Origin: a bacterium
GTDB lineage: Bacteria > Bacillota > Clostridia > Lachnospirales > Lachnospiraceae
Assembly (NCBI GenBank): GCA_030539495.1
Contig: JAUNRX010000024.1
Location: forward strand, 1 to 34,474
Reading direction: 5' to 3'
DNA: 34,474 bases
Below, one piece after another: positions 1 to 34,474 of this stretch (positions within the stretch are counted from its first letter, which is position 1; every line of letters starts with the position of its first letter). The notes beneath the pieces were generated by a model. The model ran no database searches, was not told the origin of the DNA, and saw only the letters and a list, made by a program, of their open reading frames with translations. The position numbers were made by a program, and so were the translations under genes.

Positions 1-64
1 GGTTTTGAACAATAAATACAGGATGAGTTGCAACTTAGGGGGGATGAAATACATTATTAGTTAT

Positions 65-625
65 TTAATCTGCAATAGGATAACTATGATAGGCATGACG
101 TAAAAAATCAGGCATTGTCTGATACTGATAATGAGCAAACGCTTCAGCATTTAGAGGCAGGTCATTGGAAAGCCATTCGATCAGCATGCCAATACATCCA
201 TAGGAATGATATTTAATTGCATAGAGCTGTTCGTCTGTGACCGTATCCGTATTAAATGCGGATGTTACAACAGTAATGCCTGCTTGCACATCAAAGTCCT
301 GGATATATTTTTGAATGGAATTTTGAGAATATTCATTTAAGGTCTTTTTATAAAAAGATTTTTTGGACTTTATCCGTTCAAGGATCTCAGCAAGTTTTTT
401 TTCTGAAAATCTGCAATCAGGCTGGCAGAAAACTGCAGCATAATCCTGATTAAAGATCCATGCCACAAGATCATATTTATCTTTAAAATGATAGTAAAAG
501 GTTTGGCGTCTGGTCTCACACTTCTCACATAAATCTTTCACTTGAATTTTTTCAAATGTTTGTGTTTGTAGCATGTCCTGCAGAGCTTCTGCATACATAG
601 TTTTTGTTCTGTTTTTTAATGACAT
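65..625 (-). CDS. TetR/AcrR-family transcriptional regulator
   Basis: A 186-residue protein with an N-terminal helix-turn-helix of TetR type. Residues about 8-50 include KIQVKDLCEKCETRRQTFYY followed by HFKDKYDLVAWIF, the usual recognition helix and the start of helix 4. The C-terminal ligand domain resembles the TetR_C_8-like group but gives no ligand. The start is supported by AAGGAGG about 9 nt upstream of the ATG. It diverges from the flavoprotein gene at 777, and the space between them holds a perfect 11-bp dyad, so it probably represses that gene and itself. The family assignment is firm; the inducer is unknown. Confidence 0.9.
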   Translation of the reverse strand: MSLKNRTKTMYAEALQDMLQTQTFEKIQVKDLCEKCETRRQTFYYHFKDKYDLVAWIFNQDYAAVFCQPDCRFSEKKLAEILERIKSKKSFYKKTLNEYSQNSIQKYIQDFDVQAGITVVTSAFNTDTVTDEQLYAIKYHSYGCIGMLIEWLSNDLPLNAEAFAHYQYQTMPDFLRHAYHSYPIAD

Positions 626-643
626 CTGAGTACCTCCTTATCT

Positions 644-711
644 TTAGTATTATACTTTTTTGACAGATATATGAAAAGTATAAAAATTAGACATATTAAA
701 AATATGTCTAA
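644..711. promoter_or_regulatory. Divergent promoter and probable TetR operator
   Basis: An 11-bp perfect inverted repeat (TTAGACATATT / AATATGTCTAA, 687-711, 3-nt spacer) lies between the divergent TetR and flavoprotein genes. A second dyad has 9-bp arms at 651-659 and 674-682. For the TetR gene, a minus-strand promoter fits TTTTCA (672-677) and TATAAT (649-654) with 17 bp between. A TTGACA at 660-665 points toward the flavoprotein gene, but its -10 is poor. The dyads overlap or abut these promoter elements, as expected for TetR autoregulation; binding itself is inferred. Confidence 0.65.
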
Positions 712-776
712 TGAAGTTAATAAAGGAATATGTTATTTTGTGAAAGATAAGAATAAAAGAAAAGAGGAATAAGTGT

Positions 777-1409
777 ATGAAAACAATTATTATAAATGCT
801 AGTCCAAGAAAAAATAGTAATACGGCAAAGCTGTTAAAGTCTGCTCAAAAGGGAGCTGAGTCGGTTGGAGCAGAAACAGAATATATTGATTTATATGATC
901 TGAACTTCACTGGTTGCAGAAGCTGTATGGCTTGTAAGAGAAAAGGTGCAGAGCCATGTAAATGTTATTGGAAGGACGAGCTTTCACCTGTACTTGATCG
1001 TATTTTTGAGGCTGATACAATCTTAATTGGTTCACCAATCTATCTAGGTGATACCTCCAGTCACTTCCATGCACTTTTAGAAAGAATGGACTTTGTGACA
1101 CTTTCCTATAATGATTATTCCTGTTTATTTAAAGGGAAATTAAATGTAGGAATTATTCTGACAATGAATGCACCAAAACAATACTATGATGAGGTTTACC
1201 GAGTTAAATTCCAAGATCAGATTGGCGAATTTGAACGATTTGGCGGCTCAGTAGAAGTATATCCATGTTGCGATACTCTCCAGGTAAAGGATTATTCCAA
1301 GTATGAAATGGGAGCATGGAGTGAGGAACATAAAAAAGAAGTCCATGAGAAAGAGTTTCCAAAGAATTTAGAAGAAGCATTTCAAATTGGCGCTAAGTTA
1401 AGTAAATAG
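777..1409 (+). CDS. Iron-sulfur flavoprotein-like NAD(P)H-dependent FMN reductase
   Basis: A 210-residue flavodoxin-fold protein. The N-terminal strand and phosphate loop (IIINASPRKNSNTAKL) and the later GSPIYLGDTSSHFHALLERM are typical of NADPH-dependent FMN reductases binding FMN. Cysteines at 47, 50, 53 and 61 (CRSCMAC followed seven residues later by C) match the compact CX2CX2CXnC cluster motif of iron-sulfur flavoproteins, so a [4Fe-4S] centre is plausible; a further Cys is at 63. The protein is cytoplasmic and probably acts in electron transfer or detoxification of quinones, oxygen or nitro compounds. An AGAGGAA ribosome site precedes the ATG. It is probably controlled by the divergent TetR protein. 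The substrate cannot be read from the sequence. Confidence 0.85.
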   Translation: MKTIIINASPRKNSNTAKLLKSAQKGAESVGAETEYIDLYDLNFTGCRSCMACKRKGAEPCKCYWKDELSPVLDRIFEADTILIGSPIYLGDTSSHFHALLERMDFVTLSYNDYSCLFKGKLNVGIILTMNAPKQYYDEVYRVKFQDQIGEFERFGGSVEVYPCCDTLQVKDYSKYEMGAWSEEHKKEVHEKEFPKNLEEAFQIGAKLSK

Positions 1410-1457
1410 GGCAATAGAACAGAAGAAGTATATGATTTATTTTGGAATATAAAAAAG

Positions 1458-1521
1458 AAAAATCCCTCAGAATGAGTATCACAACGAAAACAGTATGTGA
1501 GCACATCAGGAGGGATTTTTT
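1458..1521. terminator. Bidirectional terminator between convergent genes
   Basis: Arms AAAAATCCCTC (1458-1468) and GAGGGATTTTTT (1510-1521) flank a loop of about 41 nt that contains a weak inner pairing (TCACA / TGTGA). Runs of A and T at the ends give a T-tract on either strand, serving the flavoprotein gene and the nad operon. The loop is longer than usual. Confidence 0.65.
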
Positions 1522-1524
1522 AGT

Positions 1525-2028
1525 TTACACAGCAAGGTGCTTTGCCTTTAGAGTATCTTCGATAAGAGTTAAGGTCTCATCAGAGTCCGCAAGGATTGTC
1601 TGGTAATGAGTAGATAGTGTTATCGATTTAATCGGATTATCATCATCACTCTGATATTCGTGCAAGAATTCCTGAATATCGTGACGTGATTTTATGGAAA
1701 GCTGGGCTCTTAATTTTCCATAGACTTTATGGAAAAAGAAGATGTCTTCCACCTTGCCGCCAAGATCTACAATAGTCGTAAGTTCTTCTTCAATACGGTC
1801 TTCACCGTGGACTAGTTTAATAATACGCTTATGTACGGTTTTTTGCCTAAGTAAATATCCTTTATTGGTGGAAATGATCGTGTCGCCAGCAGCACGAAGC
1901 ACGGCAATGTCCTGCACGATTATCTGACGACTGACAGTAAACTGCTTAGCAAGTTCAGATCCAGAAATAGGAACCGTACTGTTTTGTAAGGAAGCAAGAA
2001 TTAGCTCTCGCCGTTTCATACCAGTCAT
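1525..2028 (-). CDS. niaR: NAD biosynthesis repressor NiaR (HTH plus 3H domain)
   Basis: A 167-residue protein with an N-terminal HTH_11 winged helix (ISGSELAKQFTVSRQIIVQD, residues 21-40) and a C-terminal 3H domain (about 66-165), the architecture of NiaR/YrxA. Members of the family repress NAD synthesis and niacin uptake genes with nicotinic acid as corepressor. Family metal ligands appear as H74, E82 and H141, but the position expected for the last histidine is Q143 (sequence THYQTI where GVHLHTI is usual). It is the last gene of nadA-nadB-nadC-niaR, 45 nt after nadC, so it is probably autoregulated. AAAGGAA lies about 11 nt upstream of the chosen ATG; a second ATG three codons later is possible. 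Confidence 0.9.
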   Translation of the reverse strand: MTGMKRRELILASLQNSTVPISGSELAKQFTVSRQIIVQDIAVLRAAGDTIISTNKGYLLRQKTVHKRIIKLVHGEDRIEEELTTIVDLGGKVEDIFFFHKVYGKLRAQLSIKSRHDIQEFLHEYQSDDDNPIKSITLSTHYQTILADSDETLTLIEDTLKAKHLAV

Positions 2029-2073
2029 AATACAAGGTTCCTTTCTTAATAAAATAATGATATTGCAAAGGGA

Positions 2074-2931
2074 CTAGGAAACAGCATGCAGGTTTTTTAA
2101 GGAAATGTCCATAATTGGAGCAGAGTGGGTAAGGGCACCACTGGAAACATAATCAACTCCAAGATCAATGATGGTTTCAATATTCTCTTTTGTCACATTT
2201 CCGGAACATTCCGTTAAAGCTCTGCCATCGATTAATCTGATTGCTTCCTTCATTACATCATGGGACATATTATCTAACATAATGATATCAGCACCGGCCT
2301 CTACGGCTTCTTTTACCATATCTAAGGTCTCTACTTCCACTTCAATCTTACGAACAAAAGAAGCGTAATCTTTCGCCATGGCAATGGCCTTTGTGATACT
2401 GCCGGCAGCACCAATATGGTTATCTTTTAATAAAATACCATCGGATAAGTTATAACGGTGGTTGTGGCCGCCTCCTACTTTTACGGAGTATTTCTCAAAG
2501 ATACGCATATTTGGAGTTGTTTTTCTAGTATCTAATAATTTGGTCTTGCTGCCTTCTAATAGTTTGGCAATGGAATTAGTATAAGTGGCAATACCGCTCA
2601 TACGCTGTAAATAGTTAAGGGCAACACGTTCGCCGGAAAGAAGAACACGAATATTGCCTTTGACCTTGCCCATAAGCTGGCCTTTAGTCACTGCATCGCC
2701 ATCTTCTACATAGAGTTCTACAGTTACAGTATCATCTAATAATTCAAATACACGGGAGAATACCCATAGGCCGGCAATGATGCCATCCTGTTTACAGATC
2801 AGGTCTACTTCGCCGTCTTGTCTGTTTGGCATTACTGCATTAGTAGTGATATCTTCACTTGTAATATCTTCTCTAAGCGCCTGCATAATTAACGGATCTG
2901 CGTTTAACTTCATGGTGATTTGATTGTTCAT
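2074..2931 (-). CDS. nadC: Nicotinate-nucleotide pyrophosphorylase (carboxylating)
   Basis: A 285-residue enzyme converting quinolinate and PRPP to nicotinate mononucleotide, CO2 and pyrophosphate. Family motifs are in order: SGERVALNYLQRMSGIAT, TRKTTPNMR, VGGGHNHRYNLSDGILLKDN, EVEVET, DIIMLDNMS, and the C-terminal SGALTHS. Length is normal for the family. The reading frame starts 59 bp inside the end of nadB, so the two are almost certainly co-translated. The ATG at 2931 has AAAGGA about 14 nt upstream. An in-frame ATG six codons later matches the usual family start better but lacks a visible ribosome site. Confidence 0.97.
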   Translation of the reverse strand: MNNQITMKLNADPLIMQALREDITSEDITTNAVMPNRQDGEVDLICKQDGIIAGLWVFSRVFELLDDTVTVELYVEDGDAVTKGQLMGKVKGNIRVLLSGERVALNYLQRMSGIATYTNSIAKLLEGSKTKLLDTRKTTPNMRIFEKYSVKVGGGHNHRYNLSDGILLKDNHIGAAGSITKAIAMAKDYASFVRKIEVEVETLDMVKEAVEAGADIIMLDNMSHDVMKEAIRLIDGRALTECSGNVTKENIETIIDLGVDYVSSGALTHSAPIMDISLKNLHAVS

Positions 2932-4237
2932 GTTCTTTCTTCATCCTTTCTATTTCTTCTAATATCATTTGTTTATAGGTGGCGGCAAGAGCCTCTTTGT
3001 CCTCATAGTCAGCAAGTGTGATAGAGGAAGTAACATCATTTGCCAGAGCCTTGGCATAGTTATGGGAGCTCATAGGGAACTGTTCGGTCATTTCATGTGC
3101 TGCACGTTTTGCAAATACAAGGCTTTCAAGAAGTGAGTTGCTTGCTAAACGATTGGCACCATGTACGCCGTTACAGCTAGTCTCACCAACAGCATAGAGG
3201 TTGTCCATGGTGGTGCGGCTGTTTAAGTCTACATGAATGCCGCCCATAAAATAATGCTGGCTTGGAACGACAGGAATACATTCTTTGGTTGGATCATAGC
3301 CTTCTTCCATGCATTTGGCATAGATATTAGGAAAATGCCCCATAATTTCTTCTTGATCAATAGGAGCCATGGAAAGCCATACATATGGCATATTATCTTT
3401 CTTCATCTGCTTATGGATTTCTCTTGTAACGATATCACGAGGAAGAAGTTCATTGACAAAACGCTCTTTATTCTTATTTAGCAGGATTGCACCTTCTCCG
3501 CGCACGGATTCAGAAATAAGGAAACGTCTGCCTGGCTTGGTGGAATAAAGAGTGGTTGGATGGATCTGTATGTAATCTGGATTTTCTAATTCAATCTCAT
3601 GATTTAAGGAAATAGCTAAGGCATCTCCGGTAAGATGAGGGAAGTTTGTGCTGTTATCAAACAGGCCGCCAATTCCGCCGCAGGCAAATACGGTATAAGG
3701 TGCAGTAAGCAGTTCAATAGAATCATCCTGGTTACGAACAACGACGCCATAGCAAGTGTTATCTTCTTCAATAATATCTACCATGGTGCAGTAGTCCTTG
3801 ATTGTTACATTATCAAGAGTTTGAACTGCAGCGAGCAGTTTTCTTGTAATTTCTTTTCCGGTTATGTCTTTATGGAACAGGATACGGTTTACACGATGGG
3901 CACCTTCCCTTGTATAGAGCAGTTGACCATTTTCCTGTTCAAAGTCAACCCCATATCCAATCAGATCGTTGATAATTTCCCTGGAAGAACGGATCATTAC
4001 TTCCACGGAGTCTGGATCATTTTCATAATGACCGGCTTTCATGGTATCCTCAAAATAACCATCATAGTCATCTTCATCTCGCATTACACAGATCCCGCCT
4101 TGTGCAAGGAAGGAATCACTGTGATCTAGCGCATCTTTTGTAATCATAAGGATTTGTTTGTCCCTTGGCAGGTTCAGGGCACAAAACAGCCCTGCAACAC
4201 CACATCCGACAATAATTACATCTGCTTCATTTTTCAT
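2873..4237 (-). CDS. nadB: L-aspartate oxidase
   Basis: A 454-residue flavoenzyme that oxidises L-aspartate to iminoaspartate for NadA. Visible signatures are the FAD Rossmann loop IIVGCGVAGL, SFLAQGGI, the IQIHPTTLY segment, the catalytic region LISESVRGEGA, and the C-terminal FAD site GVHGANRLASNSLLE. It lacks the extended C-terminal helical region of E. coli NadB (about 540 residues). It starts 8 nt after nadA stops and ends inside the start of nadC, so the three enzymes form one translation-coupled operon. In an anaerobe the electron acceptor is probably fumarate rather than oxygen; that is inference from family knowledge. Confidence 0.97.
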   Translation of the reverse strand: MKNEADVIIVGCGVAGLFCALNLPRDKQILMITKDALDHSDSFLAQGGICVMRDEDDYDGYFEDTMKAGHYENDPDSVEVMIRSSREIINDLIGYGVDFEQENGQLLYTREGAHRVNRILFHKDITGKEITRKLLAAVQTLDNVTIKDYCTMVDIIEEDNTCYGVVVRNQDDSIELLTAPYTVFACGGIGGLFDNSTNFPHLTGDALAISLNHEIELENPDYIQIHPTTLYSTKPGRRFLISESVRGEGAILLNKNKERFVNELLPRDIVTREIHKQMKKDNMPYVWLSMAPIDQEEIMGHFPNIYAKCMEEGYDPTKECIPVVPSQHYFMGGIHVDLNSRTTMDNLYAVGETSCNGVHGANRLASNSLLESLVFAKRAAHEMTEQFPMSSHNYAKALANDVTSSITLADYEDKEALAATYKQMILEEIERMKKEHEQSNHHEVKRRSVNYAGA

Positions 4238-4245
4238 ATTTTCAC

Positions 4246-5157
4246 CTACTTCGCAAGTTCTAACATTTTTGTAAGTGGAAGAAGGGCTTCTTTTCGTCTT
4301 TCCTCGGTCACTTGAACTTGTGTTTCATTATTGAGTAGAGCATTTTTTACTTTCTCTACGGTAATACGTTTCATATTTGGACAAAACTGACGAATTCCTA
4401 CAGAGTAGAAACGCTTGTCAGGATTTTTTTGTTTTAACTTATAAAGGACACCCATTTCGGTGCAAATAATAAATTCCTTTGCATCGCTGTTTGTCGCATA
4501 ATCGATAATTCCGGAGGTACTGCCGATATAGTCAGCCATGGCAAGGACATCTAACTTACATTCCGGATGGGCAAGAATTAGTGCATCTGGCTTTGCGGCT
4601 TTGGCTTTTTTTAGATTTTCTACGCTGATACTTGTATGGACATGGCAGAACCCGTCATTAAAGATAAAATGTTTATCCGGACATTGTTTGGCAACAAACT
4701 GGCCAAGGTGCTCATCCGGGATAAAATAAATATTCTTATTTGGCAATGCATTTACAATCTTGACTGCATTGGAAGAGGTCACACACACGTCGGAGTGTGC
4801 CTTTAATTCACTTGTAGAGTTTATGTAACATACAACAGCCAGGTCATCGTACTGTTTTCTCATGGCTTCAATCTTATCAACGTCAGCCATATGGGCCATT
4901 GGACAATCGGCGCTTTCATCTGGCATAAGTACCGTCTTGGTTGGATTTAGGATCTTTGCACTTTCTCCCATAAAGGATACGCCACAGAATACAATGGTAT
5001 CTTCCTTTACCTGGGTTGCAATCTTGCTTAAGTAAAAAGAGTCTCCGATGTAATCGGCAATTGCCTGTACATCATCATTTACGTAGTAGTGAGCGAGAAT
5101 GACTGCATTCTTTTCCTTTTTCAGTGCGTTAATCTCGTCTATCATTTGAGGCATCAT
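4246..5157 (-). CDS. nadA: Quinolinate synthase A
   Basis: A 303-residue [4Fe-4S] enzyme condensing iminoaspartate with dihydroxyacetone phosphate to give quinolinate. Three cysteines in family motifs would ligate the cluster: C85 (ESADCPMAHM), C171 (GFCHVH) and C259 (FCPNMK), spaced 86 and 88 residues as in other NadA proteins. LAHYY, STSELKAHSD and VTSSNA are also present. The frame stays open 24 codons upstream, but I chose the ATG at 5157 because GGGAG lies about 7 nt before it and the protein then begins where the family begins. The longer version would start within a few bases of the -10 box of the predicted promoter. First gene of the nad operon. Confidence 0.95.
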   Translation of the reverse strand: MMPQMIDEINALKKEKNAVILAHYYVNDDVQAIADYIGDSFYLSKIATQVKEDTIVFCGVSFMGESAKILNPTKTVLMPDESADCPMAHMADVDKIEAMRKQYDDLAVVCYINSTSELKAHSDVCVTSSNAVKIVNALPNKNIYFIPDEHLGQFVAKQCPDKHFIFNDGFCHVHTSISVENLKKAKAAKPDALILAHPECKLDVLAMADYIGSTSGIIDYATNSDAKEFIICTEMGVLYKLKQKNPDKRFYSVGIRQFCPNMKRITVEKVKNALLNNETQVQVTEERRKEALLPLTKMLELAK

Positions 5158-5219
5158 AACTTCTCCCTTCGTAAAAACGTAATTTACAATATTTCTCAAT
5201 GTGTCTTTACATCTAGTGC

Positions 5220-5273
5220 AGTATACCACAAGACTTTACACATGACAAGACACCTGTTTAGACAGAGTGTAAA
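5220..5273 (-). promoter_or_regulatory. nadA promoter with overlapping NiaR-type operator
   Basis: On the minus strand TTGTCA (5243-5248) and TATACT (5220-5225) are separated by exactly 17 bp. A nested dyad covers the -35 and upstream bases: outer arms TTTACAC (5235-5241) and GTGTAAA (5267-5273), with inner ACACCTGT and ACAGAGTGT half-sites around TTAG. Repeated ACA/TGT half-sites are typical of NiaR operators as I recall them, and niaR is in the same operon, so repression by occlusion of the -35 is the likely mechanism. The promoter leaves a 5' leader of roughly 55 nt. Confidence 0.65.
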
Positions 5274-5330
5274 TTCTAATACATGAATGGAGATTTATAA
5301 GGAATACTACTGTAAGAAAGGTGGGTCATT

Positions 5331-5630
5331 ATGATTCTGATTGAGAATTTTGTGGAGGATGCAGTAAGGAAGGCAAAGCACCTTGAACCGGGAAAGTGCC
5401 TGGATACAAGGACACACAAGAGGGACAGAGGTGTCATGATTGTAAAAAATGGAGAGACGTATACAGTATATGAGGATGGATTTTATCATGAAGTTTTTTC
5501 TCAGCTGTCTTTAGCAGAAATGGAAAAGTTACTTAAGAAATTAAGAAAAAGAGAGTTTCCAAACAGCAGGGTAGTCCATTTTTATGAGTGGAATAGTATT
5601 GAGGAGGTATGCCATGCACGTCGTTATTGA
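5331..5630 (+). CDS. Small protein of unknown function
   Basis: A 99-residue soluble, charged protein that I do not recognise. It has no signal peptide or membrane segment. The middle (GVMIVKNGETYTVYEDGFYHE) looks like beta-strands, followed by a Lys/Arg-rich helix (SLAEMEKLLKKLRKREF). AAAGGTGGG precedes the ATG. Its end overlaps the next gene by 17 bp in another frame, and that gene's ribosome site (GAGGAGG) lies inside it, so the two are translated together. The paired layout recalls toxin-antitoxin modules, but no antitoxin DNA-binding motif is visible. Confidence 0.7.
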   Translation: MILIENFVEDAVRKAKHLEPGKCLDTRTHKRDRGVMIVKNGETYTVYEDGFYHEVFSQLSLAEMEKLLKKLRKREFPNSRVVHFYEWNSIEEVCHARRY

Positions 5631-5940
5631 GGAAAATAAACAGGTGGAAAGGTTCTTTAAGCTTCATGAGATGTTTGCCGACACAATACGAACGAAGATA
5701 TATGAAGATACGGAACTTATGATACGAGAAAAGGGATATAAGATTAAGACGGTACGGGGAGCAAAATATAGAAATCGGACCATATTTGAGTATAAGATTG
5801 TAGTAAATGCGTATTTCAAGTGCAGAGTAGCGTATATTACAGAGGGGGATACCGTTACGGTTTTTTACCTCTCTACCAATATTATAAAAGCAAACTTTAC
5901 TAAAGAAGTGATGGGACTTTCCGATGTCCACAGCATATAG
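5614..5940 (+). CDS. Small basic protein of unknown function
   Basis: A 108-residue protein starting at the ATG at 5614, chosen because GAGGAGG (5601-5607) is 6 nt upstream; the frame is open ten codons further but without a ribosome site. The central part (GYKIKTVRGAKYRN then FEYKIVVNAYFKCRVAYI) has alternating hydrophobic residues suggesting several beta-strands, with basic residues between. That loosely recalls RelE/ParE folds, but I see no diagnostic catalytic residues, so the function is unknown. It overlaps the preceding gene by 17 bp. An HD-domain gene follows after about 90 nt with its own apparent promoter. Confidence 0.7.
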   Translation: MHVVIEENKQVERFFKLHEMFADTIRTKIYEDTELMIREKGYKIKTVRGAKYRNRTIFEYKIVVNAYFKCRVAYITEGDTVTVFYLSTNIIKANFTKEVMGLSDVHSI

Positions 5941-6031
5941 TGAATTCGTGTAAATTTGTATATTGTGTCCTCTTTTGAGGTCCGTTATTATAATAGATAA
6001 GGATTACGTTTTAATAAAGGAGAGAAAAAGA

Positions 6032-6649
6032 ATGATTCCAATGGAACAGAATAGAAAAGAGTTTGAGGAGCTGATGGGACAGGTGACACGTCCCGGTATC
6101 GATGCACTTATGAAATACATAAAGGCTAGCGATATGTATACGGCACCTGCCAGTACAAGATTTCATTTGAGTGTGGAGGGGGGCCTTTTACAGCACAGCC
6201 TGAATGTATTTCATTGTTTAGAAGAAACGTTAGTGGAACGTGATGGAATGTATTTATATATGGTGTGCGGCAAGGTCGTACAAGAGATTACAAAGGAAAA
6301 TATGATCATTATGGCACTTCTTCATGATATCTGTAAGACTCATTTTTATCATACGGTAATGAAATGGAAGAAGGATGATAATAATCAATGGTACCAATAC
6401 CCAAGTTACGAGGTAGTTGATAAGATCCCTTATGGACATGGTGAGAAGTCCGTTATGATGATTGATGAGTTTATGCGTTTAGAGCCGGTAGAGCGTTATG
6501 CAATCCGCTGGCATATGGGATATACAGATGATTCCAATATGCTTACGTTAAGCAATGCCATTGAAAAGTATCCGATTATCTGGGCACTTCATGATGCTGA
6601 CCAGAAGGCTACTCATTTCCTTGAAGATACGGCAGGAAACTTAGAGTAA
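6032..6649 (+). CDS. HD-domain phosphohydrolase
   Basis: A 205-residue HD-superfamily metal-dependent hydrolase. Metal and catalytic candidates are H55 (GGLLQHSLNVF), H98-D99 (LLHDICKTHF), H136 (GHGEKS), H161 (RWHMGY) and D188/D190 (LHDADQ), so the site looks complete. EGGLLQHSLNV resembles the HD domain of YhaM-type exoribonucleases, but there is no OB nucleic-acid domain. The start at 6032 is set by AAAGGAG about 9 nt upstream; the frame is open further but without a site. A TATAAT at 5989-5994 is a likely -10, with no convincing -35. The substrate is unknown, probably a nucleotide or cyclic nucleotide. Confidence 0.85.
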   Translation: MIPMEQNRKEFEELMGQVTRPGIDALMKYIKASDMYTAPASTRFHLSVEGGLLQHSLNVFHCLEETLVERDGMYLYMVCGKVVQEITKENMIIMALLHDICKTHFYHTVMKWKKDDNNQWYQYPSYEVVDKIPYGHGEKSVMMIDEFMRLEPVERYAIRWHMGYTDDSNMLTLSNAIEKYPIIWALHDADQKATHFLEDTAGNLE

Positions 6650-6984
6650 GATCAATTCTTAAGAATAATAAGGAATTCATAATAAATTTATAAGTTTTTT
6701 CTCATGAATTGGTTAGAAACGGGAAAAACGAGTCTGTTATAGTATTAAGTGAAGTATCAAATGAGTATTACTCATGCAAATATAGTCTATTAATATCCGC
6801 ACAACTAAAAAAAGTGAAACTAATAATAATGCCCCAATTATTATCCATGCTTTGCACTTGGTATATCCATATAAAATGTCCGAATAAAAAAGGAAAGGAG
6901 GCTCGATGTAAAGCAAAGTATTTTCATTTTTTCTTAGTAGTTAATAGGGTATATTGATACAAAAAGGTATATACAAAAAAAACA
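6650..6984. other. Gene-free AT-rich stretch
   Basis: I see no supportable gene here. There is a perfect dyad ATGAGTA-T-TACTCAT (6761-6775), which could be an operator. A strong ribosome-binding-site-like AAGGAGG (6895-6901) is followed after 4 nt by ATG directly joined to TAA (6906-6911), a start-stop pair. The open frame at 6709-6957 on this strand begins with TTG, has no ribosome site and has a composition unlike its neighbours. Confidence 0.4.
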
Positions 6985-7007
6985 TACAGTCCATTATATA
7001 AAAAAAG

Positions 7008-7037
7008 GAGCCAGCAAAACTGTAGGCTCTTTTTTTT
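7008..7037 (+). terminator. Intrinsic terminator
   Basis: Stem GAGCC (7008-7012) / GGCTC (7025-7029) with a 12-nt loop, followed by eight T residues (7030-7037). The T-run is also the left end of the palindrome at 7031-7069. Confidence 0.6.
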
Positions 7038-7069
7038 ATACCTAGCTAGTATAGCTAGGTATAAAAAAA
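7031..7069. repeat. Perfect 18-bp inverted repeat with T-run and A-run ends
   Basis: The left arm (7031-7048, seven T then ATACCTAGCTA) pairs perfectly with the right arm (7052-7069, ending in seven A) around a 3-nt loop. It begins in the T-tract of the preceding terminator and ends in an A-tract that continues into a second, minus-strand-oriented hairpin (AACTCC ... GGAGTT, 7068-7104). The same layout recurs at 19493-19529 and, less perfectly, at 16672-16720. Probably part of a bidirectional terminator array ahead of the phosphate transporter gene. Confidence 0.75.
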
Positions 7070-7116
7070 CTCCGAAACATCCATATTATTCTTAGTATGG
7101 AGTTAGGAGGTAAATT

Positions 7117-8772
7117 ATGTCGATTCAGGGTATAGGTAATCTATTTGAGTTTATCGGCGGTCTAGGGCTATTTTTATATGGTATGAATTCCATGGCAGAT
7201 GGCTTGCAAAAATCAACAGGAAGCAAGACCAAAAAGCTTATGGGTTTTTTAACGAATAATCGATTAATGGGAGTATTGGTTGGTGCATTAATTACAGCAT
7301 TAATTCAGAGCAGCTCTGCAACAACTGTAATGGTCGTTGGATTTGTTAATGCAGGAATGCTTTCTCTTATACAAGCGGTTGGTGTCATTATGGGTGCCAA
7401 TATTGGTACAACCATTACGGCATGGATTGTTTCCATGAATCAGTGGGGATCGGTTTTTAAGCCAGAGTTCTTTGCACCATTGATTGTTGGTATTGGTTCC
7501 TTTTTATTAATGTTTAGCCATAAAGAAGGAAAACGGGATGTTGGTAATATCCTGGTTGGTTTTGGCGTCCTATTTATTGGTTTAAGCTTTATGAGCAGTG
7601 CAATCAAGCCATATCGCGATTCACAATTATTTGTAAGTGCATTTTCAGTGCTAGGTAAAAATCCAATTCTGGCAATTCTGGTTGGTACGGTAGTCACTGC
7701 AATTATACAGAGTTCTTCAGCATCCGTAAGTATTTTGCAGACACTGGCGATCAATGGCATTGTAAACTGGTATTCTGCAATCTTTATTACATTGGGGCAG
7801 AATATTGGAACATGTGTAACTGCATTAATCAGTTGTGCAGGAGCACAAAAGAATGCAAAACGTGCTGCAGTAATCCATTTATTATTTAATGTGGCGGGTG
7901 CAGTTATTTTCGGCATCATTATGTTTATTTTGTTTTCATTTAACCGGCCTTGGGCCAATGCTACGATTAATACAGTAGAGATTTCTATCTTCCATACCGT
8001 ATTTAATGTGGCAAATACGTTGATCTTATTCCCATTTGCCAAAGTGCTTGTAAAGCTTTCTCAAATCATTATTAAAGATGATAAGGAAGAGGAGAAGCCG
8101 GTGGATTTGGTAACACAGATGAAAGGCCGCTTAGATCACCGTCTCTATGATACACCTAACTTTGCAATAGAAGCTGGTATCAAAGAAGTAGTAGAAATGG
8201 GAAATATAACGCTAGATAATACGGAACATGCAATCTATGCATTTATGAATAATGACAAGGAAATGATAAAATCCGTATTTGAGCGGGAAAAGGAAATTAA
8301 TGAACTGGAAAAAGTCCTGACCGAGTATTTGGTTTGGGTAGATAATTTGAATTTAAATGAGAGACAGCATGGTAAGATTAAGAATTTACTATATACCGTA
8401 AATGATATTGAGCGTATGGGTGACCATTCTGAAAATCTGGTGGAGCTTGCAGAGGATAAAATCAGAGATGGACTAACGTTTAGCCCGGCTGCAAATGCAG
8501 GATTGGATGAGATCTGCAGCTATGTCATCAAGGCAGTTGAGACTGCTTTAGAGTGTCGTATGACGGAGAATGTTGCACTGGCTGAGACTGTAAATGAGTA
8601 TGAGGATAAAGTTGATGCAATGCAGAGAATGCTTCGTGATGAGCATATCAAAAGATTGTCAAAGAGCCTATGTACTGCTGAAAATGGCGTTGTGTATATG
8701 GACTTTATCTCAAATCTTGAGAGAATATCAGACCATGCCCACAACATCGTTGGCTACATTCAAGAGGAGTAA
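7117..8772 (+). CDS. Na+/phosphate cotransporter with PhoU-like domain
   Basis: A 551-residue membrane protein of the NptA/PNaS family. Two inverted Na_Pi_cotrans repeats each carry the signature QSSSA (Q64-A68 and Q198-A202), the region that binds sodium and phosphate. Around eight hydrophobic segments lie between residues 8 and 320. Residues about 340-551 form a soluble PhoU-like helical domain (for example VNDIERMGDHSENLVELAED and NLERISDHAHNIV), the usual fusion in bacterial members. It probably imports phosphate or balances it. TAGGAGG sits 6-7 nt before the ATG. It appears monocistronic, with hairpins on both sides. Confidence 0.93.
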   Translation: MSIQGIGNLFEFIGGLGLFLYGMNSMADGLQKSTGSKTKKLMGFLTNNRLMGVLVGALITALIQSSSATTVMVVGFVNAGMLSLIQAVGVIMGANIGTTITAWIVSMNQWGSVFKPEFFAPLIVGIGSFLLMFSHKEGKRDVGNILVGFGVLFIGLSFMSSAIKPYRDSQLFVSAFSVLGKNPILAILVGTVVTAIIQSSSASVSILQTLAINGIVNWYSAIFITLGQNIGTCVTALISCAGAQKNAKRAAVIHLLFNVAGAVIFGIIMFILFSFNRPWANATINTVEISIFHTVFNVANTLILFPFAKVLVKLSQIIIKDDKEEEKPVDLVTQMKGRLDHRLYDTPNFAIEAGIKEVVEMGNITLDNTEHAIYAFMNNDKEMIKSVFEREKEINELEKVLTEYLVWVDNLNLNERQHGKIKNLLYTVNDIERMGDHSENLVELAEDKIRDGLTFSPAANAGLDEICSYVIKAVETALECRMTENVALAETVNEYEDKVDAMQRMLRDEHIKRLSKSLCTAENGVVYMDFISNLERISDHAHNIVGYIQEE

Positions 8773-8787
8773 AATGGGTGGTTTGCT

Positions 8788-8898
8788 CAGAGGCTATAAG
8801 CCTCTGTTGCAAAGCCAGCATCTCAAGATAGTAGACACGCGCAACAGGCTAAAGCACATAAAATAAAAAAAGCCCACCGATATTCAGGGGGCTTTTTT
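8788..8898. terminator. Hairpin and shared bidirectional terminator
   Basis: An 8-bp hairpin CAGAGGCT-ATA-AGCCTCTG (8788-8806) lies in the 3' region of the transporter gene. The terminator proper is AAAAAAGCCC (8866-8875) / GGGCTTTTTT (8889-8898), which has a T-run in both directions and sits between the convergent transporter and AI-2E permease genes. Confidence 0.75.
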
Positions 8899-8905
8899 AC
8901 TATCT

Positions 8906-10117
8906 TTACTTTGCTTTTTCTTTTTGTTTTAGTTTGCGTTTTACTGTTTCGTTGAAGGGGTCTTCGACTTTGATTTCTTCTATGTCGAGCTGCTTTTTAT
9001 CGAGACGTTTTCTTGCACCTTCACCTACGTAATGGTAGAGGATTGAAGCAAGTGGAATAAAGGTAACCATACCGATAATTCCAAGAAGTCGTCCACCAAT
9101 GGTAACGGCCATAATGACCCACATAGGAGGAAGTCCTACGGAGTTTCCAACTACCTTTGGATAGATAAAGCTGGAGTCCAGTTGCTGCACTATCATAAAT
9201 AAGATTAAGAAGAACAGTGCTTTCCACGGATTGATCATAAGGATCAAGAAGGCGGAAGTATAACTGGAGATATAGGAGCCAAGGATCGGTATCAATGACA
9301 TAAAGCTGATAAATAAGCTGATTAGCAATGCATAAGGATAGTTTAAAAACGTTAATAAGATAAAGAATAACGTAAACTGGATAATCGCCTCTAAGCATTG
9401 GCCAGTGATAAAGTTATGGAACGTCTGGTTGCAGACCACTAAGAAACGGTGGATCTTTGTTGCAAACTTAAATGGCACATAACCGTATAATACTTGTTTC
9501 CCATCGCTGATAATATCCTCTTTTCGACTAAGAAGATAAAGCGCAAACATAATGCTGATCATTAAGTTCATCAGTCCATTGATAATGGTTGAAATAATAT
9601 TGAATGTGGATGCAAATAAGGTATCACAAAACTCTTTTATGTACCTAGTGGCATTTGAACCAATCGTGGACCAATCCAGATTAAGTTCTTGTAACCATTC
9701 ATGCATCTGTTCATTTTTACTAGAGTATTCATTAATCCTGGAACCGATGGTCTCAATATAAAAACTAAAGTTATTGATTAACACTCCAACTTTATCAATA
9801 AATTCCGGAATGATTAAAAGGCTCAGCGTTAGGATAATGCATAACACGATTAAAAGAGAAAGGGTTAAGCTTACCGCACGATGAAACTGCTGAAACGTCT
9901 TATTCTTTACTTTTGGCAAAAGATACGTTTCAATAAAGTTCATTGGAATATTGATTACAAAAGCAAAGCAGCCACCGATGATAAATGGCATAAACAATGC
10001 CGCGATGTATCTGATCATGCCGTACACCGAGGTGATTTTTTGGACTCCTATAAAAAGAAGCACCGTGAACGTGATCAAAAACATGATTTGCTTCATGGTT
10101 GATTTATTTAAATTCAT
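8906..10117 (-). CDS. AI-2E family transporter (YtvI/PerM-like permease)
   Basis: A 403-residue integral membrane protein of the AI-2E exporter/PerM family. There are paired N-terminal hydrophobic segments, a central soluble stretch (about 100-170), and a C-terminal membrane bundle containing LNYPYALLISLFISFMSLIP, GSYISSYTSAFLIL and VGLPPMWVIMAVTIGGRLLG, which are family hallmarks. The C-terminus is a charged tail ending KRKLKQKEKAK. Despite the family name, many members do not export AI-2 and some are Na+/H+ antiporters. The frame is open to 10204, but I prefer the ATG at 10117 because AGGTG lies close upstream and the protein then begins just before the first membrane segment. Confidence 0.88.
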   Translation of the reverse strand: MNLNKSTMKQIMFLITFTVLLFIGVQKITSVYGMIRYIAALFMPFIIGGCFAFVINIPMNFIETYLLPKVKNKTFQQFHRAVSLTLSLLIVLCIILTLSLLIIPEFIDKVGVLINNFSFYIETIGSRINEYSSKNEQMHEWLQELNLDWSTIGSNATRYIKEFCDTLFASTFNIISTIINGLMNLMISIMFALYLLSRKEDIISDGKQVLYGYVPFKFATKIHRFLVVCNQTFHNFITGQCLEAIIQFTLFFILLTFLNYPYALLISLFISFMSLIPILGSYISSYTSAFLILMINPWKALFFLILFMIVQQLDSSFIYPKVVGNSVGLPPMWVIMAVTIGGRLLGIIGMVTFIPLASILYHYVGEGARKRLDKKQLDIEEIKVEDPFNETVKRKLKQKEKAK

Positions 10118-10217
10118 ATCGCACCTATTTTCCTTTACATAAATTGGAAGAAAATAAAAATTATACTTCATATTATAACAATAAGTGTAAAAAAGAACAA
10201 CCAACGTTCTTTTTGTT

Positions 10218-10246
10218 TTGCATTTTAGGCAATTTTTCTATATAAT
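10218..10246 (+). promoter_or_regulatory. Probable promoter of the helicase-nuclease gene
   Basis: TTGCAT (10218-10223) and a perfect TATAAT (10241-10246) are separated by 17 bp, giving a leader of about 60 nt before the ATG at 10315. The -35 is weak (3 of 6 consensus bases). Confidence 0.5.
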
Positions 10247-10314
10247 TAAGAACTGAATACCTAAGGGGAGAAAATAAAAAATAAGACAGCAAATGATGGA
10301 CATGGAGGACAATC

Positions 10315-13300
10315 ATGACTGACGTTACTACATTAATTGAGCAGTGGAAGAAACATTTATTAGATTTGGGGAAGCAAAACCGTTTACTTCATTACCGTGA
10401 TACAAAACGTGGAAGTCTTCGTATTGTTTCACCTGATCTTGATTATATATATGATTATTTAGTGGAACAAAATAAAACATTTGTTTTTGCGCGTGAAGCA
10501 GGTAACAATACTATACAATCAAATCGCACCGAAAATGAGGAGCGAAACATATTAAAATTATTAAAAGAGAAAGCAAAGATGATCGGGGAAGAGCAAGGTC
10601 TTCATACTTTGTTCTTAGCATTCGGCTTCTTAAACTGGAAGGAAGAAGGAGACAGCGACTTTAGTCGTGCGCCACTTGTATTAGTGCCGGTATTGGCAAA
10701 GCAAGAGGAGTTAAATAGTCCATATGAACTTTCTTACCATACTGAGGACTGCATTTTAAACCCGACATTATGTTATAAATTAAATAAAGATTTTGGCATC
10801 GTGTTGCCGGAATACAGTCAGCACACGAACATTATGGAATACCTTCAAGAAGTAGAAAAAAGCGTAGAAGAGTTCGGATGGACAGTAGACAAGGAATCGT
10901 CCCTGAGTCTATTTACCTATGCAAAAATGAAGCTTTATGAAGATATTGAAGCACATAAAGAAGAGATTATGAACCATCCTGTGCTACGAGCATTTGCAGG
11001 AGATCATGATGCGCTTCCGGTACTGGATAAGGCACTGATTGATTACAATCATGATGCATTAAGCAAGCCATCGGATACATTTCAGATTTTAGATGCTGAT
11101 GCATCACAACAGGATGCAATACTATATTCTAATAAGGGAATTAGTTTCGTATTGCAAGGACCGCCGGGAACAGGAAAGAGCCAGACAATCACGAACATCA
11201 TTACAGAAGCACTTGCAAGAGATAAGAAAGTGTTATTTGTATCAGAAAAGATGGCAGCACTTGAAGTGGTATATAAACGCTTAAGCGATGCCGGATTGGA
11301 TGAGTTCTGCCTCCCATTACACTCCCACAAAGCGGATAAGAAAGAAGTGTTGGATGAATTAAATGAAACACTTCATATGGAAAAAGAGAAGACATATAAG
11401 GATACGATGTATCAGCTTGACTTACTAAAGGAAGAAAGAAAGCAGCTAAACCAATATGCAATTGATCTTCATACCGTATGCGAGCCATTACACCAGTCCA
11501 TTTATGAAGTAAATGGCCATTTAGCGAAGCTATACCTTCGCCCAAATATGGAATTCCATTTAGATAAAGTAGAAGAAATTACAGATGAAAAACTTCATCA
11601 GTTAATTTATTTAGTTTCCGAATATGAAAAAGTATTAGAGAAATTCGATCTTCCATTACAGGAACATCCATGGTATGGAAGTGTGATCGATGACAGCGGT
11701 TATGACCGTAAGAAAGAAATCGAGAAAAAAGCAGCTATGTTATGTGAAAAGATTTCCGTACTTAATGATACAATGGCTGCAATTATGGAAGAATATAAGA
11801 TTCGCACGACGCCAACATTACGCGGGGCATACCAGCTCTTAGAAGTATTAAAGCTTTCTAAGAAAGCACCAAAGGCAGAGAGCGAGTTACTTACTATTGC
11901 TAATATTGAAGAAGCACTTCAGCTTGCTAAGCGTGAAGAGTTAAAACAAGAAGAGTTTAATTCCATTAAGAAGACGCTTGATAAGATGTTCGAAGTAGAT
12001 TATGAACAAGTAGATGCGTCCGAAGGGGTTGCCTTATTAACGGAAACAATGGAACAGGCAAAGGCCTTATTACATGTAGTTAACTTTAAATCCAATAATG
12101 ACGTAATTGCCAGCATGGACAACCTTCTAAAAGTATTATTCCAAGAGAAAAAACTATTAGAAGAAGCAATGGAAGCCGCTAAAAAAGTAAGTGGCGTATT
12201 AGAAACAGAGACTGCAAAGACGTTATATGGTTATCGTGACGAGCTTACCTTATTAGAATTATTAAGCTTAAATCCAAGACCAACGATACAATGGTTTGAT
12301 GTAACAAAATGGAAGTCAAACTACAATAAGATGCTAGAAGTACAGGATACATTAGAAGCACTTAATCAAATGGAAGCAGACTTATTAAATGAGTTTGCAC
12401 CGGGAATCTTAGACATTGATGCAGAAGAAATGCTTTACCGTTTCGAATGTGAATACGTTGGTGTAACACGTATCTTAAAGAAAGATTACCGTAGAGATAT
12501 GGAACTAATGCGTTCCTTATACTTAGACCAAACGACTCGTCTTGAAGAAGAGGACATGGTTACCATTATCCGTAAGGTACTTGCCTACCAGGAAAATGTA
12601 ATCTTTGCAGAAGAGAGAAAAGACTGGTTAAAACGTTTCCTCGGCTGTTATTACAACGACGGCAATACGGATTATACCCAAGTACAAAGACATTTAAATG
12701 ACTTTAGAAAGATCCTTGATTTCTATGGCGAAGAAGCAGTACCACAAACCATAAGAGAGTTATTAATCAATGGGGATGTGGTAACGGAAGAGTTAAAAGA
12801 AGCAAGAGTTACTCTTTCTCATGTAATTACCATGGATCATCTGGAAAAACTGGATAATATCTTCCGATTTGGGGAGAAGATTGGTCAAACCAATGTAAAA
12901 GAAATTTATGATAACGTAAACAGCTTGATTGAAAAGCTTACAATTATAAGCCAGATCTTTGGTATCCTATGCATTCCACCACACTCCAGCATGCCATATA
13001 ATGATGGCCTTCAGGCACTCAAGAAGTTAAAACGTTATAACACTATTATTGAAGAATTAGGGGAGCAGCAAGTAACCTTAAAACGTCTGTTTAAACAAAA
13101 GTATGATGGACTTAAGACAAACTGGAACCATATTATCAAAGGCCTGGTTTGGATTAAAGACTGTAAGAACATGGGCGATGGTTATAAAGTAAGCGAAGCA
13201 TTTATGCGCATTTGTATGGATGAGTCCTATGCAGAAACATTAAAGCAGACAAGCGATTACCTTCTTTATCTTGTAAATGATATGGAAGGCCTGTTTGAGT

Positions 13301-15105
13301 GGTTCGATTCCTTATTTAATGCATCACTTGCGGACAAGAAGCTTACTACGATCCAAATGCAGTTAGAAAAGATGCAAGATAATGACTCTTATCTAGAACA
13401 ATGGTGTAACTACCTCAAATCCAAAGAGACACTTAAGAGACAAGGTCTTGGCGAGTTTGTAAATGAAGTAGAAGAGTTAAGCATGAATCCGACAATTATT
13501 ACGGATTCCTTCTTAAAACGTTTCTATCAGTTATGGCTTGACCAGATGGTGCCTCGCTTTGAAACAGTAGCAAACTTCCAGGGCGATATGCTGGAAGAGA
13601 CAAGAAATGAATTTGATAAGTTAGATGTGAAACAGCTTGAAATTGCAAAACTTCGAGTAAGAGAGCGTCTGCTTCAAAATATACCGGATATGGATACAAG
13701 CTTTGGCGCAAATGATGAAATCGGCATTTTAAAACGAGAGTTAAGCAAGAAACACCGCATGCCGCTTCGTAAGTTATTTGCAACCATTCCAAACTTGTTA
13801 TTATCCTTAAAGCCATGCTTTATGATGTCACCGCTTACCGTAAGCTTATTCTTGGCACAAGATAAATATAAGTTTGACCTTGTCATCTTTGATGAAGCAA
13901 GCCAGGTTCGTCCGGAAGATGCGATCGGTGCAATTTTACGTGGTTCTCAGGTAATCATTGCCGGAGATATCAAACAGCTTCCACCAACCAGCTTCTTCGT
14001 TGCAAGCAAGGAAGGAACTTCAAATGATGCAGTAACAGGAGAAGTACGACCAATGTGCGAATCGATCTTAGAGGAAGCACAGTTAGTTCTTCCAGAACGT
14101 ACCCTTCGCTGGCATTACAGAAGTCGTTATGAAAGCTTGATCGCCTTCTCTAATGATGCCATTTACAATCATAATTTAATAACTTTCCCATCGACCGTGG
14201 TAAATAAACCGAATAGTGGGGTAGAATATTATTATGTAGAAGATGGTGTGTATGATCGAGGCGGAAAGAAAAACAATCCGATCGAAGCAAGAAAAGTCGT
14301 GGAATTAGTATTAGAGCAGGCAAGAGAGCATAAAGAGCGATCCCTTGGAGTTATCACATTCAGTGATGCACAGAAACAGGAAATCGAGCATGCCCTTAGC
14401 GAAATCCGCTTAGAGACTAATGAATACGAAGAGTTCTTCGATGAAAATAAACAAGAGCCATTCTTTGTAAAGAACTTAGAAAATGTCCAAGGGGATGAAC
14501 GAGATACGATTATCTTTAGTATCGCCTACGGCAAGGATGCAAACGGAACATTTAACATGAACTTCGGCCCTCTTAGTAAGAAAGACGGATACCGCCGTTT
14601 AAATGTTGCGATCACAAGAGCAAAATACAACGTCAAGTTAGTAGGCTCCATCCTGCCACAAGACATGAACCTGGAGACAATTACAGGAGAAGGCGTGAAG
14701 ATGCTTCACGATTACATGGTATATGCCATGAGCGGAAGCGAACAGGTAAAAGGTGAAGATACCATGCAGTTAGCACCGTTTGAAGATTCTATTTACGAAT
14801 ACCTTGTAAGTCATAATTACACGGTAGAACGTAAAGTTGGTAAATCCGGATACCGAATTGACCTTGCAGTTATGCATCCAGCGAAACCAGGACACTATGT
14901 GCTTGGAATCGAGTGTGATGGAGAAACTTATTATGCAGCAAGAACAGTACGTGAAAGAGAACGTCTTCGTCAGACTGTATTAAAGGATATCGGCTGGAAT
15001 ATCTATAGAATCTGGTCAACTGACTGGATCAAGAACCCATTTGTAGAAGGACAGAAGTTGCTAGAAGCAGTAGAACATGCCATCGCAGAGTATGTTGAAG
15101 TTTAA
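10315..15105 (+). CDS. DUF4011 / SF1 helicase / PD-(D/E)XK nuclease
   Basis: A 1596-residue multidomain protein. Residues about 1-60 (LIEQWKKHLLDLGKQNRLL) are the DUF4011 start. A superfamily 1 helicase follows: Walker A GPPGTGKS (282-289), Walker B DEAS (D1193-E1194), GDIKQLPP (about 1217-1224), VQGDERD (1391-1397) and LNVAITRAK (about 1429-1437). About 900 residues between motifs I and II are mostly helical and coiled-coil-like. The C-terminal 100 residues form a Vsr/DUF559-like nuclease with D1516 (GYRIDL), E1533 and D1535 (GIECDG) as catalytic candidates. All helicase and nuclease motifs look intact. Large proteins of this architecture have been linked to anti-phage defence, but housekeeping DNA repair is not excluded. 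GGAGG precedes the ATG. A methyltransferase gene follows after 34 nt. Confidence 0.92.
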   Translation: MTDVTTLIEQWKKHLLDLGKQNRLLHYRDTKRGSLRIVSPDLDYIYDYLVEQNKTFVFAREAGNNTIQSNRTENEERNILKLLKEKAKMIGEEQGLHTLFLAFGFLNWKEEGDSDFSRAPLVLVPVLAKQEELNSPYELSYHTEDCILNPTLCYKLNKDFGIVLPEYSQHTNIMEYLQEVEKSVEEFGWTVDKESSLSLFTYAKMKLYEDIEAHKEEIMNHPVLRAFAGDHDALPVLDKALIDYNHDALSKPSDTFQILDADASQQDAILYSNKGISFVLQGPPGTGKSQTITNIITEALARDKKVLFVSEKMAALEVVYKRLSDAGLDEFCLPLHSHKADKKEVLDELNETLHMEKEKTYKDTMYQLDLLKEERKQLNQYAIDLHTVCEPLHQSIYEVNGHLAKLYLRPNMEFHLDKVEEITDEKLHQLIYLVSEYEKVLEKFDLPLQEHPWYGSVIDDSGYDRKKEIEKKAAMLCEKISVLNDTMAAIMEEYKIRTTPTLRGAYQLLEVLKLSKKAPKAESELLTIANIEEALQLAKREELKQEEFNSIKKTLDKMFEVDYEQVDASEGVALLTETMEQAKALLHVVNFKSNNDVIASMDNLLKVLFQEKKLLEEAMEAAKKVSGVLETETAKTLYGYRDELTLLELLSLNPRPTIQWFDVTKWKSNYNKMLEVQDTLEALNQMEADLLNEFAPGILDIDAEEMLYRFECEYVGVTRILKKDYRRDMELMRSLYLDQTTRLEEEDMVTIIRKVLAYQENVIFAEERKDWLKRFLGCYYNDGNTDYTQVQRHLNDFRKILDFYGEEAVPQTIRELLINGDVVTEELKEARVTLSHVITMDHLEKLDNIFRFGEKIGQTNVKEIYDNVNSLIEKLTIISQIFGILCIPPHSSMPYNDGLQALKKLKRYNTIIEELGEQQVTLKRLFKQKYDGLKTNWNHIIKGLVWIKDCKNMGDGYKVSEAFMRICMDESYAETLKQTSDYLLYLVNDMEGLFEWFDSLFNASLADKKLTTIQMQLEKMQDNDSYLEQWCNYLKSKETLKRQGLGEFVNEVEELSMNPTIITDSFLKRFYQLWLDQMVPRFETVANFQGDMLEETRNEFDKLDVKQLEIAKLRVRERLLQNIPDMDTSFGANDEIGILKRELSKKHRMPLRKLFATIPNLLLSLKPCFMMSPLTVSLFLAQDKYKFDLVIFDEASQVRPEDAIGAILRGSQVIIAGDIKQLPPTSFFVASKEGTSNDAVTGEVRPMCESILEEAQLVLPERTLRWHYRSRYESLIAFSNDAIYNHNLITFPSTVVNKPNSGVEYYYVEDGVYDRGGKKNNPIEARKVVELVLEQAREHKERSLGVITFSDAQKQEIEHALSEIRLETNEYEEFFDENKQEPFFVKNLENVQGDERDTIIFSIAYGKDANGTFNMNFGPLSKKDGYRRLNVAITRAKYNVKLVGSILPQDMNLETITGEGVKMLHDYMVYAMSGSEQVKGEDTMQLAPFEDSIYEYLVSHNYTVERKVGKSGYRIDLAVMHPAKPGHYVLGIECDGETYYAARTVRERERLRQTVLKDIGWNIYRIWSTDWIKNPFVEGQKLLEAVEHAIAEYVEV

Positions 15106-15139
15106 GTAACTTAATAAGAAAAGAGTAATAGGAGAAAAT

Positions 15140-16615
15140 ATGATTCGTGATACGTTCGAACAAATAATACAACAAAATGACGTACGTCAAAACTTAAGTA
15201 AGTTAAGACAAGAGCTAAAGGAGCCAGGGGCAAAACATGCCCTCCTTTACAATATTGGAGACCAAGAACAAGTATTTCAAGAGCTACTGTTCCATGAGGA
15301 TGCCAAAGTACGTAAAAATGCAGCATTGCTTATGGGTGACTTAGGGTTAAAGGCTGACCTTGCACCACTAGTTGCTGCTTATAACCGTGAAGACAAGTTA
15401 TTTGTAAAGAGTTCTTATCTTACGGCAATTAAAGAATTTGATTACCGTGAGTATGTAGAGGAATTTAAAGAACGTTTAGAAGAGCTAAGCAAGATTACCT
15501 TAACGGATGAAAATAAAAAGCATATCACAGAAGAAATGCGTGCGTTAAGCGATCTTGTAGTAGCTATGGAAGGCATCAAGCATCATAAGTTTATCGGCTT
15601 CCATGAACCATCTACTCTTGTATTGCTTACAAATAGAGATCAAATTGAAGCAACAGAGAAACAGTTAGTAAATGCAAAGACAAAGGCATTTAATGCGGGT
15701 GTCATGGCAAAGACAGAAGATTTAGAAGAAGTGTTAGAAGTTCGTACCTTTGATGACTTATTATTCGTTGTGGAAGGTATGAAAGTACTATCCAATGATA
15801 TTGAAGAGTGTGCAAGCCAGATTGTAAACAGCGAGCTTTTAGACTTCTTAACAGCAAGACACAAAGGAAAAGTACCATTCTACTTTAGAATTGAATTAAA
15901 GACAAAATGGGAGCTATCCAAAAAGAGTGCATTTACAAAGAAATTAAGTGGTGAAATTGAACGCTTAAGCAACCGAAAACTTGTAAACACGACAAGTAAT
16001 TATGAAGTGGAACTTCGTTTAATCGAAAATAAGGAAGGAACCTTCAATACCCTTGTAAAGCTTTACACAATTGAGGATAAACGTTTCAATTACCGCAAGG
16101 AAGTGCTTGCAACAAGCATTCGTCCTACTAATGCGGCATTAACGGTAGAACTTGCAAAGCCTTACATGAAGGAAGATGCACAAGTACTTGATCCATTCTG
16201 TGGTGTCGGTACGATGTTAATCGAACGTCATAAGGCAGTAAAGGCAAATACTACGTACGGTATTGATATTTATGGAGATGCAATCGACAAGGCAAGAGTG
16301 AATACGGAAGCTGCCCGTCAGATCATCCATTATATTAACCGTGATTTCTTTGATTTCAAACATGAGTATTTATTTGATGAAATCATTACGAATATGCCGT
16401 TTGCAATCGGAAGAAAGACACAAGAAGAGATTGAAGAAGTTTACTTATCCTTCTTTAAGAAAGCTCCAGAGCATTTAAAAGAAGATGCGACAATCATTCT
16501 TTACAGTCATGATAAAGACTTGGTAAGACGTTTCGCACCAAGATATGGCTTTAAGGTGGTTGAGGAATTCTTAATCTCCAAACGTGAAGGCACTTATGTT
16601 TTCGTGATCAAATAA
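15140..16615 (+). CDS. HEAT-repeat protein fused to Trm14/RlmL-type methyltransferase
   Basis: A 491-residue protein. The N-terminal 130 residues look like HEAT/ARM helical repeats (VFQELLFHEDAKVRKNAALL and similar). The middle resembles the THUMP-like region of RNA methyltransferases, followed by SIRPTNAALTVELA. The catalytic domain has the AdoMet motif DPFCGVGTML (351-360) and NMPF (418-421), a variant of the NPPY motif used for methylating exocyclic amino groups. The closest enzymes by motif are the Trm14/RlmL guanine-N2 methyltransferases, so an RNA target is likeliest, though DNA cannot be excluded. It starts 34 nt after the helicase-nuclease gene with no terminator between, so they probably share a transcript. 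TAGGAG precedes the ATG. Confidence 0.85.
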   Translation: MIRDTFEQIIQQNDVRQNLSKLRQELKEPGAKHALLYNIGDQEQVFQELLFHEDAKVRKNAALLMGDLGLKADLAPLVAAYNREDKLFVKSSYLTAIKEFDYREYVEEFKERLEELSKITLTDENKKHITEEMRALSDLVVAMEGIKHHKFIGFHEPSTLVLLTNRDQIEATEKQLVNAKTKAFNAGVMAKTEDLEEVLEVRTFDDLLFVVEGMKVLSNDIEECASQIVNSELLDFLTARHKGKVPFYFRIELKTKWELSKKSAFTKKLSGEIERLSNRKLVNTTSNYEVELRLIENKEGTFNTLVKLYTIEDKRFNYRKEVLATSIRPTNAALTVELAKPYMKEDAQVLDPFCGVGTMLIERHKAVKANTTYGIDIYGDAIDKARVNTEAARQIIHYINRDFFDFKHEYLFDEIITNMPFAIGRKTQEEIEEVYLSFFKKAPEHLKEDATIILYSHDKDLVRRFAPRYGFKVVEEFLISKREGTYVFVIK

Positions 16616-16634
16616 AAATAGAAATAAATAGAGT

Positions 16635-16677
16635 AGGAGGGCGTGCATGCTTCGGTATTGTACGGACCTCCTTTTTT
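16635..16677 (+). terminator. Intrinsic terminator of the helicase-methyltransferase unit
   Basis: AGGAGG (16635-16640) pairs with CCTCCT (16667-16672), with an inner stem containing G-T wobbles around a TTCGG loop, followed by six T residues. Confidence 0.8.
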
Positions 16678-16757
16678 GATTACGAGGAATTTGTCTCAAA
16701 ATCCTCTAGTAATTAAAAAACGCAGAATATGATTCTTCTTGTTTTAAGAAGTTTTTT
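16672..16757. repeat. Imperfect T-run/A-run palindrome and second hairpin
   Basis: After the terminator T-run, ATTACGAGGA (16679-16688) pairs imperfectly with TCCTCTAGTAAT (16702-16713), and the unit ends in an A-run, matching the cassettes at 7031 and 19493. A further AT-rich hairpin CTTCTT ... AAGAAG (16735-16751) precedes TTTTTT. The rest, up to the promoter at 16937, shows nothing I can interpret. Confidence 0.5.
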
Positions 16758-16936
16758 ATAAGATAGAGACTCAGTAAAATCAAGAAGTTATGGCACTTTT
16801 ATGGCAGAGAAAACTATTGCTTATAAAGATAGATACTGATAAAATGGAAAAAAGGAAAATATTGTATAATGACTTAAATTAGTATGAAAAATATATAAAA
16901 ATATTGTAATTTTATACTGGGGATTGTTGGATTTAG

Positions 16937-16965
16937 TTGATATTTAAAAATAAAGCTATTATAAT
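16937..16965 (+). promoter_or_regulatory. Promoter of the LTA-synthase-family gene
   Basis: TTGATA (16937-16942) and TATAAT (16960-16965) with 17-bp spacing, about 50 nt upstream of the chosen start. Confidence 0.7.
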
Positions 16966-17015
16966 TAGAGCTTGTGCGAATAACTCATTTAGAAGTACAT
17001 AAAGAAGGAGTAATT

Positions 17016-19418
17016 ATGTCAAATCTAAAGAAATTTAATGATGCCGTACTGGCATTACTAGTAACAATAGTCGTAGCGATTATTGATATAAAACGTATTC
17101 TTCCCCACAATATATACAGTTTATTATTTGTAATAGCAGCCTATGTATATATTTTTGCTGGGATTAAATTATACAACAAAAAAGATCAGATTAGAGAAAC
17201 AGGGATCAAGTATCTTAAGAAAATTGGATACTACTTGCTTGAAAGTATTTATATAGGAACCGGAATTTATGGCTTTTATCGTAACTTGCCAGGCTATCGG
17301 GCACATGGAATTTATATCTATGTAACGATCATAGCAATCCTCTATGTGATGACGCTTATGTATCGATATGGGCTAATGATTACCGATCAGAAAGAGAAAA
17401 AGAAATATGCTTTGATTACTATCGCTATGGTAATTCTTCATGACTGTATTTACTTATTCCCTGCCAATGATTCCAGACCAGGAAAGGTAACAGGAGCAGT
17501 CTTTATCCTATTGATAGGGATATTTACAGTACTTCAATTCTTTAATTATGACAAGATCAAACCATTAAAAGCATTGAAAGAAAGACACCCGGTTAAGTTC
17601 ACATACACTATGTACTTTATCACAATGTGGTTAATATTCGCGACACTAGAAACATTATCTAAGACAAATGTATTTGAAATTAAGCCATGGAACTGGATTA
17701 TGAATATGATCTTTGTATTTATAGTTTCAGGCATTCTTTATATTATAACGAAAAAAATAAAACCGGCATTGCTGATTACGTTAGCAATCTGGGTTATATT
17801 AGGATTGATCAATGGATACTTAATCCTATTCAGGGGATCCCCTGTACTTCCTGCAGATATTTATTTAATTCATACTGCCAGCGAAGTATCTGCAAACTAT
17901 AGCTACTTAATGCCATATTATATTGCAGAAGGTATTTTCGTGGCCATGTTTACGATGACCTTTATCTTACGAATAAAAGACGAAAAACCAAATAAGAAAA
18001 ATAGAAAAGTATTTAATCTTTCTTATTTGGCAGTGGCTATATTAACTGTGCCAATGGTAATTGGAAATGAACGATTAAATCATGGGAATCTTGATTTATG
18101 GATGCCAATCGGAACATACCGTACGTTTGGTGCATTAAACGGATTTTCATTAAACTTGCTTGCAATGCAGGTAGAGAAGCCAGAAGGATATTCTGTTGAT
18201 GCGGCAAACAAGGTATTAGAAGGATATGAAAGTGATGAGGCAGATACAACTCGTACGCCAAATATCATTGTAATTATGGATGAGGCATTTTCAGATCTTA
18301 CCAAAGTTGGAGACTATAAGACAAATAAAGAGGTACTTCCTTATTTGAATTCTTTAAATAAGAATATTATTAAGGGATATACGTATAGTTCTGTACTTGG
18401 TGGAACAACGGCAAACTCAGAATATGAGTTCCAAAGCAGTAATCCGACTGCATTCCTTCCGGCAGGAACCGTTCCATACCAACAATACATTCAAGGAGAT
18501 ACCAACTCCTTTACAAGAACATTAAAGAGCCTTGGATACTCTGCAACTTCCTTCCATGCATACCGTAGAAATACGTACCGCAGGGAAATTGTGTATCCAC
18601 TATTAGGATTTGATGAATATCTTGCAATGGATTCCATCGAGAATCCAGAATATTTAAGAAGCTATATTACGGATGAAACTGATTTTGAAAAAGTAATCAG
18701 TCTATATGAAGAGAGAGATCAGGAAAAGCCATTCTATCTCTTCAATGTAACGATGCAAAATCACAGTGCTTATGATACTGGAGATATGGAGTATAACATT
18801 AAGTTAGAAGGTGGCACAGAGTATGCAGATGCAGAAGAATATTTATCCTGTGTCAGCCAGACGGATGAGGCGCTTAAGACGTTAATTAACTATTTCTCCA
18901 ATGTTGACGAAGAAACGTATATCGTATTCTTTGGAGACCATCAGCCAAACCTTTATTCCGGTTTCTTTGAGGAACTATTAGGTGGTGAAATCAATAATTT
19001 AAGTGTGGAAGACCTTCAAAAGAGATATGTAGTTCCATTCTTTATCTGGAGCAACCAAGAGATGGAATCTAAAAATGTTAATTTAATTAGCAACAACTAT
19101 TTATCCTCTCTATTTTTACAGGAAGCAAATCTTCCAATGACTGCATATAATAAATACCTTATGGATTTATTTAATAAATATCCTGTAATTAATAAAAATG
19201 GATATATCGATGCAAGTGGTAAGTATTATGATGCCAATGAAATACGTGAAAATGCAGAATTAGTAGATTATAACAAGCTTGTCTATAATGCAATCATTGA
19301 TAAAAATGAAGGCTTACAATGGGCCTACGAATTAAAGCAGAAACAAACGACAGAGGATGAGGCAGAGGTTAGCCCAAGTCCGACAGCAGTTACTGCAAGC
19401 CCTGACGCTACAAAATAA
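17016..19418 (+). CDS. LTA synthase family membrane sulfatase (phosphoglycerol transferase-like)
   Basis: An 800-residue protein. The N-terminal 360 or so residues are hydrophobic with about ten membrane segments, more than the five of S. aureus LtaS. The extracellular sulfatase-fold domain begins at NIIVIMDEAF. Likely active-site residues are E423 (DEAF), nucleophile T465 (GGTTANSEYEF) and D641-H642 (FFGDHQPNL). Such enzymes transfer glycerol phosphate or related groups onto surface glycolipids or glycans. The C-terminal tail is rich in Pro, Ser, Thr and Ala (EVSPSPTAVTASPDATK), like other exported proteins in this window. The start at 17016 is set by AAGGAG with 5-nt spacing; the frame is open 14 codons further upstream. 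Monocistronic. Confidence 0.9.
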   Translation: MSNLKKFNDAVLALLVTIVVAIIDIKRILPHNIYSLLFVIAAYVYIFAGIKLYNKKDQIRETGIKYLKKIGYYLLESIYIGTGIYGFYRNLPGYRAHGIYIYVTIIAILYVMTLMYRYGLMITDQKEKKKYALITIAMVILHDCIYLFPANDSRPGKVTGAVFILLIGIFTVLQFFNYDKIKPLKALKERHPVKFTYTMYFITMWLIFATLETLSKTNVFEIKPWNWIMNMIFVFIVSGILYIITKKIKPALLITLAIWVILGLINGYLILFRGSPVLPADIYLIHTASEVSANYSYLMPYYIAEGIFVAMFTMTFILRIKDEKPNKKNRKVFNLSYLAVAILTVPMVIGNERLNHGNLDLWMPIGTYRTFGALNGFSLNLLAMQVEKPEGYSVDAANKVLEGYESDEADTTRTPNIIVIMDEAFSDLTKVGDYKTNKEVLPYLNSLNKNIIKGYTYSSVLGGTTANSEYEFQSSNPTAFLPAGTVPYQQYIQGDTNSFTRTLKSLGYSATSFHAYRRNTYRREIVYPLLGFDEYLAMDSIENPEYLRSYITDETDFEKVISLYEERDQEKPFYLFNVTMQNHSAYDTGDMEYNIKLEGGTEYADAEEYLSCVSQTDEALKTLINYFSNVDEETYIVFFGDHQPNLYSGFFEELLGGEINNLSVEDLQKRYVVPFFIWSNQEMESKNVNLISNNYLSSLFLQEANLPMTAYNKYLMDLFNKYPVINKNGYIDASGKYYDANEIRENAELVDYNKLVYNAIIDKNEGLQWAYELKQKQTTEDEAEVSPSPTAVTASPDATK

Positions 19419-19447
19419 TAACTATGAAATAATGACTATATAAAAAT

Positions 19448-19498
19448 AAAGGAGCTTTGCTTCAGCCATTGGATTGGTTGGAGCAGGGCACCTTTTTT
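19448..19498 (+). terminator. Terminator of the LTA-synthase-family gene
   Basis: AAAGG.GC (19448-19455) pairs with GC.CCTTT, with an inner stem GCTTCAGCCA / TTGGTTGGAGC that uses G-T wobbles, followed by TTTTTT (19493-19498). Confidence 0.75.
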
Positions 19499-19529
19499 AA
19501 TTGATAGGAAACACCTATCAATTAAAAAA
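19493..19529. repeat. Perfect 16-bp inverted repeat with T-run and A-run ends
   Basis: TTTTTTAATTGATAGG (19493-19508) and its exact complement (19514-19529) around AAACA. It starts in the plus-strand terminator T-run and ends in the A-run that is the T-tract of a minus-strand hairpin (ACGCCCT / AGGGCGT, 19529-19548). Same design as 7031-7069. Confidence 0.75.
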
Positions 19530-19616
19530 CGCCCTAAAAGAAGGGCGTAAGGATGCGCCGAAGTTTCTTGGACTTGTATTGATTCATTTCGGATAAATTA
19601 AGACGGAATTTAGATA
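19523..19616 (-). ncRNA. Candidate small RNA divergent from csoR
   Basis: On the minus strand TTGTCA (19645-19650) and TATTAT (19623-19628) are 16 bp apart, and a textbook terminator follows (ACGCCCT-loop-AGGGCGT then six T, ending near 19523). This predicts a transcript of about 94 nt. It contains a 17-codon frame (19587 down to 19534) with a basic peptide, but without a ribosome site. There is no evidence of expression beyond these signals. Confidence 0.3.
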
Positions 19617-19643
19617 CTAAGAATAATAGGATAAAAATCTCAT

Positions 19644-19693
19644 TTGACAAAATAAAGGAATTGGACTACTATATACCTACACCCCCTGGGGGT
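19644..19693 (+). promoter_or_regulatory. csoR-copA promoter with CsoR operator
   Basis: TTGACA (19644-19649) and TACTAT (19667-19672) with 17-bp spacing. Immediately downstream, around the expected transcription start, is the palindrome ACCCCC-T-GGGGGT (19681-19693), a GC-rich dyad in otherwise AT-rich DNA and typical of CsoR operators. Apo-CsoR would block transcription and Cu(I) would release it. Confidence 0.8.
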
Positions 19694-19715
19694 ATTAAGA
19701 GAGGATGATTTTATA

Positions 19716-19979
19716 ATGAAAGCAGATCATAAACAGATTTCCCGTTTGTTAAAGACAGCAAGAGGACAAATTGATGGAATATTAAAAATGGTGGAAGAAG
19801 ATCGTTATTGTATCGATATCAGCCATCAGATGATGGCAACTGAGGCTGTTCTTCGAAGAGCCAATAAGGAAATTGTATCAGCGCATTTAAAAAGCTGTGT
19901 GCTTGAGGCAAAGACCAAAGAAGAGCAAGAAGAAAAGATTGATGAACTAATCAAAGTACTTGATAAACTGAATAAATAG
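19716..19979 (+). CDS. csoR: Copper-sensing repressor CsoR
   Basis: An 87-residue all-helical protein of the CsoR/RcnR family. The Cu(I) ligand set C32 (RYCIDI), H57 and C61 (AHLKSC) is complete and matches the C-H-C pattern of copper sensors rather than the H-C-H-H pattern of nickel/cobalt RcnR. It is the first gene of a csoR-copA operon, 22 nt before copA, and the GC-rich palindrome upstream should be its own operator, so it is autoregulated. AGAGGA lies about 12 nt before the ATG, a somewhat long spacing. Confidence 0.93.
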   Translation: MKADHKQISRLLKTARGQIDGILKMVEEDRYCIDISHQMMATEAVLRRANKEIVSAHLKSCVLEAKTKEEQEEKIDELIKVLDKLNK

Positions 19980-20001
19980 GTTTTTTAATAGAAAGGCAGA
20001 T

Positions 20002-22578
20002 ATGCTTATGAAACAAAAATTTGATGTAACAGGGATGACGTGTTCGGCCTGTTCCTCCAGAGTGGAGAAGACCGTATCAAAATTAAATGGTACCAACCAG
20101 GTACAAGTAAACCTGCTTACCAATTCCATGCAGGTGGAATATGATGACCAGGTAATCAGTGATGATGACATTATCCATGCAGTAGTAGGTGCAGGATATG
20201 GAGCTTCTATACAAGAGGAAGCAGTTACAGGAAAAAGTAGTGCAAGGAAAGAGGAACGAAAAGATGTGGTAGGCGAACAGCTTGCTAATATGAGAATGCG
20301 TTTATATGTAAGTTTCGCATTCTTAATTCCATTAATGTACGTTTCCATGGGACATATGGTGGGAGCACCATTACCAAGCTTCTTAACGGGGCATGGTAAT
20401 ATGGTCAGCTTTGCATTTACCCAGTTCTTATTATGTCTGCCAATCGTATATGTAAACAGACAGTATTTTATAAAAGGATTTAAGACACTATTTCATCTAG
20501 CACCAAATATGGACTCTCTGATTGCCATTGGCTCCTTAGCAAGCTTGGTATACGGAGTATTTGCCATTTACAGAATGTCTTATGGTATCGGAGCAGGCAG
20601 AATGGATATCGTAGAAACCTATCATATGGATCTCTACTTTGAGTCCGCAGCCATGATCTTAGCGCTGATTACCTTAGGAAAATATTTAGAAACAAGATCT
20701 AAGGGTAAGACTAGCGAGGCAATTACAAAATTAATGGACTTGGCTCCAAAGACAGCAATTGTCGAGCGTGATGGAAAACAGGTAGAAGTTCCGGCAAATG
20801 AAGTAGCAAAAGGTGATATCGTAGTTGTAAAACCAGGACAAAGCGTTCCTGTGGACGGTATTATTATTGAAGGAACCACAAGCATTGACGAAGCAGCAAT
20901 TACCGGAGAGAGCATTCCGGTGGAAAAAGAAAAGGGAAGCAATGTCATTGCGGCTACTATTAATAAGGCAGGATTTATTCGAGTACAGGCAACCAAAGTA
21001 GGAGATGATACTACATTTTCACAAATCATTCATTTAGTAGAAGAAGCAAGTTCCAGTAAGGCACCGATTGCCAAGCTGGCAGATAAGATTGCAGGCATCT
21101 TTGTACCGGTAGTCATTACAATTGCCCTAGTAGCAGGTGCCGTATGGTTACTTAGCGGAGCAACCTTTGAATTTGCATTATCCATTGCAATCAGTGTACT
21201 TGTAATCTCTTGTCCATGTGCCCTTGGCCTAGCAACTCCAGTAGCAATTATGGTGGGAACAGGAAAGGGTGCAGAGCATGGTATCCTAATTAAGTCTGGT
21301 GAGGCATTAGAAACAGCTCACAGCATTGATAGCGTGGTACTTGATAAGACAGGAACGATTACCGAAGGAAAGCCTCAGGTAACCGATGTATACTGCCTTT
21401 CCAGTATGGAGGAAGCTGAGCTAATCCAGGTTGCAGCATCCCTAGAGGCAAAGAGTGAACATCCATTGGCAGAAGCAATTCTTGCTTATGCAAAGGAACG
21501 AAACTATGAAGAGCATAAAGTAGACGACTTCTTATCCATTACAGGAAAAGGCTTATCTGGTAAGATTGACGGAGTCTTATATTATGCCGGTAATGAGAGA
21601 CTGATGGAAGAAATGAAGATTTCCACAGCACATGTAAAAGAGCAGCTAGACCAGTATGCAAAGGATGGTAAGACACCATTATTATTTGCAAATGATACAG
21701 AAGTGATCGGTGTAATTGCAGTTGCCGATATCGTAAAACCAACAAGCAAGGCAGCTATCGAGGAATTAAAAGCTCTTGGCATCAAGGTCATTATGCTTAC
21801 CGGTGATAATAAGAAGACAGCGGAAGCAATTCGTAGTCAGCTAGATATTGATACGGTTATTGCAGAAGTTCTTCCTCAGGAAAAAGAGCAGGAAATTGCA
21901 AGACTGCAAAAAGAAGGAAGAAAGGTTGCCATGGTGGGAGATGGTGTAAATGATGCACCAGCTCTTGCGAGAGCCGATGTAGGCTTGGCAATTGGAGCAG
22001 GAACAGATGTAGCCATTGAAAGTGCGGACATTGTCTTAATGAAAAATGATTTACTGGATGCAGTAACAGCAATCCGTTTAAGCAAGGCAGTAATCCGTAA
22101 TATCAAAGAAAATTTATTCTGGGCATTTTTCTATAACAGTGTTGGTATTCCACTGGCAGCCGGCGTATTATATCCATTCTTCGGATTAAAGTTAAATCCA
22201 ATGTTTGGTGCAGCTGCAATGAGTCTAAGCAGTGTATGTGTAGTAAGTAATGCACTTCGCTTACGACTTTTCAAAAGTGATTATCATAGAAATGAAGTAA
22301 CAAATCTGAATACAGTAAGCATAGAACCTATGCAGAATGTAGTAGAACAACAACCAATTAAGGAGGAAGAAGATATGATTAAAGTTAGTATTGAAGGAAT
22401 GATGTGCGGACATTGCACAGGAACAGTTGAAAAAGTATTAAAAGGACTTGCAGGAGACCAAGTAGAAGTAAGCCTAGAAGATAAAGCAGCTTACATCAAA
22501 GAAGCTGACCTATCTGATGAAGTAATTAAAAAAGCCATCACAGATGCCGGTTACGAAGTAGTTTCTATCACGAGATAG
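20002..22578 (+). CDS. copA: Copper-exporting P1B-type ATPase with C-terminal CopZ-like domain
   Basis: An 858-residue Cu(I) efflux pump. An N-terminal heavy-metal-associated domain carries GMTCSAC (C14, C17). Membrane helices follow, then the actuator TGES (301-304), membrane metal site CPC (404-406), phosphorylation site DKTG (D448), SEHP (485-488) and GDGVND (646-651). All catalytic motifs are intact. After the last membrane helices (about residue 750) a linker leads to a second HMA domain (about 792-858, GMMCGHC with C802 and C805). This placement is unusual: it looks like a CopZ chaperone joined in frame. Cotranscribed with csoR and induced by copper by inference. AAAGG precedes the ATG. 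Confidence 0.95.
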   Translation: MLMKQKFDVTGMTCSACSSRVEKTVSKLNGTNQVQVNLLTNSMQVEYDDQVISDDDIIHAVVGAGYGASIQEEAVTGKSSARKEERKDVVGEQLANMRMRLYVSFAFLIPLMYVSMGHMVGAPLPSFLTGHGNMVSFAFTQFLLCLPIVYVNRQYFIKGFKTLFHLAPNMDSLIAIGSLASLVYGVFAIYRMSYGIGAGRMDIVETYHMDLYFESAAMILALITLGKYLETRSKGKTSEAITKLMDLAPKTAIVERDGKQVEVPANEVAKGDIVVVKPGQSVPVDGIIIEGTTSIDEAAITGESIPVEKEKGSNVIAATINKAGFIRVQATKVGDDTTFSQIIHLVEEASSSKAPIAKLADKIAGIFVPVVITIALVAGAVWLLSGATFEFALSIAISVLVISCPCALGLATPVAIMVGTGKGAEHGILIKSGEALETAHSIDSVVLDKTGTITEGKPQVTDVYCLSSMEEAELIQVAASLEAKSEHPLAEAILAYAKERNYEEHKVDDFLSITGKGLSGKIDGVLYYAGNERLMEEMKISTAHVKEQLDQYAKDGKTPLLFANDTEVIGVIAVADIVKPTSKAAIEELKALGIKVIMLTGDNKKTAEAIRSQLDIDTVIAEVLPQEKEQEIARLQKEGRKVAMVGDGVNDAPALARADVGLAIGAGTDVAIESADIVLMKNDLLDAVTAIRLSKAVIRNIKENLFWAFFYNSVGIPLAAGVLYPFFGLKLNPMFGAAAMSLSSVCVVSNALRLRLFKSDYHRNEVTNLNTVSIEPMQNVVEQQPIKEEEDMIKVSIEGMMCGHCTGTVEKVLKGLAGDQVEVSLEDKAAYIKEADLSDEVIKKAITDAGYEVVSITR
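22375..22578 (+). CDS. Possible internally initiated CopZ-like copper chaperone
   Basis: Inside copA, in the same frame, AAGGAGG (22360-22366) lies 8 nt before the ATG at 22375. Starting there gives a 67-residue HMA domain (MIKVSIEGMMCGHC ...) the size and shape of free CopZ. The ribosome site is stronger than that of copA itself. Either this is a relic of a separate copZ that fused to copA, or both the fusion and a free chaperone are made. Internal initiation is inferred, not shown. Confidence 0.45.
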   Translation: MIKVSIEGMMCGHCTGTVEKVLKGLAGDQVEVSLEDKAAYIKEADLSDEVIKKAITDAGYEVVSITR

Positions 22579-22599
22579 GCTATCGCACGGATAGATTAA

Positions 22600-22652
22600 A
22601 AAAAAGCCATGAAAGATCACATAGCAATGCTATTGTCTTTCATGGCTTTTTT
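22600..22652. terminator. Terminator after copA
   Basis: A 17-bp perfect stem (22600-22616 with 22636-22652) with a smaller hairpin ATAGC-AAT-GCTAT in the loop. There is an A-run on the left and TTTTTT on the right, so it could work on both strands. Confidence 0.85.
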
Positions 22653-22693
22653 GTAGGTTGAGAATATTTTATCTTTTATGTTTTTGAGCTTAG

Positions 22694-23001
22694 GAAGCTT
22701 TTCTTTTGGGTGAGGATATCCTTTGGATATCCTTGTAAAGGGACTTTTGCAATCAAAGTGTTCATTAATTATGTTTAAGAAAAATCTCATAGACTTCAGA
22801 ATAGCAATAGGGGGACCGTGCTATACCAAATGTATTTTCTCTGACATTACAGGCAAGGCGTAATGATTTTTGCTGTCAGACACCGTAAGGTGTCTGACAG
22901 CAAAAATCATTGCTTTGTCTGTAGAGGAAGGAAAATACAGTGGTATGCACGGCCCCCTATTGCTATTTCGCTATATTAGGTTGATTTTTCTTAAACGTAA
23001 T
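22694..23001. repeat. Long palindromic intergenic element, copy 1
   Basis: About 308 bp. A small hairpin AGGATATCC-TTT-GGATATCCT (22713-22733) is followed by a 222-nt palindrome. Its outer arms are TTTAAGAAAAATC (22774-22786) and the complement (22983-22995). Next inward are AATAGCAATAGGGGG (22800-22814) with 22953-22967, and GTATTTTC with GAAAATAC. A perfect 23-bp central stem (22862-22884 with 22889-22911) closes on GTAA. Copy 2 is at 31337-31646 in the same orientation. No transposase gene or clear target duplication is seen. It sits between the ends of copA and the convergent symporter gene. It could be a miniature mobile element or a structured RNA; the family is unknown to me. Confidence 0.85.
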
Positions 23002-23030
23002 TTCAACATTCTTTAAGAGCAAAAGTCTAA

Positions 23031-24386
23031 CTACATTTTGATGAAGCCCATTGCGCTTAGGATTGAGCTCACTAGGATGATTAGTAAGAAGGCTGGTGCA
23101 AGGTATGTGATTGTAATTGTAAATAATTTTTCACGTTTAAATTCACCAGAGCATTTTACTTCTTCAACAATTGTCTTAACGCCAACAACTTTTGCAATAA
23201 AGATACAAGTAAGAAGTGCTGCGATTGGCATTAAGATTGAGTTTGTCATGAAATCGAAGAAATCTAAAATTCCCATTCCAAGTAACGTAACACCATCCCA
23301 TAAACCAAATCCAAGACTGCAAGGAACTGCAATTACAAGAGTGATACAAGCCATAATTGCACAGCTTGCTTTTCTGCTAAGTTTAAATCCATCCATAAAG
23401 AAAGCAATACTAGCTTCCATAAGGGAAATTGCGCTGGTAAGGGCAGCAAAGAAAACAAGTACAAAGAAAGTACCACCAATCACTCCGCCTAATTTCATGC
23501 TTGCAAATACTTTAGGAAGAGTAACAAACATAAGTCCAGGACCTGCATTTAATGCAGCAGGATCTCCACCAGAGAAGGAGAATACCGCTGGAATAATCAT
23601 AAGGCCTGCGATAAATGCGATACCAATATCGAAGATTTCAATTTGTTTAATACTGCTTTCCATATCAATCTTCTTATTCATATAAGAACCGTAGGCAAAT
23701 AGGATTCCCATGGCAATGGAAAGAGAATAAAACATCTGACCTAAAGCCGCTACGATTGTCATAAACGAGAAGTTATTAAAGTTAGGAATTAGATAGAACT
23801 TAAGTCCTTCTAAAGATCCTGGTCTTGTTACAGAGTAAATTGCAATAATTAAAGATAAGACTGCAAGGATTGGCATTGCAAATTTACTAGCCTTTTCAAT
23901 CCCTTTTACCCCAAGGAATACAAATAGTAAGGATGCAGCAATAAATACCACTGTCCATACGATTGGCTCGCTTACATTGGAAACGTATCCGGTAAAGTAA
24001 GTGTCTTCTGCCGCTTTCATGGCACCACCTGTCATGTAGACAGAGAAGTATTTTAATACCCATCCGCCGATTACGCAGTAGTAAGGCACGATGAAGATTG
24101 GAATGATTGCATTGATAAAGCCCATACCCTTTGATTTCTTATTTAAGTCTCCAAAAGCAGCAATTGCACTTTTTCCTGTCTTACGGCCAAGTGCTGTCTC
24201 TGCAAGGACTAAAGTGTAACCAAAGGTTACCGCTAAAATAATATATACAAGTAAAAAGATTCCGCCGCCATATTTTGCAGCCAGATAAGGGAAACGCCAG
24301 ATGTTTCCTAGCCCAACGGCTGAACCGGCTACAGTTAATATGTAACCAAGTTTGCCGGAGAAGCTACCACGTTCTGTTGTGTTCAT
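23031..24386 (-). CDS. Neurotransmitter:sodium symporter family transporter
   Basis: A 451-residue membrane protein of the NSS/SNF family (LeuT, TnaT, MhsT). The first membrane segment carries the signature GSAVGLGNIWRFPYLAAKYGGG, the unwound helix that binds sodium and substrate. Eleven or so hydrophobic segments follow, with FYSLSIAMGI matching the TM6 substrate region. Bacterial members import amino acids with sodium; the exact one cannot be read here. The frame extends five codons upstream to GTG, but GGAGG falls inside that extension, so the ATG at 24386 is the likely start. It is convergent with copA across the palindromic element and appears monocistronic. Confidence 0.93.
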   Translation of the reverse strand: MNTTERGSFSGKLGYILTVAGSAVGLGNIWRFPYLAAKYGGGIFLLVYIILAVTFGYTLVLAETALGRKTGKSAIAAFGDLNKKSKGMGFINAIIPIFIVPYYCVIGGWVLKYFSVYMTGGAMKAAEDTYFTGYVSNVSEPIVWTVVFIAASLLFVFLGVKGIEKASKFAMPILAVLSLIIAIYSVTRPGSLEGLKFYLIPNFNNFSFMTIVAALGQMFYSLSIAMGILFAYGSYMNKKIDMESSIKQIEIFDIGIAFIAGLMIIPAVFSFSGGDPAALNAGPGLMFVTLPKVFASMKLGGVIGGTFFVLVFFAALTSAISLMEASIAFFMDGFKLSRKASCAIMACITLVIAVPCSLGFGLWDGVTLLGMGILDFFDFMTNSILMPIAALLTCIFIAKVVGVKTIVEEVKCSGEFKREKLFTITITYLAPAFLLIILVSSILSAMGFIKM

Positions 24387-24402
24387 AATATTTTCCTCCA
24401 CG

Positions 24403-24432
24403 GGTCACTAGGTACATTTATCTAGTATGACC
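24403..24432 (-). promoter_or_regulatory. Leader dyad before the symporter gene
   Basis: GGTCA.CTAG and CTAG..TGACC form an imperfect stem ending only a few bases before the ribosome site GGAGG. It could be an operator or a leader hairpin affecting translation. No known riboswitch is recognised. Confidence 0.35.
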
Positions 24433-24551
24433 TCTTTTTTTATTATTTGTTTAAAGCTTTAAATTGATAAAGTGATGATATCTATTCTATTAAATGACAA
24501 AATACCTGTCAATAAGACAACATAAAAAACATACATGTAATTTTTACCATA

Positions 24552-24580
24552 TTCACCAAAAAACTTCTTTTGCATATACT
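24552..24580 (+). promoter_or_regulatory. Probable promoter of the patatin gene
   Basis: TTCACC (24552-24557) and TATACT (24575-24580) spaced 17 bp, 28 nt before the chosen ATG. Moderate match only. Confidence 0.4.
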
Positions 24581-24608
24581 AGTAATAAGAAGATTACAGG
24601 GTGTTTCT

Positions 24609-25607
24609 ATGATACGAGTTTTGTCAATTGATGGCGGAGGAATGAAAGGCATTATATCGGCCATGGTATTAGAACGTTTAGAGGAATTACTAAAGATTTA
24701 TTCTAAAAATGACAATGCTGTGATTAGTGATTATTTTGATTTAATTGGAGGAACTAGTACCGGTGCCATTATTGCTGCATTGCTTCTTACTCCCGATGAT
24801 TGCGGAAATGCAAAATTTTCAGCCAGTGAAATCGTTAGATTATATAAAGACCATGGGAAAGAGATCTTTAAGAAGCGAACATTGTATCCAATCAATACAT
24901 TATTCGGATTATTTGGTTCAAAATACACGAGTAAGCAGTTTGAAAAGCTACTCATCAAGTATTTTCAGGATCTTACGTTAAATGATATGAGAAAAGAAAG
25001 TCTCTATACTTCCTATAATACATCCAATCGGAAAGCAGTCATGTTTAGTTCCTTATCTACGAAGGAATGGGAAAAAAATAATTATTTAATTCGGGATATC
25101 GTGCTAGCATCGACAGCAGCGCCAACCTATTTCCCACCAAGGCAGATTTATAATGAGCATTGTCCAAATAACTGCCATATCGATGGAGGTGTGGTAGCGA
25201 ATAACCCATCTATGTGCCTTTTAATTGAAAGCCTGAAGCTTTCCACGCCTCATGACATTAAGGATACGATGCTTCTTAGCATTGGAAATGCATCAAGTCC
25301 TAAGTACTATGACTATAATTCTGTAAAACATTGGGGCTATACAAAATGGGCTTTTCCAATCTTGAATATTATTATGGATGGAAGTGAGGGGACGGCTGAC
25401 TATGAAGTAAGGCAGATTTTTGATAATCTGAACCGTTCCAGTCAGTATGTTAGAATTGAGAAACATGTAGAGGGAAATATTCCGGACATGGATGATGTGT
25501 CTACGGAAGCAATACTGAATATGGTTGATATAGCAAGAGCATTAATTAAGGAAAGTGATAAAAAGCTAAAGGTATTTGCAAGGCAACTGGTTGACTCGGT
25601 AAAATAA
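24609..25607 (+). CDS. Patatin-like phospholipase
   Basis: A 332-residue patatin-domain acyl hydrolase. The oxyanion loop DGGGMKG (8-14), nucleophile elbow GTSTG (48-52, S50) and catalytic aspartate motif DGGVVANNP (D192) are all present, giving a complete Ser-Asp dyad. There is no signal peptide or membrane segment, so it is cytoplasmic. The start at 24609 is preceded by AGGGTG, a weak site, and the protein then begins directly with the first strand IRVLSID. Close relatives serve as phospholipase effectors (CapV) of CBASS anti-phage systems, but no CD-NTase, Cap2 or Cap3 gene lies next to it, so that role is unsupported. It stands alone. Confidence 0.92.
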   Translation: MIRVLSIDGGGMKGIISAMVLERLEELLKIYSKNDNAVISDYFDLIGGTSTGAIIAALLLTPDDCGNAKFSASEIVRLYKDHGKEIFKKRTLYPINTLFGLFGSKYTSKQFEKLLIKYFQDLTLNDMRKESLYTSYNTSNRKAVMFSSLSTKEWEKNNYLIRDIVLASTAAPTYFPPRQIYNEHCPNNCHIDGGVVANNPSMCLLIESLKLSTPHDIKDTMLLSIGNASSPKYYDYNSVKHWGYTKWAFPILNIIMDGSEGTADYEVRQIFDNLNRSSQYVRIEKHVEGNIPDMDDVSTEAILNMVDIARALIKESDKKLKVFARQLVDSVK

Positions 25608-25608
25608 A

Positions 25609-25663
25609 AAATGGCTTTTACACTTACAGGCAGTAAACTGCCTTATGAGTGTAAAAGCCATTT
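25609..25663. terminator. Bidirectional terminator between patatin and ribU genes
   Basis: A 16-bp perfect stem (AAATGGCTTTTACACT, 25609-25624, with 25648-25663) with a second hairpin GGCAG-TAAA-CTGCC in the loop. The minus strand has the better T-run, so it probably serves ribU best. Confidence 0.85.
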
Positions 25664-25687
25664 CGAGTTTTCTATGTCTTAAGGTTC

Positions 25688-26296
25688 CTAACGAATAGAG
25701 CCTTTTAAGATTGGTGATACATGTTTATATAATAGCAATGTGATCAATGACGATAATCCACATTTTAATAAGTTGAATGGAAGTACGGAAAGTACTAAGA
25801 AAGTAAGCGGATTTGTAATGGAGCCATTAATTGCTTTTGACATATTCATAATCGTATCCCAGTTCATTCCGAATGCAACGAAGTAAACAGGAAGCGTAAT
25901 AAAATAGTTAATAAAGCAGGAAGCAATGGACATAACGATGGTTGCAACAGTCAGACCAATGACTGCACCATTTCTGGAAGGCTTGCGACGGTAAATTGTT
26001 GCAGCAGTAAATACTAAGATGGAACCAGAAATAAAGTTAGCCAGTTCTCCAACACCTGCCGTTTGTGTACCATTGATAATCAGATTAAGTAGGTTTTTAA
26101 TTAATTCGATAATGATACCGGCAACAGGACTAAGCGCAAATGCACCAATTAAGACAGGAACTTCGCTAAAGTCGATGGTATAAAAACCAAGTGCAAATGG
26201 TACCGGGAATTTAAAAAGCATAAGTACAGCAGATAGTGCACCGAGCATTCCCATTAAAACTAGATTTCTTGTGCTAAAAACACGTGTTTGATTCAT
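25688..26296 (-). CDS. ribU: Riboflavin ECF transporter S component RibU
   Basis: A 202-residue membrane protein with about six hydrophobic segments. The N-terminal region (RNLVLMGMLGALSAVLM ... FALGFYTIDFSEVPVLIGAFALSP) is typical of RibU-type substrate-binding components, which capture riboflavin and dock onto a shared EcfA-EcfA'-EcfT energising module encoded elsewhere. The FMN riboswitch directly upstream on the same strand strongly supports riboflavin as substrate. The start is the ATG at 26296: AGGAGG is 9 nt upstream, whereas the earlier ATG directly abuts that site. Single gene, ending at a strong terminator. Confidence 0.93.
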   Translation of the reverse strand: MNQTRVFSTRNLVLMGMLGALSAVLMLFKFPVPFALGFYTIDFSEVPVLIGAFALSPVAGIIIELIKNLLNLIINGTQTAGVGELANFISGSILVFTAATIYRRKPSRNGAVIGLTVATIVMSIASCFINYFITLPVYFVAFGMNWDTIMNMSKAINGSITNPLTFLVLSVLPFNLLKCGLSSLITLLLYKHVSPILKGSIR

Positions 26297-26348
26297 AAAG
26301 ATCATCCTCCTAAAAATAAGTTACGAACAATTGTAAGCTCTTTAGAAG

Positions 26349-26382
26349 AAAAAAGAAGTTGCCAATAGTATGTGCAACTTCT
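26349..26382 (-). terminator. Second terminator in the ribU leader
   Basis: On the minus strand AGAAGTTGC and GCAACTTCT form a perfect 9-bp stem with an 11-nt loop, followed by a run of T. It lies between the first leader terminator and the ribU start. It may be the riboswitch-controlled terminator or a second layer. Confidence 0.7.
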
Positions 26383-26404
26383 CCGGGTTTGATTGCCTTA
26401 AAAA

Positions 26405-26437
26405 TAAAAAAATCCCGGAATATACAAAAATTCCGAG
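26405..26437 (-). terminator. First terminator in the ribU leader
   Basis: On the minus strand CTCGGAAT pairs with ATTCCGGG (one G-T wobble), followed by about seven T residues with one interruption. It begins 18 nt after the FMN aptamer, the usual position of an expression platform. Confidence 0.6.
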
Positions 26438-26454
26438 GTCAAAAAACAATCGCG

Positions 26455-26577
26455 TTATCTTCTCTCATCCAGACTTTACTGTCGGTTTTGGAATTACACC
26501 AAATCAGCCACATATTGCTATGCGGGTCGCGGACTGTTACCGCCGGTTGGGACTTGCACCCTACCCCGAAGAACTTA
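26455..26577 (-). promoter_or_regulatory. FMN riboswitch (RFN element)
   Basis: The minus strand reads with the conserved RFN blocks in order: CTTCGGGG, AGGGTGCAAGTCCC, ACCGGCGGTAACAGTCCGCGA, TGATTTGGTGTAATTCCAAA, CCGACAGT and AGTCTGGATGAGAGAAG. The closing P1 arms are present. FMN binding would stop transcription at a downstream terminator, so ribU is made when FMN is scarce. Confidence 0.95.
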
Positions 26578-26608
26578 TTAAGTTATTTAAATACTTTGTT
26601 CAGAACAT

Positions 26609-26638
26609 AGTATATGGGTATATGGCTCGTTTTGTCAA
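26609..26638 (-). promoter_or_regulatory. ribU promoter
   Basis: On the minus strand a perfect TTGACA (26633-26638) and TATACT (26609-26614) with 18-bp spacing, about 30 nt before the riboswitch begins. Confidence 0.75.
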
Positions 26639-26726
26639 TGATTTTATTGCATTTATTACAAAAAAAAATTATAGTATAAAAGGAAACTAAAAAAGTCAGA
26701 TAATATAATTTGGAGGAAGATTTACC

Positions 26727-27644
26727 ATGGATATGGCAAAAATAATTAGCCAGATGATCGTTTTATTTCTGATGATCCTTGTAGGATATGTGACAGGAAA
26801 AGCGAAAGTATTTACAGAAGAAAGTAATAAAGTGATGTCAAGAGTAGTAATCTATGTTGCCAATCCAGCATTGATCTTAAATACAGTGACCAGTGGACAG
26901 ATTGTAGGAACAAAGCTGCACACCCTTTATGTAATTGGAATTGGAACTGCTTACTTTATATTAGTGCCATTGCTTGTAAAGGTAATTATTCTGGTAGTGC
27001 CGTTCTTTCATACAGAAAAGAAAATCTATCAGGCAATGCTTGTCTTTACAAACCTTGGATTTATGGGAATACCGGTGATTAATTCAATCTATGGGCCAAG
27101 TGCAGTGTTTTACATAGGTATCTTTATCATTCCATTTAACTTGCTTGTTTATACGTATGGAGTGTTATTGATTAGTGGAGAGACAGAAAGTAAGATTGAG
27201 TTAGAAAAAGTAATAAATCCGGTGTCAGTGGCATCGATACTTACCTTGATTATTTATTTTTTAGGGATAAAGACACCTGGGGTAATCAATGAGACCGTTT
27301 CTTTATTAGGAAGCATTACGACGCCGTTGGCCATGGTAACGATCGGTTCCAATCTAGCGTTGGTTCCTTTAAAAGATGTCTTTCTTGATTGGAGGATGTA
27401 TGCGTTTGCATTCATTAAGATGTTGCTGTTCCCAATTTTGATTTTCTTTTTATTTTCCATTGCAATAAAGGACAAGATGCTGCTTGGAGTGCTTGTCGTG
27501 ATAACTGCAATGCCAACAGCCAGCAATGTAACCTTACTATGCAATGAGTATGATGCAGATGGAACATTAGTAGCAAAAGGAACATTTATCGGGACTGTAG
27601 TATCCCTTGTTACCATCCCAATCCTTGCTGCCTTTATTTTATAA
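26727..27644 (+). CDS. AEC (auxin efflux carrier) family transporter
   Basis: A 305-residue membrane protein with about ten hydrophobic segments in two five-helix halves, the AEC layout. Characteristic stretches include VIYVANPALILNTV near the N-terminus, FTNLGFMGIPVINSIYG in the first half, and TPLAMVTIGSNLAL and AMPTASNVTLLCNEYDAD in the second. Bacterial members export or import organic acids such as malate; the substrate is not evident. GGAGG lies 11 nt before the ATG. It diverges from ribU and appears to be a single gene. Confidence 0.9.
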   Translation: MDMAKIISQMIVLFLMILVGYVTGKAKVFTEESNKVMSRVVIYVANPALILNTVTSGQIVGTKLHTLYVIGIGTAYFILVPLLVKVIILVVPFFHTEKKIYQAMLVFTNLGFMGIPVINSIYGPSAVFYIGIFIIPFNLLVYTYGVLLISGETESKIELEKVINPVSVASILTLIIYFLGIKTPGVINETVSLLGSITTPLAMVTIGSNLALVPLKDVFLDWRMYAFAFIKMLLFPILIFFLFSIAIKDKMLLGVLVVITAMPTASNVTLLCNEYDADGTLVAKGTFIGTVVSLVTIPILAAFIL

Positions 27645-27772
27645 AAAAAATAATATAAAAATAGCCATAAGCTTACTGTTTTGGGCTCATAATACTAACT
27701 CTAGTTCGCATACCTTTATAACAATAAGGAATACTATTAGTAATCACCTTAAGTCGAAAAAAGGAGAATAGT

Positions 27773-28366
27773 ATGTATGTATTACAAAATTCTTATATCC
27801 TTGATTACTTAGACTTACCGACGATACCTTGGGAACAGTGTTATACAACTTCTACGTTAGATGATTCCATTTTATGGACAGTAAAGAACGAGCCATACGG
27901 TGAAAAACAAGGTAAGATCTATGGGCGCATAGGGATTACTTCCAATGAGGCGAAAGCATATATTTCGTCTGAATATAAAAACCTTGAGCATAAAAGGATG
28001 CTTATCTACTACCCGTATTACACGGCAACAAAAAGTGGGACGATTGATTTGTCTTACGATCGCATTGTAATTGAAGCAGTGGAAGGTAAGATTGAGAATC
28101 TCAAAAAGAAGCATAGAGTAAACGAAACTATTATTTTTCGCGATGAAAGCATAGAGATTTTTGGTGATGAAGACTATATGACAAAAGAAGAAACACTTAC
28201 ATTGATTGATTATGCAAAACAACTTAAGAAGAGGGCTTCAACGGAACTGGAGTTTGGAAAAAATCTTATTTTCTACTGGAGCTTTGTCCAGGAAACAAAA
28301 CGAAATATGATCCCTAGAGATGAAACAAGATTACTGTTTCACCAAATCAAAGTTCTAGGAGCTTAA
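27773..28366 (+). CDS. Protein of unknown function
   Basis: A 197-residue protein I do not recognise. It has no signal peptide or membrane segment. It is rich in Tyr, Glu and Lys, with a beta-rich first half (MLIYYPYYTATKSGTIDLSY) and a helical C-terminal part (TKEETLTLIDYAKQLKKRAS). AAAGGAG with 5-nt spacing sets the start. An 8-bp dyad ATACTATT (27731-27738) / AATAGTAT (27767-27774) overlaps the start codon and places the ribosome site in its loop, so the leader could fold over the start. A strong terminator follows, so it is a single-gene unit. Confidence 0.75.
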   Translation: MYVLQNSYILDYLDLPTIPWEQCYTTSTLDDSILWTVKNEPYGEKQGKIYGRIGITSNEAKAYISSEYKNLEHKRMLIYYPYYTATKSGTIDLSYDRIVIEAVEGKIENLKKKHRVNETIIFRDESIEIFGDEDYMTKEETLTLIDYAKQLKKRASTELEFGKNLIFYWSFVQETKRNMIPRDETRLLFHQIKVLGA

Positions 28367-28404
28367 TTTACAGAAAATGTGAAAACTAAATAAATTTAAC
28401 AGAG

Positions 28405-28457
28405 CAATACTATCTTTTTATAGCAAAATATGTTATAAAAGGATAGTATTGTTTTTT
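28405..28457 (+). terminator. Long-stem terminator
   Basis: CAATACTATC-T-TTTTATA (28405-28422) pairs with TATAAAA-G-GATAGTATTG (28434-28451) through 18 positions including one wobble, followed by TTTTTT (28452-28457). Confidence 0.85.
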
Positions 28458-28560
28458 GTTTTATTTCAGATTAGATACTGTATAGCTTAACCACATATGG
28501 CAATAATAATGAAAAGTAAAACATGAGAAAAAATAAATGTAGGGAAGAAAGGAATGTACA

Positions 28561-29748
28561 ATGAAAAAGAAAATAGTACTACTTACCTTAACAGCAGTTT
28601 TAAGCTGTTCTATGCTTGCTTGTAGTTCAAAAAAGGACGACAAGGGCAATGCAGATGCTAATGCGACAGCAAGCCCAAGCGCAACAGCAAATATTGATGA
28701 AGTGAAAGTTTTATCCGCAGATTTAACAGGTTATGTGAAATTAGGACAATATAAAGGCTTAACAATTGAAGAAGTAAGCGATACAGTTACCGATAAACAA
28801 GTTGAGGAACAAATCGAAGCTACTTTAAAAGAAAAAGCTACTTGGGATGCTCAAGATGCAAAATACAAAGCTAAGAATTTAGACCAAGTAAACATGGATT
28901 ACGTTGGTAAGATTGATGGAAAAGAATTTGATGGTGGTTCAGCAAAAGCTACTGACTTACAAATTGGATCCAATCAATTTATTGAAGGTTTCGAAGCAGG
29001 ACTTATCGGTCACAAAAAGGGTGACAAGTTTGATTTAAAACTTAAATTCCCAGAAAACTACGGTAATGCAGATTTAGCAGGAAAAGATGCAGTATTTACT
29101 GTTACGATCAATTCCATTTCAAAACAAAATGTTCCTAAATTAACTGATAAATATGTTAAAGATACATTATCTAAGACTTCTAAGACGGTAGCAGAATACA
29201 AGAAAGAAGTTAGAAAGACTCTTGAAATGCAAGCAACAGAAAGCAAAGTTCAAGGGGAAGCTAAAAATGCAATTCAAGCTGCAATTGCAAAAGCTGAAAT
29301 CACAGAGTATCCTCAAGATCAAATGGATTACTACAAGAGCTTAGTAACAAGCTACTACACAAATATTGCTAAATACTACTATGGTATGGCTTTAGCTGAT
29401 TTCATTACAGCAAATAACTACACAACAGAAACTTGGGACAGCGAAGTCGTTACTAAGAGTGCTCAAGATATGTTAAAACAAGTTATGGTTGTTCAAGCAA
29501 TCGCAAAAGCAGAAAATATTTCTGTAACTGATGAAGAATACAAAAACAAATTACCTGACTACTTAGCTTCTTATCAAGTAGCAGATGAAGAAGCATTAAA
29601 GACTTCTTATGGTGAAGGCGCTACTCTTAGCATTAAAGACGAGCTTCTTTACAACAAAGTTGGTGCTTTCTTAGTGAAAAATGATAAAGTAGAAAAAGTA
29701 GTTGCTACAGCAACTCCTGCTCCTACTGCAACAGCAGCAACTAAATAG
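28561..29748 (+). CDS. Lipoprotein peptidyl-prolyl isomerase, trigger-factor type
   Basis: A 395-residue surface lipoprotein. The signal peptide ends at lipobox MLA-C21, followed by a low-complexity linker (NADANATASPSATAN). Residues about 108-188 are an FKBP domain (VNMDYVGKIDGKEFDGG, NQFIEGFEAGLIGHKKGDKF, FTVTINSI). Residues about 190-370 form a helical region like the trigger factor C-terminal chaperone arms (KTVAEYKKEVRKTLEMQ). It lacks the ribosome-binding N-domain of cytoplasmic trigger factor. It probably folds exported proteins outside the membrane, as PrsA does in other Gram-positives. The tail NDKVEKVVATATPAPTATAATK resembles the end of the next protein. Codon use favours CAA and GCT more than its neighbours. 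Confidence 0.9.
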   Translation: MKKKIVLLTLTAVLSCSMLACSSKKDDKGNADANATASPSATANIDEVKVLSADLTGYVKLGQYKGLTIEEVSDTVTDKQVEEQIEATLKEKATWDAQDAKYKAKNLDQVNMDYVGKIDGKEFDGGSAKATDLQIGSNQFIEGFEAGLIGHKKGDKFDLKLKFPENYGNADLAGKDAVFTVTINSISKQNVPKLTDKYVKDTLSKTSKTVAEYKKEVRKTLEMQATESKVQGEAKNAIQAAIAKAEITEYPQDQMDYYKSLVTSYYTNIAKYYYGMALADFITANNYTTETWDSEVVTKSAQDMLKQVMVVQAIAKAENISVTDEEYKNKLPDYLASYQVADEEALKTSYGEGATLSIKDELLYNKVGAFLVKNDKVEKVVATATPAPTATAATK

Positions 29749-29760
29749 TTTATAAGATAG

Positions 29761-29789
29761 GCTGCCACGTTATCGTGGCAGCTTTTTTT
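29761..29789 (+). terminator. Intrinsic terminator
   Basis: GCTGCCACG-TTAT-CGTGGCAGC (29761-29782), a 9-bp perfect stem followed by seven T residues. Confidence 0.95.
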
Positions 29790-29920
29790 GTGACACACGA
29801 AAGAATTAATAGTATTGATGAAAGAGGAAGTATAGGATAGACTAATTAAGTAAGGCCTGTTAGATGACCAAGTAACAGATTTACATAAAATGACATTAAA
29901 TTTAGGAAGGAATAATTTTA

Positions 29921-30655
29921 ATGAGAGGTAAGATGTTTAAGGTAGTAGGTGGAATTGGACTTACAGTTAGCTGCTTACTAATTCTTTATATGGCTATGGG
30001 AATGTTGCAAGGCGGAAGGTTTGATATGTCTGGAGTAATTGGAAGTGGTCTCATTATTGGAGTTCCGATGATTGTAGGAACGATATTTATGGTTTGTGGC
30101 CTGTCAGAGGAGAGACAAAGAAGAAGGTTTGTAACAGGTGTGGAATGGGTAGTGTTTGCAGCCTATCTCATAATCCTTACATCCATTTTATTCTTAGGAC
30201 AAAGAGGTAGTATTGCCTTTTCAGAAACCAGATTACAAGACTACATAGCGAGAAACTGTAATTTTATGCCACTTCGTACGATACGAGAATATATAAGGTT
30301 TTATCAGGAGGATACGATTAATACAAGTATTATCGTAGAGAACTTGTTGGGGAACCTTATGTTATTTATGCCAATGGGGGTATTCTTACCAGCCTTATTC
30401 AAAAAAGTTAAGACATGGGGACGTTTTGTGGGAATTACATTATTGATCATTTATGTTATTGAAATAGCTCAAGTACTGACTAGAACAGGGAGCTATGATA
30501 TCGATGATGTAATTCTCAATCTAGGTGGGGCTTGTGTGGTATTTGCTATTGTAAAAGGGAAGGTAGTAACTGGATTTTTACAAAAAATCTATATTTTAGA
30601 AAATGATAAAGTAGAAAAAGTAAAAGTAACTCAAGCTCCTACAGCATCAAAATAG
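29921..30655 (+). CDS. VanZ family membrane protein
   Basis: A 244-residue membrane protein. Two N-terminal hydrophobic segments are followed by the VanZ-like domain (about 85-225): a segment ending LTSILFLGQRGS, then NFMPLRTIREYI, NLLGNLMLFMPMGVFLP, and IEIAQVLTRTGSYDIDDVILNLGG, the conserved E..Q....R...DIDD..N..G pattern. VanZ gives low-level teicoplanin resistance in enterococci, but most relatives have no known role. The C-terminal tail NDKVEKVKVTQAPTASK is nearly the same as that of the upstream lipoprotein, including a 23-nt identical DNA stretch. A terminator separates the two genes. GGAAGGA precedes the ATG. Confidence 0.88.
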   Translation: MRGKMFKVVGGIGLTVSCLLILYMAMGMLQGGRFDMSGVIGSGLIIGVPMIVGTIFMVCGLSEERQRRRFVTGVEWVVFAAYLIILTSILFLGQRGSIAFSETRLQDYIARNCNFMPLRTIREYIRFYQEDTINTSIIVENLLGNLMLFMPMGVFLPALFKKVKTWGRFVGITLLIIYVIEIAQVLTRTGSYDIDDVILNLGGACVVFAIVKGKVVTGFLQKIYILENDKVEKVKVTQAPTASK

Positions 30656-30685
30656 AGTTCACATAAACTAGTTTTAAATGATGAA

Positions 30686-30730
30686 AATAGAATGTTTCTG
30701 TCTGAATAGAAGGAAATGTTCTATTTTTTT
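30686..30730 (+). terminator. Intrinsic terminator after the VanZ gene
   Basis: AATAGAA..TTTC pairs with GAAA..TTCTATT across a roughly 12-nt loop, followed by seven T residues. A TATAAT (30733-30738) immediately after could be the -10 of the next gene. Confidence 0.6.
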
Positions 30731-30783
30731 GATATAATAAGAGCAGGTTATAAAGTTAGATCACATAAACGAAAGGAGAGCTT

Positions 30784-31230
30784 ATGAGGAGAAAAGTTGT
30801 AGCAGTAATGTTGGTAGTAGGGTGTATGTTAATAGGAGGTTGTAGTCAAAACAAGGAGAGTACAAACAAACCGGTAGTGAGTGCAGAGTTAAAAGCCACT
30901 CAAGAAGCAGAAATACAAAGACCAGCAGAAACACAAAAGTCAAAAGTGCAGATGCAGCTAAAGGAGCAAGAAGGTGAAAAACAAGGACAGTTTCTAGACT
31001 ATACGAAAAATGAGGATGGGACGTTCTCAACCAATAAATATACATATAAATATAAAATTAAGCTTACAGGAACACTTCCAAATGCAGAATGTTCAAGCTG
31101 GTATACTGTCTTGACCAACAATAAAAACGTAACATTTGAGAAAGTATCCTGGAGCATGCTAAGCAGCCAAAGCTCCGACTGGCTAGATGAAAAAGAAACC
31201 GTAATTGTTGCTATGGGAGTGAATGATTAG
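30784..31230 (+). CDS. Small lipoprotein of unknown function
   Basis: A 148-residue predicted lipoprotein. The signal peptide ends at IGG-C20, followed by a Glu/Gln/Lys-rich linker (about 21-70) and a small C-terminal domain (YKYKIKLTGTLPNAECSSWYTVLTNNKNVTFEKVSWSML) that looks beta-rich. I do not recognise the domain. AAAGGAG lies about 6 nt before the ATG. It has its own probable promoter and is followed by the second palindromic element. Confidence 0.75.
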   Translation: MRRKVVAVMLVVGCMLIGGCSQNKESTNKPVVSAELKATQEAEIQRPAETQKSKVQMQLKEQEGEKQGQFLDYTKNEDGTFSTNKYTYKYKIKLTGTLPNAECSSWYTVLTNNKNVTFEKVSWSMLSSQSSDWLDEKETVIVAMGVND

Positions 31231-31336
31231 AAGATTATGTTGATAGCTATTGGCTGTTTCTTTAGTATCACCTTCACACTAATCGTTTAAATATCTAAAT
31301 TATGTACATAATAAAAACAAGGTTTTGGGCTTTTGT

Positions 31337-31646
31337 GAAGCTTTTCTTTTGGGGTAGGAATAGCTTTGCTATTCCTGTAAAACGGGCATTTACTTCCATA
31401 GACTGCATCGATTGCTTTTAAGAAAAATCTCACAGCCTACAAAAATCAATAGGAGGGACAGTGCAATACCAGTCTGTTTTCCCTCTGATGTTATAGATAA
31501 GGCGTGGTATGTTTTGAGGACAAACACCGAAGGTGTCTGACAGCAAAATGTACCACGCCTTATCTGTAGAGGAAGGGGAAAATAGCGGTATGCACGCCCT
31601 CCTATTGATTTCTCGTAACCTAAATCTAATTTTTCTTAAAAGTAAT
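31337..31646. repeat. Long palindromic intergenic element, copy 2
   Basis: About 310 bp, related to 22694-23001 over its whole length. The leading hairpin is AGGAATAGC-TTT-GCTATTCCT (31356-31376). The palindrome runs 31417-31640. Its outer arm is TTTAAGAAAAATC with AATTTTTCTTAAA. Next inward are AATCAATAGGAGGG (31444-31457) with 31597-31610, AGATAAGGCGTGGTA (31495-31509) with 31551-31565, and ACACC-GAA-GGTGT at the tip. In this copy the inner left arm (about 31510-31523) no longer matches well, so the tip has an internal bulge that copy 1 lacks. It lies between the small lipoprotein gene and the prfC promoter. Confidence 0.85.
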
Positions 31647-31694
31647 CTTCATTTTATGATAAGAAAACGCCTCCTTTCCATTAGTATCCATGCC

Positions 31695-31723
31695 TTGACA
31701 AACGTGACATAAGAGGATAGAAT
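31695..31723 (+). promoter_or_regulatory. prfC promoter
   Basis: TTGACA (31695-31700) and TAGAAT (31718-31723) with 17-bp spacing, leaving a leader of about 78 nt. Confidence 0.8.
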
Positions 31724-31807
31724 GAAACTGTTTTGCAAATATACGAAACTTATTAAAAAACTACAAATTTTAACATAAATGAGTAAGAAAATGAGGAGGC
31801 ATTTCCC

Positions 31808-33400
31808 TTGGCTAATTTGAGAGATGAAATTACAAAAAGAAGAACGTTCGCGATTATTTCCCATCCCGATGCAGGTAAGACAACATTAACAGAAAAATTC
31901 CTATTATACGGTGGTGCAATTAACCTTGCAGGTTCTGTAAAAGGTAAAAAGACAGCGAAACATGCAGTATCTGACTGGATGGAAATCGAAAAAGAAAGAG
32001 GTATCTCTGTTACTTCTTCCGTATTACAATTTAACTATGATGGATATTGCATCAACATTCTTGATACGCCAGGTCACCAGGATTTCTCCGAAGATACGTA
32101 CCGTACGCTTATGGCAGCAGATTCAGCAGTAATGGTTATCGATGCTTCCAAAGGTGTTGAAGCACAGACAAAGAAACTTTTCAAAGTATGTGTAATGCGT
32201 AATATTCCAATCTTCACATTTATCAATAAGATGGACCGTGAAGCAACAGATCCATTTGAATTACTTGGTGAAATCGAAGAAGTACTTGGAATTAAAACAT
32301 GTCCAGTAAACTGGCCAATCGGCTGCGGTAAAAACTTTAAAGGTGTATATGACCGTCAAACAAAGAAAATCAGTCGTTTTACAGCTGCAAACAATGGACA
32401 AAAAGAAGTTGATACAGTAGAAGCAGAACTTGGTGATCCAGCATTAGATGACTTAATCACAAAAGAATACCACGACATCTTAAATGATGAAATCGAATTA
32501 CTTGATGGTGCAAGTGATGAATTTGATATCGACCTTGTAAGCCAAGGTAAGTTATCTCCAGTATTCTTTGGTTCCGCATTAACAAACTTCGGTGTTGAAA
32601 CATTTTTAAATCACTTTTTAAATATGACTTCCACTCCACTTCCACGTAAGTCGGATGAAGGAATTATCGATCCAATGGGCGAAGATTTCTCCGCATTCGT
32701 ATTCAAGATCCAAGCGAATATGAACAAAGCTCACCGTGATAGAATCGCATTTATGAGAATCTGTTCCGGTAAGTTTGAGGCAGGAATGGATGTATTCCAT
32801 GTTCAAGGTGGTAAGAAAATGCGCTTAAGCCAGCCACAACAAATGATGGCAGACGAAAGAAAGCATGTAGAAGAAGCATTTGCAGGAGATATCATTGGTG
32901 TCTTCGATCCAGGCCTATTCTCAATCGGTGATACAATCGTAAGTCCGAATAAGAAATTCAGATACGAAGGTATTCCAACATTCGCACCAGAACATTTTGC
33001 AAAAGTAAGACAAGTAGATACAATGAAGAGAAAACAATTTATCAAAGGTATTTCTCAGATTGCCCAAGAAGGTGCAATCCAGATCTTCCAAGAGTTTAAC
33101 ACTGGTATGGAAGAAATTATCGTTGGTGTAGTTGGTACCCTTCAATTTGATGTATTAAAATATCGTCTTGAAAATGAATATAATGTAGAAATCCGTCTTG
33201 AGCCACTTGGTTATGAACACATTCGTTGGATTACAAACGAGGAAGAAGTGGATATCCCAGCTCTTCGCGTTACTTCCGATACAAAGAAAATCAAGGACTT
33301 AAAAGGAAATCCATTATTATTATTCATCCACAAATGGAGTATTCAAACAGTACTTGAACGTAACGAAGGTCTTCAATTATCTGAATTTGGTACAAACTAA
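31808..33400 (+). CDS. prfC: Peptide chain release factor 3
   Basis: A 530-residue translational GTPase that recycles RF1/RF2 from the ribosome after termination. GTPase motifs are complete: SHPDAGKTTLTEK (18-30), ERGISVTSS, DTPGHQDFSEDTYR and NKMD. The LGDxxS-type second domain and the C-terminal domain (GMEEIIVGVVGTLQFDVLKYRLENEYNVE) match RF3 rather than EF-G or LepA. Length is normal. The start is a TTG, chosen because GAGGAGG (31792-31798) is 9 nt upstream and translation begins MANLRDEITKRRTFAIISH, as in other RF3 proteins. Monocistronic, with its own promoter and terminator. Confidence 0.96.
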   Translation: MANLRDEITKRRTFAIISHPDAGKTTLTEKFLLYGGAINLAGSVKGKKTAKHAVSDWMEIEKERGISVTSSVLQFNYDGYCINILDTPGHQDFSEDTYRTLMAADSAVMVIDASKGVEAQTKKLFKVCVMRNIPIFTFINKMDREATDPFELLGEIEEVLGIKTCPVNWPIGCGKNFKGVYDRQTKKISRFTAANNGQKEVDTVEAELGDPALDDLITKEYHDILNDEIELLDGASDEFDIDLVSQGKLSPVFFGSALTNFGVETFLNHFLNMTSTPLPRKSDEGIIDPMGEDFSAFVFKIQANMNKAHRDRIAFMRICSGKFEAGMDVFHVQGGKKMRLSQPQQMMADERKHVEEAFAGDIIGVFDPGLFSIGDTIVSPNKKFRYEGIPTFAPEHFAKVRQVDTMKRKQFIKGISQIAQEGAIQIFQEFNTGMEEIIVGVVGTLQFDVLKYRLENEYNVEIRLEPLGYEHIRWITNEEEVDIPALRVTSDTKKIKDLKGNPLLLFIHKWSIQTVLERNEGLQLSEFGTN

Positions 33401-33421
33401 ATAGAGTGACTATAGAGAGAA

Positions 33422-33457
33422 GGGCCGTTACCTGGAAATAGGTAGCGGTCCTTTTTT
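33422..33457 (+). terminator. prfC terminator
   Basis: GGGCCGTTACCT pairs with AGGTAGCGGTCC (two G-T wobbles) around a short loop, followed by TTTTTT. Confidence 0.9.
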
Positions 33458-33476
33458 CGTATGTCCCAAGGAGAAA

Positions 33477-33552
33477 AGTTCTCATTTACAAATATTGACG
33501 AAAGTCTTCTCTTATATTATGATAGGCATATAACAGTAATGAGAACTGTTAT
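33477..33552 (+). promoter_or_regulatory. Promoter with two dyads before the heme-oxygenase-like gene
   Basis: TTGACG (33495-33500) and TATGAT (33518-33523) spaced 17 bp. ATAACAGT (33530-33537) and ACTGTTAT (33545-33552) form a perfect 8-bp dyad at the expected transcription start. AGTTCTCAT (33477-33485) and ATGAGAACT (33539-33547) form a 9-bp dyad spanning the whole promoter. This suggests control by a dimeric repressor, possibly with looping. Confidence 0.6.
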
Positions 33553-33593
33553 CAATTTATTGTTTAGTCAATTAGAATAATGAGGAAAAATTT

Positions 33594-34229
33594 ATGCAAT
33601 ATATGATGAAAATTAGAGAAAAGACAAGTTTATTACACAGTGCAGCAGAGCATTCTGGATATATCAAACGTCTTGTAGATGGAAATGCTTCTGTAGAAGG
33701 ATATGCCGAATATATATTAAACCTAAAAGCAATGTACCAAGCAATTGAAGAAGGGTTAGAAAAAAACAAGGAGAACGAAGTAGTATCCCAGTTTGTTACT
33801 CCAGAATTATATCGTTCTGAATTAATGGAAAAGGATCTTGAATTCCTATTAAAAGAGAAAAAAGATGAAATCCAAGTATTAGCATCCACTAAGGCTTGTG
33901 TTGCTAGAATTGGTGAAATCAGTGAAAATCATCCAGAGTTATTACCGGCGTATGCGTATACTAGATTTTTAGCAGATTTATTTGGTGGTAGAACATTTAA
34001 TGCCTTACTAGGATTAAAATACAATATTACTGAAGAAGGTTTAAACTACTATAAATTTGAAAATCTAGGTGATATCAGAACTTATGTAATGGCTTACCAT
34101 AATAAGTTAGCAAGTATTTCTTTATCCGAAGAGGGAAAAGAAGTATTCTTGGATGAAATCAGTAATGCATATATCTATAATCTTGCAATTTCAAATGAAT
34201 TAGAAGCAAAGTTACACCCAACAAATTAA
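33594..34229 (+). CDS. Heme oxygenase-like protein
   Basis: A 211-residue all-helical protein of the heme oxygenase family. The proximal helix has H15 in LLHSAAEH, the usual heme ligand context. The distal helix reads YTRFLADLFGGRTF (122-135), where canonical enzymes have YxRYLGDLSGG. The first glycine and the serine are replaced by A127 and F130, which would crowd the oxygen-binding side. Canonical members open heme to biliverdin, CO and iron using oxygen. In a presumed anaerobe the protein may instead bind, store or degrade heme under trace oxygen. GAGGAA precedes the ATG at 33594. Monocistronic, with a dyad-rich promoter. Confidence 0.82.
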   Translation: MQYMMKIREKTSLLHSAAEHSGYIKRLVDGNASVEGYAEYILNLKAMYQAIEEGLEKNKENEVVSQFVTPELYRSELMEKDLEFLLKEKKDEIQVLASTKACVARIGEISENHPELLPAYAYTRFLADLFGGRTFNALLGLKYNITEEGLNYYKFENLGDIRTYVMAYHNKLASISLSEEGKEVFLDEISNAYIYNLAISNELEAKLHPTN

Positions 34230-34235
34230 TGAAAG

Positions 34236-34266
34236 AAGGCAGAGTAAAAAGCGCTCTGCCTTTTTT
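34236..34266 (+). terminator. Intrinsic terminator
   Basis: AAGGCAGAG and CTCTGCCTT form a 9-bp stem with a 9-nt loop, followed by T residues to 34266. Confidence 0.9.
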
Positions 34267-34341
34267 CATTGTCTGCAATTTGGGAATCTGTTACAATATA
34301 TTAGGTAAAACTATATTAAAAAATGGGAAGGAAGTAATACA

Positions 34342-34474
34342 GTGTCTACAGTTTCAATAAGTAATGAAGAGCTTTTAATTACAATTAATTCGCATGGAGC
34401 AGAGCTTACATGTTTAAAAGATGTAAAAAATGGTAAGAATTATTTATGGGATGCTAGACCAGAATACTGGGCTC
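34342..34474 (+). CDS. Aldose 1-epimerase family protein, N-terminal part
   Basis: Only the first 44 codons lie in the window; the gene runs off the right edge. It begins at a GTG with GGAAGGAAG about 8 nt upstream. The start (MSTVSISNEELLITINSHGAELTCLKD then NYLWDARPEYWA) matches the first strands of aldose 1-epimerase/galactose mutarotase-like proteins, where GAEL and the YLW.....W segment are typical. The family interconverts sugar anomers; many clostridial members are uncharacterised. Confidence 0.8.
   Translation, partial: MSTVSISNEELLITINSHGAELTCLKDVKNGKNYLWDARPEYWA

Follow-up and report, generated by a model that had tools for sequence, protein, structure and literature searches.

The 3′ ends of bacterial genes are usually seen as carrying private, quickly replaced terminators. 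The attC sites of integrons lie right behind stop codons and form imperfect hairpins whose stems vary while certain unpaired bases are conserved. Several families of dispersed repeats have also been described. In the available excerpts of one report, SPRITE is a terminator-like repeat present in 30 copies in one Streptococcus pneumoniae genome and enriched between convergent genes; it has an 18-bp duplex and no established target duplication, and SPRITE, BOX, and RUP repeats are typically under 200 bp (PMC3049150). According to the accessible parts of two other sources, REPs are extragenic palindromes of 20–40 bp that often lie close behind stop codons, are usually present in more than 100 copies per genome, and are linked to RAYT transposases; the GTAG REPs can supply the stop codon itself (PMC12306157, PMC3733652). 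As far as the excerpted text of a further study goes, the stop-proximal stem-loops of low-GC Firmicutes are mostly 30–50 nt long and are not explained by large repeat families (PMC1590033).

The window analyzed here is a stretch of 34,474 nt from a Lachnospiraceae genome, and it contains two copies of a family of repeat elements of ~300 nt that is apparently undescribed. A preliminary description had placed them at 22694–23001 and 31337–31646 and held that both fold. They are present at these positions in the same orientation, and both fold with a minimum free energy (MFE) far below that of shuffled sequence: −157.6 kcal/mol versus −69.6 ± 4.6 for the first (z −19.0) and −134.7 kcal/mol versus −71.7 ± 4.6 for the second (z −13.7), with 0 of 100 shuffles as good in either case. 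The extent of the first stretch calls for a correction: the palindrome of copy 1 spans 22742–23027, and positions 22694–22741 form a separate small-hairpin module on one side. That sequence-only reading also missed the minus sense strand and the anchoring to stop codons. The features of the window are as follows.

22742..23027, minus strand: main palindrome of copy 1, subfamily A (inverted repeats, fold, blastn family, stop adjacency)
22813..22955, minus strand: conserved core of copy 1 (covariance model R1, 134.7 bits)
22862..22911, minus strand: tip of copy 1, a perfect 23-bp palindrome (inverted repeat and alignment)
22694..22741, minus strand: downstream (3′) module of copy 1 in the sense direction (alignment; small hairpin GGATATCC-AAA-GGATATCC)
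23031..23033, minus strand: TAG stop codon of ORF 23031–24401
31337..31647, minus strand: copy 2, subfamily A (fold, inverted repeats, alignment)
31456..31600, minus strand: conserved core of copy 2 (covariance model R1, 142.8 bits)
31354..31378, minus strand: small-hairpin module of copy 2, GGAATAGC-AAA-GCTATTCC in the sense direction
22600..22652, strand not assigned: terminator-like hairpin behind the copper P-type-ATPase-like gene, outside the element (inverted repeats)

Both window copies have the minus strand as their sense strand, and copy 1 directly follows a stop codon. The palindrome of copy 1, with outermost arms GACTTTTGC/GCAAAAGTC, begins 3 nt behind the stop codon of gene 23031–24401 (sense strand minus), whose product we take to be sodium:neurotransmitter-symporter-like. 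Its 3′ module finishes in ...AGCTTCCT and is common to many copies, and the terminator-like hairpin ~40 bp past copy 1 is separate from the element. Copy 2 has a lipoprotein-like gene (plus strand) and a prfC-like gene (plus strand) as neighbors, with no clear sense gene upstream, and it is also found at the orthologous place in the sister species G001 (contig C47).

The family extends beyond these two copies and was found in the window's genome (G000), in G001, in G003, and in G092. In G000, a draft of 257 contigs with 91% completeness, blastn gave 14 matches in 12 places, and a first blastn over 145 relatives matched in G000 and G001 only. The set was enlarged with a 29-base pattern, a tip pattern, and covariance models. 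G000 then held about 26 distinct places by hand count across searches: 23 from a covariance model (one of them, C87b, being half an element only), 2 tip-deleted copies from blastn, and 1 from a later covariance model. There are about 18 copies in G001, of which several have eroded or lost the tip. The complete genome G003, from the same genus, has 3, and G092, which belongs to another family of the same order, has 15; no copy was found in G002 (76% complete). The copies fall into subfamily A, with an outer stem like GGGCTTTTGCAC, which includes both window copies, and subfamily B, with the outer stem GGCTGTCGCA or GGCTGGCGCA. Those of G092 share the core framework TTGCCTCCACA ... TTCGTGACTATCAGA ... 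TCTGCTATTCACG with small changes, inside which a stem of ~8–10 bp is different in each copy.

An exact 29-mer occurs in 4 stretches of GTDB R220 contigs, two in the MAG S2R_St_11 and two that are chance-looking and lack the fold. Among 397 genomes of the family Lachnospiraceae, the tip pattern matched G000 and one chance-looking site in G232; among 200 such genomes, the core pattern matched 3 sites in G000 and one each in G008 and G066, with 5 matches for the reversed control. Covariance model R2 matched G000, G001, G003, and G092 among 61 relatives, and R3 matched G000 and G092 among 295 genomes of the order, which is a lower bound, as R3 scored 13 candidates per genome and recovered 13 of the about 26 G000 copies. 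The range scans scored few candidates per genome, so that the distribution as a whole is a lower bound. The element had not been recognized as a named family, and no family of Rfam 15 lies over it at gathering score, either in the window or in another 16 loci that were scanned over their full length; hairpin-type matches on the elements were all below gathering. It would add an RNA family without a match in Rfam 15. A literature search whose coverage leaves out most subscription papers returned no description of the family, and the combination of Lachnospiraceae with repeat terms yielded no paper.

A distinctive characteristic of the family is its placement. Among 12 adjoining genes (11 in G000, 1 in G001), the outer stem lies, by eye, 0–6 nt behind TAA or TAG in ten; at C120 a truncated element has its inner part beginning behind the stop, and at C215 the element is not adjacent. 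The distance from stop to core is 67–82 nt in 22 of the 37 copies of the genus (p 6e-20 against a uniform distribution over 330 nt, the range having been picked after seeing the data), and the folded outer helix starts 0–7 nt behind the stop in 19 of these 22, the other three values being 34, 39, and 216. A sense ORF stops within 105 nt upstream of the core in 32/37 copies, although two of these ORFs, at copy 2 and its ortholog, are probably spurious; an antisense ORF stops within 105 nt on the other side in 5/37. The copies without such a sense stop are C215, C170, G1_C99a, C47, and C46, and in the C170/G1_C99a slot the element comes after another terminator-like hairpin. Spacing is looser in G092, at 13–277 nt for 14/15 copies with an ORF. 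At ten gene ends compared by eye with G001 the stop codon is at the same place, and therefore the element did not create it. The genes themselves look like ordinary syntenic chromosomal genes and not like cassettes. The earlier suggestion of a chromosomal landmark is disfavored by the anchoring of the elements to the stop codons of upstream sense genes.

Based on this placement and on the structural evidence given below, we tentatively regard the element as an RNA of ~300 nt, dispersed over many loci and conserved in structure, that acts as a gene 3′ end, an interpretation to which we assign slightly less than even confidence. The 3′ untranslated region of the host gene would open with the element, which has one orientation and starts a few nt past the stop. 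Once transcribed along with the gene, the element would adopt a very long hairpin; stem pairing and a few loop positions would be retained while most stem letters change. The hairpin would terminate or pause transcription, would protect the 3′ end of the mRNA, and may influence terminating ribosomes in the way reported for stop-proximal REPs. The element would have spread to many unrelated loci, followed by vertical descent and erosion. The analysis demonstrates the family, its placement, the conserved pairing, and the sense-strand asymmetry; transcription of the element, its termination or protection activity, and the recognition of its constant loops by a protein are inferred.

Selection on folding had been proposed earlier from paired changes between the two window copies. 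The proposal stands for the family, as judged from 36 cores; the two copies alone are weak evidence. Over 106 projected pairs, 65 are unchanged, 6 have one-side changes, 22 are broken, and 13 are changed on both sides yet still pair, where 8.2 would be expected if the arms were independent. The argument from two copies outran the data, yet it is right for the family. Model R1 gave 79 rows in 38 loci, of which 36 sense rows were kept; the opposite-strand rows were dropped, as were five sense rows (L140, the weakest G003 copy, and L132:1025, L061, L136, and L137, which are eroded or tip-deleted). The 34 pairs evaluated over the 36 cores are formed in 93.4% of cells, compared with 75.4 ± 0.8% (maximum 78.3%) in 500 shuffles and 38–49% when the partner is slid by 1–3 columns. 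Having been fitted to a model of this same structure, the alignment leans toward it. Both-side compensated cells number 230 (74 ± 7, maximum 97, in shuffles), and 25 of the 34 pairs have at least one both-side change (17.7 ± 1.6, maximum 23, in shuffles). RNAalifold applied to a plain MAFFT alignment of 18 copies found both-side changes in 18/34 pairs. Covariation is thus strong over the family by RNAalifold and shuffles, which were used in place of R-scape.

Conservation of letters is distributed very differently. When 49 cores including those of G092 are aligned, variation is nearly absent (mostly 0–0.4 bits) from the columns of CCTCTACA and from several tip columns, while the stem between these columns is near random in letters (about 1.7–2.0 bits). 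The family thereby shows the speed of stem turnover with loop letters fixed. Orthologs in G000 and G001 were compared in seven cases, three of them too eroded or misaligned for use. Compensation is clearly above independence in two of the four usable pairs (21/123 with 8.9 expected and 12 broken; 11/120 with 4.2 expected and 14 broken), and the excess is slight in the khpA pair (11/106, 7.4 expected, 22 broken) and in the prfC-upstream pair (5/118, 3.6 expected, 21 broken). Taken together, these sequence comparisons support conservation of the fold across the whole family.

Complementary arms could also arise neutrally if template switching copied one arm onto the other and so restored pairing with no selection on folding. 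The tip of copy 1, alone among the 36 aligned copies, has 0 mismatches; probably one arm was copied from the other here, at least once in the family, and hence paired changes need not all be compensation. The short perfect hairpins found in G001 are consistent with the same process. As a general account it is very improbable: arm-to-arm copying would erase mismatches, whereas the 35 other copies keep 2–6 in the tip while their stems change, and it predicts no strand asymmetry, no fixed stop spacing, and no fixed orientation.

The mismatches that remain in the stems bear on whether the structure matters as RNA or as DNA. If a structure matters as RNA, G.U is tolerated in it and A.C is not. When each 5′ arm was aligned, under symmetric scoring, to its 3′ arm in reverse complement, the isolated mismatches of the sense strand in 53 copies were 93 G.T, 31 A.C, and 153 others. 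With each sequence context counted once, G.T outnumbers A.C by 81 to 31 (p 2.5e-6), and the opposite strand mirrors this; outside the tip, the unique contexts are 56 and 24 (p 4.5e-4). Counted by alignment column the excess is weaker: 14 columns have more G.T and 5 have more A.C, and removal of the columns rich in either mismatch leaves 35 G.T and 20 A.C. This asymmetry on the sense strand points to folding as sense RNA rather than as a DNA cruciform, although coding-strand mutation bias could be a source of the G.T excess.

Extruded DNA had been named as an alternative to RNA from the start. In such a model, selection would act on a cruciform or single-strand hairpin serving as a binding site, be it a landmark, a recombinase or HUH-nuclease site, or an attC-like site. 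The constant mismatched loops within variable stems do resemble the extrahelical bases of attC and the REP hairpins used by HUH enzymes, and adjacency to stop codons recalls the position of attC behind cassette genes. Selection on DNA should treat G.T and A.C alike, and it is this expectation that the counts of 81 and 31 contradict. Considering also the ordinary, syntenic, and chromosomal character of the host genes, we judge this model quite improbable. Two tip patterns are without an exact match in viral contigs, a result that counts against it as well and for which carriage by phage was rejected as a candidate. Like attC, the element is an imperfect hairpin with fixed loops and variable stems directly after a stop; unlike attC, it is longer, sits beside ordinary chromosomal genes with no cassette arrays, and has an RNA-like G.T asymmetry.

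If the element acts as a 3′-end RNA, it may take the place of ordinary terminators. A simple scan found no classical terminator inside either window copy, and an ordinary sense terminator in or near 5/54 element copies; the scan is crude and missed 3/9 control slots and the copA hairpin. Those control slots, in G001, G002, and G003, lack a full element, and a terminator was found at 6/9 of them (p 4.5e-4 versus element sites), or at 4/7 once the two shrunken hairpins are excluded (p 0.007). Among the window's own 21 gene ends, 6 had one, which is not significantly different from the element sites (p 0.063). A scarcity of other terminators at element sites is suggested. Many subfamily-B copies have, by eye, A-tract/U-tract ends at the base of the long inner stem.

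Orthologous gene ends of G001 indicate what becomes of the element. The trx, tdcB, C33, and C173 slots hold eroded relatives of it. The symporter and mntR slots hold short hairpins built from element letters, whose pattern GGACAGTGCA...TGCACTGTCC occurs at those two G001 places only and nowhere in G000, G002, or G003; here the element has apparently been reduced to a simple terminator-like hairpin. By eye, the glmS slot has a short hairpin matching the inner stem of subfamily B. The remaining three of the ten ends have ordinary terminator-like hairpins, one with a stem like the outer stem of subfamily B. The element therefore often occupies a place where relatives carry a terminator, and its own terminator role is putative. 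It resembles intrinsic (Rho-independent) terminators in its genomic slot, in the A-tract/U-tract ends of many subfamily-B copies, and in its terminator-like shrunken derivatives. In contrast to them, the elements are long, mutually homologous, and equipped with constant loops.

The family has been both inherited and copied. Slots shared with G001 (prfC-upstream, phnA-like, khpA, C170, tdcB, C33, trx, C173, C160a, C206d, and C183) and with G003 (guaB), the gene names being our own reading of the sequences, show vertical descent. Copying is shown by the occurrence at unrelated loci, by one internal deletion shared by C104b and C173, and by a partial tandem copy (5′ half) directly behind the full copy in C170 of G000 (L122). 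Locus L185 (G092, C15) has nested or tandem partial copies with repeated outer arms. N runs lie in or beside the palindromes of L010 (C104b of G000) and L006 (C87a of G000), flanked by repeated element sequence, and are probably scaffolding artefacts at long hairpins. Capture of neighboring DNA in the variable stem was considered and rejected, as 9- to 12-mers of the stem are no commoner in their own flanks than in others (6 versus 9.3 expected for k=9 and 0 versus 0.3 for k=12, 54 copies), in a test whose loose anchor took the wrong segment in many subfamily-B copies.

Such signs of copying could also be left by a MITE-like non-autonomous transposon, one of the readings offered in the preliminary description. 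Its arms would be the transposon ends, a transposase would act in trans, copies would survive mainly behind genes because they are harmless there, and any effect as RNA would be incidental. Such a transposon would fit the many dispersed copies in subfamilies, the deletion common to C104b and C173, which could mark the spread of a deletion derivative, the partial second copy directly behind a full one, and the patchy distribution across the order. Inverted repeats are indeed present at its ends, where the two arms form a conserved outer stem (GGGCTTTTGCA-like or GGCTGTCGCA/GGCTGGCGCA-like); an asymmetric module sits outside one of its ends. At the G001 slots, no target-site duplication was seen and no clean empty site was aligned by eye; these slots are occupied, eroded, or replaced, and their intergenic parts are not alignable by eye. 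A Y1 transposase (PF01797) has no match in the complete genome G003, which has copies of the element, and in the 91% complete draft G000 it is a fragment only. The four Y1 loci inspected, of five in G000–G002, have no element alongside; for the Y1 locus L144, the motif scan of the locus alone counts. A RAYT/IS200 parent is accordingly not supported. Moreover, harmlessness leaves the 16-nt spacing window and the fixed orientation unexplained, many of the slots are old ones that the species have in common, and the stems covary. We consider a MITE-like transposon unlikely.

An elaborated form of the 3′-end RNA interpretation, which we think unlikely in its entirety, joins function and spread. In it, a new class of spreading 3′-UTR RNA would bind protein with its constant loops and leave its stems free to vary. 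Its set distance from the stop codon would allow the terminating ribosome to hold the outer stem open, and by this means the termination or stability of the transcript would be tied to the end of translation. The spread would be aimed at gene ends, possibly via RNA, and would replace ordinary terminators. The family looks like a shared, homologous 3′-end module that has come to follow many unrelated genes and is then retained for its folded shape. Its orientation is almost always the same, and its spacing from the stop is often close to constant. It would thus offer a natural system for how gene ends get replaced, for how repeats find stop codons, and for whether ribosomes at stop codons control a hairpin just ahead.

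Compared with the repeats described in the available excerpts, the element is like SPRITE, BOX, and RUP in being a dispersed, structured, MITE-like intergenic repeat. As regards structure and placement, it is unlike them in its length of ~300 nt, its very long stems with constant loops, its strong covariation, and its near-fixed distance behind the stop codon of one gene. With the REP/BIME/REPIN repeats, as far as the excerpted sources describe them, it shares a palindrome close behind stop codons; it is about ten times longer, and ortholog stop codons are at the same place. By eye, no constant tag of the REP type (GTAG/CGTC) lies ahead of the palindrome, and the PF01797 search of G000–G003 found no RAYT link. 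The element is therefore not a REP by size, tag, or RAYT. By analogy, it may work most like stop-proximal REPs or SPRITE repeats, as a 3′-end RNA element.

Other structured sequences and repeats were observed in the vicinity. The window has an FMN riboswitch (RF00050, 113.5 bits) at 26453–26577 (minus strand), ahead of the minus-strand membrane protein gene 25688–26305, which presumably encodes a riboflavin transporter. A match to SpF59_sRNA (RF02440) above gathering (53 bits versus 37.2) is at L101:824–892 (minus strand), some 600 bases from the element behind a thioredoxin-like gene. Two different proteins of one type, which we take to be RecA-like, are each encoded near an element or half element, at L033 (C87b of G000) and L028 (C155 of G000); their presence in one draft could reflect a real duplication or mixed bins. 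By eye, a second shared structured repeat, CGCTCCGCTAWGGATGCRCACTC ... GGAAGATGTCGC ... TTCGGCGC, lies beside the cores of L128 (C46 of G000) and L129 (C241 of G000), at khpA-like and guaB-like gene ends. Another dispersed palindrome, GGATGAAATC...GATTTCATCC, was seen by eye in L127 (C26 of G000), L143 (C9 of G000), and L046 (C124 of G001), and in L143 it adjoins an IS200-type transposase fragment.
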